Assembly: GCA_949743265.1 (NCBI GenBank)
Contig: CATJSX010000091.1
Location: forward strand, 1 to 57,506
Source: an uncultured Peptococcaceae bacterium
GTDB taxonomy: Bacteria > Bacillota > Peptococcia > Peptococcales > Peptococcaceae
Reading direction: 5' to 3'
Length of the DNA stretch: 57,506 nucleotides
In this document: positions 1 through 57,506 of the stretch, in pieces
Numbering within the stretch: position 1 is the first letter of the stretch
How the letters are laid out: every line of letters begins with the position of its first letter
Translations under genes and position numbers: made by a program
The notes under the pieces: generated by a model
What the model was told of the DNA's origin: nothing
Databases searched by the model: none
What the model saw: the letters and a program-made list of their open reading frames with translations, nothing else

Positions 1-1
1 A

Positions 2-2614
2 GCAGAGCCATATGAACATGAAGAACATCATCACAACCATGGCGAAAATTGCAGCTGCGGTCATGACCACGCGCATCAAGCAGAAGCGCATGAACACGAA
101 GAACATCATCACAACCATGGCGAAAATTGCAGCTGTGATCACAACCACACACATCAAACAGAGCCATATGAACATGAAGAACATCATCACGACCATGGCG
201 AAAATTGCAGCTGCGGTCATGACCATGCACATCAAACAAAAGCGCATGAACATAAACCAATTAGTGCAGACAGTAAGAAACAAGTTTTTATCATAGAAGG
301 GTTGGATTGTGCTAATTGCGCTGCTAAAATTGAACGCAAAATCAATGAATTACCAGAAGTTGAGGAAGCAATCTTGACTTTTGCGACCAAACAACTTCGC
401 GTGATTGCCAAGGAGCCGCTAGCACTTTTGCCTGCTATCCAAGCGATTTGCACATCTGTTGAAGCAGGCGCTCAAGTAACGCCGCGTGGCGGTAAAAATT
501 CTGATACAGAAACGACCAAAATTTATAGTTTAGAAAATCTTGACTGTGCTAACTGTGCGGCTAAAATGGAAAGAAAAATCAACGAACTGGCGGAAGTCGA
601 CGAAGCGACCATTACTTATACAACGAAACAGCTTAAAATAACGGCGTCATCTCCCGACGCTTTGTTGCCTAAAATTCGTCAAATTTGCACAAGTATTGAC
701 AGCAAGGTCGTTGTTACGCCTAAAGCAGAAAAAACACAAATTCCTGCTGCTCAATCGTCGTCGACAAAAAAAGAAATATCTCATGAAACCAAAACATTAT
801 GGCAAATTGCTATCGGAGCGCTTTTGTTTGTGGGAGGTCTGCTAACCAGTCAATCATTATCCCAATGGACGCTACCTATTTATTTAGTAGCTTATGTGAT
901 TTTAGGAGGACGTATTGTCCTGACGGCGGCAAAAAATTTAACACATGGGCAAGTATTTGATGAAAACTTTCTCATGAGCATCGCTACATTAGGAGCATTC
1001 GCCATCAGCGAATATCCTGAAGCGGTTGGCGTCATGCTGTTTTATCGAATTGGTGAGTATTTCGAAGAAAGAGCCGTAGAAAAGAGTCGCAGCCAAATCA
1101 TGGATGCTGTCGATATGCGACCGGAAGTGGTTAATCTCTTACTTGGAGACGAAGTTCGTGTGATTGCTGCCGAAAAAGCTGACGTGGGAGATATTGTTTT
1201 GGTTCGTCCCGGCGATAGAATTCCTTTAGATGGCAGTATAATAGAAGGAGAAAGTCGTATTGATACCTCTCCAGTAACTGGCGAACCTGTACCAGTCAAA
1301 GTAGGCGTGGGCGATGAAGTCATTAGCGGTTGTGTCAATACAGCAGGTTTATTAAAAATTCGTGTAGAAAAAGTTTTGGAAGAATCAATGGTTACTCGTA
1401 TTTTAGATTCTGTTGAAAATGCCGCTGCTAGCAAACCTAAAATTGATCGTTTTATTACCCGTTTCGCTCGAGTTTATACGCCTTTTGTTGTTGCTTTGGC
1501 GCTTGTAACGGCTATTGTCCCATCGTTAATCAGCGGCAATTGGAACTATTGGGTCTATACGGCGCTTACTTTCTTGGTTATCAGTTGTCCTTGCGCTTTA
1601 GTCTTAAGTGTGCCATTAGCATTTTTTTCTGGTATTGGCTCCGGTTCTAAACAGGGAATTTTGTTTAAAGGCGGCTTATCTTTGGAAGCTATGAAAAATG
1701 TCAAAGCTATTGTTATGGATAAAACAGGTACTATTACCCAAGGCAATTTTACTGTTCAAGAAGCACTCCCAACAGAAATAGGTATGGAAAAACAACTATT
1801 GTCCTTAGCTGCCAGCTGTGAATTAAATTCAACGCATCCTATCGGCGTCAGTATTCTGGAAGCGGCGCAGAAAGCTGGCATCACACCTCAAGCGCCCCAA
1901 GCTGTGGAAGAAATAGCCGGTAAAGGTGTTAAAGCCCGTTGTCATGATGCCGAAGTGCTTTGCGGCAATCGTAAGCTAATGGAAACTTTTGGAGTGATAT
2001 TGCCTGAAATTCCTACGGGAAAAAACGGTACAGAAGTTTTTGTTGCACGTAATAAACAATTTATCGGTCGTATTATTATCAATGACACGCTCAAAGAAGA
2101 TGCTGTCTCAGCAATCGGCAAAATAAAAGCGCAAAATATTTTAACGGCCATGTTGACTGGTGATGCCCAAGAAAGCGCCGATGAAGTAGCTAAAGCAACC
2201 GGTATTGATGAGGTTCATGCCAAATTGCTGCCAGAAGAAAAATTGACAAAGTTGCAGGACATTCGCCGTCGAGTCGGCGCAGTGATGTTTGTTGGTGATG
2301 GCATCAATGACGCACCTGTTTTGGCTGGTGCTGATGTGGGTGCAGCTATGGGCAGCGGTGCTGATGCGGCTATTGAAGCAGCTGACGTCGTTTTTATGAC
2401 TTCCAGCATGGAAGCTATTCCTCAAGCGATTACCATCGCGCGGGCAACAAATCGTATTGCTGTGCAGAATGTTGTTTTTGCTTTAGTCATCAAAGTGTTG
2501 GTGATGATTTTAGGCTTAGTAGGTTTTGCTAATATGTGGATGGCGGTTTTTGCTGACACTGGCGTTGCTATGCTTTGCGTATTAAATTCTGTACGCGTAT
2601 TATATCATAAATAA
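2..2614 (+). CDS. cadA: Zn2+/Cd2+/Pb2+-exporting P1B-type ATPase (5' end outside window)
   Basis: The reading frame is open from the first bases of the window, so the start lies upstream; 870 residues are visible. It pumps soft divalent metals out across the cytoplasmic membrane using ATP. In order it has a His/Cys-rich tandem repeat (bases 5-255), two HMA metal-binding domains each opening with LDCANC (about 302 and 539), the membrane CPC motif (1586-1594), the phosphorylated Asp in DKTGT (1718) and the hinge GDGIND (2294-2311). The last helix carries the D-x-G-V pattern (FADTGVAML) typical of the Zn/Cd/Pb subgroup rather than the Cu subgroup. A strong terminator follows 8 bases after the stop, so it ends its transcript. 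Family is certain; the exact metal range is inferred. Confidence 0.95.
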   Translation, partial: AEPYEHEEHHHNHGENCSCGHDHAHQAEAHEHEEHHHNHGENCSCDHNHTHQTEPYEHEEHHHDHGENCSCGHDHAHQTKAHEHKPISADSKKQVFIIEGLDCANCAAKIERKINELPEVEEAILTFATKQLRVIAKEPLALLPAIQAICTSVEAGAQVTPRGGKNSDTETTKIYSLENLDCANCAAKMERKINELAEVDEATITYTTKQLKITASSPDALLPKIRQICTSIDSKVVVTPKAEKTQIPAAQSSSTKKEISHETKTLWQIAIGALLFVGGLLTSQSLSQWTLPIYLVAYVILGGRIVLTAAKNLTHGQVFDENFLMSIATLGAFAISEYPEAVGVMLFYRIGEYFEERAVEKSRSQIMDAVDMRPEVVNLLLGDEVRVIAAEKADVGDIVLVRPGDRIPLDGSIIEGESRIDTSPVTGEPVPVKVGVGDEVISGCVNTAGLLKIRVEKVLEESMVTRILDSVENAAASKPKIDRFITRFARVYTPFVVALALVTAIVPSLISGNWNYWVYTALTFLVISCPCALVLSVPLAFFSGIGSGSKQGILFKGGLSLEAMKNVKAIVMDKTGTITQGNFTVQEALPTEIGMEKQLLSLAASCELNSTHPIGVSILEAAQKAGITPQAPQAVEEIAGKGVKARCHDAEVLCGNRKLMETFGVILPEIPTGKNGTEVFVARNKQFIGRIIINDTLKEDAVSAIGKIKAQNILTAMLTGDAQESADEVAKATGIDEVHAKLLPEEKLTKLQDIRRRVGAVMFVGDGINDAPVLAGADVGAAMGSGADAAIEAADVVFMTSSMEAIPQAITIARATNRIAVQNVVFALVIKVLVMILGLVGFANMWMAVFADTGVAMLCVLNSVRVLYHK
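5..255 (+). repeat. 78-bp tandem repeat coding a 26-residue His/Cys metal-binding unit
   Basis: Three full units (5-82, 83-160, 161-238) and a partial fourth (239-255) are nearly identical at DNA level and keep the ATPase frame. Each unit has the pattern EPYEHEEHHHNH-GENCSC-GHDHAHQ, that is about eight His, two Cys as CSC, and acidic residues. The array may extend upstream of the window. Such sequence is expected to bind Zn2+ or related ions at the cytoplasmic N-terminus. Copy number could vary between strains by slippage. Confidence 0.93.
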
Positions 2615-2621
2615 ACTAATA

Positions 2622-2660
2622 AGCCGTTTGATGAAAATACATCAAACGGCTCATTTTTAT
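2622..2660 (+). terminator. intrinsic terminator after the P-type ATPase
   Basis: A perfect 12-bp stem (2622-2633 with 2640-2651), 6-nt loop, followed by ATTTTTAT. Confidence 0.9.
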
Positions 2661-2831
2661 AGAAAATCATAAATTGGTAAAAATAGTAAAATTTTGGATA
2701 AAACAGGAAGGATTTTCCAAAAGAAGACCGAAATAACAACATAAGCGAAAATCAAACATAATAAAACGCTAAAATTTTATAATTGATTATGCATTAAAAC
2801 AATATGATAAAAAGAAAGATGGGTTGCTTTG

Positions 2832-3929
2832 ATGAATGATTCAAATTTTAATGAACCGACGTATGTTTTTATTTCATCATCTCAAAGAATCGCCAGCGAA
2901 TGTTGTGCTGTGATTTTAGATCGTGATGGCCAAACGGGCGAAATGATAACACTGCCTTTTTATCCAAAAGGTATTATTACCGAAAAAATCTTTTACTTAA
3001 AAGATGAACCCTATTTGCTTAAAGAGCTACAGGATGTTTATGACCAAAAAATTAGTTACCAAGATTTCTTACTGCTGCTTCATGACTCTTTAGTGCAGTG
3101 CCAATATCAAACATCAGAAGAAACACAAAATTCCGTACTGGCGCAACACATTGCCAATGCTTTTCATTATAAGGCAGAAAAGCCAGAAGCATATTATTCA
3201 TACCAATTTCATTTTGATGCCGACGCTTTGCTTAATGTCTATCTTCATGCTGTTAGCTGTAAAGACAGTAGTTTAATCTACAATTTGTATGCCGCCAGCA
3301 ACCGTCAACAATTAGGAAAACGTTCATTTTATATGAAACATTGGTATCATGAGTTGGAAAACCATCAAGTGATACGTTCCTATCGTGAAAGCCACGCAAA
3401 GAATAACGACTGCCATTTAGTCAAATTATTAGTCATTGCCCCAAATCAAAAATTGCTAAACATTGAAATGTATATGGAAACTGTCACAGAAAATGACGGT
3501 TGTTTTCTCAAAAAGGTTTTAGTAATGGACGTTTTACCCGCCGAACAAGAAGCGGAACTTTTGTTAGCTGAGAATTTTGCTGTACGCTGTTACCGAGTTC
3601 AGGAATCTTTGGCGCTTACAGAATTTTTTGGTCATATACCAGAAGTCATTATCAGCGGCGAATTTGCGCAAGGAACTTGTTATAAATGGCTGAAAACCAT
3701 TGATATTCTCAAAAATGGCGCTAATTTAGCTAAACAATATCGTGCGCAGATCATTTTGACTGAGCGTCAAGCCATTATTTACAGCGATGATATTAACGAG
3801 CTGGAACAAATTGATTATTTATTGAAAAGCCGTCTGACCAAGTTTTGTTCTTTAGAAACTAGCGGATATGATACTTTGGGAAATATTTATCGCGAAGCTA
3901 TTGTTAACCATGGTTATTATCAACCGTAG
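2832..3929 (+). CDS. hypothetical protein, 365 aa
   Basis: I do not recognise a family. The product is a soluble-looking acidic protein without signal peptide or membrane helix and without obvious catalytic motifs. The ATG at 2832 is chosen over the in-frame TTG just before it; a modest AAAGA/GGG-rich stretch lies about 10 bases upstream. The N-terminal part (FISSSQRIASE, then a line resembling a short regulatory or actin-like beta segment) gives no safe clue. It stands alone between a terminator at 2622 and a bidirectional terminator at 4042, so it is a single-gene transcript. Length and codon use match neighbours, which supports it being a real gene. Confidence 0.75.
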   Translation: MNDSNFNEPTYVFISSSQRIASECCAVILDRDGQTGEMITLPFYPKGIITEKIFYLKDEPYLLKELQDVYDQKISYQDFLLLLHDSLVQCQYQTSEETQNSVLAQHIANAFHYKAEKPEAYYSYQFHFDADALLNVYLHAVSCKDSSLIYNLYAASNRQQLGKRSFYMKHWYHELENHQVIRSYRESHAKNNDCHLVKLLVIAPNQKLLNIEMYMETVTENDGCFLKKVLVMDVLPAEQEAELLLAENFAVRCYRVQESLALTEFFGHIPEVIISGEFAQGTCYKWLKTIDILKNGANLAKQYRAQIILTERQAIIYSDDINELEQIDYLLKSRLTKFCSLETSGYDTLGNIYREAIVNHGYYQP

Positions 3930-4041
3930 TTTACCGAAGACCAACGAAAAATCTGCTACTAGGCGCCCCCATAACGCGATAATTCTGTTGTCATTTTTTA
4001 TTCTCCCAAGAATAAAGCTGTTGGCTGAAAAAGTGACGATA

Positions 4042-4096
4042 AATCAATAGACCTGTTGAAAATTTTAATTTTTCAACAGGTCTATTGATTTTGATG
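4042..4096. terminator. bidirectional intrinsic terminator
   Basis: A 21-bp perfect inverted repeat (4042-4062 with 4070-4090) separates the convergent genes 2832 (+) and 4117 (-). T-tracts inside and after the arms serve both directions. Confidence 0.9.
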
Positions 4097-4116
4097 TTTT
4101 TAGTTCCACTGCGTTT

Positions 4117-4608
4117 TTATTGACCAGAACCAGAATAAGTTTGACAATACATAATAACGCTTTTGAAAAGTTCCTGATTTGTCACGTACATTTCTCGCAG
4201 CATTTGCTCAATACGACATAGTTGTGCAGCGAAATCGCCGTCACAAAAAGATGGCTGCATCATATCGTCGTCCGGATGAGCGTCGTTTACTAAGCAAGGA
4301 TTGGTCGTCGTCAAATTTTGGTATTCCGATACGCAGTCTTGCTGAGTGGCAGGTATTTTTTGCATATTTTGCAAAGCAGTGAGCGCATAGTTTTGATATG
4401 CCGTTGGCTTGCAGACGGCATGATCACTTTCTTTAGTTTCCATTATTACCGGTTCGGCAGTCATTTGCGTAACCGGTTTAGTTTTTGGCATAACTTCTTT
4501 ATAGCATAATTTGGCAACGGATAAATTTTTGATATTGCCACCAGCCAAACGTTCGTTGCGATAATATAGCAAATCTTCTAGCTGCTCTTTAAATTCTTTG
4601 GTTTCCAT
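4117..4608 (-). CDS. hypothetical protein, 163 aa
   Basis: Not recognised. The product is soluble, with no signal peptide; it has a charged N-terminal helix (METKEFKEQLEDLLYYRNERLA), a low-complexity middle rich in Thr, Gln and Asn, and a C-terminal helical part ending GSGQ. A clear GGGGAGTGG ribosome binding site lies 5-13 bases before the ATG. It sits directly downstream of nothing on this strand: the pdp gene ends 88 bases away on the same strand but is transcribed away from it, so this gene has its own 3' end at the 4042 terminator. The C-terminal 40 residues resemble short spore or coat-associated helices, but this is only an impression. Confidence 0.7.
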   Translation of the reverse strand: METKEFKEQLEDLLYYRNERLAGGNIKNLSVAKLCYKEVMPKTKPVTQMTAEPVIMETKESDHAVCKPTAYQNYALTALQNMQKIPATQQDCVSEYQNLTTTNPCLVNDAHPDDDMMQPSFCDGDFAAQLCRIEQMLREMYVTNQELFKSVIMYCQTYSGSGQ

Positions 4609-4696
4609 TTAATCCACTCCCCATGACAAGTTTTGGCTGCTCACTTGATATCATGGTATGCGCAGCTAGCTGAAAAGGTGTCTAATACTAATTAAG

Positions 4697-6010
4697 CTAC
4701 TCGGCCTTGATAATCTCTGCTACCAAAGAAGGCGCTGTTACTTTTTGTTCAGCAATATGATATGCGTTAAGTAAAATATTTTCCGCTTCATGGATTTTTG
4801 CTGCAAAAGATTCATTATAATAAAGTGTTGCCAATTCTTCACCCACTGAAACCGCATCACCGATTTTTTTGTTCACTCGCAATCCTGCCGTCAAATCTAT
4901 AGCGTCTTCCTTGCGTTCGCGACCTGCTCCCAAAATCATGCTGGCTGTTCCCACAGCTTGACCGTTAATATGGTGAATATAGCCGTTCTGCGAAGCGAAT
5001 ATTTTGCGCTGACAAGTGGCTTTGGGGAGTTTGTTTTGTATAATAGTATCAACATCACCACCTTGGCGCGCAATCATTTGCAGTAATTTTTGATAAGCGG
5101 CGCCAGTATCAAGCATATCTGACGCTAAGCGTTCGCCAGCTTGCGCTGTTTTAACTTTGCCGTTTAAGCATAACATTTCTCCCGCCAAAATCAAACATAA
5201 GCGACGAACATCTTCTGGTCCTTCACCACGCAAAACGCTAATAGCTTCTTCAACTTCTAACGCATTGCCAATAGCATAACCTAAAGGCTGTGCCATGCTG
5301 CTAAGAACCGCTATCGTTTCACGGTTTAAATTTTGCCCAATATGTACCATCATTTGCGCTAATTTCCGCGCTTCACCTAAATTCTTAACAAAAGCTCCTT
5401 GACCAAATTTTACGTCGAGCAAAATTTTGCTGCTGCCTGCCGCTAATTTCTTGCTCATAATACTGCTGGCGATTAAAGGAATACTTTCAACTGTAGCCGT
5501 CACATCTCTTAAAGCGTATAATTTTTTGTCTGCTGGCGCTAGATTCTGCGTTTGTCCTGCAATAGCCAAGCCAATATCATTGACTTGTTTTATAAAAACG
5601 TCGTTACTCAATGTTGTTTGCAACTGCGGAATAGCTTCCAATTTATCAATAGTTCCGCCAGTAAATCCCAAGCCTCTGCCTGAAAGTTTCGCTACTGGTA
5701 CGCCTGCCGCTGCAACAATAGGCGCTAATACCAATGTTATTTTGTCACCAACGCCTCCAGTGCTGTGTTTATCTACCACCACGCCATCAATCGCTGATAG
5801 ATCCAGACAATCGCCGGAATGCATCATCACTTGAGTCAAATCAGTTGTTTCTTTTTCAGTCATTCCGTTTAGATAAACCGCCATCAGCCAAGCTGCCATC
5901 TGATCGTCATGAATTTCATCTTTAATATATCTTGTAAGCAAAAAGGTTAATTCCTCTGCTGTATTGCTCATGCCATCCCGTTTTTTGGCAATAATATCAT
6001 ATGCTCGCAT
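4697..6010 (-). CDS. pdp: pyrimidine-nucleoside (thymidine) phosphorylase
   Basis: It splits thymidine, deoxyuridine or uridine with phosphate to base plus (deoxy)ribose-1-phosphate in the cytoplasm. The 437 residues match the family length. The phosphate and nucleoside site motif KHSTGGVGDK is at residues 81-90 and SGRGLGFTGGTIDKLE at 110-125; the C-terminal alpha/beta domain contains the usual region around GAGRERKEDAID. The gene starts 11 bases after deoB, whose enzyme converts the released (deoxy)ribose-1-phosphate to the 5-phosphate, so the two form one salvage pathway in one operon. Whether it is the narrow thymidine type (DeoA) or the broader pyrimidine type (Pdp) cannot be decided; Bacillota usually have Pdp. 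Confidence 0.95.
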   Translation of the reverse strand: MRAYDIIAKKRDGMSNTAEELTFLLTRYIKDEIHDDQMAAWLMAVYLNGMTEKETTDLTQVMMHSGDCLDLSAIDGVVVDKHSTGGVGDKITLVLAPIVAAAGVPVAKLSGRGLGFTGGTIDKLEAIPQLQTTLSNDVFIKQVNDIGLAIAGQTQNLAPADKKLYALRDVTATVESIPLIASSIMSKKLAAGSSKILLDVKFGQGAFVKNLGEARKLAQMMVHIGQNLNRETIAVLSSMAQPLGYAIGNALEVEEAISVLRGEGPEDVRRLCLILAGEMLCLNGKVKTAQAGERLASDMLDTGAAYQKLLQMIARQGGDVDTIIQNKLPKATCQRKIFASQNGYIHHINGQAVGTASMILGAGRERKEDAIDLTAGLRVNKKIGDAVSVGEELATLYYNESFAAKIHEAENILLNAYHIAEQKVTAPSLVAEIIKAE

Positions 6011-6021
6011 AAATTTTCACC

Positions 6022-7200
6022 TCATTTTTCTTCTAAAACTGCATAAAAACTTTGTCCTTCTCCTGAATAATTGATTCCCAAAAATGCCGCTATTGATGCG
6101 CCAATGTCGCCAAAACCCACTCTTGTACCCAGATTATAGCATTTCTTGCTATTTGGACACAACCCAACCAACGGCACATATTCTCGAGTATGATCGGTTC
6201 CGCGAAAAGTCGGATCACAACCATGATCAGCCGTAATTAACAACAGCGTGTCTTTATCCAGCCTATTGAGCAATTCTGATAACCCTTCGTCAAAATCCAT
6301 CAATGCTTGCGCATAACCCATGACATCACGGCGATGACCGTATTTAGCATCAAAATCCACCAAATTGGTAAAAATCAAACCGTTTTCTAGCTGGCGGTAA
6401 GCGTTAATCGTTTGTTCAATACCATCTTGATTGGATTCAATATGAATCGCTTTTGTGATACCTTGTTGCGCAAAAATATCATTGATTTTGCCAACGGCTA
6501 TTACCTGTTGTTCTTGTACAACCAAATCGCAAAGCAGATTATTTTTATTTGGCGCCAGTGCATAATCACGACGATTGGCTGTCCGAGTGAAATTCCCATT
6601 TTCACCGATAAACGGTCTAGCAATAATGCGACCAATATTATTCGGCGGCGTTTTAAATAATTCCCTAGCAATTTCACAATAATGGTATAGTTGTTCTAAA
6701 GGTACTACCGTTTCATGAGCTGCCATTTGCCAAACACTGTCGGCAGAAGTATATAAAATAGGATAACCGCAAGCCAAATGATTTTGTCCCAATCGAGCAA
6801 TAATTTCCGTACCAGAAGCCACTTCGTTGCCAATTACTTTCACGCCTGCCGCTTGCTCAAAAGCTGTTACCATCTCTAAAGGAAAACCTTTAGGATAAGT
6901 AGGAAAAAGTTGTTTGGTGACAATACCCGTCATTTCCCAATGCCCAGTTACCGTATCTTTGCCGCGAGATATTTCTTGCAAACGTCCATAAAAAGAGCCT
7001 GCACGTAACGGCGTTAAGTCTAGTCCATTAACACCATCAATTCTGCTTAATCCTAACGATTGTAAATGGTCTAGTTTAAAATCAGGCATTTGCTCAATAA
7101 TGTGTCCTAATGTATTGCTTTCATTGTCATGATATTGTTCAGCATCTGGTGCAGCGCCAATGCCAACGCTGTCTAATACGATTAAAATAACTTTTTTCAT
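6022..7200 (-). CDS. deoB: phosphopentomutase
   Basis: It interconverts (deoxy)ribose-1-phosphate and (deoxy)ribose-5-phosphate, feeding nucleoside sugars into central metabolism. The product has 392 residues and belongs to the alkaline-phosphatase superfamily: metal ligand region VLDSVGIGAAPDA at the N-terminus and TADHGCDP plus GTDHTREYVP at the C-terminus. I chose the ATG at 7200 because the stretch just before it, GAGGAGAAG, is the ribosome binding site; an in-frame ATG 15 bases upstream lies before that site. It is 20 bases downstream of xerD and 11 upstream of pdp, the same gene order known from other spore formers. Confidence 0.96.
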   Translation of the reverse strand: MKKVILIVLDSVGIGAAPDAEQYHDNESNTLGHIIEQMPDFKLDHLQSLGLSRIDGVNGLDLTPLRAGSFYGRLQEISRGKDTVTGHWEMTGIVTKQLFPTYPKGFPLEMVTAFEQAAGVKVIGNEVASGTEIIARLGQNHLACGYPILYTSADSVWQMAAHETVVPLEQLYHYCEIARELFKTPPNNIGRIIARPFIGENGNFTRTANRRDYALAPNKNNLLCDLVVQEQQVIAVGKINDIFAQQGITKAIHIESNQDGIEQTINAYRQLENGLIFTNLVDFDAKYGHRRDVMGYAQALMDFDEGLSELLNRLDKDTLLLITADHGCDPTFRGTDHTREYVPLVGLCPNSKKCYNLGTRVGFGDIGASIAAFLGINYSGEGQSFYAVLEEK

Positions 7201-7220
7201 GTTTCTTCTCCTCATATTTT

Positions 7221-8111
7221 TTATGCTCTGGGGTGTGCCTTATCATATTCATCAAGCAGCTGTTCGTACAACAAATGAGTGTAGATTTGCGTTGTAGCAA
7301 TATCAGCATGTCCCAACATTTCCTGAATTGCTCGCAAATCAGCACCATTTTGCAACAAATGCGTAGCGAAAGAATGTCTCAGAACATGGGGCGTTAATTC
7401 TATAGAAAACCCTGCTTCTCGACCATACTTTTTGATAATTTTCCAAAAACCTTGCCGCGTCAATTTTTTCCCGCGATGATTGAGAAAAAGTACATCGGTT
7501 TCTTGATGACCGTCAACTTGGCGACGACAATGCTGGATATAGTGGTTGACTGCTTGTATAGCTAGATCGCCCATAGGAATAATCCGTTCTTTGCCGCCTT
7601 TTCCCAAACAGCGTACATACGCCATTTCAAAGTTAAGATCGCTAATGTGCAAACTAATCAATTCGCTGACCCGTACGCCCGTAGCGTATAATAATTCTAA
7701 CATGGCTTTATCGCGACAGCCCATAATTGTAGAAACTTTAGGCAGCGATAATAAATGGTCAACTTCTTCTATGGTCAAAAATTTAGGTAATACTTGTTCT
7801 TTTTTCGGTCCTGAAATTTCAGCGCTAAGATTTTTGGCGATATATTTTTCCGTGAATAAAAATTTCAAAAAACTTTTTAGCGACGCTACATTGCGAGCAC
7901 AGGTGGCTGCGGATAAATTAAGCTGCAAAAGATAAGCTAAATAATTTTTCAAACAATATTTGTCCATCTGTGTGATATCAGTTAGCGATTTTTCTTTCAA
8001 ATAAGCCGCAAAACGCAAAATATCGTTCTGATATGCGGCAATGGTATTTTCGCTCATGCCTCGTTCTGCTGTCAGATAAACTAAATATTCGTCGATAATC
8101 TTTGCTATCAT
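7221..8111 (-). CDS. xerD: site-specific tyrosine recombinase XerD
   Basis: It acts with XerC (or alone) at dif to resolve chromosome dimers before division. The 296-residue product has the N-terminal SAM-like DNA-binding domain (about 1-85) and the catalytic domain with Arg in GVRVSELI, Lys in GKGGKERIIP, HVLRHSFATHLL, the second His in LGHADIATT and the nucleophile Tyr in QIYTH. The ATG at 8111 follows GAGGTG by six bases; in-frame GTG/TTG codons slightly upstream overlap that site. Its place between spoIIM and deoB matches the Bacillus order, which argues for the housekeeping XerD rather than a phage integrase. Confidence 0.93.
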   Translation of the reverse strand: MIAKIIDEYLVYLTAERGMSENTIAAYQNDILRFAAYLKEKSLTDITQMDKYCLKNYLAYLLQLNLSAATCARNVASLKSFLKFLFTEKYIAKNLSAEISGPKKEQVLPKFLTIEEVDHLLSLPKVSTIMGCRDKAMLELLYATGVRVSELISLHISDLNFEMAYVRCLGKGGKERIIPMGDLAIQAVNHYIQHCRRQVDGHQETDVLFLNHRGKKLTRQGFWKIIKKYGREAGFSIELTPHVLRHSFATHLLQNGADLRAIQEMLGHADIATTQIYTHLLYEQLLDEYDKAHPRA

Positions 8112-8167
8112 GGTCAACACCTCATCACCATTATATCATCAATTATCCTGACTACCAAACAAAATGT

Positions 8168-8758
8168 CTAGTTAAGCGGCGTTTGCGCGCCATAAATTGC
8201 CGCAAATCCTTCAGCAGTACCCGCTATTATCATCAACAATGCCAAAGTAATCATAGTAACGCAATAGCCGGCCAAAAGACGGCTAAAATCATAACGACTA
8301 CCCCTTAAAATTTGCAAACTGCCGCTCATAGCATAGGAAGACGCCATAATGAGCGCTGGCAAGTAGATCATTTTTGGAATGACAATGCTGATAATTGCAA
8401 CCAAAAAACCGCTGGCACCAGTTTTAGTCATAATAAAGCTGATAGCAAATCCTACCGAAAATCCTTTAATAAAAACAACCGCACTGATAAAGGGAATACC
8501 AATAATACACAATCCAAAAAACGCAATTTTGCACAAATCGTATAAATTACTCTCTATGGCAGTTTTAGCCAATTCACCTCGCGAAGCAAGGGCAATCTGT
8601 CCCATACCGCCCGAATAAAATTGCCCTAAAAGCGCCAGTTTGTCATCGCCTAAAACATAGCAAGCCAAGATTCCAAACCCTAGACCAGAAAGTACCAAAA
8701 ATAAATTGAACACATAAAACAGCCGTTTTTCGCTCCAACGCGTCGAAAGTTTGTCCAT
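8168..8758 (-). CDS. spoIIM: stage II sporulation protein M
   Basis: SpoIIM is the membrane member of the DMP complex (SpoIID, SpoIIM, SpoIIP) that thins septal peptidoglycan and drives engulfment in the mother cell. The 196-residue product starts with a cytoplasmic stretch and then shows about five hydrophobic helices, with the family-typical sequence FIKGFSVGFAISF and the C-terminal charged loop GSRYDFSRLLAGY. The AGGAGGCG ribosome binding site is seven bases upstream and directly abuts a strong hairpin (8772-8802). xerD follows after 56 bases. In other spore formers the gene is sigma-E dependent; I did not find a clear sigma-E site here. Confidence 0.93.
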   Translation of the reverse strand: MDKLSTRWSEKRLFYVFNLFLVLSGLGFGILACYVLGDDKLALLGQFYSGGMGQIALASRGELAKTAIESNLYDLCKIAFFGLCIIGIPFISAVVFIKGFSVGFAISFIMTKTGASGFLVAIISIVIPKMIYLPALIMASSYAMSGSLQILRGSRYDFSRLLAGYCVTMITLALLMIIAGTAEGFAAIYGAQTPLN

Positions 8759-8771
8759 TTTTTTCGCCTCC

Positions 8772-8802
8772 TTTCAGCCGGAAAATATTTTTCCGGCTGA
8801 AA
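8772..8802 (-). promoter_or_regulatory. 14-bp perfect hairpin abutting the spoIIM ribosome binding site
   Basis: Bases 8772-8785 pair perfectly with 8789-8802 around a 3-nt loop. On the minus strand the 3' arm ends in GAAA and is followed at once by GGAGGCG, the spoIIM ribosome binding site. There is no T-tract after it in either direction, so it is not a typical terminator. It may be a weak terminator for the upstream gene, a transcript-end stabiliser, or a translational control element. Confidence 0.6.
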
Positions 8803-8828
8803 CCAAACGTTATTTAAAAACTCTTTTG

Positions 8829-9038
8829 TTATACTGGCATGATTCCTAAAGCGCTCAGTAAGTTGCCCAAAAGCTCGCGTCCATGCGCTTCATCACGAAT
8901 TCCGCCATTTTGTTCAATATCGGCCAGCGTCTGATTGATAATTTGACGCTTATCTTCGGGAATAAACGCTTCAAACTGAGCAAGCAAACCCTTAATCTCC
9001 TCTAAATTTTGCGGAATAGGAAAATTATTCATTTCCAT
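8829..9038 (-). CDS. small hypothetical protein, 69 aa
   Basis: Not recognised. The product is a small, soluble, acidic helical protein (MEMNNFPIPQNLEEIKGLL at the start; LLGNLLSALGIMPV at the end), without cysteines. An AAAAGGAGGTG ribosome binding site is placed well for the ATG at 9038; the in-frame GTG and TTG further upstream overlap that site and are rejected. It lies just upstream of spoIIM on the same strand and divergent from the cysteine-rich gene cluster at 9191-10101, so a role in sporulation is possible but only by position. Confidence 0.75.
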   Translation of the reverse strand: MEMNNFPIPQNLEEIKGLLAQFEAFIPEDKRQIINQTLADIEQNGGIRDEAHGRELLGNLLSALGIMPV

Positions 9039-9106
9039 CGACAACACCTCCTTTTCTATTTAGCCAAAGCCAAAAATTAAATTGAAAAAAATCATGAGAA
9101 CCTTTA

Positions 9107-9133
9107 ACCATTTTTGCCTCATGACATATATTA
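9107..9133 (+). promoter_or_regulatory. candidate sigma-K-like promoter of the small Cys-rich gene cluster
   Basis: AC at 9107-9108, 16 bases, then CATATATTA at 9125-9133. This fits the Bacillus sigma-K consensus (AC, 16, CATANNNTA) exactly, but the consensus is short and AT-rich sequence gives chance matches. An imperfect inverted repeat AAGGTC-GTTAAT-GACCTT follows at 9141-9158 and could be an operator or part of the leader. Confidence 0.35.
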
Positions 9134-9190
9134 ACAATGTAAGGTCGTTAATGACCTTTAAAACAACTTAAACAACAGGGAGGATTTATT

Positions 9191-9406
9191 ATGTCTGAAA
9201 ACTTAACAAGTCAATACGGTTTTGGTTGGGGTGGCTGTGAAGAAGGTTGCGGCTGCACTTCTGGTAATTTTGGCTGCGGCTGCAACGGTAACTTCTTTGA
9301 AACGCTTATCATGCTCATCATCATCATTTGGTTATTGAGATGGTTATTCAGCTGCGGTATCTTTGGCGGTGGCTGCAATAATAGCTGCGGAGCCGGCGCC
9401 TGCTAA
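9191..9406 (+). CDS. Cys/Gly-rich small membrane protein, 71 aa
   Basis: The product has nine cysteines, mostly as GCGC or GC pairs, on both sides of a single hydrophobic helix (residues about 35-53, LIMLIIIIWLLRWLFS). The general style recalls small spore or YjcZ-like proteins, yet I know no named family with this arrangement. An AGGGAGGATTT ribosome binding site is 7 bases from the ATG. It is the first of four tiny plus-strand genes (9191, 9474, 9734, 9877) with short gaps and no terminator until 10221. The helix is closely related to that of the 34-residue peptide at 9734. Location near spoIIM and a sigma-K-like site suggest a spore-coat or mother-cell role; that is inference. Confidence 0.85.
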   Translation: MSENLTSQYGFGWGGCEEGCGCTSGNFGCGCNGNFFETLIMLIIIIWLLRWLFSCGIFGGGCNNSCGAGAC

Positions 9407-9473
9407 ATAAATTCTGCTTGACTAAGGGGGATTTTCTCCACTCCCCCTTGACCTTTATCCAAAGGAGGTCACG

Positions 9474-9704
9474 ATGAACGAACAACGTCAGACAGAGCAC
9501 TCAAGAACAACTCAGCCTTTAGTCAGAACGGTCAGTCATTTAAAGAACACTACCACCAATATTCGTGGTTTTGCCGATAGTGTCGATCATCTGTTAAATG
9601 CTTTTGAAGAATTTTTTCCCTTCATCGACCGGATGGCTCAAACCGGCGAAAAGTTTACCAAAGGCTTTCGTGAGCCCTTCAAAAGACCGCCTTTTCTTCA
9701 TTAG
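9474..9704 (+). CDS. small hypothetical protein, 76 aa, in the Cys-rich cluster
   Basis: Not recognised. The product is a basic, soluble, mostly helical protein without cysteines; the middle (IRGFADSVDHLLNAFEEFFPFIDRM as a predicted amphipathic helix, given here only by its ends: IRGF to IDRM) may bind a membrane surface. It has a near-perfect AAAGGAGGTCACG ribosome binding site. It begins with MNEQ, as does the Cys-rich protein at 9877. Gaps to the neighbours are 67 and 29 bases, so it is very likely cotranscribed with them. Confidence 0.8.
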   Translation: MNEQRQTEHSRTTQPLVRTVSHLKNTTTNIRGFADSVDHLLNAFEEFFPFIDRMAQTGEKFTKGFREPFKRPPFLH

Positions 9705-9733
9705 CGGATTTTGAAGTGAAAGGATAGAAATCT

Positions 9734-9838
9734 ATGTTTCAACAAGAATACGATATGTCTTTAAGTTACTATTACTTTGAAAATATTTTACTGCTGATTA
9801 TTATTCTCTGGCTAGTCAAATGGTTATTCAGCACGTAA
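9734..9838 (+). CDS. 34-residue single-helix membrane peptide
   Basis: A very short frame beginning MFQQEYDMSL and ending WLVKWLFST. It is one hydrophobic helix with a polar N-terminus. In 19 aligned positions its helix shares 12 identical residues with residues 36-54 of the protein at 9191 (FE, LIII, WL, WLFS), so both come from one ancestor and the short frame is under protein-level constraint. A GAAAGGATAG ribosome binding site precedes it, and it fills the space between two genes of the same apparent operon. Confidence 0.7.
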   Translation: MFQQEYDMSLSYYYFENILLLIIILWLVKWLFST

Positions 9839-9876
9839 ATTTTAAAATTTTTAATCCCACTTAGGAGGTTTTTAAT

Positions 9877-10101
9877 ATGAACGAACAAGTATCTTCTTGC
9901 GGTTGCGGCGGCTATGATAACGGTTGCGGCTACGAAACCGCTAACGCTTACAATAATAATTGCGGTTGTGGCTGCGGTTGCAACTGTGGCGGCGCTTACA
10001 ATAACGGCTGCGGCTTTGGCGGCAACTGGATTTGGTGGATCATTATCTTAGCCATTATCTTCTTGCTGTTCTGTTCCTTTGGCGGCGGCGGTTGCTGTTA
10101 A
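9877..10101 (+). CDS. Cys/Gly-rich small membrane protein, 74 aa
   Basis: The product has twelve cysteines, nine of them in an N-terminal half built of CGC, GCG and tyrosine/asparagine-rich spacers (NAYNNN, GGAYNN), then a Trp-rich hydrophobic helix (about residues 50-67) and a GGGGCC tail. It is a second, differently built member of the same class as the protein at 9191. An AGGAGGTTTTTA ribosome binding site lies 7 bases before the ATG. It is last in the cluster and is followed by the terminator at 10221. A structural, disulfide-crosslinked or metal-binding role at the spore surface is possible; function is unknown. Confidence 0.85.
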   Translation: MNEQVSSCGCGGYDNGCGYETANAYNNNCGCGCGCNCGGAYNNGCGFGGNWIWWIIILAIIFLLFCSFGGGGCC

Positions 10102-10220
10102 GATATCCCTGCTCTAACATAGTATTCAAATAAATGGAAAATATGCTTTGCTAAAAAAATGATTTTTAATCATTTCTACAGTAAGAGAACTGTTGCAAAA
10201 TAAAAATTTGCAACATAGAA

Positions 10221-10277
10221 AAACCCCGATAGAAATGCGGCTTTAATGCCAGCAATTGCTATCGGGGTTTCATTTTT
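10221..10277. terminator. bidirectional intrinsic terminator
   Basis: A 12-bp perfect stem, AAACCCCGATAG (10221-10232) with its complement (10259-10270), around a 26-nt loop, with T-rich ends both ways. It serves the Cys-rich cluster (+) and the S41 gene (-). A second inverted repeat, GTTGCAAA to TTTGCAAC, lies just before it (about 10192-10214). Confidence 0.88.
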
Positions 10278-10318
10278 TCCTTTAAAAAAGTATCTTACTA
10301 CAACTGTTGACGATTGGA

Positions 10319-11800
10319 TTAAGATTGTGTTTTTAGCTGCTTAATCAGTTTTACCGCCAACATTTCTGCATCGCCTTTTACCCAAATGTCAGGCTTCAAT
10401 CCAACATATTCGGGAAAATAATCTTCGGGATACAAAATCAAATCACTGCCTAGTTGCACCGCTATATTAGTTTGAGGCAGAATAATATTGGTGTAAGCGT
10501 TGCTAACGCCTACGCCATAAGTATTATCACCAATAACTAACGTATTAGCGATATTGTGAGCGGCATCGACGAAAACTTCTGCCGCTGACGCCGTATTTTT
10601 GCCAGTCAAAATGATCAGCAAGCGATTATTATCAATAAATTTATCTTCAAGCACGCCAGCTAGCATATAATTGTCGTTAAAGCTTTCCAGTGGATCATAA
10701 GCCATAAATGTTGCCGCTGAAGCGTAATAAGGATTATCTTTATTTTCATCATAGGCCGCCAAATCATCCATCGTCCAGCGCTTTAAACCGATGGCATTAG
10801 TCGGCACTTTTTCTCCAGCATAAATTTCTAGCCATTTTAACGGCAATAAACTATTGCCGCCGCCATTTGACCGTAAATCTACAATGACTACCGGCTCATT
10901 TTTCAACTGCTCTGCATAAGACAAAAATTGTTTACCCAGCTGATCGCCTTTAGCTTCATCAAAATACATATTGCGAACAAAAACCACAGGAATTCCTTCT
11001 TGATAATGAAGACTAACCATTTGCTCGCTCTTATCATAATAAGATTGATAATCTTCCGTTGACAAAATTTCCGTTGAACCGTCTTGATAATGAACAATCA
11101 AATCATGCGGATGTCCTTTGGCATTTTCTGCCAACGGCGCTAAAACAACAGGATAATAAATCAGCTCACCTTCTGGTGAAATGCTGCGACCGAAGAGCTT
11201 GTGCAGATTGTCCACACCATCAACAGCCGCTACTAATAAATTATCACTTTGCCGATGAAAGCCATCTTGTTTTAATACAAAAGCGGTGGTTTGATAGAGA
11301 TAAGAAACGATAGGCCGTCCGCTGCTTTTGCGATTAATGGTAAAATGACCATCTTGAATAAAAGATAAATGCTTTTGCATCGACTGCACCAAAACTGCTG
11401 CTGTCAAAGGGTCACTTTGACGACAATCTTCTAAAATAGCCGCTTTAGCGCTCAAAAAAACTTCATCACCGCCAAAATAGTAGTATGGTCCGTAGGTACT
11501 TTTGAGACCTTCAAATAAAATAGCCAAATCGTTTTGTACTTGTTGCAAAGTCAAAACAGTATTACCGTCAAAATTTTGATTATAGCTGCTGTATTGCAGC
11601 AAATCTTCTGTCGTGTATTCTGATCCATCATCTTTTACGTATTGATTAAAATCAATGGTTGGTTTTTTTATGGTTCGATGCTCCAAATTGATATTATTTA
11701 GCCAATCCTCTTGCCACTCAGCAAACGCTGGCGTTGTTGCGAAATTAAATAATAAACATCCGCTTATGACCAACGTCAATAAACGCTTTGCTTTTCTCAT
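10319..11800 (-). CDS. secreted S41-family (tail-specific-type) peptidase
   Basis: A 493-residue protein with a clear Sec signal peptide (cleavage expected after AFA, residue 27). The C-terminal half carries the S41 fold marks: VDLRSNGGG, which forms the oxyanion region, and the nucleophile segment TGKNTASAAEVF, with the Ser in TASAAE. No PDZ domain is obvious, so it is closer to the stand-alone S41 proteins than to CtpA. It acts outside the membrane; the substrate is unknown. The gene is monocistronic, between the terminator at 10221 and a long divergent intergenic region. The general base Lys expected four residues after the Ser is not present as such, so activity should be judged with care. 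Confidence 0.85.
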   Translation of the reverse strand: MRKAKRLLTLVISGCLLFNFATTPAFAEWQEDWLNNINLEHRTIKKPTIDFNQYVKDDGSEYTTEDLLQYSSYNQNFDGNTVLTLQQVQNDLAILFEGLKSTYGPYYYFGGDEVFLSAKAAILEDCRQSDPLTAAVLVQSMQKHLSFIQDGHFTINRKSSGRPIVSYLYQTTAFVLKQDGFHRQSDNLLVAAVDGVDNLHKLFGRSISPEGELIYYPVVLAPLAENAKGHPHDLIVHYQDGSTEILSTEDYQSYYDKSEQMVSLHYQEGIPVVFVRNMYFDEAKGDQLGKQFLSYAEQLKNEPVVIVDLRSNGGGNSLLPLKWLEIYAGEKVPTNAIGLKRWTMDDLAAYDENKDNPYYASAATFMAYDPLESFNDNYMLAGVLEDKFIDNNRLLIILTGKNTASAAEVFVDAAHNIANTLVIGDNTYGVGVSNAYTNIILPQTNIAVQLGSDLILYPEDYFPEYVGLKPDIWVKGDAEMLAVKLIKQLKTQS

Positions 11801-12153
11801 TTAGGCACGTCCTTTCTTTAGTTTCTGCAAAATTTGTTTAAAAATTTTCTTCACAACGCTAAGTAAAATAGCACGCTGAAAATCTATGACCAAGTTTAGT
11901 ATATCATTTATCCTTTGTGGTGACAAGAAATATCAAAAATCTTTAATGTAATTTAACCGCAATCATTTTACTGTTTGTCGCAACTATAATATCAAAATTG
12001 ATTATGCTATTTTGACATAATAGTTGCTTTGGATAGCATTATGCAAAGCAAAAATAATACATTACAATTTATATTGTAAATAGTTTTAATTCGCGCGAGA
12101 AGTTATTTACAAATAAAAATTTCTTTAAATCATTAGGGAAAGGGTGAAATGAT
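11801..12153. promoter_or_regulatory. divergent regulatory region with several palindromes
   Basis: No gene is seen here. For the plus-strand permease there is a TTGACA at 12012-12017 with a weak -10 (TAGCAT) 16 bases on. Possible operators are GCATTATGC (12036-12044), a 7-bp-arm palindrome TTACAAT-TTAT-ATTGTAA (12062-12079), GTAAATA to TATTTAC (12076-12110), and a near-perfect pair GCAACTATAAT / ATAATAGTTGC (11980-11990 and 12017-12027). LysR-type regulators often bind T-N11-A sites of this sort, and a LysR gene lies at the other end of the permease operon. Confidence 0.45.
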
Positions 12154-13531
12154 ATGTCAAATACGGTTACAAAAATAAAATGGCTTGCCGCAATTTTGAT
12201 GCCTGTTTGTATTTATTTGATTCCCGTAAACGATGTATTTACCTTTGAAATGCGTGCTTTTTTGGTGGCAACTGTGTTTGTCTTTGGCAGCTTTCGAGTT
12301 AGCGCCTAATCTTTTAGTCGGCTTATTGTTGCCAGTAATGTATGTTATTCTAAAGGCCGTACCAGTTAATACAGCATTAGGAATTTGGTCCTCCAGCTTC
12401 ATGATTTTCATGTGTATTGGTGGCATGATTTTCGCTAATATATTAGATGAAAGCGGTCTGCTCCGTCGAATCGTCTTGTGGGCAGGCACAAAATGCAAGG
12501 ATAGTTTGATAAAGCTTTTAATGGCATTGATGATTGCTGGACTATTCGTTATGCAACTTACTTTCTCTAGTGGCTGGATGGTTACGCTGATTCTTTGTTA
12601 TGGCGTGGTTAAGGCATTACATTTGGAAAATACCAAAGAAGGTATTTTAATCATGATTGTTGGGCAGATTGTTTCCACAACAGCCTTAAATTTGGTTTAT
12701 AATCCTCTAACCATTGCCTTTTGGGGTGCTGGTGTTCAGATGGCAGTGCCAGATTTCCAAATGTCAGGCTGGGAAATACCACTGTATAATTTACCTTTGA
12801 CAGTGATGCAATTTATTATTGTCTTCATTTTCTTTAAGCTGTACAAGCCAAATAAGATGTTAAATGGTGGTCAAGCATATTTTGAGGCAGAATATGCTAA
12901 GTTGGGTAAAGTTACCTTTGAAGAAAAGAAAGCTGCTGTATTGGCTGTTGTATTATTCGCTTATATTTTTACTCAGCCTATTCACCGTTGGGATGTGAAT
13001 TATGGCTTCATTATCATTCCAATGCTTGCCTTTTTGCCTGGCATTGATATCGCAACGAGAGAAAAATCGTTGGATACAGTCAACTTAGGATTTATCGTGT
13101 TTATCGCCTCTTGTATGGGTATTGGCAATGTAGGTGGTGCGGTAGGCATTGGACCAGCTATCAGCACATATGTAACACCTCTTTTGCAAGGATGTCCTAA
13201 GCCGGTATTTTTATTCTTATGTATCATTTTCGGTATTATTATGAACGTGCTTATGACCCCATCGGCTATGCAGGGAATGTTCCCCGGTCCGTTGGCTGCG
13301 TTGGGAACAGGATTAGGTATTCATTATCCACTGTTGCCGTTTATGGCAATGTTTTTTGCTAATGATATGGTGTTTTTTCCCTATGAAAACGCGTATTTGC
13401 TCGTTCTTTTCAGTTTTGGCATCATGAGTATGAAGGAATTTATGAAATACAATATTATCAAAATGGGTATTACATTAGTTTTATTTTGGGTTATCGTTTT
13501 GCCATGGTGGTACTTTATGGGGCTTATTTAA
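12154..13531 (+). pseudogene. SLC13/DASS-type anion permease, frameshifted near the 5' end
   Basis: The natural start is the ATG at 12154, behind the GGGAAAGGGTG ribosome binding site, and reads MSNTVTKIKWLAAIL as a first membrane helix. This frame stops at 12307. The rest (LAAFELAPNLLVGLLLP onwards, about 410 residues, ten or more helices) is in the next frame, which is closed upstream by a stop at 12227. One extra base between 12230 and 12306, for example one T in the GTGTTTGTC run near 12283, would restore a single protein of about 458 residues. The remainder looks fully conserved, including the hydrophobic pattern and the NVLMTPSAMQGMF motif region. Family: divalent anion (dicarboxylate or sulfate):Na+ symporters. 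The amidohydrolase-like gene follows after 48 bases, suggesting import of an organic acid. Confidence 0.8.
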
Positions 13532-13579
13532 TAGACTTACAATAATCTAATAAAAAATTTAATTTGAGGAGAGAGTATC

Positions 13580-14419
13580 ATGAAAATTATTGACATGCGT
13601 GTTCGTCCACCGTTTCAGCCATATTTGGAGAGCTTTTACGATGAGACGTATGATGGTTTAACGGCCGTAAAAAATTTCGCTCCACGTTTTGGTATGAAGA
13701 TGGCGCCATCTGTACGGGAAAAATCTTTGCCTATGCTGTTAGAGGAAATGGCTGCGGCAAATATAACCACTGGCGTAGTATCTATCCGCCAAAATCAGAG
13801 AGGTTATGAAAATGATGCTTTAATTGAGTTGCTAGAACAATATCCTGACAAATTTGTAGGGGCTTGCGGATTATCTGCCATTGGTGGTCAAGAATCAATA
13901 GATATTATCAAAAAATATGTGGTAGATGGTCCTTGTGTTGCGCCGTTTTTGGAGCCGGGGATGAATGGCTTACATTTGGATGATGAGAGGATATTTGCAA
14001 TTTACGATTATTGTGCGCAGAATGATATTCCCTTGATGATTTCATTTGGCGGCTTACATGGGACAACGCCAGAATATTGCAATGCTACTCATGCCGCTAT
14101 TGTGGCGCAAGAATTTCCTAAGCTGAAAATGGTATTATGCCATGCTGGATGGCCTTGGGTAGAAACCGCTGTGCAAGTAGCCTTCAGAGAGCCATGCGTT
14201 TATTTATCACCCGATCTTTATTCATTCCATGTAGCTGGCGGACGAGATTATATAGAAGCCGCCAATTATATGCTTTCACAAAAATTTATGTTTGGCTCAG
14301 CTTATCCCTGTGCTGATATGGAAAGCGCAGTTGCTTATTATTTGGAAAATCTGCGTCCAGAAGTTATCGAAAATATTATGTACAAAAATGCTGCTAACTT
14401 TTTGAAGCTGGAAAACTAA
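13580..14419 (+). CDS. amidohydrolase_2-family protein lacking key metal ligands
   Basis: A 279-residue TIM-barrel protein of the amidohydrolase-related (ACMSD-like) family. At the N-terminus the usual H-x-H metal pair is replaced by MRVRPP (residues 6-11). The histidine in LCHAG (188) is kept, but the aspartate expected in FGSDYP is alanine (FGSAYP, 238-243). Hence the protein probably does not use the standard metal chemistry; it may have another activity or only bind its ligand. It has a GAGGAGAG ribosome binding site and is the second gene after the permease, so it probably acts on the imported compound. The convergent LysR gene may regulate both. Confidence 0.85.
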   Translation: MKIIDMRVRPPFQPYLESFYDETYDGLTAVKNFAPRFGMKMAPSVREKSLPMLLEEMAAANITTGVVSIRQNQRGYENDALIELLEQYPDKFVGACGLSAIGGQESIDIIKKYVVDGPCVAPFLEPGMNGLHLDDERIFAIYDYCAQNDIPLMISFGGLHGTTPEYCNATHAAIVAQEFPKLKMVLCHAGWPWVETAVQVAFREPCVYLSPDLYSFHVAGGRDYIEAANYMLSQKFMFGSAYPCADMESAVAYYLENLRPEVIENIMYKNAANFLKLEN

Positions 14420-14432
14420 CAAAAATATCAAC

Positions 14433-14484
14433 AAAATGAGCAAAGATAATCCGCTATAAGAGATTATCCTTGCTCATTTTTAGA
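14433..14484. terminator. bidirectional terminator between amidohydrolase and LysR genes
   Basis: A 19-bp stem with one mismatch (14433-14451 with 14462-14480), followed by T-rich sequence; the distal arm touches the LysR stop codon. Confidence 0.85.
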
Positions 14485-15430
14485 TATTCTGTAAAGAACA
14501 ATAATAGTGGCATAACATATCGGCAATAATGGTTTCTTCTATGGTAGTCTTGTTGGCATACATAATGTAATATGTCATTGGCAGATGAAAATCTGTTACA
14601 ACCAAGGGTATGATTTGAACATTTTTACGATGAGTTTCATGGCGAGTAATGATATCACCCGTTATCATAATACTTTGATTAGAAGCCGTTAATTCCATAA
14701 TAGTATAGCGATTGCTAAGAAAAATGTTATTCTTAGAATGTATATTGAAGACATCAAGTAAACCAGCGGCGGCAAATTGAGCATTGGTTGCATTTTCTGT
14801 ATTGATTGAATAAGTTGCCAATGGGTAATTTTTTAAATCGATGATACTTAGACCTTTCTGCCCACTCAAGGGATTGTCAAAGCTAGCAAAAAATTTATAT
14901 TCGTCGTCAAAGAGTGGCTTGAGCTGCATATCGTGTTCGTTGGCAAAAGTATCTATCTCTTTTTGCGTTTGGTCATTATAATGACTGAAGCAAATAGTGT
15001 GCGGAGCTTCCAGCGTTTTTTGCAAAATATCCGGCAATTGCGCTTCAAACAAAAGAAGCTGAATTTGTGGATATTTTTGCGATACCTCGCAAAATATTTG
15101 ATTCATCACTGTATTGCAAATCATTGGCAATGCAACAATACGTACAATAGTCGTTTGTTTCTTCTCCTGCAAAAACATATCCTGCCATTGTCGATTGCAA
15201 GCAGTATAAAGTTCAAGGATTTTCACACAGTCATCGTAAACTTTTTGACCAATTTTTGTCAGCACAATTCCCTGCTGAGAGCGTTCCAACAAAGGAAAAC
15301 CGAGCTCTTGTTCTATAGCGCTGATTTTACGACTTAAAGCAGGCTGTGTCATGAATAATATTTTAGCCGCTTTATTGATGGACTTGGCGTTAACCGTTTT
15401 GACAAAATAATTCATATCATCAAGTTTCAT
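14480..15430 (-). CDS. LysR-family transcriptional regulator
   Basis: A 316-residue regulator with an N-terminal winged helix-turn-helix (residues about 3-62: NYFVKTVNAKSINKAAKIL, then TQPALSRKISAIEQELG) and the C-terminal ligand-binding domain. The gene converges on the permease-amidohydrolase pair, whose promoter region at 11801-12153 carries LysR-like palindromes. It may therefore respond to the transported organic acid. It starts with ATG behind a weak AAAGGTGA site. Confidence 0.9.
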   Translation of the reverse strand: MKLDDMNYFVKTVNAKSINKAAKILFMTQPALSRKISAIEQELGFPLLERSQQGIVLTKIGQKVYDDCVKILELYTACNRQWQDMFLQEKKQTTIVRIVALPMICNTVMNQIFCEVSQKYPQIQLLLFEAQLPDILQKTLEAPHTICFSHYNDQTQKEIDTFANEHDMQLKPLFDDEYKFFASFDNPLSGQKGLSIIDLKNYPLATYSINTENATNAQFAAAGLLDVFNIHSKNNIFLSNRYTIMELTASNQSIMITGDIITRHETHRKNVQIIPLVVTDFHLPMTYYIMYANKTTIEETIIADMLCHYYCSLQNI

Positions 15431-15840
15431 AGCGTCACCTTTTCAGTATTATTAAGTATGAAATGAATTTTCTCTTACTTATCCTCGCTCATCTACCAAA
15501 TAGCAAGGCTTAAACAATTCTGCTTTCGACAAAATTTCACGACATAATGTGATCCATTCCACATCTTTGCGGTAATTTTCTCATTTTGTACAAAGCATTT
15601 CAGATACATAGCAAAATCTTCTCCGATAAGTATTTCGGAAAAATCATATTCATGATTCATTCTTTGCTTGTATTTTATCAAAAAAGTTTCAATTCAACAA
15701 GACAACATCAGCAATAAGACGTTTAAACGGCACAGTTCATTTAAAAAGATTTTATTTCGTGAGATATGATAAAATTTTCATGCTTTGAATTTTTTTAAAG
15801 TATTTTTGCAGCTTGATGAAAAATAATACAAAAAAGAGTT
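15431..15840. other. intergenic region, no convincing gene
   Basis: AT-rich sequence between the starts of the LysR gene and the stop of the HD gene. A 62-codon minus-strand frame (15493-15681) begins with TTG, lacks a ribosome binding site and matches nothing I know; an internal ATG would give 55 residues. It could be a gene remnant. No clear terminator for the LysR side is needed here, and none is seen. Confidence 0.5.
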
Positions 15841-16425
15841 TTAGAGCAAATTACCGCTTTCGATATGTTCCTGAAGGATTTGGTCTATAACGTTGAACAA
15901 CTTTGTAGAGCCCAGTTTTGTTTTGGTTTGGCGTTCATATACTTGCTGCGCTGTTACTTGATGGTCTTTCCAGTCGCTGCCGCCGTTACTATTATTGAGT
16001 AAAATTGGCTGCAAATTATCCATGACATGAGCAAATTTGGCTTCCGCTGTTTCATAGGCTTCAAACTCATCAAATAAAGCAATCAATTCTTGTTGTTGAT
16101 CCTTTGGCAAAAGAGCATAGATTTTTTCTTTCGCAGCGTCTTCTCTAGCTTTTTGTGTTTTCAAATTTTCGGTATCGTAGGCGTATGTATCGCCAGCTTC
16201 AATTTCTACAATATCATGTATCAAACACATCAGCATAACTTTGGCAACATCTATAGTTTCGTTAGCGTATTCTTTTAACAAATAAGCCATAATTGCCATA
16301 TGCCATGCGTGCTCGGCGTCATTTTCTTGTCTTTTGTGTCCGGATAGATAGGTTTGGCGAAAAATATTTTTTTCTTGATCAATTTCTAAAATGAAATTCA
16401 GTTGTTTTTCCAATCGTTCATCCAT
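15841..16425 (-). CDS. HD-domain hydrolase (YfbR/HDDC2-like 5'-deoxynucleotidase)
   Basis: A 194-residue protein of the HD phosphohydrolase superfamily. Metal-binding residues are seen in ENDAEHAWH and in the central IHDIVEIEAGD. This is the layout of the YfbR/HDDC2 group, whose members hydrolyse deoxynucleoside 5'-monophosphates. The ATG at 16425 is preceded by GGGAGGTGCT; the longer frame upstream has no ribosome binding site. An extended -10 (TGTTATAAT, minus strand, about 16456-16463) suggests its own promoter. Substrate is inferred from the family only. Confidence 0.87.
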   Translation of the reverse strand: MDERLEKQLNFILEIDQEKNIFRQTYLSGHKRQENDAEHAWHMAIMAYLLKEYANETIDVAKVMLMCLIHDIVEIEAGDTYAYDTENLKTQKAREDAAKEKIYALLPKDQQQELIALFDEFEAYETAEAKFAHVMDNLQPILLNNSNGGSDWKDHQVTAQQVYERQTKTKLGSTKLFNVIDQILQEHIESGNLL

Positions 16426-16766
16426 ATGATAGCACCTCCCATAAGTTTTAAATTGATTATAACACAATTCAATGATTTCGAGATACATAAAAAATTCTAC
16501 TGCGCTTTTTGGTCGTTACATAACGTTTTTGTTGAATAAACCTTGGTTGTTGCGATCATCCCTTTTAAACTTTACAAAATTTTGGTATAATTTTTTCGAT
16601 AAAATATCAACCATAAAGATTTGCTAAAAATTTTGATGCTATGGCTTCTACGATAATCAAATTATCACTTCACGTCAATCGTTTGAATTGGTTATTATGA
16701 ATATATTGTAACCACAAAAATTGCTTAGTAGAAAATAAAATAGACAACTGCTTTCAGGAGGAAAAA
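16426..16766. other. divergent intergenic region with promoter elements
   Basis: Minus strand: the extended -10 TGTTATAAT for the HD gene. Plus strand: a TATAAT within GGTATAATTTT near 16584-16590 and general AT-rich sequence before the glycosylase gene, without a good -35. No gene or RNA structure is seen. Confidence 0.4.
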
Positions 16767-17270
16767 ATGATTTATTCGTTTGCGCCTATTATCGATAAAG
16801 ATAGTCGTATTTTAATTTTGGGGTCAATGCCTAGCATACGGTCCTTAGAATTGGGACAATATTATGGTCATGGACAAAATTATTTTTGGCCAATGCTTTT
16901 TGAATTATTTGGCGAGACTTACAGCAATGATTATGAGCAAAAAAAGCGCTTGATTTTATCTCATCGTTTAGCGTTATGGGATGTATTAGGCAGCTGCGAA
17001 CGAGAAGGCAGCTTGGATAGCAACATCACTAATGAGATAGCTAACGATTTTGACGTTTTTTTTAAAGAATATCCGCTAATCAAAGCAATTTTGTTTAATG
17101 GTACGAAAGCAGAGCAAAGTTTTAAAAAGTATTTTCCGCAGCTTTTTCAGACAATGACGCATTATAAAATGCCTTCAACTAGTCCAGCACATACGATGAA
17201 ACGCCAAGATAAATTAACTCAATGGCGGCTTTTAGAACAATTATTGGCTGAATTGGAGAACGAAAATTAA
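16767..17270 (+). CDS. hypoxanthine-DNA (deoxyinosine) glycosylase, UDG superfamily
   Basis: A 167-residue member of the Mug/UDG superfamily group known as DNA-deoxyinosine glycosylase. It excises deaminated adenine (hypoxanthine) from DNA and so starts base-excision repair. Motif 1 is at the N-terminus (LGSMPSIRSLELGQYYGHGQ followed by NYFWP), motif 2 near the C-terminus (STSPAHTM). The start ATG lies behind CAGGAGGAAA. It stands alone, with no partner in repair nearby. Confidence 0.88.
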   Translation: MIYSFAPIIDKDSRILILGSMPSIRSLELGQYYGHGQNYFWPMLFELFGETYSNDYEQKKRLILSHRLALWDVLGSCEREGSLDSNITNEIANDFDVFFKEYPLIKAILFNGTKAEQSFKKYFPQLFQTMTHYKMPSTSPAHTMKRQDKLTQWRLLEQLLAELENEN

Positions 17271-17418
17271 AAATAACGGAGTGGAACACATGAAGAAAGC
17301 ATCGCTAATTTTGCATCTCCTTTTTCGGAATTGTATCCCCATTTGATAGAAATACGAGTGTAATTGTGGTATTCTATTAAAAATACACAAATTAGAACTG
17401 CTAAAGGGAGATAACATC

Positions 17419-18237
17419 TTGGTGTTAAATGAAATTGCTTTTGAAGCAGGTTCTTTGGAAACAATGATCGAAAGACTTTATAAAACAATGAACGCTATAG
17501 ATAAACAGTGGTCAGAAAAAGTTGAACCTGCATCACAAAAACAAATCCATGCACTGGAAGAAATATCTGGCTTAAAACGACATGGAAAAAGTATCCCATA
17601 CGCTTACTTACTGTTTTTAGAGGAGATGGGACAAAACGACAATGGATTATTGGAGCAGGAATGGGATGGGGATACAGAAGTCAATATTGACAGCATATTA
17701 AGGGATTATCTCCGTTACATAGATAACTTTGATATTGATATCAATGAATATATGCTGTTTTCTACACATTGGTCAGAAAGTGTGTTGTTTTTGAAACTGA
17801 CAGAAGGAGAAAATCCACCTGTCCATAAATTTGATGGACAATTGTTCTCAAGTTCTTTTGAAAACTACTTGTTTCAAATGGCATTCCGGAAAATGCAAGA
17901 TACGCAGTATTTATATCAAATTGAATTTGCGGCTTCCCCCAAAAAATTTCGTGAGATTTTATTTGAAAAGTCAGTACAAGGTATTCAATGGACAACGCAG
18001 ATGGAATTGATAGAGCATTTATTGGAGCCATATCAATTACAAAAGACATGGTTTAGTGATGAAATACATTTCTATGGCATTTCATCGGAATATATTATAC
18101 ATGTAGATTTGAGTTGGGCGCTTAATATTACAGTTTCCAGTGATGATTATCGCGTTCTTCAAAAAATGGACAAAAGTCTGGCTCATTTGTTTGGAATCCA
18201 GTCAAAACGTTATGAGGAACTTAACAAAGCGCAATAA
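17419..18237 (+). CDS. SMI1/KNR4 (SUKH) family protein, possible orphan immunity protein
   Basis: The 272-residue product carries a SUKH-like domain (about residues 30-150): helix and signature GLKRHGKSIPYAYLLFLEEMG, then acidic strands. SUKH proteins commonly neutralise polymorphic or contact-dependent toxins. The start is TTG 17419 (GTG 17422 is an alternative), 8 bases after AAAGGGAG. No toxin gene, PAAR, VgrG or LXG gene is adjacent; the neighbours are a DNA glycosylase and guaB. It may be an orphan immunity gene protecting against toxins of competing bacteria, or may have another role. The C-terminal half (175-272) is a further alpha/beta part that I cannot assign. Confidence 0.75.
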   Translation: MVLNEIAFEAGSLETMIERLYKTMNAIDKQWSEKVEPASQKQIHALEEISGLKRHGKSIPYAYLLFLEEMGQNDNGLLEQEWDGDTEVNIDSILRDYLRYIDNFDIDINEYMLFSTHWSESVLFLKLTEGENPPVHKFDGQLFSSSFENYLFQMAFRKMQDTQYLYQIEFAASPKKFREILFEKSVQGIQWTTQMELIEHLLEPYQLQKTWFSDEIHFYGISSEYIIHVDLSWALNITVSSDDYRVLQKMDKSLAHLFGIQSKRYEELNKAQ

Positions 18238-18399
18238 AGACATTCCTATAAATTCTGTAATCGTATAGTTTTATATATCAGAAACGTTTTCTAAAAATGG
18301 AGTTTTGCATTTTAACACGCCTAAAACAGAATTCTTAAAACGTATTTATGTTGAATTTAACCTTAAACTTTGATGCCATAAGCAATCTGCAAAAAATAG

Positions 18400-18428
18400 T
18401 TGCATTTCTTCACGCTGACCGATATAAT
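18400..18428 (+). promoter_or_regulatory. sigma-A promoter of guaB
   Basis: TTGCAT (18400-18405), 17 bases, TATAAT (18423-18428), 60 bases before the start codon. Confidence 0.75.
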
Positions 18429-18487
18429 ATTTAGTTAATTACAACGTATTGAAGCTAATCAAATCTATCGAAGGAGTGGTATAAACA

Positions 18488-20005
18488 ATGGCTTATTTTT
18501 ATGATGAACCGTCGCATACTTTTAATGAATATTTACTAGTTCCCGGATATTCGTCTTCAGAATGTACACCCACCAATGTCAGTTTGCAAACCCCTGTAGT
18601 GAAATTTAAAAAAGGACAAGAAGATTGTCCGCTAACCATGAATATTCCTTTGGTATCAGCTATTATGCAATCCGTATCTGATGATAACATGGCCATCGCC
18701 TTAGCTAAAGAAGGCGGCATTTCTTTTATTTACGGATCTCAGTCTATCGAAAATGAAGCCGCTATGGTTCGCCGAGTCAAAAAGCATAAAGCAGGCTACG
18801 TTACTAGCGATTCTAATATTCGTCCCGATCAAACCCTTGCAGACGTCTTAACGTTAAAAGAAAAAACCGGTCACTCAACTGCCGCTGTTACAGCAGACGG
18901 TACTGCCAATGGCAAATTGCTGGGCATTGTCACCGGTCGTGACTATCGCATTAGCCGCACACCTTTGGATACGCCGGTCAGCCAGTTTATGACTCCTTTT
19001 GAACAGTTGATTTATGCTAAAGAAGGTACCAGTTTGAAAGAAGCCAATGATATTATTTGGGATCACAAATTAAATGCTTTGCCAATTATTGACGATCATC
19101 AAAATCTATTGTTTTTCGTTTTTAGAAAAGATTATGATTCACGCAAAGAAAATCCCAATGAATTGCTTGACGAAAATAAACGCTATATTGTCGGCGCAGG
19201 TATCAATACTCGCGACTACGAAGAACGGGTGCCGGCTTTAGTTGAAGCAGGAGCTGACGTTCTCTGTATTGATTCTTCAGAAGGGTTTTCCGAGTGGCAG
19301 AAGCGAACTATTGATTTTATTCGTCATAAATATGGCGATTCTGTCAAAGTTGGCGCAGGCAATATTGTAGACCGTGACGGCTTTCGCTTTTTAGCGGAAG
19401 CAGGCGCTGATTTTATCAAAATCGGCATTGGCGGCGGCTCTATTTGCATCACTCGTGAACAAAAAGGTATTGGACGCGGACAAGCTACAGCCGTAATCGA
19501 AGTCGCTAAAGCCCGCGACGAATATTTCGCCGAAACTGGCGTTTATATTCCAATTTGTTCTGATGGTGGTATTGTGCTTGATTATCATATGACATTAGCT
19601 TTAGCAATGGGTGCTGATTTTATCATGTTGGGACGTTATTTTGCTCGTTTTGACGAAAGTCCTACCAATAAAGTCAATATTGGCGGCAATTACATGAAAG
19701 AATATTGGGGAGAAGGCTCCAGTCGCGCACGTAATTGGCAACGCTACGATCTAGGCGGCGCTGGTAAATTGTCGTTTGAAGAAGGCGTGGATTCTTATGT
19801 ACCTTATGCGGGCAGTTTGAAAGATAATGTTCAAGCCTCGTTAAGCAAAGTCAAATCGACCATATGCAACTGTGGCGCTTTATCGATTCCAGAATTGCAG
19901 CAAAAAGCTAAAATTACATTGGTTTCCGCTACCAGCATTATCGAAGGCGGTGCTCATGACGTATTATTGAAAGACAGCAATATGACAACCAGCAATAAAA
20001 TTTGA
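18488..20005 (+). CDS. guaB: IMP dehydrogenase
   Basis: It oxidises IMP to XMP with NAD+, the committed step of guanine nucleotide synthesis. The 505-residue barrel has two CBS domains inserted at about residues 95-215. The catalytic Cys lies in [11 protein letters not shown], followed by the flap GIGRGQ. The form GSICITRE rather than GSICTTR and the conserved [11 protein letters not shown] region place it in a distinct IMPDH subgroup often found in anaerobic Bacillota. AAGGAGTGG precedes the ATG. It is a single-gene unit between its promoter and the terminator at 20031. Confidence 0.94.
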
Positions 20006-20030
20006 ATAAATTTTTATAATAGTTTTTTTG

Positions 20031-20061
20031 AAACAGCCAGTGATTTTTTCACTGGCTGTTT
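20031..20061 (+). terminator. intrinsic terminator of guaB
   Basis: AAACAGCCAGTG (20031-20042) pairs with 20050-20061 over a T6 loop. Confidence 0.8.
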
Positions 20062-20195
20062 CGTCGTTCGACAAATTAAAGTCCCCTTTATAACTGTTTA
20101 TATAAGTGATATGTTTTTAGAATAATTTATGATATTAGTTAACGATGTGACGCTAAATATGTATTTTAGAAATGATTTTGAAATGCATGCTCATA

Positions 20196-20250
20196 AAAAG
20201 AGTCGTTTTAACCGAAAGTTTTTTTCGCCAAAACGACTCTTTTATTTTTT
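20196..20250 (-). terminator. terminator of the glycolytic operon (after eno)
   Basis: A 14-bp perfect stem (20196-20209 with 20230-20243), 20-nt loop, with T/A-rich ends; it lies directly downstream of eno on the minus strand. Confidence 0.85.
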
Positions 20251-20259
20251 GCTTATTGA

Positions 20260-21573
<1,314 letters not shown>

Positions 21574-21583
21574 TTACATTAGT

Positions 21584-23098
21584 TTATTGGTCAATTAAAC
21601 TATCGCCCGTCATTTCGGCGGGCTTGTCGATAGTGAGCATTGCTAAAATCGTTGGCGCGACATCTTGCAAAGCGCCGTCATGAACACACGATACGCTATC
21701 GTCAACAATAATGAACGGAACATAATTATTGGTATGCGCTGTGTGCGGCGTATTGCTTTTTGAATCAAACATTTTTTCAGCGTTGCCATGATCAGAAGTA
21801 ATCAGCAGAGCACCGTTCTTGGTCAGCACACGACTGACGATTTGTTCCACCGCCTCATCAACCGCTTCAACTGCTTGTACAGCAGCTGCCATTACGCCAG
21901 TATGTCCAACCATATCAGTATTAGCATAATTGACTAAAATAAAATCATAGCGCTCGCTGTCAATAGCGTCTAAAAGTCGTTGAGTGACTTCCGGCGCACT
22001 CATTTTGGGCTGAAGATCATACGTTGCTACTTTAGGCGACGGAACTAAAATACGGTCTTCTAACGCATTGGGTTCTTCAATCCCACCATTAAAGAAAAAC
22101 GTGACATGAGCGTATTTTTCTGTTTCAGCAATACGTAGCTGTTGCAAATGACGATGACTGAGCACTTGACCTAAAGTGTTCTCAATAATCAACGGCGGAT
22201 AAGCGATTCTGGCATCAATGCCTTCATAATATTGAGTCATTGCACAAAAATCGACAGTCATTGGTTTGGTTGAAATAGGAACGGTTTCTCTTTGTACAAA
22301 ACAACGACTAATTTCTCGCGCTCTGTCGGCACGAAAATTGCAGAAAATAACGCCGTCGCCATCATCAATGGTTGCTATTGGCTGTTCATTTTGGTCTGTT
22401 ATTACCGTTGGCAAAATAAATTCATCAGTTTCAGTGCTTTGAACGATTCCTTCTAAAGCGCAACCAGCTTTTTCGCCGACACCAAAAACCATAGCTTGAT
22501 AGGCTTTTTCTACTCGTTCCCAACGTTGATCGCGATCCATAGCGTAATAACGACCGCAAATTGTAGCGAATTGACCACAACCAATAGTTTTCAGTTCCGT
22601 TTCCACTGTTTGAATAAATCCTGCCGCTGTCTGCGGTCCAACATCGCGACCATCCAAAAAACCATGAAGATAAACTTGAGTCATGCCAGAAGCACTTGCC
22701 ATTTTGACCAGCGCCAACATATGATCCATATGACTATGTACGCCGCCGGGAGAAACTAAACCTAATAAATGCAGTTTTTTATTATAGCGTAAACAATTGT
22801 CAATAACTGTACGAAAAGCTTCATTTTGCGCAAATGTGCCGTCTTTAATTGCTTTATTGATTTTCGTCAAATCTTGATCAATGATTCGTCCCGCTCCTAA
22901 AGTCAAATGTCCAACTTCCGAATTGCCTTGCTGATTATCTGGCAAGCCCACTTCTGCACCAAAACAGGTCAACTTGCCATGAGGATATTTCTGCCAAAGA
23001 GCGTTCATGCAAGGGGTTTGAGCGGTAAGGATAGCATTATGTTCTGCTTCACCGATTCCCCAACCGTCTAAGACCATTAAAACCACCGGTTTTTTCAT
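21584..23098 (-). CDS. gpmI: 2,3-bisphosphoglycerate-independent phosphoglycerate mutase
   Basis: It interconverts 3- and 2-phosphoglycerate using Mn2+. The 504-residue protein has the family's metal site LDGWGIG at the N-terminus, the phosphorylated Ser in GNSEVGH and TSDHGNAEKMF near the end. Its ATG overlaps the tpiA stop codon as ATGA, so translation is coupled. Mn2+ dependence and strong pH sensitivity in spore formers are known of the family. Confidence 0.97.
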   Translation of the reverse strand: MKKPVVLMVLDGWGIGEAEHNAILTAQTPCMNALWQKYPHGKLTCFGAEVGLPDNQQGNSEVGHLTLGAGRIIDQDLTKINKAIKDGTFAQNEAFRTVIDNCLRYNKKLHLLGLVSPGGVHSHMDHMLALVKMASASGMTQVYLHGFLDGRDVGPQTAAGFIQTVETELKTIGCGQFATICGRYYAMDRDQRWERVEKAYQAMVFGVGEKAGCALEGIVQSTETDEFILPTVITDQNEQPIATIDDGDGVIFCNFRADRAREISRCFVQRETVPISTKPMTVDFCAMTQYYEGIDARIAYPPLIIENTLGQVLSHRHLQQLRIAETEKYAHVTFFFNGGIEEPNALEDRILVPSPKVATYDLQPKMSAPEVTQRLLDAIDSERYDFILVNYANTDMVGHTGVMAAAVQAVEAVDEAVEQIVSRVLTKNGALLITSDHGNAEKMFDSKSNTPHTAHTNNYVPFIIVDDSVSCVHDGALQDVAPTILAMLTIDKPAEMTGDSLIDQ

Positions 23099-23850
23099 GT
23101 AATCGCTCCTTTTAATAATTGGGCAAAACTTTCTGCTGCCAAAGATGCACCGCCAACCAAAGCACCGTCAATATCTTGTTGCGCCAAAAGCTCCGCAATA
23201 TTTTCGGGTTTAACGCTACCGCCATAAAGAACGCGCATAGTCATTGCCGCTGTATGATCGTATCGTTCCTTGACGAAAGTACGAATAGCGCCAATCATGG
23301 CTTGAGCGTCGGCAGCCGTAGCAGTTTTACCGCTGCCTATAGCCCAAATCGGTTCATAAGCGACTATCAATCGACCAATTTGTTCGTTTGACAAATTGTC
23401 AACAGCGTGAGCAAATTGTGCTAAACAAACGGTTTCAGAAATATTCTGTTCCCGTTGGGCTAATGTTTCGCCAAGACAGAGAACTGGCTGCAACTGATGC
23501 TCATAAGCCCATAATAATTTGCGCTGAATGAGTTCATCGTCTTCGCCAAAAAGCATTCGACGCTCTGAATGACCAATTAAAACCAACTGCACGCCTACGT
23601 CTTTAAGCATTTTAACGGAAATTTCCCCTGTAAAAGCGCCTTCTTCTTGTGGATAAAAATTTTGTGCGCCCAGCAAAATATCAGTATCTGCTAAACTTTC
23701 TCGCAGCGTATCTAGTAAAGTATATGGTGCGCATATAGCTGTTTCAGGAATGTTGCCGTTCGTTAACGTTTTTAATTGATGGCAAAACTCTTGCGCTTCA
23801 GCTTTTGTTTTATACATTTTCCAATTTGCAATGATAATTGGTTTGCGCAA
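23095..23850 (-). CDS. tpiA: triosephosphate isomerase
   Basis: It interconverts dihydroxyacetone phosphate and glyceraldehyde-3-phosphate. Motifs are ANWKMYKT (substrate Lys), GHSERR (catalytic His), AYEPIWAIG (catalytic Glu) and LYGGSV. I chose a TTG start at 23850, six bases after GAGGGA, giving the usual 251 residues; the open frame goes on upstream into pgk. It starts 22 bases after pgk and ends overlapping gpmI by four bases. Confidence 0.96.
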   Translation of the reverse strand: MRKPIIIANWKMYKTKAEAQEFCHQLKTLTNGNIPETAICAPYTLLDTLRESLADTDILLGAQNFYPQEEGAFTGEISVKMLKDVGVQLVLIGHSERRMLFGEDDELIQRKLLWAYEHQLQPVLCLGETLAQREQNISETVCLAQFAHAVDNLSNEQIGRLIVAYEPIWAIGSGKTATAADAQAMIGAIRTFVKERYDHTAAMTMRVLYGGSVKPENIAELLAQQDIDGALVGGASLAAESFAQLLKGAIT

Positions 23851-23872
23851 GCCCAATCCCTCTCTTTCTTCA

Positions 23873-25060
23873 TTATCGATCCAATAACACTTGTACGCCC
23901 GGCAGCCGCTTACCCTCCAAAAATTCCAGCGAAGCGCCGCCGCCAGTCGAAATATGGCTGACAGCATTTTCTAAATGGGCTTTTTTAACAGCCGCTACCG
24001 AATCACCGCCGCCGATGATCGAATTAGCCGTTGTATCAGCAATGGCTTGTGCTAAACGATTGGTTCCTTGAGCAAAGGCTTCAACTTCAAAAACGCCCAT
24101 AGGTCCATTCCAAATAATAGTTTTGGCATTTTTAATGGCGTCGATATATAATTTGCTGGTTTCCGGACCGATATCCAACGCCATTTTATCTGCGCCGACA
24201 TGATCTATTACACAAACAGACGCCGTTTGCGGTAAGTCGATTCCATCGGCGACTACCAAATCTATAGGTAGCAACAATTGTTTGCCTTGCGTTTCTGCTT
24301 GTTCAAGCAGTTCGGCAGCAAGCGAAATTTTATCGTTTTCCACTAAAGATTTGCCCATCGCAATACCTTTAGCCGCCAAAAACGTATTAGCCATGCCGCC
24401 GCCAATAATTAACGTATCAACGCGAGTAAGCAGATTTTTGATAATCTCAATTTTATCCGAAACTTTGGCACCGCCGATAATAGCGACGAAAGGTCGATCT
24501 GGTCGCTCTAAAGCACTACCCAGAACTGAAATTTCTTTTTTCATCAGATATCCCGCTACTGCCGGTAAATAATGAGCAACCCCTTCAGTAGAAGCATGGG
24601 CTCGATGAGCTGTGCCGAAAGCATCATTCACATAAATATCGCCAAGTCGAGCCAATTTGGCAGCAAACTGCTCATCATTTTTTTCTTCTTCCGGATAGAA
24701 ACGCACATTTTCCAACAGCAGAACATCGCCTTCTTTTAAATTATTAACTGCTGCTTCTACTTCTTCACCAATGACATCATCGGTTTTTTGTACGTTTTGC
24801 CCAAGCAGCTCGCTCAACCGTTCGGCAACACGATTCAACCGCAAATCTTCTTTAAATTCTCCTTTAGGACGTCCCAAATGACTCATTAAAATCACTTTGG
24901 CGTTTTGTGCCAATAAGTATTGAATACTAGGCAAAGTCGCTTTAATACGAGTATCGTCGGTAATCTCACCCGTCGTCTTATCAATGGGCACATTAAAATC
25001 AACGCGCACCAACACTCGCTTGCCTTTTACACTGATATCTTCCAAAGTTTTCTTTCCCAT
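23873..25060 (-). CDS. pgk: phosphoglycerate kinase
   Basis: It makes ATP and 3-phosphoglycerate from 1,3-bisphosphoglycerate. The 395-residue protein starts MGKKTLEDI at 25060, behind GGAGGGATAGT; the ATGs further upstream are not used. Motifs are [29 protein letters not shown] and the nucleotide loop IGGGDSVAA. It is first in the glycolytic cluster and has its own promoter. The gap gene that normally precedes it is absent here. Confidence 0.97.
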
Positions 25061-25115
25061 ACTATCCCTCCGCTCATGATTCTTTATTGTCATCAATCGA
25101 CTTTATATGCTCTCT

Positions 25116-25144
25116 ATTATAAGCGTTCTTCGCTCAATTTGCCA
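25116..25144 (-). promoter_or_regulatory. promoter of pgk-tpiA-gpmI-eno
   Basis: On the minus strand, TGGCAA (25144-25139), 17 bases and a perfect TATAAT (25121-25116), about 55 bases before the pgk start. The -35 is weak, so an activator is possible. Confidence 0.55.
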
Positions 25145-25252
25145 GCAAAAAAACGTCAAAAATCATCAATAAGTCAATTTTTTAAAGTTATTGGCGGATT
25201 ATTAAAGACATTTTGACCAATTTATGCTGACTTATTGCTAATTATTTGTCTC

Positions 25253-25537
25253 TCAAGAATTGGAAGGGACGATTTTGCCCGAAAGATCATAATAGTAAAT
25301 AACGGCTTCGTTGGGCGCGTCACGAAAATAAACTTTTACATAATAACGCCTGCTCTCACCGCGCCAATCGTAACAGCCTTCTATAGCTGAAATTTGCTCA
25401 TCATGGATACCGTTAGCCGCTAAATAATCTTTGGTATCATTTTTAATTTGCTCTATTGCCCATGGCGCGCCGCCGAAAACCAGTAGACAAAGCGCAATAA
25501 TGAGCAGTATGGACAAAACTGTAAATAATTTACGCAT
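25253..25537 (-). CDS. DUF3139-family small membrane-anchored protein
   Basis: A 94-residue protein with one N-terminal helix (residues 5-25) and an exported C-terminal part (YLAANGIHDEQISAIEGCYDW, then a Tyr-rich beta part: VKVYFRDAPNE, IYYYDLSG). This fits DUF3139, whose function is unknown. It is two bases downstream of whiA, so probably cotranscribed with rapZ-yvcK-whiA, and lies where cggR/gap would be in related genomes. Confidence 0.75.
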   Translation of the reverse strand: MRKLFTVLSILLIIALCLLVFGGAPWAIEQIKNDTKDYLAANGIHDEQISAIEGCYDWRGESRRYYVKVYFRDAPNEAVIYYYDLSGKIVPSNS

Positions 25538-25539
25538 GG

Positions 25540-26487
25540 TTATTCTTTTCCTTTTTTACGAAGTGATTCCGCTATTTCTTCTAAACGACGCATACGATGA
25601 TTCATGCCTGATTTGCCAATAGGCGGATCCATTAAAGCGCCTAACTCTTTTAAACTAACTTCCGGATTTTCTAAACGCGCCTCAACCACTGCTCTTAGCG
25701 GCGGCGCTAAATGTTCCACCCCTATTTTTTCGGCAATTAGCTGGATATTGTCAATTTGACGTAAGGCAGCGTCAATGGTTTTATTCATATTGGCCGTTTC
25801 GCAGTTGACCAAACGATTGACTTGGTTGCGCATATCTTTTTGAATACGAATATTTTCCAAATCCAACAAAGCGCGATGAGCACCGATTATGTTTAAAAAA
25901 TTGATAATCTGTTCGCTCTCTTTTAAGTAAACCACCAAATTATGCTTGCGGCTGCTGACTTTGGGCTGCAATTCAAAATGACGCATTAGTGACATCAGTG
26001 ATTCGGCGTATTCTTCGCTATTAGTGACAATTTCCAAATGGTAGCTGTTTTCTGGATCGCTAAGCGAGCCAGCGCCTAAAAAAATTCCTCGTAAATAGCT
26101 GCGTTGGCAACAACTATTTTTGATAATACGTGGATTGATATCAGGATTATACATTAAGCCGTCTTTCATCAATCCCAAAACGCTTAAAACTTCATAAATT
26201 TTGCGCTGTGCCGGTATGCGGACGATGTAAATATTATTTTTTTTCAGCCGATTACGCCGCTGAACAGTAATTTCTGTTTCTACTTGAAATAATTTTTTCA
26301 GACTTTTGTAAGCCATGCGCGCTACCGCTGCATTTTCTGTTACCAATTCCAAATTTACTTTTTTGCCGCTGCCGATAAGAATCGTACCGTCCATGCGCAC
26401 TAAGCCGGCCAAAACGGCGATTTGGCAACAACGACTGGGCGATTCGATCCGCGCTAATTCATTTTTGATCATATTGGAAAAAGACAT
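25540..26487 (-). CDS. whiA: DNA-binding protein WhiA
   Basis: A 315-residue WhiA with a degenerate homing-endonuclease-like N-terminal part (residues about 10-210) and a C-terminal helix-turn-helix (LKELGALMDPPIGKSGMNHRMRRLEEIAE in outline). In Bacillota WhiA influences chromosome segregation, division and metabolism; in actinomycetes it is a sporulation regulator. It belongs to the almost universal rapZ-yvcK-whiA order. Confidence 0.95.
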   Translation of the reverse strand: MSFSNMIKNELARIESPSRCCQIAVLAGLVRMDGTILIGSGKKVNLELVTENAAVARMAYKSLKKLFQVETEITVQRRNRLKKNNIYIVRIPAQRKIYEVLSVLGLMKDGLMYNPDINPRIIKNSCCQRSYLRGIFLGAGSLSDPENSYHLEIVTNSEEYAESLMSLMRHFELQPKVSSRKHNLVVYLKESEQIINFLNIIGAHRALLDLENIRIQKDMRNQVNRLVNCETANMNKTIDAALRQIDNIQLIAEKIGVEHLAPPLRAVVEARLENPEVSLKELGALMDPPIGKSGMNHRMRRLEEIAESLRKKGKE

Positions 26488-26503
26488 CGACCATCGCCTC
26501 CTA

Positions 26504-27856
26504 TTATCGCGCCTTCAATTTTTTGCGATCCCAAAAACTTTTGAGCCAACCTCGCCGCACACGAAAACTACTGTCACGATAGAGCGTTTCCATAATAGCG
26601 CTAGCCAACTTCTGACCATCGTGATGAAGCAGTGTATCATGGTTGAGCAAAGGCTTGGCAACCACTTTTACGCCCATATTTTCTAATATTTCCATATCGT
26701 AACGTACCGGCATGGCACCTTCTTCAGAATAACGTGCCAGAACACTGCTATCCAAACTTAATTGATCGTTAATAACAATATAATCAACCACTTCGCTGTT
26801 GCTATGTTTAAATAAACTGTGCAAATGGTCTTCCGCAGTATAATTATCTGTTTCTCCTCGCTGTGTCATTACATTGCAGACATAAAATTTAACAGCGTGA
26901 CTTTCTGTCAAATGTTCTACAATACCTGTAACCAACAAATTAGGAATAACACTAGAAAATAAGCTGCCCGGACCTAAAATAATGGCATCAGCTTCATCAA
27001 TAGCCGTCAAGGCATCGGTCAAGGCAGTTGCTTGCGGACAAATACTCAATCGTTCAATAGGCAGCCACGCTTCATTGATATTGCTTTCACCAATAATTTC
27101 TTTACCGTCGCTAAGCACTGCTTTTAACGTCAGCGGTTTATCAGCCACCGGCAGCACGCGCCCGCGAATATGTAGAACATGGTCAATATCAGCAACAGCA
27201 TCTTGAAAACTTCCCTTCAAATTGCTCATGGCTACCAAAAGTAAATTTCCCAAACTATGACCGTCTAATTCAACGCCTTGATCAAAACGATAGCTAAAAA
27301 GTCGCTCCATCATATCTTCACGATCAGCCAACGCAACGATGCAGTTGCGAATGTCACCTACTGGCACTACGCCGAACTGTTCCCGCAAACGACCCGAACT
27401 GCCGCCGTCATCAGCTACGGAAACAATAGCCGTAATATTGCTGGAGTATTCTTTTAAGCCTCGCAATAATACCGATAAACCCGTGCCACCGCCAAGTACG
27501 ACGATATTGGGTCCTTGCTGCAATTCTTTCGCTTGATAATATTCTTGCGAATGGAAATCAGCGCAAGATAAATATTGGTTCAATACAGCTTGAATCCCCA
27601 AAACGATTAGAACAATTCCTGCCAATAAACACAAAATACCTTGTTCAAAGGTCAGATTGGGCAAAGCAATTTCCAGCCAATTTACTAAATTGATGGCAGC
27701 ATGGCGGGTATATTGATTATTAACCATGCTCCATAATCCCAAAACAACGACGCACAGCCCCAAAGCGACCAGCAAAAACCAGCGTTTAATGCCTAAACCC
27801 GGATAAAGCCATTTGATATAATCTCGCTTTTTGATTTTACTCACCTTTTCTATCAT
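26504..27856 (-). CDS. yvcK: YvcK-type gluconeogenesis factor with membrane anchor
   Basis: A CofD-like UDP-sugar binding protein that links carbon source to cell shape and peptidoglycan synthesis. The core begins with VVLGGGTGLSVLL (residues 119-131) and DDGGSSGRLR (149-158). Before it are about 110 extra residues with two membrane helices (26-44 and 74-92), so the protein is membrane-tethered, unlike the 317-residue soluble YvcK of Bacillus. rapZ ends 10 bases upstream and whiA starts 16 bases downstream. Confidence 0.93.
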   Translation of the reverse strand: MIEKVSKIKKRDYIKWLYPGLGIKRWFLLVALGLCVVVLGLWSMVNNQYTRHAAINLVNWLEIALPNLTFEQGILCLLAGIVLIVLGIQAVLNQYLSCADFHSQEYYQAKELQQGPNIVVLGGGTGLSVLLRGLKEYSSNITAIVSVADDGGSSGRLREQFGVVPVGDIRNCIVALADREDMMERLFSYRFDQGVELDGHSLGNLLLVAMSNLKGSFQDAVADIDHVLHIRGRVLPVADKPLTLKAVLSDGKEIIGESNINEAWLPIERLSICPQATALTDALTAIDEADAIILGPGSLFSSVIPNLLVTGIVEHLTESHAVKFYVCNVMTQRGETDNYTAEDHLHSLFKHSNSEVVDYIVINDQLSLDSSVLARYSEEGAMPVRYDMEILENMGVKVVAKPLLNHDTLLHHDGQKLASAIMETLYRDSSFRVRRGWLKSFWDRKKLKAR

Positions 27857-27866
27857 CTATTGCCAA

Positions 27867-28718
27867 CTAACTATCCCGATGACGTACGCTGACTTTATAG
27901 CCGGCGTCCGCTAATATTTGTCCCAATTTGATGGCCAAAGCCACAGAACGATGCTGTCCGCCAGTACAGCCAATACCTAACATCATGTGCGTTTTGCCTT
28001 CTTTAATATAATTTGGCAGCAAAAACAATAATAATCCACTAAAACGTTCTATAAACTCCTGACTTTCCGATGATTGATAAACGTATTCTTGTACTGCCCG
28101 ATCTCTGCCTGTCAGCGGTCTTAATTCAGGCAGATAAAAAGGATTGGGAATGAAACGCACATCCATCAACAGATCAGTGTCCATAGGGATTCCGTGTTTA
28201 TAGCCAAAAGATAAAATCGTCACGTTCATATTGACCGCTTCGTTTCCCCAATCCTGCCGCAATTCTGCTCGTAATTCGGAACTTTTTAAACGTGAAGTGT
28301 CAATAATCTTATTGGCTCGCCCTCGCAAATCGCTTAATTTTTCCCGTTCCAAACGGATTCCTTCACTAATACTGCCGCTGGGACTGAGCGGATGATTGCG
28401 TCGCGTTTCTTTGAACCGACTGATTAAAATATCGTCGGAAGCTTCCAAAAACAAAATTTGATAATCCACAGCCATTGTTTTCAATTGATTCAAACTATCA
28501 TTTAATTCATCCAAAAATAAATCGCCGCGAATATCAATGACCAACGCTACTGAACGAACTTTACCTTCCGATTGTTGGCAAAGCTCCGCAAATTTAGGAA
28601 TTAACGGTGCCGGTAAATTATCTACACAAAAATATCCCATATCTTCAAAAACCTTTACCGCTTGACTTTTGCCGGCACCAGAAAGTCCAGTAATAATTAC
28701 AAAAGATGTATCATCCAT
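27867..28718 (-). CDS. rapZ: RNase adapter / nucleotide-binding protein RapZ (YvcJ)
   Basis: A 283-residue P-loop protein: Walker A GLSGAGKS (residues 9-16) and the C-terminal domain with GIGCTGGQHRSVALA. In E. coli RapZ controls glucosamine-6-phosphate synthase through small RNAs; in Bacillus YvcJ is a GTPase with effects on competence. Start at 28718 is set by GGAGGCAACGCG. It is first of rapZ-yvcK-whiA. Confidence 0.95.
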   Translation of the reverse strand: MDDTSFVIITGLSGAGKSQAVKVFEDMGYFCVDNLPAPLIPKFAELCQQSEGKVRSVALVIDIRGDLFLDELNDSLNQLKTMAVDYQILFLEASDDILISRFKETRRNHPLSPSGSISEGIRLEREKLSDLRGRANKIIDTSRLKSSELRAELRQDWGNEAVNMNVTILSFGYKHGIPMDTDLLMDVRFIPNPFYLPELRPLTGRDRAVQEYVYQSSESQEFIERFSGLLLFLLPNYIKEGKTHMMLGIGCTGGQHRSVALAIKLGQILADAGYKVSVRHRDS

Positions 28719-29298
28719 CGCGTTGCCTCCTAAAAAATTTCCTGTTTGCGCTGCGAGCGGTTTAAACAACGCTCTATTGCGCCAGCAATATTTTATCAAA
28801 AATTGCAGCGCTTGCCCAGTCTTTTTGCCATTTTATCACAAACAATTTTTCTCTAATACTACCTTGATCTTTATTTTCAAATATCAACTCTTTTAATGCT
28901 ATCTTTTTATGGTCAACAAATGAAATGGTACTTTCTGAAAGCATAATCTATGGTCATTTTGCGTCAAAGGAAGATATTTTCGAAGCCGCTTTTAATTATA
29001 TTGGCAAATGACAAATTATTGGTAGTTATGTATTTCGCTTAATTTTTTGAGGGATTTTAAGTTGTTCTTATACACATTTTATGCAATTTGACCATCCGGT
29101 TTTAGTTTTCTGATATTCTGGTGACGAAAGGATTTTTTGCGCTTGCAACAATTGCAGGACGAAAAATTATTGACAGCGCTAAAAAATTTTTCAATATGGC
29201 TAAAAAACTAACGTTTTCCTAACCTTTCCCATGCTATACTCTAATTGTCAATCGCGATTATGACACTATTTCAAAAAAATTTTTAGGAGGACACCATT
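28719..29298. other. 580-bp divergent intergenic region
   Basis: No gene is seen. An extended -10, TGCTATACT (29232-29240), is a good plus-strand promoter candidate for the secreted-protein/two-component operon, 59 bases before its start. A TTGACA at 29170-29175 has only a poor -10 (AATATG). The inner part is AT-rich with no hairpin that I would trust. Its unusual length suggests regulation by the response regulator encoded downstream. Confidence 0.5.
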
Positions 29299-29802
29299 AT
29301 GAAACTATCACCAAAAACAACCAGTATGATTGCCGCTATTGCCGCTTTATGCACCATCAATGTCGGTTCAGCTTTTGCTGCAGGAGCAGATAACCCAGCG
29401 GCTACTTTAAGCCATTTCAATGACGTTAGTCAAGTCGCTGTCACTGATGAAAAAGATAATCACAACATTTTTGCTGTGCAGAAAGATAAAGAAACCGGAA
29501 AATTAGTTCTCAGCAAAAATGGCGTCGTATGGCGAGAATTTTTTATTGATCAAGACATTGAAACCATTGATTTTACTGTGGAAGGCGCCAAGATGATTGT
29601 AGCCGTAGAAAAAGATGCGCTTAATGCTGATAACCAAACCGAACTTTGTACCGCCAACATCACCGTAACCAGCAAAAGCGATGACAACAATTTGACTGGA
29701 GCCATCACTATGAGCAAAAAAGATCCCCAAACAGGCAAAATGCTGATTAGCCAAGATGGCGGCAAAACGTGGCAGGAAACTGCGCAAGCACCATTGAAAT
29801 AA
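29299..29802 (+). CDS. secreted protein with internal repeat, likely linked to two-component system
   Basis: A 167-residue protein with a Sec signal peptide (cleavage expected after AFA, about residue 27). After it are two similar segments with the pattern KD-x-x-TGK-hydrophobic-S-x-(N/D)G (near residues 62-75 and 142-155), looking like a beta-rich repeat (BNR-like). It has AGGAGGAC at 7 bases. It precedes the response regulator and kinase by 70 bases and so may be a ligand-binding or reporter component of that pathway. Not assigned to a known family. Confidence 0.8.
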   Translation: MKLSPKTTSMIAAIAALCTINVGSAFAAGADNPAATLSHFNDVSQVAVTDEKDNHNIFAVQKDKETGKLVLSKNGVVWREFFIDQDIETIDFTVEGAKMIVAVEKDALNADNQTELCTANITVTSKSDDNNLTGAITMSKKDPQTGKMLISQDGGKTWQETAQAPLK

Positions 29803-29821
29803 GCAATAGATTATCAATCAG

Positions 29822-29848
29822 TCGCGGCGGATAGTTTATCCGCTGCGA
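29822..29848 (+). promoter_or_regulatory. hairpin between secreted-protein gene and response regulator
   Basis: An 11-bp stem with one G-U pair (29822-29832 with 29838-29848), followed by a short TTTA. Too weak in T for a full terminator. It may attenuate expression of the kinase operon relative to the secreted protein. Confidence 0.55.
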
Positions 29849-29872
29849 TTTAGTATAAAGAGGGAAAAGTTT

Positions 29873-30547
29873 ATGAAAATTTTATTGGCAGAAGATGAGC
29901 CAGATTTGTCCTTTGCTTTAGCTAAAGGTCTGAAACAAAAAGGTTACGCTGTTGACAGCGCTTTTGACGGTGAAGAAGTTTTGCAGTATTATCATCAATA
30001 TGATTATGACTTGATTATTTTGGATTTGAATCTGCCGCTAATAGACGGGATAGATGTGTTAAAAACTATTCGTCAAAAAGACCAAACCATAAAAATTCTC
30101 ATTCTTTCAGCGAGGACAAAAGTAGAGCAAAAAGTAATAGGACTTAATCTAGGCGCTAATGACTATTTGACAAAGCCTTTTGATTTTTTGGAATTAGAAG
30201 CCCGCATCAGCGCACTATTGCGCCTTTCTTTTGCACAGATGCAATCGGTGCTCGCTTGCGGTAATCTTTCGTTGGATCTTACCGCCAGAACGCTGTCCAT
30301 TGCTGGAGAAGCTATCTACTTGACTAAAAAGGAATACGCTATTATGGAATATTTATTTTTACACCAAAATGAAGTTTTAAGCCATGAAAAAATCATAGAA
30401 CACATTTGGGACAGTGATGCTGATTTGTATCTTAGTTCGTTAAAATACCATTTGCATAGCTTAAAAAAGAAACTGAAACCTTTTGGCGCTGAACACTATC
30501 TTAAAAATATTAGAGGTCAAGGCTATATTTTATCGGAGGAATCATAG
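29873..30547 (+). CDS. OmpR/PhoB-family response regulator
   Basis: A 224-residue regulator: receiver domain (1-115) with the phospho-Asp in LIILDLNLP and Lys in LTKPFDF, then a winged-helix output domain (about 130-222; GEAIYLTKKEYAIMEYLF, ending IRGQGYIL). It regulates transcription when phosphorylated by the adjacent kinase. A GAGGGAAAAG site precedes the ATG. Confidence 0.95.
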   Translation: MKILLAEDEPDLSFALAKGLKQKGYAVDSAFDGEEVLQYYHQYDYDLIILDLNLPLIDGIDVLKTIRQKDQTIKILILSARTKVEQKVIGLNLGANDYLTKPFDFLELEARISALLRLSFAQMQSVLACGNLSLDLTARTLSIAGEAIYLTKKEYAIMEYLFLHQNEVLSHEKIIEHIWDSDADLYLSSLKYHLHSLKKKLKPFGAEHYLKNIRGQGYILSEES

Positions 30548-30548
30548 T

Positions 30549-31775
30549 ATGAAATTATCTTTACGTTGGCGCATCACGCTATTGACTGGTATGATCATTC
30601 TGTTGGCGGCTGTTTCACTGACAGTTTTATCCATGTACAATGCCAATAATACTTTTTCAATGATTACTGATCATTATCAAATTAACACTGTTCAAGAGCC
30701 GTCTATTACCACCACAAACGTGGCGCTTTCTTCTATGTCCGCGACCGCCAAAACCGATAGTGCTCCAAAAAGTTCGGTCAATATCATCGCCGAAGCCAAG
30801 GATGCTAAGGATGCCAATGCAATAACAGTAACTATCAAACGTCAGTTTAACATTACCAGCCTGATTTATTTGGCGGTGGTTTCTTTATGCAGCATGATTT
30901 TGATTTATTGGGCAGCAGGCAAGGCCTTGAAACCAGTTCACACTTTAAACCAAGCGGTATTAACCATTACAGCAAACAATCTGCATCAGCGCCTTGCTGA
31001 AAATGATTCTACTGATGAAATCAGCAGTTTGACAAAGTCCTTTAATATTATGCTTAATCGTTTACACGAAGCGTTTTTGAAACAAAAATGTTTTTCTTCC
31101 AGTGCCGCCCATGAATTGAAAACGCCTCTTGCTATTATTAAAACTAATTTGCAGGTATTGGAATTGGCGCCAGAAGCAACCATCAGCGATTATCAAGCTG
31201 CTTTTACCATTACTAAGCGTACCGTTGATCGTTTGACGGCTGTTGTTGATGATTTGCTGATGCTGGTCACCGACGGCAGCGATGAGCTTGAAATGGAAAT
31301 CATTTCACTAAACGCCTTGCTTTATGCTATCGTTCATGAACTAACTGTTGTTTATGACGCCAAAAATATTATTGTTTCTTATGACTTTAACAAAGCGGAA
31401 ACCTTCGTCCTATGCAATAACAATCTAGCTTACCGATTTTTTTACAATTTGATTGAAAACAGTATGAAATATAATCGGCAAAACGGAAAAATTGTCTTAT
31501 CCATTAAAGAAGATAACCAAACCATAACCGTCGTTGTTGCTGATAGTGGTATTGGTATTCCTGCTGAAGCGCTCTCAGCCATTTGGGACGCTTTTTACTG
31601 CGTTGATCCTTCCCGCTCCCGCCGTTTAGGCGGAGCAGGCTTGGGATTATCTATTGTCAAAATTATTGCTGAGCAATTCGGCTGGATTATAACGGTTGAA
31701 AGTCAGCCAGACGTAGGTACGCGTTTCACTACAACTATTCCCAAAACAACTGACACACTATATGATATAGATTGA
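30549..31775 (+). CDS. membrane sensor histidine kinase
   Basis: A 408-residue kinase with two membrane helices (about residues 8-30 and 106-127), a short extracytoplasmic Ser/Thr/Ala-rich loop, HAMP, the phospho-His in SAAHELKTPLAIIK, N box FYNLIENSMKYN, and GIGIP plus GGAGLGLSI boxes of the ATPase domain. The ATG at 30549 is one base after the regulator's stop, with GGAGGAATC before it. The short loop suggests that the sensor detects its signal in or near the membrane or through the secreted protein at 29299. Confidence 0.94.
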   Translation: MKLSLRWRITLLTGMIILLAAVSLTVLSMYNANNTFSMITDHYQINTVQEPSITTTNVALSSMSATAKTDSAPKSSVNIIAEAKDAKDANAITVTIKRQFNITSLIYLAVVSLCSMILIYWAAGKALKPVHTLNQAVLTITANNLHQRLAENDSTDEISSLTKSFNIMLNRLHEAFLKQKCFSSSAAHELKTPLAIIKTNLQVLELAPEATISDYQAAFTITKRTVDRLTAVVDDLLMLVTDGSDELEMEIISLNALLYAIVHELTVVYDAKNIIVSYDFNKAETFVLCNNNLAYRFFYNLIENSMKYNRQNGKIVLSIKEDNQTITVVVADSGIGIPAEALSAIWDAFYCVDPSRSRRLGGAGLGLSIVKIIAEQFGWIITVESQPDVGTRFTTTIPKTTDTLYDID

Positions 31776-31782
31776 CAATAAA

Positions 31783-31835
31783 AACGCCCAAGTAATCGGC
31801 ATTTTTTCGTTGCGATTACTTAGGCGTTATTTACT
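31783..31835. terminator. bidirectional terminator between kinase and ABC permease genes
   Basis: A 16-bp stem with one mismatch (31783-31798 with 31813-31828) and T-rich ends. Confidence 0.88.
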
Positions 31836-31841
31836 GATGTT

Positions 31842-33092
31842 TTACTGGCGCTTTACATAACTGTGTGCTGTCAAGCCGATAAAAAGCGGAATTTCTACTA
31901 TGGCTATTCCGATGATAGCAAAGGGCACAAAAACGGAAAAGTTGCCCAGATGCAGAAATTGAAATCCCCACAAAGTATAGGCAAAAGCATTTTGCAAGCC
32001 AAGACTGCCGGCGGGAAAAAGACATTGTGCCCAGTTGGCAAAAGCGACGCTATTGCTCATGATGTAAATAATCATCGGTGCCAAAAAAACCGTCAGCGCT
32101 ACAGCCAATGCCGAAACGTTGCTTTTGCATTGACTTGAAATCCATAGCGTCGAAGCAACAACAGCCAATAGTGACAACAAACCTGCTAAGGCTGTCAGCA
32201 ACTGTTCGCCGCCTAAATTAAGGGGCAGGAACGTTACCGCAGAATATAAAATTTGCAGCGACATTTTAGTGCCTTCCCAGCCGAATAAACTATTAGAAAT
32301 GATTAGATGCATCGCCAGAGAAATTATAAATAAAAGCGCTAAAATTATCATTACCGCTGATAGTCGGACAAAAGCCAATGTATAGCGTCCTTTTTGACAA
32401 CAACGCTGAATGTCATCAGCACCACTTTGATAATCAGCAGAAAAAGTTGTAGCTGCTATTAAAACCGCCCCAAAAGCCACTAAAAATATCACCAGTGTTT
32501 CATAATCAACGCTGTTGGTCGTTACACCGGGATAAATTAAAAACGGCATTTCAACTTGCTGATAGAGCCTTAACGCTGTTTGTCTGGCGTTTGGATGGTT
32601 TTCTTGCTCCATCATCATCAATTCTTGCAAATGAAGACGACACTGCACGTAGAAATTTTGAGCATCTTCAACGCTCAATGCCGTAGCGTTCGGTGCTAGC
32701 CCGCTCTTGCTGTCGCTGTAAACTTCCCGCATACGGTTGACTACATTTCTAATAGGAGCAATCAAGCGACTATATTCATAATCAGGCATATCGAATAAAA
32801 TGCCCTCGTCATTGCCAAATTGAGCTAACGCTTCTTGATATTGTAACAAAGCGTTTGCTAAAAATTCCGGTGTAACGGTAATCAGTTGATCTCCCCGCGT
32901 TTCTTTAATTTTTTGCAGGGCTTCTCTTCCTGTTACGATAACGCTTTGTCCCTGAGCATCTTGATAGGCATATTGCACATAACTGACGGGCAAATACGCC
33001 ATCCATGCGCTCAGACACAAAATACCAAGCATGATAACAGAAATAAACCGCGTTTTTAACAATCTTTTCACTTCCAAAAACCATAGCGTCAT
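31842..33092 (-). CDS. ABC-2 type transporter permease
   Basis: A 416-residue membrane protein: one N-terminal helix (residues 15-35), a large extracytoplasmic region (about 40-195, with charged helices such as EYSRLIAPIRNVVNRMREV), then five or six C-terminal helices. This is the ABC-2 layout. It overlaps the ATPase gene by four bases (ATGA). Substrate unknown; exporters next to ECF factors often handle antibiotics, peptides or lipids. Confidence 0.85.
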   Translation of the reverse strand: MTLWFLEVKRLLKTRFISVIMLGILCLSAWMAYLPVSYVQYAYQDAQGQSVIVTGREALQKIKETRGDQLITVTPEFLANALLQYQEALAQFGNDEGILFDMPDYEYSRLIAPIRNVVNRMREVYSDSKSGLAPNATALSVEDAQNFYVQCRLHLQELMMMEQENHPNARQTALRLYQQVEMPFLIYPGVTTNSVDYETLVIFLVAFGAVLIAATTFSADYQSGADDIQRCCQKGRYTLAFVRLSAVMIILALLFIISLAMHLIISNSLFGWEGTKMSLQILYSAVTFLPLNLGGEQLLTALAGLLSLLAVVASTLWISSQCKSNVSALAVALTVFLAPMIIYIMSNSVAFANWAQCLFPAGSLGLQNAFAYTLWGFQFLHLGNFSVFVPFAIIGIAIVEIPLFIGLTAHSYVKRQ

Positions 33093-33973
33093 TGCAGATC
33101 ACCGCCTCTTTCTTCGTCAAAAAGCCATAAATACAAATCTTCCAAACGCGGCTGCACCGCTTCGGAATGGTCGTTGATGGGTTGCTGCGCCAAATAACGA
33201 ACAACAACTTGATGATCTTTTTCGTGCTGCAAATTAGCAATGCGCTGCGTTTGTTTCCAGCGTGAAAGTTCCTCATCACTGATAACACACTGCCAAACTT
33301 TTCCTGCCATTTGTTGAACCAATTGCTGAGTCTGCCCAACAGCAACAAGTTGACCACCGCGCATTAGTGCATTCTGCGCTGCGATATATTCAACATCAGA
33401 GACGATGTGGGTAGAAATCAAAACAATGCGGTCTTGAGCAAATTGGGCGATTAAATTTCTGAATCGCACTCGCTCGGCAGGATCCAGTCCGCTAGTCGGT
33501 TCGTCCAAAATCAATACTTTTGGCTCGTTTAATAATGCCTGTGCAACCCCTCCCCGCCGTTTCATGCCGCCGGAAAGTTTGACGATACGCTTTTTACGAA
33601 CGTCAGTGAGCGCCAAACTTTCCAAAAGCTCGTCAATCTTTCTTTTGCTCGTTTTAACAGGCAAGCCTTTTAACGCCGCCATATAGTTTAAATAATCAAT
33701 GACAGTGAATTCAGGATAAAAACCAAATTCCTGCGGCAGATAACCAAATAAATCGCGATAAGCTGCTCCCAAATGGGCAATATCCACGCCATCATAACGA
33801 ATTTGTCCCGCAGAAGGCGCTAATATGCCAGCAATCATACGAATCAAAGTCGTTTTGCCAGCGCCGTTAGCACCCAATAATCCCCAAATACCAGAAGTCA
33901 ATGCTAGCGAAACGTCATCAACAGCGCGTTTATCTTTATATTCTTTACTCAAATGATCAATCGTTAGTTCCAT
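33089..33973 (-). CDS. ABC transporter ATP-binding protein
   Basis: A 294-residue ABC ATPase with Walker A GANGAGKTT (residues about 34-42), signature LSGGMKRR, Walker B ILDEPTSGLDP and H-loop ISTHIVSD. The C-terminal 90 residues are a dimer or regulatory extension. It powers the permease encoded directly downstream. GGGAGTGAACTT lies before the start. Confidence 0.95.
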   Translation of the reverse strand: MELTIDHLSKEYKDKRAVDDVSLALTSGIWGLLGANGAGKTTLIRMIAGILAPSAGQIRYDGVDIAHLGAAYRDLFGYLPQEFGFYPEFTVIDYLNYMAALKGLPVKTSKRKIDELLESLALTDVRKKRIVKLSGGMKRRGGVAQALLNEPKVLILDEPTSGLDPAERVRFRNLIAQFAQDRIVLISTHIVSDVEYIAAQNALMRGGQLVAVGQTQQLVQQMAGKVWQCVISDEELSRWKQTQRIANLQHEKDHQVVVRYLAQQPINDHSEAVQPRLEDLYLWLFDEERGGDLQ

Positions 33974-33977
33974 AAGT

Positions 33978-34736
33978 TCACTCCCTAATAATTTTGATTT
34001 TATCGCCCTGAATTATAGTCCTAAGTTCATAATAAATGAAAAGCAAAAGACCAGCGAAAATGAATGGTAAAAAACTATTATCTGTTATGGTAAAAAACTG
34101 CCGATGATATTTCCACAGCCAAACCAATAGCAGCAACATACCAGCGCTGATAAGCAAACTACTGTCAGAAAACGTTTTCAAAGAAAAATGTTTCAGCAAA
34201 TACAAACTACTGCTAAGCGTTGTTAAAAAAGGGGTCAGCAAATATAACAATAATGTTTTAAACGCCATCATTTCCGATAATACGGTCAATATTGCTAAAC
34301 CGCTTAAACAAACAGCGGCACCTATCATAGTCAACAACAGTCTGGTCACGGTTAACGTCGTTAGCGAATAATAGCTGGCAGTTTCCATTTCTGCCATTCG
34401 ATAACGGAGGCTGCGACTGACTAACGGTATCATAGTCAAAAAAATTGTTATCGACAAACATGACAGCATAAATCCAGCGCCGCCCTCTACAATCAATGGC
34501 TGTTGATAAACTTTCGTAAAGATTTGCCACAACAGCAATATCAAAACAAATTGCAATAACCAAAATTGACAAGGAACATACTTTATCTGTTCAAGCCAAA
34601 ATCGACCATAGCTAATTTTGGTATGTTTATCCGCCATTGTTTGCTGACATTTATCTGCAAGAGTTTGTATGTCTGGTGGGTCAATCGTTATTTCCTTTGC
34701 TAAAATTTGCGATAATTTTTCAGACAAATCATCCAT
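33978..34736 (-). CDS. membrane protein in the ECF sigma operon, possible sigma regulator
   Basis: A 252-residue protein with a soluble N-terminal part (1-60, helical, Cys at 30) and about six membrane helices. It overlaps the sigma factor gene by 8 bases, the usual position of an anti-sigma factor, but the N-terminal part has no recognised ZAS metal motif (HxxxCxxC). It may be an anti-sigma factor of a new kind or a further permease subunit of the ABC exporter, which it precedes by 4 bases. Confidence 0.7.
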   Translation of the reverse strand: MDDLSEKLSQILAKEITIDPPDIQTLADKCQQTMADKHTKISYGRFWLEQIKYVPCQFWLLQFVLILLLWQIFTKVYQQPLIVEGGAGFMLSCLSITIFLTMIPLVSRSLRYRMAEMETASYYSLTTLTVTRLLLTMIGAAVCLSGLAILTVLSEMMAFKTLLLYLLTPFLTTLSSSLYLLKHFSLKTFSDSSLLISAGMLLLLVWLWKYHRQFFTITDNSFLPFIFAGLLLFIYYELRTIIQGDKIKIIRE

Positions 34737-35244
34737 TTTGTTCCTCCTTCCATTGTTTTTTCAATTGTTTTAAGGCTTTGCGTAGCCGTGACTGCACAGT
34801 TCTTAGGGGCAGATCAAGAATTTGTCCCATTTCCCGTAAAGTCAGCTGCTGCATAAAACGCAGCAAAATAATTTCTTGCAGTTCTACAGAAAGCATGCTT
34901 ACTTTTTCTACCAACCATTGTGCGTCAAGACTTTCCTCAAACCCTCGTTCATCATAAATTACTTCTTGCGGCAATTCATCAAAAAGCAACTCTTGACTGC
35001 TCTTTCTGCGATATAAATCAATGCAAGTGTTGGCGGCAACTTTGTACAAAAAACTTTTGAACTGACCACGATGATGATATCTATCCAGATACCGCAGCGT
35101 TTTCAAAAAAGTTTCTTGTACCGCATCTTCTGCTGCATTTTTATTGGGCGTATGCCACAAACAATATTTCAAAATATCGCTGTAATATTTCTCAAGCAGT
35201 TCTTCCGCCGCCATACGGTCGCCTTTATCCATACGCTCAAGCAA
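34729..35244 (-). CDS. ECF-type RNA polymerase sigma factor
   Basis: A 171-residue sigma-70 family factor: region 2 (LEKYYSDILKYCLWHT, AEDAVQETFLKTL) and region 4 (SVELQEIILLRFMQQLTLREMGQILDLPLRTVQSRLRKALKQL in outline). It directs transcription of its own operon or a stress regulon. The in-frame start used here is TTG 35244, far (26 bases) from the strong AAAGGAGG site. An ATG properly spaced to that site (35269) is one base out of frame: reading on from it gives five codons and a stop. A one-base change there would give MTANDDDRLLERMDKG. So the 5' end may be frameshifted. Confidence 0.88.
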   Translation of the reverse strand: MLERMDKGDRMAAEELLEKYYSDILKYCLWHTPNKNAAEDAVQETFLKTLRYLDRYHHRGQFKSFLYKVAANTCIDLYRRKSSQELLFDELPQEVIYDERGFEESLDAQWLVEKVSMLSVELQEIILLRFMQQLTLREMGQILDLPLRTVQSRLRKALKQLKKQWKEEQNG

Positions 35245-35352
35245 GCGATCATCATCGTTCGCAGGTCATTCCTCCTTTAGATAATCTAGCGCTTCAATTA
35301 TTATAACGATTGACTGGTGATCAAATGATTATTTTTTAGGAAAAACATCAAA

Positions 35353-35390
35353 AAAACAGGCGTTAACATTTTCTTAACGCCTGTTTTTTA
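35353..35390 (-). terminator. intrinsic terminator of the sirtuin gene
   Basis: A 14-bp stem (35353-35366 with 35374-35387) with a 7-nt loop, touching the stop codon on the minus strand and ending in T6. Confidence 0.88.
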
Positions 35391-36248
35391 TTATGAAGTT
35401 TTCCATTTGAATAATGTTTCGATTACCACGCGAGCATCAAGATTTAACGATGTTGATTGTTTAGCAATCGGTTGAGGAATTTCTGGATAAGCAATTTCTT
35501 CTTCGCTATTGGGATAATCAACAGTAATGCGAAAAAATTTTGCCTGCACTCGCCCACCGGTTATACGCTCAAAAGGCACGCGAATAACGCCTGGCGAATT
35601 GAACCCAACGCCTATTTCTATGATGCAAATACTGCCGGATTCGGATTTTTTCAGCCACTGACGATAATTTTCTTGAGCCTCATGATAACCGTCGTGATGG
35701 CGAAACGCCATTTCCAATAATGCACCGCAAACAGGACAGCGAGGCAAATAATCTGTAGGAATCGTTAATTGGGCTTCATCGACTTGGGGCAGCATACGCT
35801 TAATAAAATCTTCAGCAGCCCACTGTCTGTCGCAATTTTCATTGGTGCATCGGAGCCAATCATAACTTCCCTGCGCTTCAAATACCCGCTCCATAGGGAA
35901 ACCGCTGCGATAAAATTGACGATCCACATTAGAAGTAATAATCTGATAATCCCAGCCGTTCAGTAATGTGAGCAACTGCGTATAAAGCGTCAACGGCGGC
36001 GTGTTATAGCGCACTTGCGTGATATGCTTTGCCCAATACGCCCACCTTTGTTCCAGCGACCACGCCTTATAACTAAAGGTTTGATAATCGCTGTGTATAC
36101 CTTTTTGCCACAATACGGGAAATTGCGCTTTAAAGGCTTTTTCATCGGCAAAGCTAATACCCGCCGCTGCCGACAACCCTGCGCCGGCGCCGAGTAAAAT
36201 ATAGTCGCTGTTTGTCATCGCTTGATACAAGGTTTTGATGCGTTCCAT
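35391..36248 (-). CDS. Sir2-family NAD+-dependent protein (class M-like sirtuin)
   Basis: A 285-residue Sir2-fold protein. NAD+ loop GAGAGLSAAAG (20-30), SNVD at 106-109 and a zinc ribbon (C134, C139, C171, C174). The catalytic His of ordinary deacylases (in the HG motif) is Gln here (AQG, Q126). This is the hallmark of class M sirtuins, some of which ADP-ribosylate the GcvH-L lipoyl carrier under oxidative stress. Those are normally encoded with a macrodomain hydrolase, GcvH-L and LplA2, none of which is in this window. The neighbour upstream is a ferredoxin-nitroreductase fusion, 31 bases away on the same strand. Role inferred; deacylase activity is doubtful. Confidence 0.85.
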   Translation of the reverse strand: MERIKTLYQAMTNSDYILLGAGAGLSAAAGISFADEKAFKAQFPVLWQKGIHSDYQTFSYKAWSLEQRWAYWAKHITQVRYNTPPLTLYTQLLTLLNGWDYQIITSNVDRQFYRSGFPMERVFEAQGSYDWLRCTNENCDRQWAAEDFIKRMLPQVDEAQLTIPTDYLPRCPVCGALLEMAFRHHDGYHEAQENYRQWLKKSESGSICIIEIGVGFNSPGVIRVPFERITGGRVQAKFFRITVDYPNSEEEIAYPEIPQPIAKQSTSLNLDARVVIETLFKWKTS

Positions 36249-36279
36249 GAAATCATCTGCCCTTTCCTATGATAAATAC

Positions 36280-37089
36280 TCATCGCCAAGTAACAGTCAG
36301 CGGCTTGCGCGGCACTGTGCGCCGATAAAATGATGCGGGATAACCTACCGCCAGCGCTAAACAAACTCGTTCATCGTCAGCCAATGCAAAAGGCGCGTAC
36401 AAACTAGGAGCAAGATGTCCCGCTCGCAAAAATAAACCAACATAACAACTCCCCAGCCCCAAAGATTGTGCCATTAGTTCCATGCGGGCAGCCGCAATAT
36501 AGGCGTTGGCGCAGTTTGCTGCCGTCGTCTCTTTATCAATGACTACAATTACCACCGGCGCACCGTGAAATAATTTATCGTCGTTTTTTAAACTGGCTTG
36601 GTAAATCGTTTCCAACAATTCCAGCCGAAAAAGCGCCGTTTCTGGACGGTTATTTTGTTTGGCGGTATAGAGAATTTCTGCCGCCTGTTTAACCAATGCC
36701 ATTTTTTCTTCACATAAAATAACAAAACGCATTGTTTGAAAATTACCCGCTGTCGGACTGTATCGCGCCGCCTCCAGCACTTGTTTCAATATATTTTGCT
36801 CAACTGCTTTTTTCTTGTAACGTCTGATGCTGCGTTTATATTGGAGCGCTGCCAACAAGTGATCGCTGTGGGGAATCATGGTCATTTTGTCAAAAGGTTT
36901 TACTTCGCTTAGATCATATCCTGTCAATGATACAGCCTCCATCGGACAAACCGCCAAGCAATGGCCGCAGTCCAAACAAGGCTCTTCCGGTGCCATGACC
37001 ACACCGTCACGCCAAAAAGGATAGTGCCCATAACACTCCCGTATACATTCGCCACAGTTAATGCAGCGTTCTTTATCAATTATCATCAT
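36280..37089 (-). CDS. 4Fe-4S ferredoxin-nitroreductase fusion protein
   Basis: A 269-residue protein: two 4Fe-4S sites (C-x2-C-x2-C-x3-C at residues 9-19 and C-x2-C-x2-C-x3-CP at about 38-49), then an FMN-dependent nitroreductase domain (from YKRSIRRY, residue about 88, to the C-terminus). It probably moves electrons from ferredoxin to an FMN-bound substrate in anaerobic metabolism. GGGAGGCAGA precedes the start. It is 31 bases upstream of the sirtuin, so the two may share a transcript and a redox stress context. Confidence 0.92.
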   Translation of the reverse strand: MMIIDKERCINCGECIRECYGHYPFWRDGVVMAPEEPCLDCGHCLAVCPMEAVSLTGYDLSEVKPFDKMTMIPHSDHLLAALQYKRSIRRYKKKAVEQNILKQVLEAARYSPTAGNFQTMRFVILCEEKMALVKQAAEILYTAKQNNRPETALFRLELLETIYQASLKNDDKLFHGAPVVIVVIDKETTAANCANAYIAAARMELMAQSLGLGSCYVGLFLRAGHLAPSLYAPFALADDERVCLALAVGYPASFYRRTVPRKPLTVTWR

Positions 37090-37315
37090 GATTATCTGCC
37101 TCCCTCAAAGTATTTACTGCTATTATAACAAAGTCTGCATTTTTTCGCTCGTCTTTTTTTGATAATACGGATAAAGAAAATATTATCTATTAGAACAAAC
37201 AAAATAAAATTAGAAAAAGAGATGAAAATTTTTGCGGAATCTTTCGGAAGGATTTCGTGGTTTTTGCCAAGCGCCAAGTGAACAGCCTCTTAGCTAATCA
37301 ATTGGTGCTTGCTTT

Positions 37316-37639
37316 TTAACAGCGTTTCTTTTTAGGCGTTGGAGCGGGCAATTCGTTATACATGGCTTCTAATAGTTTTTTAAGAAAGGCTTTGTTTTCT
37401 ACGTCGTTTACCAGCAGCATTTCTTTTGCCCCTGCATAAGGAATTTCATAATCAGCAGTAGGTATAAGTTTTTGTGCAGCTGGAACGGGTTTGACTAAAA
37501 AACGGTCATCATAGATTCCGCCGATAACTTTGCCTCGATAATAAATTAAGTATTCGCCCATCATCGCTCGATGGCTAATTTCGTCAAGCTCTGAAAGTTG
37601 TTCTAAAATGTATTGCACATAGGATTTGCTGGAAGTCAT
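37316..37639 (-). CDS. TfoX N-terminal-domain protein
   Basis: A 107-residue protein covering only the TfoX/Sxy N-terminal domain (MMGEYLIYYRGKVIGGIYDDRFLVKP region). In Gram-negative bacteria full-length TfoX controls competence; the stand-alone domain in Bacillota has no defined role. ATG 37639 is chosen for the GGAGGGAACAGC site; it overlaps the stop of the DUF3795 gene as ATGA. A basic PKKKRC tail ends it. Confidence 0.85.
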   Translation of the reverse strand: MTSSKSYVQYILEQLSELDEISHRAMMGEYLIYYRGKVIGGIYDDRFLVKPVPAAQKLIPTADYEIPYAGAKEMLLVNDVENKAFLKKLLEAMYNELPAPTPKKKRC

Positions 37640-37902
37640 TGCTGTTCCCTCCAGTACTGGCATTGTTTAATGCGTGCTCCGTTGTCGCCTTGTTGGGGAT
37701 CATAAGCAAACTGCTGCAAAAGCGCACAAGGAAATTGGCGACATTGACCACAATGTTCTTGTTTTTTATCTTCACAGCATGATTTTATGGGACAATTTTC
37801 TCCCCAAAATGGTTTACTAATCGCCACACAACCCAAACATCCAACTTGCTCACTATAATGACACTGCTGACATAACAACCCGCATCGTGATTCGTTCATC
37901 AT
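37636..37902 (-). CDS. DUF3795-like cysteine-rich protein
   Basis: An 88-residue protein with 14 cysteines in zinc-finger-like pairs (CGLLCQQC, CLGC, CPIKSCC, CGQC), matching DUF3795, of unknown function. It likely binds zinc. Its four-base overlap with the TfoX-N gene suggests translational coupling. AGGAGGTTTT lies before the start. Confidence 0.8.
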   Translation of the reverse strand: MMNESRCGLLCQQCHYSEQVGCLGCVAISKPFWGENCPIKSCCEDKKQEHCGQCRQFPCALLQQFAYDPQQGDNGARIKQCQYWREQQ

Positions 37903-37962
37903 AAAAACCTCCTAAATATCAAATTATATTGATTATAGCGCAAGCAACAAGACAACAGTCCG

Positions 37963-38868
37963 TCATGTCTCTTGATATTTTTGCCAAAGCTTTTGCGCTG
38001 TCTGACGCAATTCTGTTCTCAGTTCTTGCGGAGATAAAACTTCTACTCTATCGCCGAAACTCAAAATCCATTGGCGCATGTGCTCATAGCTAGCAAAATC
38101 CCATGCAAATGACAACCGTTCATCACCATTTTCATTAAAGCAACCTACGCCGTATTCTTCAATCAAACGATATTTTTCACTTTGCTCAAACAGTGCTTGG
38201 AGATGAAAAGTTCCTTGCGTTAGATGCTCGTCGAAATTAGGCAACGAAAACCGTCGTGGTACAAAAGTTTTTTCTTCCTTTTGCATCTGCCAGAGACGAT
38301 TCAGTTTGAAAAGACGAAAATCTTCTCGTAAAAAACAATAACCCCAAACATACCATGACGACCATCTGAATAACAAATGATATGGTTCGATAATACGATG
38401 ACTGTCGCCTTTTTCGTTATAATAATCAAAAGAAATTAACCGTTTTTTTAAGATAGCGTCTTTGATAATGGCGATTTTTTGGGTGAGCGGCGCTTGATAA
38501 TGAGATGCCAAATCAATAATGATGCTGTTATCCGCCATAATCCGTTCATTCTTACCAGAAAGTTTTTCTGCTAATATCGTCAAATAAGATGTTGGTGATA
38601 CACTATCAACGCCTTTTAACCCCGCCAAAAGAGCCTGCCGTTCTTCGGCTGTTAGCAAAGATTTATCGATGGTATAACTTTCGTCAAGAGTGATGCCGCC
38701 GCCATAACCTTGCGTTGTGATCAAGGGAATACCCGCTTGACAAAGCGCTTCGATATCGCGATTGATGGTGCGTCGCGAAACTTCAAAACGTTGAGCTAAT
38801 TGAGGCGCGGTTACTTTTTCTTGTTGCAGCAAAATCATCATAATGCCCAGCAAACGATCAATTTTCAT
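37963..38868 (-). CDS. YafY-type HTH/WYL-domain transcriptional regulator
   Basis: A 301-residue regulator: DeoR-like helix-turn-helix (residues 1-60, KVTAPQLAQRFEVSRRTINRDIEAL) and a WYL domain (about 135-225, IEPYHLLFRWSSWYVWGYC). Such regulators usually sense small molecules or DNA. AAGGAGGT precedes the ATG. It lies 60 bases upstream of the DUF3795-TfoX pair on the same strand and may control it. Confidence 0.92.
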   Translation of the reverse strand: MKIDRLLGIMMILLQQEKVTAPQLAQRFEVSRRTINRDIEALCQAGIPLITTQGYGGGITLDESYTIDKSLLTAEERQALLAGLKGVDSVSPTSYLTILAEKLSGKNERIMADNSIIIDLASHYQAPLTQKIAIIKDAILKKRLISFDYYNEKGDSHRIIEPYHLLFRWSSWYVWGYCFLREDFRLFKLNRLWQMQKEEKTFVPRRFSLPNFDEHLTQGTFHLQALFEQSEKYRLIEEYGVGCFNENGDERLSFAWDFASYEHMRQWILSFGDRVEVLSPQELRTELRQTAQKLWQKYQET

Positions 38869-39037
38869 CAGTTTTTACCTCCTTTTGTTTCAGTATATCA
38901 TAGATATGTCAATAGACAAAAACGCTTATAATAAAAAATAGCAACGAGTTTGATCATGACAAAAATTTTCAGCCTACAAAAAAATTTATTTTGAACGATT
39001 TATAAAAAATAAAAAGTTATAAAAGTTGGTGAAAAAC

Positions 39038-39484
39038 ATGAGGAAATTAGTTGCTATTTTATCATTGCTAGCATTTTCAATCAGCGGCAGTATTTTGGGA
39101 TATATTTTAGTGACGGCAAATTACGCTTCTTCTGCCGAACTCACTAATGAAAGAGAAAAAATTATTTATAAGCAGGCAAAAGAAAATTTTTTTGACCATG
39201 GTATGCCGCATAACGATTTATTGGCTTACTGCCGCTCGCAGCCAATCTATATTTTTTTGAACGAATTTTTTATGGGTAAATATGATAAAGATGGCTGGCA
39301 TAGTTTAGATGGGGAAACTTTCTATTTTAAAGATATTGTCGTGGCGCCGTCGTTTCACCTGTATAATATGACCCGATACTTTGGCGCAATCAATACCGTT
39401 GGCTGGGATATTGCTGATGGAGGATTAGGCAGGTTCGGTTCTGATTCTGCTACAGCGTACACGCCTACACAATGCAGAAATTGA
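39038..39484 (+). pseudogene. secreted protein, N-terminal part of a probably frameshifted gene
   Basis: Starts MRKLVAILSLLAF, a signal peptide or membrane anchor, then about 115 residues without a known domain (ends ...DSATAYTPTQ before a short tail and stop). The start ATG has only a weak GGTG upstream. The next frame, opening at 39472, has no ribosome binding site, overlaps by 13 bases and continues without signal peptide. Both frames are open between 39445 and 39481, so a single indel there probably splits one secreted protein of about 385 residues. Confidence 0.65.
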
Positions 39485-40185
39485 CTGGCAAAACACAACA
39501 AGAAGTTGATGGTGGAAATTCTATGGGCTATATTAAATTGCCTATTACAGTCAAAAATCATGATTTACGTAGTTTAACGATACCTTATTACAATGCTTAT
39601 CAAGCCAGTTTTGGCGATTATGCGCGCAACTATGAGCAACCTTTAGATATTACGCGAGAGCCAATCCTTGTCTTTAATGCCACACATGATCCCCGAGTTG
39701 AGCAATTCAAGAGCGTTAAACGGCTTTCAGAAGAACATCGTGATTATTTTTTGGAAAAATTGTGCCACGAAGGTATGAGCGAAGCCCCTTTGACACTGAC
39801 TGACCATTATCAGTTTGATGCCGATAATGATGGTAAAACGGAACATATCATAATTTTGCAAAACAGCGAATACGTCGTCGATCAATCAGAGCGAGGCAAG
39901 AAACAATATGGTTTATACACATACGCTTTTTATATTGATGAAGAAAAGATTCAGGAAATCTACGGAAGAAAACTGCTCTGTACTAGCGATCAAGCCATTA
40001 CTTCAAAAATAGACGTTACAGCGCTAACTACTTTAACGCCACTTGGCATTTATGATCTTAATAATAACGGCAAATTAGAATTTTGCGTGCAGATGCATGA
40101 ATGGGAAAGCGGAGCTATTATTGTTTACGCATTAAATGACAATGATGAGTATGAAGAAGTTCTGCGCAGTCGTTACGGTATGTAA
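39472..40185 (+). pseudogene. C-terminal part of the probably frameshifted secreted protein
   Basis: A 237-residue frame. It has two calcium-loop-like motifs, DADNDGKTE and DLNNNGKLE, as in VCBS/FG-GAP or dockerin-type exported proteins, which would make sense only outside the cytoplasm. It lacks its own ribosome binding site and signal peptide, so it is best read as the second half of the 39038 gene. Function is unknown. Confidence 0.6.
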
Positions 40186-40246
40186 TGATGCGTCAGTTAT
40201 TATTGTTTGGTGTAGAAATAAATTTGATAAAAATAAAAAAATGTTG

Positions 40247-40275
40247 TTGACAAAGGTTTTCTAGCGTGATATAGT
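40247..40275 (+). promoter_or_regulatory. strong sigma-A promoter of infC-rpmI-rplT
   Basis: TTGACA (40247-40252), 17 bases, TATAGT (40270-40275). Confidence 0.88.
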
Positions 40276-40279
40276 ATGT

Positions 40280-40440
40280 AAGTAGTTTAGAAGTGAATAG
40301 TGATATTTTTGTTAAAGAAGAAACCATCCGTTTCTCACCTCATGGCGCTTAGTCGATGTGGTTATTATGATGAATTATTTTGTGGTGTGCTGATATATTC
40401 GTAGGCGGATGGGATTTTCTCATCGGCTTTTTTTATTTTT
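40280..40440 (+). promoter_or_regulatory. L20-type attenuator leader of infC operon
   Basis: The untranslated leader of about 170 bases ends in a terminator stem (40405-40413 with 40419-40427, one internal mismatch) and a T7-A-T5 run, 16 bases before the infC start. CCATCCG at 40324-40330 can pair with CGGATGG at 40406-40412 and would then break the terminator. This is the arrangement of the ribosomal-protein leaders in which L20 (rplT product) represses its own operon. L20 binding is inferred from position and family. Confidence 0.75.
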
Positions 40441-40455
40441 CTGGAGGTGATAGCT

Positions 40456-40968
40456 ATTAGCAAAGAATTAAGAATCAATGAAGAAATTAGATGCAAAGAG
40501 GTACGTCTGGTTGACGATGAAGGGCAGCAGCTTGGTGTCATGCCGCCAAGAGAGGCAGCAAAAATTGCTGCTGAGAAAGGATTGGATTTGGTGGAAGTTG
40601 CTCCTACCGCAATGCCGCCGGTCTGCCGTATTATGAATTATGGCAAGTTCAAATACGAACAAAGCAAAAAAGAGCGGGAAGCTAAGAAAAATCAAAAGGT
40701 GATTACGGTCAAAGAAGTCAAACTTAGACCAAATATTGAAGAAAACGATTTTCAGACTAAAGCCAGAAACGCCGTCAAATTTTTGCAAAGCGGCGATAAA
40801 GTAAAGGTGACGATTATGTTTCGCGGTCGCGAAATTACTCATCCTGAATTGGGAAAAAATTTATGCGATCGTTTGGCGCAAGAAGTACAAGGATTTGCTA
40901 AGATTGAAAAAGAAGCCAAAGTTGAAGGCAGAAATATGATCATGATTTTAGCGCCAGTCAAAGAGTAA
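40456..40968 (+). CDS. infC: translation initiation factor IF-3
   Basis: A 170-residue IF-3: N-terminal domain (KELRINEEIRCKEVRLVDDEG), linker with KKEREAKKNQK, and C-terminal domain ending MIMILAPVKE. The start codon is ATT at 40456, eight bases after GGAGG; the in-frame GTG at 40447 lies inside that site. AUU is the classic rare start of infC, by which IF-3 limits its own synthesis. It heads the operon with rpmI (27 bases later) and rplT. Confidence 0.96.
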   Translation: MSKELRINEEIRCKEVRLVDDEGQQLGVMPPREAAKIAAEKGLDLVEVAPTAMPPVCRIMNYGKFKYEQSKKEREAKKNQKVITVKEVKLRPNIEENDFQTKARNAVKFLQSGDKVKVTIMFRGREITHPELGKNLCDRLAQEVQGFAKIEKEAKVEGRNMIMILAPVKE

Positions 40969-40995
40969 TTATCAAGCGAGAGGAGGATACTTGGC

Positions 40996-41193
40996 ATGCC
41001 TAAAATTAAAACCCATAGAGGTGCCGCTAAAAGATTCAGCAAAACTGGTTCTGGTAAAGTGAAAAGAAATCACGCTTTCACCAGTCATATTTTAGAAAAG
41101 AAATCGCCAAAAAGAAAACGTAATTTGCGTAAATCAGCCGTTATGTTTAAAGGTGATGCAAAAAGAATCGTTCGCTTAATTCCTTACAAATAA
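40996..41193 (+). CDS. rpmI: 50S ribosomal protein L35
   Basis: A 65-residue, strongly basic L35 ([14 protein letters not shown] to IVRLIPYK). AGAGGAGGATAC lies upstream. It is the middle gene of the infC operon. Confidence 0.98.
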
Positions 41194-41226
41194 GCTAAGC
41201 GTTATAAAGGAGGGAGTCAATAAAAC

Positions 41227-41598
41227 ATGGCAAGAGTAAAACGGGGCGTTACTACCCATCGCAGACATAAAAAAGTATTAAAACAAGCCAAAGGCTATTA
41301 TGGCAATCGTTCTAAGATTTATCGTGTAGCAAATCAAGCTGTTATGCGTTCTTTGATGTATGCTTATGCGCATAGAAAATTACGCAAACGTGATTTCCGC
41401 AAATTGTGGATTGCCAGAATCAATGCTGGCGCTAGATTGAATGGATTAAGTTATAGCAAATTCATTAACGGCTTGAAAAACGCTAATATAGAAATTAACC
41501 GCAAGATTTTAGCTGATTTAGCGGTTAATGATGCGCAAGCGTTTGCCGATCTCTGTGAAGTAGCAAAGAAAAATCATTCCGTAAACGTTGCAAAATAA
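41227..41598 (+). CDS. rplT: 50S ribosomal protein L20
   Basis: A 123-residue L20 ([27 protein letters not shown]). An early 50S assembly protein and the probable repressor of its own operon at the leader (40280-40440). AAAGGAGGGAG precedes it by 8 bases. Confidence 0.98.
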
Positions 41599-41605
41599 TT
41601 TAAAC

Positions 41606-41660
41606 AAATAACCCTGACGTCTTTTGAAATATTTCAAGAAACGTCAGGGTTATTTTTAAA
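41606..41660 (+). terminator. intrinsic terminator of infC-rpmI-rplT
   Basis: A 15-bp stem (41606-41620 with 41641-41655), loop 20, T5 tail. Confidence 0.9.
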
Positions 41661-41738
41661 AAAGCATGAAAACAAGCTCAAAGTCAAGTAGTCATAAATA
41701 TGACAGTAGCGTAACAGATAAAGAAAGAAGGAACGTTC

Positions 41739-43082
41739 ATGATCAAAATTAACCGTTTGCGTCCGGGAATAATGATCATTCTCAGCTTTATCATTATGGT
41801 TTCAATCGGCGTTTTTTTGCTGTCTTTGCCTATTGTGCAGACCAGCGGTCAACGCTTGACATTAAGCGATGCACTTTTTATGGCAGTATCAGCCAGTTGT
41901 ATTATTGGTTTGTCAGTTGTTGACGTAGCAAATTTTACTTTTTTTGGACAGCTGGTTTTGCTGGTCTTATTGCAAATCGGTGGTTTAGGTTTTGTAACGT
42001 TGGCTACGACGTTATTTGCCGCTTTAGGCGTGCGTATTGGCGTCGGTTATCGTGCTACTATGATGGAATCTTGGAATCATCGTACCAGTTTTGATGTTTT
42101 AAATCTGACTAAAAAAATTGTATGTTATACTTTTGCCATTGAAGGTATTGGTGCTTTGTTATTGATGTTACGTTTTGTGCCGCTTTATGGTGGCGCAAAA
42201 GGTTTGTGGTTTAGTATATTTCATGCGGTTTCTGCTTTTAATAATGCTGGTTTTGATCTTTTCGGCAATAGCTTAGAGGATTTTGTCAGTGATTGGTACG
42301 TTAATTTAATCATGATGGCTTTAATCATCAGTGGCGGTTTGGGTTTTGTCGTCATCAGCGAGTTGGTCACACAAAAAAGAAAACCAGAAGAGCCGTTTCA
42401 TTTTCGTCGTTTTAGCTTGCATACACAAGTTGTTTTGATTATGACGGCATTATTATTAGTCATTGGAACAATCGCTTATTTTTGTATCGAATTTAATAAT
42501 CCAGCAACTTTAGGTCAGCTTTCGTTATCGGATAAAATTTTAGCGGCAATGTTACAAAGCACCATCAGCCGTACAGCGGGATTTTCTTCTATCCCATTGG
42601 ATCAACTGCATGATTCTTCTATGCTGATTATGATTTTTTTGATGTTTATTGGCGGCTCTCCTGGTTCTACTGCTGGTGGCATTAAGACAACAACGTTTGG
42701 CATCATTCTATTAGCAGTCTATGCCATCATTCGCGGTCATGAAGAAGTCGTCGTTTTTGGGCGGAGAATCAGTTTGCCTACTATTTTAAAAGCGCTAGCG
42801 GTCATTATCATCAGTTTTTGCTTGATCGCGCTTGGATGTATTGCTTTATCTTTAGCTGAAGAAATGAATTTAAGACTATTGGTTTTTGAAGTTGTATCGG
42901 CCTTTAGTACGACAGGCGCTAGCATGGGGGCATCGGTAGAATTATCAGTGGTCGGTCGCTTAATCTTGATGATAATTATGTTTATCGGGCGCATAGGTCC
43001 GCTAACCATGGCAGTTTCTTTGGCCAAACGCAGCAAAAGTACAAAAGTTCAATATCCGGAAGGACATATCATGATTGGTTAG
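41739..43082 (+). CDS. ktrB: KtrB/TrkH-type potassium uptake channel subunit
   Basis: A 447-residue protein of four M1-pore-M2 units. The filter segments are SASCIIGLSVVD, AFNNAGFDLF, SRTAGFSSI and SAFSTTGASMG; each has the conserved glycine. It moves K+ (or Na+) into the cell. The usual cytoplasmic gating partner KtrA/TrkA is not in the window. AAGAAGGAAC is a fair ribosome binding site. It lies between rplT and the TrmH gene, an order known from other Clostridia. Confidence 0.93.
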   Translation: MIKINRLRPGIMIILSFIIMVSIGVFLLSLPIVQTSGQRLTLSDALFMAVSASCIIGLSVVDVANFTFFGQLVLLVLLQIGGLGFVTLATTLFAALGVRIGVGYRATMMESWNHRTSFDVLNLTKKIVCYTFAIEGIGALLLMLRFVPLYGGAKGLWFSIFHAVSAFNNAGFDLFGNSLEDFVSDWYVNLIMMALIISGGLGFVVISELVTQKRKPEEPFHFRRFSLHTQVVLIMTALLLVIGTIAYFCIEFNNPATLGQLSLSDKILAAMLQSTISRTAGFSSIPLDQLHDSSMLIMIFLMFIGGSPGSTAGGIKTTTFGIILLAVYAIIRGHEEVVVFGRRISLPTILKALAVIIISFCLIALGCIALSLAEEMNLRLLVFEVVSAFSTTGASMGASVELSVVGRLILMIIMFIGRIGPLTMAVSLAKRSKSTKVQYPEGHIMIG

Positions 43083-43090
43083 GTGAAATA

Positions 43091-43864
43091 ATGGAGTGGA
43101 TTGAATCGGATCAGAATCAGCATTTAAAAAAGATACGCGCTTTGAAACAAAAAAAATATCGTGAAAGCTATGGACAATTTGTCGTTGAAGGTAGCCGTTT
43201 TGTAGCGGAAGCGCTAAAGAGAGAGGCTGATATCAAGGTTATTTTGGTTGCTGAAAATTATTTGGCAGCTAATGAAAATTTATTAAAACAATATCAAGGT
43301 CCGCTTTTTGCGGTTAAAAAAGGGTTGTTGGAGAAATTTTTAGATACGGTAACACCGCAAGGCATCGTAGCAATCGTTAATAAACCGGTTTGGTCAAAGA
43401 AAGATTTAGCGCAAATGTCGCACATTCTGATTATTGACGGCGTTCAGGATCCCGGTAATTTAGGAACGCTTTTTCGTACTGCTTTAGCCAGCGGCGTTGA
43501 TGCGGTTTGTTGCTTAAAAGGCACTGTTGACAGTTATAATGATAAAACATTGCGGGCGACTATGGGCGCTATTTTTACGCTACCTATTTTTTCCATTGAT
43601 GATGAGCAATGGTTAGTAGAAAATTTGCATCAAGCAGGTTTTGAATTAGTGATTGCCGATATTCATGCGCAACAATTTTATGATGAAATGATTTATCCCG
43701 ATAAAGTCGCTTTGGTAGTGGGGAATGAAGGCAATGGCGTGCAACGGCTAAAAAAAGGGGATCGTTATGTCAAAATTCCTCTTTATAACGAAGCGGAATC
43801 GTTAAATGTCGCTATTGCCGCCGGAATTTTGCTTTATACTATTAAAAGACAAAGCAACGATTAA
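43091..43864 (+). CDS. TrmH/SpoU-family RNA 2'-O-methyltransferase
   Basis: A 257-residue SPOUT enzyme with the trefoil-knot motifs: IIDGVQDPGNLGTLFRTA, VALVVGNEGNGV and IPLYNEAESLNVAIAAGIL. It methylates a ribose in tRNA or rRNA, the target being unknown. The N-terminal domain is an L30-like substrate-binding part (residues 1-95). It starts 8 bases after ktrB; the pheST genes that often follow are absent. Confidence 0.94.
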   Translation: MEWIESDQNQHLKKIRALKQKKYRESYGQFVVEGSRFVAEALKREADIKVILVAENYLAANENLLKQYQGPLFAVKKGLLEKFLDTVTPQGIVAIVNKPVWSKKDLAQMSHILIIDGVQDPGNLGTLFRTALASGVDAVCCLKGTVDSYNDKTLRATMGAIFTLPIFSIDDEQWLVENLHQAGFELVIADIHAQQFYDEMIYPDKVALVVGNEGNGVQRLKKGDRYVKIPLYNEAESLNVAIAAGILLYTIKRQSND

Positions 43865-44370
43865 CGCTACGCATAAAATAAATGTTGCCGAATATAAATT
43901 CCGCTGATTTTACTAGAGCGTTTGATTATGGTTTTTTAAGAAGTATAACGATATGATAATCCCAAACTCATCCCCCCATAATTGAGGCGTAATGCAAATG
44001 TATGAAAAGAATGTTATCTCATAAAATAGAAGTTTCTCTATACATAGCGATTGCCGTACTAAACCATAGCCCGTTATGGAAAAGATAAAATTGTCAGAGT
44101 AAGTCCAACAGCAACTGATTGCCAATAAGAAAAATTGGTGAAAATTTTTGCCAAAGCAATTTAAAACGAATAGCGCTATAATAAATTAGTTAACAAGAAA
44201 TACTAAAGGCACAAAAATAAAAAGAGGAAAACACAAGTCGTAGAATGCCATAAATAAAAAGACCAGCCTAGGCTGGTCTTTTTATTTATGGCAGAAATGC
44301 GCTTTTATCAACAGCTTGAGAAACTATCAAACAGCGAATCGTATCTTCTTATGATGATAATTTTTTAGAA
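43865..44370. other. 506-bp intergenic region with a perfect palindrome
   Basis: Between convergent genes. Apart from the palindromic terminator (44246-44293) nothing is supported. A 70-codon minus-strand frame (43913-44125) has no ribosome binding site and no recognisable features. A TATAAT (about 44178) has no partner -35. It could be decayed sequence. Confidence 0.5.
44246..44293. terminator. perfect 48-bp palindrome, bidirectional terminator
   Basis: Bases 44246-44269 and 44270-44293 are exact reverse complements with no loop bases, centred on CCTAGG and flanked by AAATAAAAA / TTTTTATTT. As RNA this is a long hairpin with U-runs in both directions. It terminates the mrp gene (-) and any transcript from the trmH side (+). 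Confidence 0.92.
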
Positions 44371-45210
44371 TCATTGTTGCGGCAGAAATTCGGGTAAATT
44401 TTCACGCATAATTTTTAAAACTTCGCCATCATAATCTTCGATGCGTCCTTCATCACCTAACTGTGCTAAAACAGGGTCTAAAGGAAATTTGCCCATCAAA
44501 GGAACCTTAAAAGTATTACAAGTGGTCATAATATTGCTTTCACCAAACAGATTGATTTTTTTGCCGCAATCTGGACAGGAAAGATAACTCATATTTTCAG
44601 CAATAGCTAAAACAGGCAGATTCATCATTTCTACCATTTTAATTCCTTTGCGCACAACCATATTAGCCAAATCCTGCGGAGAAGTTACCATAATCACGCC
44701 GCTTACCGGCAGCGTTTGTAGAATGGTCAGCGGAGCATCACCAGTTCCCGGCGGTAAATCAACCACCAAATAATCCAAATCGCCCCAAATAACTTCTTCC
44801 CAAAATTGTTTGATTACGCCAGAAATGACGGGACCACGCCATACGACCGGCTGATCTTCATCAGAAAGCATTAAATTCATACTAATTACCGAAATGCCTG
44901 TTTTAGTTTTTAACGGGTTAGCTCCCAGCTCAGAAACTTCAGGCAATCCTTTTAGCCCAAATAATTTAGGAATACTGGGACCGGTAATATCTCCGTCCAA
45001 AATTCCAACTTGATAACCGGCTTTATTTAAAGCAATGGCAATCAAAGAAGAAAAAGAGGATTTGCCGACGCCGCCTTTACCGCTCATGACAACAATGACG
45101 TTTTTGATGTGGCTTAACTGTTGAGCCGCCGTTTGTGTTGGAGCCTGTCCTGACGGACAGCTTTCACCGTTACAGCTTGACGCTGACGAACAAGTGCTAC
45201 AATTTGACAT
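44371..45210 (-). CDS. mrp: Mrp/NBP35-family Fe-S cluster carrier ATPase
   Basis: A 279-residue P-loop protein: deviant Walker A GKGGVGKSS (residues about 43-51), DLPPGTGDAP, and CPDCGKK near the C-terminus, the Fe-S-binding pair. The first 20 residues are Cys-rich (CSTCSSASSCNGESC), possibly a second metal or Fe-S site. It assembles or transfers Fe-S clusters to target proteins. GGAGATGG lies before the ATG. A single gene ending at the palindromic terminator. Confidence 0.94.
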   Translation of the reverse strand: MSNCSTCSSASSCNGESCPSGQAPTQTAAQQLSHIKNVIVVMSGKGGVGKSSFSSLIAIALNKAGYQVGILDGDITGPSIPKLFGLKGLPEVSELGANPLKTKTGISVISMNLMLSDEDQPVVWRGPVISGVIKQFWEEVIWGDLDYLVVDLPPGTGDAPLTILQTLPVSGVIMVTSPQDLANMVVRKGIKMVEMMNLPVLAIAENMSYLSCPDCGKKINLFGESNIMTTCNTFKVPLMGKFPLDPVLAQLGDEGRIEDYDGEVLKIMRENLPEFLPQQ

Positions 45211-45334
45211 AGAATAAATTCCATCTCCTTAATAAAAATTTGTCCTACTACTTTTCATTATAGACTTCAAAAAAACAAAGTCAATGCGAGGGAACTATTT
45301 TATTTAAAGGCAATTTTATGATGACCATATAAAA

Positions 45335-45374
45335 ATTTAAAAGACCGCCTGATAATGACAGCGATCTTTTAAAT
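45335..45374 (-). terminator. intrinsic terminator of the flavodoxin-like gene
   Basis: A 14-bp stem with one mismatch (45335-45348 with 45361-45374), 12-nt loop; directly after the stop codon at 45379 on the minus strand. Confidence 0.8.
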
Positions 45375-45378
45375 AACG

Positions 45379-46008
45379 TCAGCGAATAAAATTAGTCGGC
45401 GTTTTGACTTCTTGCTGTGGCAAAGTTAGACCCGCTTGACGACCAGCGTCAATGGATTTAAGCAACCACGCCATATTGCGTCCTAAAGCGCGCATAGTTT
45501 GTAATCCTTCTAAATCTTGCGCGACTTCTTCGGGAGTATTGCCGTGTACACTATTCCAATACTGCGATGTAACAATAGGCATCTGGTTAATGGCAAAATA
45601 TTTATTTAACTGATCAAATGTCGCGCTGGCTCCGCCGCGCCGACAGCTAACTACCGCACAAGCTGGTTTATAAACAAAACTAGCCGCGCCTGCATAAAAT
45701 AAACGATCTAAAAATGCTGCTACGCTACCGCCAGCAGAAGCATAATGGACAGGTGAGCCTACGACAAGACCGTCAGCAGCACGAAGTTTTTCCGAAGCAG
45801 TATTTACTGTATCGTCGTCAAAAACACAGTAATGAGATTGACTTTTGCGGCAGTGACCACAGCCCATACAGCCGCGAATAGGCGTTTTACCAATATGAAA
45901 AATTTCTGTTTCAATTTGGTTTTCTTCAAGCGTTTTTGCTACTTCTGTCAGTGCAGTGTAAGTGCAGCCCTTTTCATGAGGACTGCCGTTAATCAATAAA
46001 ACTTTCAT
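45379..46008 (-). CDS. flavodoxin-fold NAD(P)H-dependent oxidoreductase
   Basis: A 209-residue FMN reductase-like protein. INGSPHEKGCTYTAL is the FMN-phosphate loop, followed by a Cys-rich stretch (CMGCGHCRKSQSHYC) found in the iron-sulfur flavoprotein group, and SPVHYASAGG. It likely reduces a quinone, azo or nitro compound or serves as an Fe-S flavoprotein. AGGAGGTAC precedes the start. Confidence 0.9.
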   Translation of the reverse strand: MKVLLINGSPHEKGCTYTALTEVAKTLEENQIETEIFHIGKTPIRGCMGCGHCRKSQSHYCVFDDDTVNTASEKLRAADGLVVGSPVHYASAGGSVAAFLDRLFYAGAASFVYKPACAVVSCRRGGASATFDQLNKYFAINQMPIVTSQYWNSVHGNTPEEVAQDLEGLQTMRALGRNMAWLLKSIDAGRQAGLTLPQQEVKTPTNFIR

Positions 46009-46116
46009 AATGAGTACCTCCTCTAAAAATCAATAAACTTTTATAAAGATAAATCTCCCATTCGCTTTGGCGTTGCTAGAAACCTTGCTATTGGTTAAAC
46101 AACATCAGCAGTTTCA

Positions 46117-46437
46117 TCATAAATCTCTTTTAACGATTTTAATCTCATCAACAACGCCAGCCTTGTTATAATAAAGAATGATTTGCTCATTACCTTCATT
46201 ATTTAAACGCCAAATATCGCCCCAAAAACCAGATAAAGTACTATCTGGCTCACCCCATAGTGAGATAATATTTTCTCTATTTTGCCCCAATAAATTTTCT
46301 CCTGTATAGTCTTTTTCAGATGCAAAAGCGCTCACTTCATCAAGTGTTATAAGATTGTTATCATCTATTCGGCTAACATAGCTTGCCAAAGAAAAGAAAC
46401 TAATCAAAGCTAAAATGAATACTACGAATTTTTTCAT
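46117..46437 (-). CDS. small exported protein, BamE/SmpA-like fold
   Basis: A 106-residue protein with an N-terminal signal or anchor helix (MKKFVVFILALISFF) and a short domain containing LLGQNRENIISLWGEPDST, resembling the SmpA/OmlA-type motif (GxsxxxvxxxWGxPd). Not a lipoprotein, since no lipobox is seen. The ATG at 46437 follows GGGGGT. Function unknown. Confidence 0.75.
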   Translation of the reverse strand: MKKFVVFILALISFFSLASYVSRIDDNNLITLDEVSAFASEKDYTGENLLGQNRENIISLWGEPDSTLSGFWGDIWRLNNEGNEQIILYYNKAGVVDEIKIVKRDL

Positions 46438-46529
46438 TAGAACCCCCATTATTTATTGTTGACAAAACCGCTTTTAGTCAAATAATATGCAACGGTCAGA
46501 AAAATATTAACATTATCATTCCTTTTTCA

Positions 46530-47075
46530 TCAACTTTGCCGAGCGATTTTTTTCATCAACCGCCAATAATAAGTGACCCCTCCTACTGCAAAAAATATCA
46601 TTATAATTTCTATTTTTGCAGCAGCAATAACAATTTCACCACCATAAAGACAAGGAAGTACCATCAAATCAAGCTCTATTATACAGAAACAATGAATAAA
46701 AGCAAGCAAGCGACGGTTAATCATCAACATCGTTAAAACTGTCGCTTCATCAAAACGATAAGGAATGGACCATAAACGCGGAAAAAATTGCACTATAAAA
46801 ATCAAAACGCTTACCACCCACATCAATATTATGATAGGAATTAGCTCGTTCTTGTTGCCCCAACGGTCAATTTGTCCCCAAAAATTGATATGTAGCGGAA
46901 CCGTTTCCTCTATGGTTGACCAACCTAGCCACAAAAACAAAAGAAACGCGATAGCGCCCAAGACAGCAATTCCATTCAAAATAACAGATAAGGTGTCAAA
47001 AGGCAAATGAGATGGAATCAACTGTCGTAGTTGATGCATTTCACGATCGTTAGGATGAAGTGAACGATATGACAC
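46530..47075 (-). CDS. DUF1648-containing membrane protein
   Basis: A 181-residue protein with about four membrane helices. The loop after the first (ETVPLHINFWGQIDRWGNK) matches the DUF1648 pattern (IPxHxNxxGxxDxxG). Some relatives are encoded with SdpI-like immunity and signalling proteins, but this one is alone. The start is weakly defined; a GGTGCC region lies nearby. Role unknown. Confidence 0.78.
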   Translation of the reverse strand: MSYRSLHPNDREMHQLRQLIPSHLPFDTLSVILNGIAVLGAIAFLLFLWLGWSTIEETVPLHINFWGQIDRWGNKNELIPIIILMWVVSVLIFIVQFFPRLWSIPYRFDEATVLTMLMINRRLLAFIHCFCIIELDLMVLPCLYGGEIVIAAAKIEIIMIFFAVGGVTYYWRLMKKIARQS

Positions 47076-47113
47076 ATGGCACCTCGCTTTCTCGGCTGTT
47101 AATTTTAATGTAA

Positions 47114-47731
47114 CTATTCATTTTGAAAACCGTCTTTTAAAGCAGATTTCGCCAGTTGGTCAGCTAATTCGTTATACTTATCGCCTGAATGACCTTTAAC
47201 TTTAACAAATTTGATGTCCATTTGCTTAGCAGCTTCTCGATAAAAATCACGATAAGCTATTGTCCCTTCTTTTTTGGCTTGCCAAGCGCCAGTACACCAA
47301 TGAGCGATTCCTTCATAATCGTGATAAATGGTCATAGATTTTACATTTTCATCAAGCCCATATTGCATAGCGCGCTGAGCGCCTTTGATTTCGCCGGCAA
47401 CATTGCGCATGTCAGCTAACTGCTGGTCAGTAAATTTTTCCTTGAACAACAATTTTTGACCTTGATGAAAAAGAACAACGCCGTATGAATAGGCTTTACT
47501 ATTTTTATCATAGCTGCCATCAACATAAGCGCTGACTTCTGTTTCGTCAAGCGGCGTTGTAGCAGAACGGACGACATTTTCATTCTGCAAAAAATCTTCC
47601 GCTTCTGCTTTGGTTTTAAAACTTTTGTATACAGCGCCACTATAGCCATCAATCTGCGCTTTGCAATCATTCCATGATGAAAAAATACCAGTTTTTCTGC
47701 CTGCTCTCACGGCATAAAATTTTCCTGCCAT
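47114..47731 (-). CDS. rnhA: ribonuclease HI with viroplasmin-like N-terminal domain
   Basis: A 205-residue protein: N-terminal caulimovirus-viroplasmin-like RNA/DNA-hybrid binding domain (residues 4-45, FYAVRAGRKTGIFSSWNDC), linker, then RNase HI domain with acidic residues in YVDGSYD, AGEIKGAQ, IYHDYEG and ELADQLAK. It removes RNA from RNA-DNA hybrids. GGAGGAATT precedes the ATG. Confidence 0.95.
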   Translation of the reverse strand: MAGKFYAVRAGRKTGIFSSWNDCKAQIDGYSGAVYKSFKTKAEAEDFLQNENVVRSATTPLDETEVSAYVDGSYDKNSKAYSYGVVLFHQGQKLLFKEKFTDQQLADMRNVAGEIKGAQRAMQYGLDENVKSMTIYHDYEGIAHWCTGAWQAKKEGTIAYRDFYREAAKQMDIKFVKVKGHSGDKYNELADQLAKSALKDGFQNE

Positions 47732-47752
47732 AATTCCTCCTCAAATCAAACG

Positions 47753-48478
47753 TTATTTACTGCCCCAATATACGGTTGCTGCGCCAAAGCCTACGCCTTG
47801 ATAATGAACGTCTTTTAAACCAGCATTCAGATACATCTGTTTGATTTTTTCCTGATCAGGAAAAGTTTTCAGCGATTCTGCCAACCAAGTGTAAGCCGGA
47901 AACTTGCCGCCAACGGCTTTATTCTTGTCCACCAAATGCCCTAAGATAGGAACAACTTTAAAATAATACACATTAAAAAATGCTCGGCAAAAAAGATTTT
48001 TCGGTCGTGAAACATCAATACAAACTACTCTGCCGCCAGATTTGACGACACGAGCCATTTCGCTGATGACTTTCTGAATATCCAAGACATTACGCAAGGC
48101 AAAACCATTGGTCGCCGCGTCAAATGTATTATCAGCAAAGGGCAGCGCCATAGCGTCGCCTTGCACAAAAGATAATCCTGTTAAACTGCTTTGTTTCAGT
48201 TTTGCATTAGCTATTTGCAACATATTTTCAGTAAAGTCCAGACCGACTACTTCGCCGGTAGCACCAACACGCTCTTTCAGTTGAAATGCCATTTCGCCCG
48301 TTCCACAGCAAACGTCCAACCCTTTACCGCCTGAAGTAATATTGGTCTTGTCCATTACTAACTTTTGCCAGCCTTTTAACATTCCCCATGTCATCAAATT
48401 ATTCATCTCATCATAATCATCAGCGATTAAGTTGAATACTTCGTGGACATATTGTTCTTTATTGTTTATCTGTGCCAC
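47753..48478 (-). CDS. menG: demethylmenaquinone methyltransferase
   Basis: A 241-residue SAM-dependent methyltransferase of the UbiE/MenG group: EMNNLMTWGMLKGWQ, SAM site LDVCCGTGEMAF, DFTENML, and DVSRPKNLFCRAFF at the family's post-motif. It completes menaquinone, so the organism probably has a quinone pool. The gap to the rnhA start is 21 bases and to the small upstream membrane protein 12, so these three may form one operon. Confidence 0.94.
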   Translation of the reverse strand: MAQINNKEQYVHEVFNLIADDYDEMNNLMTWGMLKGWQKLVMDKTNITSGGKGLDVCCGTGEMAFQLKERVGATGEVVGLDFTENMLQIANAKLKQSSLTGLSFVQGDAMALPFADNTFDAATNGFALRNVLDIQKVISEMARVVKSGGRVVCIDVSRPKNLFCRAFFNVYYFKVVPILGHLVDKNKAVGGKFPAYTWLAESLKTFPDQEKIKQMYLNAGLKDVHYQGVGFGAATVYWGSK

Positions 48479-48490
48479 CTTATCTGCTCC

Positions 48491-48778
48491 TTACTTTTTC
48501 TTTTTGCTTTTTTTAGCTGCATTCTTTGCCGCTAATGCTTCTTGAGCACGTTTGGCTGCCCGTTTGCGTTGGTCAACCACATAGATTACCGCAATAATAA
48601 AACAAATCAAAATCAACGCCGTACGATAAATACCAAACCCCATTTGGCTAAAGTAACTGACAAAAGGCGGAAACAGAAATACGCTCATCATGATTGGAAT
48701 AATAAACAGCAGCTTGATAAAATTTTGACTGCGCTTGGCGTCCCATAAAACATAAATTGAAAAAGCAACCATCAACAA
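48491..48778 (-). CDS. small membrane protein with Lys/Ala-rich tail
   Basis: Up to 95 residues with about three membrane helices and a long cytoplasmic basic tail (RKRAAKRAQEALAAKNAAKK). The given start is an in-frame TTG (48778), but the only good ribosome binding site, AAGGAGG, is about 21 bases before it. The in-frame ATT or CTG codons close to that site are possible alternatives. No homologue is known to me. It lies 12 bases before menG. Confidence 0.7.
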   Translation of the reverse strand: MLMVAFSIYVLWDAKRSQNFIKLLFIIPIMMSVFLFPPFVSYFSQMGFGIYRTALILICFIIAVIYVVDQRKRAAKRAQEALAAKNAAKKSKKKK

Positions 48779-48988
48779 AATAGTAAAAATAAAGTCCAGC
48801 CTCCTTATTTACTTTTAACCATTACTATATCACGTTTCGTTGATGATAGCTAGTCAAGATCGCTAATTTTGCCGAAGTTTTAATTACTTTTGAGATTTTG
48901 ACCACTGTTGTAAACTCTTATTTTTTGCTCAATATCTTTACTGCAAAAAATTGTTTTTTATAACCTCGTATTCATAGGAGACGTTTGC

Positions 48989-49017
48989 TTGTCAAATGAA
49001 ACTAAAACTGCTACAAT
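48989..49017 (+). promoter_or_regulatory. sigma-A promoter of the LysR gene at 49045
   Basis: TTGTCA (48989-48994), 17 bases, TACAAT (49012-49017). Confidence 0.78.
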
Positions 49018-49044
49018 AAAACAAAATTTGATGAGGTGATGGTT

Positions 49045-49911
49045 ATGGAGCTTCGCGTACTCAATTATTTTCTTACGGTCGCCAGAGAAGAAAACATCAC
49101 ACGAGCCGCTCAGCTTTTGCATATTACTCAGCCGACGCTTTCCCGCCAACTAATGCAATTAGAAGAAGAATTGGGCGTACAGCTATTTCATCGCGGTAAA
49201 CACAGCATCAGTTTAACAAACGACGGTATGCTTTTTCGACGACGTGCACAAGAAATTGTATCATTATCGGAAAAAACAAAAAGTGAATTGCAGCGCAAAG
49301 AAGAAATTCCTTCCGGCGAAATTGCTATCGGTTGCGGCGAAACCAAAAGCATGTCGATTCTGTCAGCGTGCATGGTTTCTTTTCGAAAAAGTTATCCGTT
49401 GGTTCAATTCAGTGTTTATAGCGCTAATGCTGATGATATTAAGGAACGTATTGAAAAAGGTTTGTTAGATATGGGGCTGCTTATGGAGCCGGTAGCGGTT
49501 GATAAATATGAATTTATCCGTCTGCCGCAAAAGGAACGCTGGGGTGTTTTGGTGCGGGCAGACTCTTTTTTGGCGCAAAAAGATACCGTTTCGCCGCAGG
49601 ATTTACAAAAAGTTCCTTTACTAATCCCTCGTCGAGAATCGGTACGCAACGAATTAGCGAATTGGTTTGGCGACAGTTATGGGCAGATAGAAATTGTCGC
49701 AACATTTGATTTAAGCGTTAATGCGGCTAATATGGTAGCCAATGGACTAGGCATTGCGGTATGTATCGATCTTGGCATCGTTTTTGAGCAGCTTCGATTT
49801 ATACCCTTCGCGCCACAGCTAGAAAGCGGTTCCATATTAGCATGGAAAAAGGAGCAAACGCTCTCAACGACAAACATGCTGTTTTTTCAACACATTAGAA
49901 ATTCATTTTGA
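49045..49911 (+). CDS. LysR-family transcriptional regulator
   Basis: A 288-residue regulator: N-terminal winged helix-turn-helix (LRVLNYFLTVAREENITRAA, TQPTLSRQLMQLEEELG) and a type-2 periplasmic-binding-like effector domain. ATG 49045 is chosen, six bases after GAGGTG; GTG and ATG codons before it overlap that site. The CMD protein gene follows in the same direction after 112 bases, with promoter-like sequence between, and is the likely target. Confidence 0.93.
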   Translation: MELRVLNYFLTVAREENITRAAQLLHITQPTLSRQLMQLEEELGVQLFHRGKHSISLTNDGMLFRRRAQEIVSLSEKTKSELQRKEEIPSGEIAIGCGETKSMSILSACMVSFRKSYPLVQFSVYSANADDIKERIEKGLLDMGLLMEPVAVDKYEFIRLPQKERWGVLVRADSFLAQKDTVSPQDLQKVPLLIPRRESVRNELANWFGDSYGQIEIVATFDLSVNAANMVANGLGIAVCIDLGIVFEQLRFIPFAPQLESGSILAWKKEQTLSTTNMLFFQHIRNSF

Positions 49912-50023
49912 GCATGATTTACCATCAATTCTAAGTATTAGACAGGATAATAAAATGGCTGTATACTATAGCCATTCTTTGGCATATGTGTTTCATGAAA
50001 ATATTTTGATGGAGGGATAACGA

Positions 50024-50716
50024 GTGGATTTACGCGCAACAGATGCGGAATTTATTGAACGCTTCGAATGGTTTGCTGGTAAAGAAATTTTTGCCAAAGC
50101 CAGTCAGCCATTAAATGATACGACACGCTATTTAGTTATTCTAGCAGCATTGATAGGCTGTCAAAGTGTTGAAGTTTATGGTCTTGTTTTGCCAGAAGCG
50201 CTAAAAACAGGACTGACGCCGATAATGGCAAAAGAAATCATTTATCAGGGAACGGCTTATCTTGGTTTTGGTCGTGTGCTACCTTTTTTGCAGATAACGA
50301 ACGAATTTTTTCTGGCGCAGGGGATCGCGCTTCCTTTAGCTGAACAACACACCACAACTATAGCCGATCGTGTTGAAAAAGGTGCCGCAATACAGACGGC
50401 TATTTTTGGCGAGCATATGCAAGATGCTTGGCGCAAAGGAGGCGTTAATTATTTATTAGCGGCTAATTGTTTCGGCGATTATTACACCCGTACAGGGCTT
50501 ACGCTTGCACAACGAGAATTGATTACCTTTTGCTTTTTAGCGGCGCAAGGTGGCTGTGAACTGCAACTTGTGGCTCATGCAACGGGTAATATGCATTTGG
50601 GTAATGATAAAAATTTATTGATGGCGGTCATTTTGCAGTGTCTGCCCTATATAGGCTATCCCAAAAGTTTAAACGCTATAAATTGTCTTAATCAAGCTGC
50701 AGAGGAAAACGCGTAA
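50024..50716 (+). CDS. double-domain carboxymuconolactone decarboxylase family protein
   Basis: A 230-residue protein with two CMD/AhpD-like helical domains (about residues 30-100 and 150-225). The redox C-x-x-C of AhpD is absent: the first has GCQSVEVY and the second GCELQLVAH, each with only one Cys. So it is more like the decarboxylase or a non-redox relative. It starts with GTG 12 bases after GGAGGG. The LysR upstream may regulate it. Substrate unknown. Confidence 0.85.
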   Translation: MDLRATDAEFIERFEWFAGKEIFAKASQPLNDTTRYLVILAALIGCQSVEVYGLVLPEALKTGLTPIMAKEIIYQGTAYLGFGRVLPFLQITNEFFLAQGIALPLAEQHTTTIADRVEKGAAIQTAIFGEHMQDAWRKGGVNYLLAANCFGDYYTRTGLTLAQRELITFCFLAAQGGCELQLVAHATGNMHLGNDKNLLMAVILQCLPYIGYPKSLNAINCLNQAAEENA

Positions 50717-50772
50717 ATCAATTATTTGTTCCTTAAAGAAGTGAAACATCACTGGAATTTGAATAATTTAAA

Positions 50773-50806
50773 ACGACAGACGAGTTCGTCTGCCGTTCGT
50801 TTTTTA
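50773..50806. terminator. bidirectional terminator
   Basis: An 11-bp stem with one mismatch (ACGACAGACGA pairs across a 2-nt loop), T-rich on both sides; between CMD (+) and lipoprotein (-) genes. Confidence 0.8.
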
Positions 50807-50818
50807 TAAGTATTGTGC

Positions 50819-51280
50819 TTAATTTTCCAGAGGAATAATGTTTTCGATGCAATCCTCTAAGGCTGAAACTTCAAAACCTTCATCGGCAATTTGCGCAGAT
50901 AAATTCTGTGCAGCTGTTTGAAAATCACTCAAAAATTTATCCAACTGTTCTTTTTCGCCGTCTTCACAATAAATCACTAAATCTGCATAAGTAGCGGCTA
51001 AACGTCCAATGGCTTTGCCAATTTCTGTAGCGCCTTGATTTTCTACATAAAGTCCCTGCTTGGTTAAATCACTCCACACGCTGCGAGCTAAAGTGGCATT
51101 TTGTTCTGTAATGGATCGCTCTGTATCGGCGGCAATTTGTTCCATAAAAGCACAAATATCTTCTTCACTGCCAGCGTCAATTTTCTCACAGCCAGTAAAA
51201 GTAAACAGCATTGCGCTTAGCAAACCACACAGAATTATTTTTTTCTTTAAGCAATGAGTAGCAGTTTGCGCTATTTTCAT
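50819..51280 (-). CDS. putative lipoprotein, 153 aa
   Basis: A lipoprotein signal with the lipobox FTGC (Cys at residue 31) follows a rather long basic N-terminus. The mature part is acidic and helical (DICAFMEQIAADTERSIT and following) and has three further Cys. Not recognised. AAGGAG is 8 bases before the ATG. Single gene, ending at the terminator at 50773. Confidence 0.8.
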   Translation of the reverse strand: MKIAQTATHCLKKKIILCGLLSAMLFTFTGCEKIDAGSEEDICAFMEQIAADTERSITEQNATLARSVWSDLTKQGLYVENQGATEIGKAIGRLAATYADLVIYCEDGEKEQLDKFLSDFQTAAQNLSAQIADEGFEVSALEDCIENIIPLEN

Positions 51281-51616
51281 TTGTTAGCACTCCTTAAACA
51301 AATCAATTTTTTTAGCTTTTTTTATTATACCACGATTCCCGGTAAAATGCTAACTTTATTTTGTTGACTTCTCCTCAATCATATACATTGCCAAAATATA
51401 ATCTGATTGTTTTATCGTCAATATTATAAAAATACTTATCTAGTTGTCATTGAGCATTAGTACATCATGCTTAAAATGTGAAATTTATGCGTTTATCATA
51501 GAATTTTTAGCGAATCTCGTTGTAATTTGCCTCTTATCCATATATAATAAATAGACCTAATCAAAAATCATCATTCGAGCTGACTCAAATTATTTATTAA
51601 AGGAGGTTTTATTGAA
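51281..51616. other. divergent intergenic region, includes glnS leader
   Basis: Contains the glnS promoter (51520-51548) and about 70 bases of leader. I see no T-box stem or specifier. The left 200 bases, AT-rich, hold no recognisable element. Confidence 0.5.
51520..51548 (+). promoter_or_regulatory. sigma-A promoter of glnS
   Basis: TTGTAA (51520-51525), 17 bases, TATAAT (51543-51548). Confidence 0.78.
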
Positions 51617-53278
51617 GTGAGTACAAGCAGCGCTTCAAATTTTGTACAAAATATCATTACTGAAGATATCAATAACGGCATGACCAACATTCATACTCGT
51701 TTTCCGCCAGAACCTAACGGTTATTTACATATTGGTCACGCTAAATCCATTTGTTTGAATTTTGGTTTAGCGCAAACTAACCATGGTATTTGTAATCTTC
51801 GTTTTGATGATACAAATCCTATCAAAGAAGATACGGAATATGTTGATTCCATCATGGAAGATGTGCGTTGGCTGGGTTTTACGTGGAGCGAACCGGTACA
51901 TTATGCTTCGGATTACTTTGGACAATTTTATCAATGTGCTCTTCATTTGATCAAAACAGGCCATGCTTTTGTCTGCGATCTGGATAGCGAAGCTATGCGT
52001 CAGTATCGAGGCACACTAACCGAACCGGGTAAAGACAGCCCTTATCGTAATCGTAGCGTTGAAGAAAACTTGACGCTTTTTGAAGCAATGAAAAATGGTG
52101 AATTTGCTGACGGCGCAAAAGTTTTGCGTGCCAAGATTGATATGGCGTCGCCCAATATCAACTTACGCGATCCGGTCATTTATCGTATCAGTAAAACGCA
52201 TCACCATCGTACGGGAGATCAATGGTGTATTTATCCCATGTATGACTTTGCTCACCCTATTTCGGATGCTATTGAAGGGATTACTCATTCAGTCTGCACA
52301 CTGGAATTTGAAGACCATCGCCCTCTGTATGACTGGGTAATCGACCATTTACAAGAAGCCATGCATTTTCCGTCGAGACCAAAGCAGATTGAATTTGCTC
52401 GTTTAGCGCTAACTAAAACGGTAACTAGCAAACGTAAGTTGAAACGATTGGTTGATTCCGGCGTTGTAGATGGCTGGGACGATCCCAGAATGCCAACCAT
52501 TTCTGGTTTGCGCCGTCGCGGCTATACACCAGAAGCCATTCGTAACTTTTGCGAGTTAATCGGCGTTTCCAAAAGTAACAGTTTAGTTGATTTCGCTATG
52601 TTAGAACACTGTCTAAGAGAAGATTTGAACCAAAATGCGCCTAGAGTAATGGCTGTACTGCATCCGCTGAAAGTAGTTATCACCAATTATCCTGAAAACA
52701 AAATAGAGCATCTGGAAGCAGAAATCAATCCTAATAAGCCAGAAGCAGGCAGTCGCCAGATTCCTTTTGGACGAGAAATCTATATTGAACAAGAAGATTT
52801 TCGCGAAGAAGCCAATAAAAAATTTTTTCGCTTGAAGCTGGGCGGTGAAGTTCGCTTAAAACATGCTTATATTATTCGCTGCGATGAGGTCATAAAAGAT
52901 GAAACAGGTAATATTATAGAGCTTCATTGTACTTATGATGAAACCACCAAAAGCGGTAGTGACAATTCAGGCAAAAAAGTCAAAGGAACACTTCATTGGG
53001 TAGAAGCAACAACCGCTCTTAACGCCAAAGTGTGTCTGCACGATTTTCTGCTATTAGATGATGAAGGTGACGGCGATTTTCTTGATGCCGTCAACCCAGC
53101 TTCACAGGTTGTACTGCAAAATTGCAAAGTCGAACCTTCTCTAGCAAAAGCTCAAAAAGGTGATCGTTTTCAATTTCTGCGCAATGGTTATTTTTGTGCA
53201 GATAGCCGCTATTTTTCGTCGGAAAACTTGGTATTTAACCATACTGTATCGCTAAAAGATAGCTATAAACCGGAGTAA
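51617..53278 (+). CDS. glnS: glutaminyl-tRNA synthetase
   Basis: It charges tRNA-Gln with glutamine directly. The 553-residue class I enzyme shows [15 protein letters not shown] (HIGH), the class-typical KMSKS-like site [30 protein letters not shown] and the C-terminal anticodon-binding barrels. Many Bacillota lack it and use GluRS plus GatCAB, so this organism has the direct route, possibly by old transfer from bacteria with GlnRS. GTG 51617 is the start, 10 bases after AAAGGAGG. Confidence 0.96.
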
Positions 53279-53294
53279 AACGTTTCGGTCGTTC

Positions 53295-53335
53295 AAAAAC
53301 ACCAAAGTCGCAAACAGCGATTCTGGTGTTTTTTC
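53295..53335 (+). terminator. intrinsic terminator of glnS
   Basis: A stem of 10 bp (53295-53304 with 53324-53333) with inner pairing GTCGC/GCGA, ending in T6. Confidence 0.85.
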
Positions 53336-53459
53336 ATGAGTAAAATATTTAGACAAACTGCCAGACGTTTATCTCTGCAAATATTCTTAAAACCGCAAGA
53401 TAGATGAAAAATGGCACAAAATATCCTGCTATAATGCCAAAAGGAAGGAGAGAGCTGCA

Positions 53460-54317
53460 ATGCCAAAAAATATTAAAAATGTAATGACGGCAATCGACTA
53501 TATCGAAAACCACTTACATAAAAAACTGGATTTGGAAACTGTTGCAAGTGCTGTACATTATTCAAAATATCATTTGCATCGAATGTTCACAGATACGTTA
53601 GGGTTGACAATCCACGATTATATACAGCGCCGCCAATTGACCGAAGCCGCAAAACTACTTGTTTTTTCTGAAAAACCAATCCTCGAAATTGCCTTTATTG
53701 CTGGATATGAAAGTCAGCAGTCTTTTACGGATATTTTCAAAGCCATGTATAAAAAAACGCCTAACCAATATAGGAAAGCGGAAGAATTTTATCCATTGCA
53801 GCTAAAATATATTTTAAACGAAAATCCTACCAATTTAGACGGAAAAGAATGGCGGGATAAAATTATCTTTGCAACACCAGAAGATATCCCTCAATGGCTA
53901 GAACTGGTTTATCTTGTTGTTGACGGTTTTCCATACTTGGATGAGAAACAATATCTTAAAAAATTGCAGAAGTCTATTGCAAACAAACGAGCATTGCTTT
54001 TGAAAGACGCTGATACAGCAGTCGGAATTATGGCATTTCATGAATTAACGGGAAGTATTGATTTTTTGGGCATACATCCTCAATATCGAAAAAGAGGGAT
54101 AGCAAAAGCGTTTTGCGAAAAAGTATTGTATGAACTTGTACATTCTGCACAGATTAACATCACGACTTTTAGGGAAGGTGACAAAGCAGATACCGGTTAT
54201 CGGAAGACATGGAAAAGTCTTGGTTTTACTGAAGCGGAATTGTTGATTGAATTTGGCTATCCGACACAGCGGTTTATTTTACAGAAAGAAAAATTGAAGG
54301 GTAAAAAAGATGAGTAA
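53460..54317 (+). CDS. AraC-type HTH fused to GNAT acetyltransferase
   Basis: A 285-residue fusion: AraC helix-turn-helix pair (residues 8-105, LDLETVASAVHYSKYHLHR and ILEIAFIAGYESQQSF) then a GNAT domain (about 130-285, IDFLGIHPQYRKRGIAKAFC as acetyl-CoA motif A). Such fusions probably control and act in drug or stress response. It has AAGGAAGGAGAG before the ATG. The MATE pump gene overlaps its stop by 8 bases, so it likely regulates the pump. Confidence 0.92.
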   Translation: MPKNIKNVMTAIDYIENHLHKKLDLETVASAVHYSKYHLHRMFTDTLGLTIHDYIQRRQLTEAAKLLVFSEKPILEIAFIAGYESQQSFTDIFKAMYKKTPNQYRKAEEFYPLQLKYILNENPTNLDGKEWRDKIIFATPEDIPQWLELVYLVVDGFPYLDEKQYLKKLQKSIANKRALLLKDADTAVGIMAFHELTGSIDFLGIHPQYRKRGIAKAFCEKVLYELVHSAQINITTFREGDKADTGYRKTWKSLGFTEAELLIEFGYPTQRFILQKEKLKGKKDE

Positions 54318-55656
54318 TATACAACAGATAGAAAATCCTTTGTCACAAAATTTTAACTTAAAATCATTGCTGAAATTTGCCTTGCCTACCATTTTGATGA
54401 TGATATTCATGGGACTGTATACAATTATTGATACGATTTTTGTAGCACGTTTTGCTGATATAAATGCGCTTTCGGCATTAAATATCATCTGTCCTATTAT
54501 CAATCTCATTGTCGGTCTTGGAACCATGTTCGCAACAGGAGGAAGCGCCATTATCGCTCGCAAAATGGGGACAGGGGAATATACACGAGCATCACAGGAT
54601 TTTACGCTGATTATTTTGGCAGGATTTTTGTCAGGCGTGCTGATTGCCTTTTGGGGAACCATGTTTATTGATAGGATTGTTTGGGGACTTGGGGCGAGCG
54701 ATATTTTATTTCCATATTGCAAGGAATATCTTTTTATTCTGCTGTTATTTACGCCTGCAAGCATATTACAGGTGCTTTTTCAACATCTAATCGTGACAGC
54801 GGGTCATCCCAAAATTGGTATGCTGCTTGGCCTAAGCGCGGGAATTGCCAATATTTTACTGGGTTATATTTTTATGGCGCCGTTGCAGATGGGCATTAAG
54901 GGAGCAGCGTTTGGTACGAGTATTGGTTATATGATACCAACGGTGATAGGTTTGTTGTTCTTTTTCTCAAGAAAAAGAACTTTGCATTTTAGGAAGCCTA
55001 TCATAAGTTTTTTTGTATTGCTAGAAAGTTGTACCAATGGTTTTTCAGAAATGGTAAGTCAGGCAGCGACAGCAGTTACAACATTTCTTTTTAATCAGAT
55101 TATGATGGATTTGCTTGACGAAAATGGCGTTGCAGCAATCACCATCATTATTTATACGCAGTTTTTACTCAGCACACTTTACTTAGGATTTTCTATGGGA
55201 GTAGCGCCTGTTATCAGTTATAATTATGGCAAACAAGACGAAAATCAGCTAAAAAATATTTTTTCTATTTGTCTGCGGTTTATTATCTTTGTTTCTATTT
55301 CTGTTTTTGCAGCAGCCTTGATTTTTGGTTCGTCGTTAGTAGATATTTTTGTGGAAAAAGGAACGTCCGTTTACGAAATTACAAGAAATGGATTTTTAAT
55401 TTTTTCCTTTAATTTTCTATTTTGTGGGCTGAATATTTTTACTTCTGCTATATTTACGGCATTATCAAATGGGAAGTTATCAGCAATTTTGTCATTCCTG
55501 CGAACTTTCGGTCTGATTACAGTGCTGTTACTTATATTGCCTAATCTTTTGGGCGTAACGGGTGTATGGCTTGCGGTACCGATTGCCGAAGCAATCACCG
55601 TCATTGTAGCACTGGTTTTTCTCAGTCAGAATAAAGAAAAATATCATTACGCCTAA
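54310..55656 (+). CDS. MATE-family multidrug efflux transporter
   Basis: A 448-residue, twelve-helix MATE pump (two six-helix halves; GLYTIIDTIFVARFAD region and GTMFATGGSAII in the first half). It exports cationic drugs or toxins by Na+ or H+ antiport. It overlaps the AraC-GNAT gene by 8 bases with coupled translation. No terminator is obvious after it. Confidence 0.93.
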   Translation: MSNIQQIENPLSQNFNLKSLLKFALPTILMMIFMGLYTIIDTIFVARFADINALSALNIICPIINLIVGLGTMFATGGSAIIARKMGTGEYTRASQDFTLIILAGFLSGVLIAFWGTMFIDRIVWGLGASDILFPYCKEYLFILLLFTPASILQVLFQHLIVTAGHPKIGMLLGLSAGIANILLGYIFMAPLQMGIKGAAFGTSIGYMIPTVIGLLFFFSRKRTLHFRKPIISFFVLLESCTNGFSEMVSQAATAVTTFLFNQIMMDLLDENGVAAITIIIYTQFLLSTLYLGFSMGVAPVISYNYGKQDENQLKNIFSICLRFIIFVSISVFAAALIFGSSLVDIFVEKGTSVYEITRNGFLIFSFNFLFCGLNIFTSAIFTALSNGKLSAILSFLRTFGLITVLLLILPNLLGVTGVWLAVPIAEAITVIVALVFLSQNKEKYHYA

Positions 55657-55960
55657 ACAGCGGATTTTCATACTATCCGGTGGCAAAATTTATCATGCGG
55701 CAAAAAAACGGTGATTTGAAATAACAAGCAAAGCTGTCGTTTTTACATGGCAAAACAACATCAATTTGCTTGCACATAGCCATGCAGCAGCAAATGAGTA
55801 AGCCAAGATTGTGAATGGCTCTCAACTATTTAGGCATATTCTTTGTTTTTATTGTCATGGTAACTTTATCAAATCTAAACGAGTTTTATTTGGAATGATT
55901 TGACATTCATTAGAAAACCAGTTACAATAAATACAATCTAAATAAAGAGAGGTGTCTTTA
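55657..55960 (+). other. intergenic region with a sigma-A promoter
   Basis: A strong promoter for the DUF1292 gene: TTGACA (55900-55905), 17 bases, TACAAT (55923-55928). The rest, after the MATE gene, shows no gene or clear terminator. Confidence 0.7.
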
Positions 55961-56236
55961 ATGAGTGAAGATATGAAAAATGAAGAAATGGAAAGCATAG
56001 TGATCCTTGTCGATGAAGAAGGCGAAGAACATGAATTTTTGTTGATTGATATGTTGGAAGTCGAGGAAAAACAGTATGCCGTTTTGTCGCCAATCGAAGA
56101 TAATGAAGAAAGTGACGACGCTATTATTTTGCGAGTAGAAACTGATGAAAACGGCGAGGATATGCTCTATGATATCGAAGATGATGAAGAATGGGAAAAA
56201 GTTGTTGATATTTGGAATGAATCATTAGAGGAATAA
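55961..56236 (+). CDS. DUF1292-family acidic protein
   Basis: A 91-residue, very acidic protein (about a third Asp/Glu) with the DUF1292 signature EEGEEHEFLLIDMLEVE and YAVLSPIED. Function of the family is unknown. In Bacillota these genes often lie near the ruvX/yrrK region; here it is alone. ATG 55961 follows GAGAGGTG; an in-frame GTG upstream lies inside that site. Confidence 0.88.
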   Translation: MSEDMKNEEMESIVILVDEEGEEHEFLLIDMLEVEEKQYAVLSPIEDNEESDDAIILRVETDENGEDMLYDIEDDEEWEKVVDIWNESLEE

Positions 56237-56365
56237 CTTCTATTTTCAAAGAAATAGGCTTTGCTTCTCACGGATTATAAATTTTGCTATGCTCCGAATT
56301 TTTTGCGGATAAATCAAACAGACAGTGTACGCTAGATTGAAAAATTTCATACAGCACTGTATAAT

Positions 56366-56409
56366 CAGCGTTTATCTTTTCTATATAGAAGAGAAACGCT
56401 GCTTTTTTA
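56366..56409 (+). terminator. intrinsic terminator of the DUF1292 gene
   Basis: CAGCGTTT to AAACGCTG arms (8 bp) with an inner CTTTTCTA/TAGAAGAG stem, then CT6. Confidence 0.85.
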
Positions 56410-56520
56410 TGCCAAATGTGTGTGATGACATTTTCCAAATAGAACTGCAACAAGAAATTTCTCTTATCTATGAAAATATGGTTAACCTATTTATTCATAT
56501 ATGGCGCTGCAGCATGATAA

Positions 56521-56570
56521 AAAGAACTGTTGCCTTTCGAGTTTGCCATACTCTTTTGCAACAGTTCTTT
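56521..56570 (-). terminator. intrinsic terminator of sigG
   Basis: A 13-bp perfect stem (56521-56533 with 56558-56570), 24-nt loop; reads into T-rich sequence on the minus strand. Confidence 0.75.
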
Positions 56571-56622
56571 AAAGGTTTTTATTTTGTTTCAATTCAAGTT
56601 ACTATAAGACCGGCGCATTTTT

Positions 56623-57399
56623 TTAAACGTTTTTGCGCATTTGCAGTAGGGCATTTTTTTCTAAGCGGCTAACTTGTGCTTGGCTAATGCCGATTTCTTC
56701 AGCGACTTCCATTTGCGTTTTGCCTTGAAAGAAACGCATATCAATGATCATTTGCTCTCGCTCGTTCAATTTATCCAGCGCTTGTTTCAAAGCAATATGC
56801 TCTAGCCAATGAAGGTCGGTATTTTTTTCATCGCCAACTTGATCCACAACATAAATAGGGTCGCCTCCATCGTTATAAATAGGTTCAAACAGTGATACCG
56901 GATCTTGGATAGCATCAAGCGCAAAAACGACGTCAGCTTTAGGCAGCTCCAATTTTTTAGCAATCTCGTCGATGGTTGGTTCTTTGCCGTTTTGATTGGT
57001 CAAAGAATCTCTAACTTGCAGTGCTTTATAAGCAATATCACGCAGAGAGCGACTGACTCTGATAGGATTATTATCTCGCATATAGCGACGTACTTCTCCA
57101 ATAATCATTGGTACAGCGTAAGTCGAAAACCGTACGTCATGTCCTAAATCAAAATTATCTACGGCTTTCATCAAGCCAATACAGCCCACTTGAAAAAGAT
57201 CGTCAGCATTTTCTCCACGATTGGCAAACCGCTGCAAAACGCTCAAAACTAAACGAAGGTTGGAATAGATCAGTTGCTCACGGGCTTTTAAATTACCGCT
57301 TTGATAATCAACAAATAAGGCTTTCATTTGTTCATTTTTTAAAATCGGCAGCTTGGAAGTATCGACACCACAAATTTCAACTTTATGCATTAACGCCAT
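56623..57399 (-). CDS. sigG: RNA polymerase sporulation sigma factor sigma-G
   Basis: A 258-residue sigma factor controlling late forespore genes. The N-terminus MALMHKVEICGVDTSKLPIL is the sigma-G hallmark. Then region 2 (DDLFQVGCIGLMKAVDNFD, FSTYAVPMIIGEVRRY), region 3 (PTIDEIAKKLELPK) and region 4 (REQMIIDMRFFQGKTQMEVAEEIGISQAQVSRLEK in outline). GGAGGGGTTATGAA precedes the ATG. sigE and spoIIGA, usually just upstream, would lie outside the window. No clear sigma-F/G promoter is visible in the remaining 107 bases, apart from a GCATA that could be a -35. Confidence 0.96.
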   Translation of the reverse strand: MALMHKVEICGVDTSKLPILKNEQMKALFVDYQSGNLKAREQLIYSNLRLVLSVLQRFANRGENADDLFQVGCIGLMKAVDNFDLGHDVRFSTYAVPMIIGEVRRYMRDNNPIRVSRSLRDIAYKALQVRDSLTNQNGKEPTIDEIAKKLELPKADVVFALDAIQDPVSLFEPIYNDGGDPIYVVDQVGDEKNTDLHWLEHIALKQALDKLNEREQMIIDMRFFQGKTQMEVAEEIGISQAQVSRLEKNALLQMRKNV

Positions 57400-57506
57400 T
57401 TCATAACCCCTCCAGTAAACAACTATGATTTAGTTATTTCCCATTGGTTTGGGGATTATGCGGCTTTAACGATAGCGGCAAAAGTGCTTCAATTCAAACG
57501 AAAATA

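Follow-up and report, generated by a model that had tools for sequence, protein, structure and literature searches.

A conserved operon of small single-helix proteins with a probable role in the spore envelope of uncultured Peptococcaceae

Peptides of the YjcZ type are small sporulation peptides. SpoVM, also very small, is a basement coat protein (PMC7911427). Like both, the locus described here encodes very small peptides, hydrophobic or amphipathic, that are linked to sporulation, but it differs from them in that its helix looks like a full membrane span, in that its peptides form arrays with partner proteins of two families, A2 and A3, and in that no NCBIfam or Pfam profile matches it. Cys-rich precedents among spore-layer proteins are CsxA of Clostridium sporogenes, ExsY/CotY of Bacillus cereus and CdeC of C. 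difficile (PMC7333573, PMC7677010), which are mutually unrelated in sequence and share with the locus a richness in Cys and a spore-envelope context, the latter being likely here. The high Cys content of self-assembling spore-layer proteins is also found in the window (9 of 71 and 12 of 74 residues), but here it belongs to peptides of 71-74 aa with a conserved hydrophobic helix, encoded in an operon with helical partners and varying in Cys between lineages. The sporulation coat operon cotJABC (cotJA, cotJB and the Mn-catalase gene cotJC) adjoins the set in family f50, taken as Halobacteroidaceae (loci L100 and L102), but encodes different proteins and is absent from the window cluster.

Coat and exosporium proteins are largely unknown outside Bacillus and Clostridioides. 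The coats of other firmicutes likely contain unidentified proteins (PMC3533761). The five families found here, apparently undescribed, share a promoter type and have fixed partners. They would serve as markers of sporulation in uncultured gut bacteria labelled Peptococcaceae, they extend to Halobacteroidaceae, and they give specific genes with which to study the attachment of coat layers to the outer forespore membrane.

The locus and its conservation

The window, meaning the whole stretch of 57,506 nucleotides that was analysed, carries four plus-strand micro-genes at 9191-10101, and sequence reading and the ORF list agree on this point with an earlier note on the same DNA. The four-gene cluster drawn in that note was nevertheless incomplete, as it missed a divergent fifth gene of the same set. 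The features are as follows.

8168-8758, minus strand: spoIIM (PF01944, E 2e-13), a neighbour in the window's family only and outside the wider conserved set
8829-9038, minus strand: gene 5, family A3, 69 aa, three helices predicted, divergent from the operon
9107-9133, plus strand: sigma-K-type promoter by pattern match, ACCATTTTTGCCTCATGACATATATTA, with -35 AC, 16 bases, and -10 CATAnnnTA
9191-9406, plus strand: gene 1, family A1, 71 aa, 9 Cys, acidic N-tail and one hydrophobic helix, FFETLIMLIIIIWLLRWLF
9474-9704, plus strand: gene 2, family A2, 76 aa, 0 Cys, one long helix predicted
9734-9838, plus strand: gene 3, 34 aa, 0 Cys, a lone membrane helix paralogous to that of gene 1
9877-10101, plus strand: gene 4, family A4, 74 aa, 12 Cys, an N-part rich in Cys and Gly and a single hydrophobic, Trp-rich helix, WIWWIIILAIIFLLF
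10221-10270, plus strand: shared intrinsic terminator, MFE -28.5 kcal/mol, z = -6.0, T-rich on its 3' side

The two peptides with 9 and 12 Cys and the 34-residue single-helix protein are as the note had described them, each Cys-rich peptide having one hydrophobic helix; the helix of gene 3 is 50% identical to that of gene 1 over 26 aa. Good ribosome binding sites, claimed for all four genes, precede gene 1 (GGGAGG), gene 2 (AGGAGG) and gene 4 (AGGAGG), whereas that of the 34-aa gene 3 is weaker (AAAGGA); the start codon of gene 5 was picked from its ribosome binding site. The single shared terminator of the note is also present, and the fold at 10221-10270, overlooked by a simple terminator scan because its loop is long, serves a convergent S41 peptidase gene as well. 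Family A2 has the core LVRTVxxLKxxTxNIRxFAdSxxqLLdsxEeFxPxxE in gene 2, and family A3 the core SFEELKxLxxQFExFLPEEKRxVIxxIIAEIE in gene 5. A xerD-type recombinase gene comes after spoIIM. Between gene 5 and spoIIM, directly before the spoIIM ribosome binding site, lies a perfect strong hairpin (8772-8802, minus strand; MFE -24.4 kcal/mol, z -6.0) that could control spoIIM translation or mRNA processing.

A single-sequence search with gene 1 as query found its counterpart in 8 further genomes of the window's family, at E 1e-28 to 5e-13, as well as weaker copies in a second family of the same order; two more weak matches in its own genome (contigs C193 and C105, E 0.02 and 0.08) were rejected as unrelated stretches. 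Gene order is kept in 8 other genomes, where a small minus-strand gene is followed by genes 1-4 on the opposite strand, beside xerD-like and spoIIM-like genes, the latter called in the relatives from sequence and place without a profile. The earlier note had held that absence from all near relatives would count against its reading, and 8 other genomes of the family carry the set. Pairwise comparison puts pN far below pS in each of the five genes (for gene 1, window against relatives, pN 0.09-0.14 and pS 0.46-0.73), which shows purifying selection. Because the same order recurs in 8 other genomes and pN is so low, genes 1-4 are not chance ORFs, and on the same two grounds gene 5 belongs to the set.

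Searches of Pfam, NCBIfam and Rfam assigned no family to any of the five small proteins, and among the known small sporulation and coat families of Pfam and NCBIfam no profile matched near its curated cut-off, in keeping with the earlier statement that no named system is known to have this set. Weak PDB profile matches (designed coiled coils, TAL repeats) were judged to be chance effects of helix composition. The AF2 model of gene 2 is one long helix (pLDDT 65), too weak for a structure search; that of gene 5 has three helices (pLDDT 76), and Foldseek with this A3 model gave a best E of 0.85, with no meaningful match. A search of the open literature for the set by name found no match. The operon is real, conserved and apparently undescribed, its five families being apparently absent from public collections.

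Promoter and co-occurrence with sporulation genes

About 57 bases before the first ATG, that of gene 1, stands a promoter of the form AC-N16-CATATATTA. AC-N16-CATAnnnTA is found upstream of gene 1 in 8 of 9 aligned loci, and the ninth is one base off. Since the window holds 3 matches to the promoter pattern against 1.6 expected, the window match alone is not significant, and significance comes only from conservation and from enrichment in relatives. With genes picked by size, ribosome binding site and hydrophobicity alone, and a spacing of 16-17, the pattern precedes small membrane-peptide genes in family f1 (7 of 18, shuffle mean 0.02), f3 (13 of 35, 0.21), f4 (1 of 8, 0.03) and f50 (14 of 24, 0.15); the f1 genes that lack it are mostly downstream operon genes. 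The -35 mark is AC for sigma-K and ATA for sigma-E (PMC3789822). When only the -10 element was given, AC stood at spacing 15, 16 and 17 in 8, 15 and 21 of 47 sites, while ATA occurred 0-1 times at spacing 15-17, and a sigma-E promoter was rejected on the near absence of its mark. The putative promoter therefore carries the elements of the sigma-K regulon (AC at -35, CATAnnnTA at -10, spacing ~16-17).

Families A2, A3 and A4 are distributed identically: of the 46 genomes of the class, one and the same group of 14 has them, and A1 occurs in 13 of these 14. The A1-A4 profiles were built from these loci, so that high scores there arise partly by construction, from which the first single-sequence search is exempt. 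Searches for spoIVA and sigma-K covered all 46 genomes and were compared with the A1-A4 matches. Within the order, spoIVA is present in 13 of the 14 carriers, the sole exception being a genome 68% complete, and is missing from 5 of 7 non-carriers (Fisher, p = 0.0055, or 0.0058 with sigK/sigE counted too, kinship being ignored). Two genomes of the order have spoIVA without the set (G010, 79% complete, and G019, 96%), as do most other spoIVA-bearing families of the class, so the set is not essential for spores in general. The window's own genome encodes both SpoIVA and sigma-K (G000:C29:4531-5187; TIGR02846, 333 bits, over cut-off). Among 398 genomes drawn from the phylum, A1 was found only in f1 and f3. 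The sporulation role suggested in the earlier note is supported by the conserved sigma-K-type promoter, by co-occurrence with spoIVA and sigK, and by neighbouring genes, which are cotJABC and GerA/GerB-type genes in relatives and spoIIM here.

In several relatives (G017, G020, G015, G033, G037, G044) the sigma-K match spans no more than roughly the first 117-145 of the 227 positions in the model, as if the gene were split or interrupted by a skin-like element; sigK of the window's genome is intact.

Wider relatives

Adjacency to spoIIM, which the earlier note had mentioned, holds for the window and its family but is lineage-specific, the set being located away from spoIIM in f3, f4 and f50. 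In f3 (e.g. Clostridiaceae bacterium BRH_c20a) the same helix families form arrays of 35-50 aa peptides, such as MADNLAGQYG...FFETLLMIIIIYWLLRWLFG and MADNVAGQFG...WLVWVAIIALVIFVF, with A2 and A3 proteins near the arrays and with STAS-type, glycosyltransferase, clostripain-type C11 protease and, by eye, GerA/GerB-type genes as neighbours. Matches to the A2 and A3 profiles extend to f4 and f50; those of A2 to long ORFs in f26 and f113, at E 3e-5 to 7e-4, were set aside as probable coiled-coil chance. The f50 set holds arrays of other membrane peptides of 34-50 aa together with S8 subtilases. A version of it occurs in Acetohalobium arabaticum, in which sporulation has not been observed (PMC3035264). 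In f34 an A3 homologue lies near pairs of Cys-rich single-helix peptides. These pairs (L105 3687-4230, L112 5391-5751, L113 4759-5078, L114 4727-5077) have no sigma-K pattern within 150 bases upstream.

Cysteines, helix and probable function

The best conserved part of the peptides is a hydrophobic helix of 17-22 residues with Trp/Arg ends, not the Cys tails; in f1 acidic residues precede it and Lys/Arg mainly follow. Cys makes up ~13-16% of window genes 1 and 4, where Gly/Asn-rich spacers lie among the Cys, ~14% of the peptides in f1 and f34, and ~2% in f3 and f50, high content being restricted to f1, f34 and partly f4 and not found in f3 or most f50 relatives. Because the f3 peptides, which are of the same families and have the same promoter and partners, average ~1 Cys each, the cysteines seem to have been added to a conserved membrane peptide in particular lineages, suggesting one conserved membrane scaffold with Cys-rich tails added or absent. 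A putative disulfide-linked or metal-binding layer is plausible in the window's lineage by analogy with Cys-rich spore proteins, but it is not the conserved core, since relatives keep helix and promoter without cysteines.

The locus is probably a sporulation operon, transcribed under sigma-K late in the mother cell, whose products are membrane-anchored microproteins of the spore envelope. The sequence comparisons themselves show a promoter of the sigma-K type, conserved genes that co-occur with sporulation genes, and recurrent single-helix peptides with two putative helical partners. As the set is found almost only in spore-forming relatives and has a late-sporulation promoter, its products are most likely small, membrane-anchored, Cys-rich parts of the outer envelope, and a role in the spore envelope is likely. 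The peptides would be made late in the mother cell under sigma-K and would insert in the outer forespore membrane after engulfment, or in the coat base; A2 and A3 may bind at the surface of that membrane and help to hold coat layers. During coat maturation, disulfides might cross-link the Cys/Gly-rich tails that genes 1 and 4 encode in this lineage, or the tails might bind metal.

Alternatively, the Cys-rich peptides could self-assemble into an extra outer, exosporium-like lattice as CsxA or ExsY/CotY do, with the hydrophobic stretch as lattice core and not as anchor. The Cys content and spacers of genes 1 and 4 fit such a lattice, and known Cys-rich spore proteins do self-assemble (PMC7333573, PMC7677010), but the helix is conserved better than the Cys tails and is kept in relatives without Cys, which makes this reading unlikely. 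Somewhat less likely still is action in germination or in mother-cell membrane events (germinant receptor modulation, pore-like action or mother-cell lysis) in place of coat structure. Single-helix microproteins often regulate membrane complexes, and in relatives the set has GerA/GerB-type genes and S8 subtilases or C11 proteases as neighbours; against this, the many paralogues per genome (8 A1-type copies in G020) and the Cys-rich tails fit a bulk structural role, and a lytic role leaves the A2 and A3 partners unexplained. A peptide-toxin or modified-peptide (RiPP) locus of precursor peptides and an S8 processing protease would account for the tandem arrays and the subtilases adjoining some of them, but is very improbable given the sigma-K promoter, the conservation of the helix itself and not of a leader, and the fact that neither the ORFs surrounding the window cluster nor those flanking the arrays of relatives included a recognisable modification enzyme or exporter.

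If the sigma-K operon for membrane-anchored envelope proteins is extended to the relatives, it is conceivable, though rather less probable than the operon's role itself, that several deep Firmicutes lineages share a hitherto undescribed, modular spore-envelope sub-layer, in which arrays of sigma-K-controlled single-span microproteins would sit in the outer forespore membrane with dedicated A2/A3 partners, Cys-rich cross-linking tails having been added repeatedly. Such a sub-layer would be the membrane-spanning equivalent of the SpoVM/SpoIVA base.

Proteases of two kinds occur within or next to the peptide arrays at L043, L044, L098-L103 and L109, namely clostripain-type C11 proteases and S8 subtilases, of which some have a hydrophobic stretch at the N-terminus. 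They may process coat proteins or the peptides.
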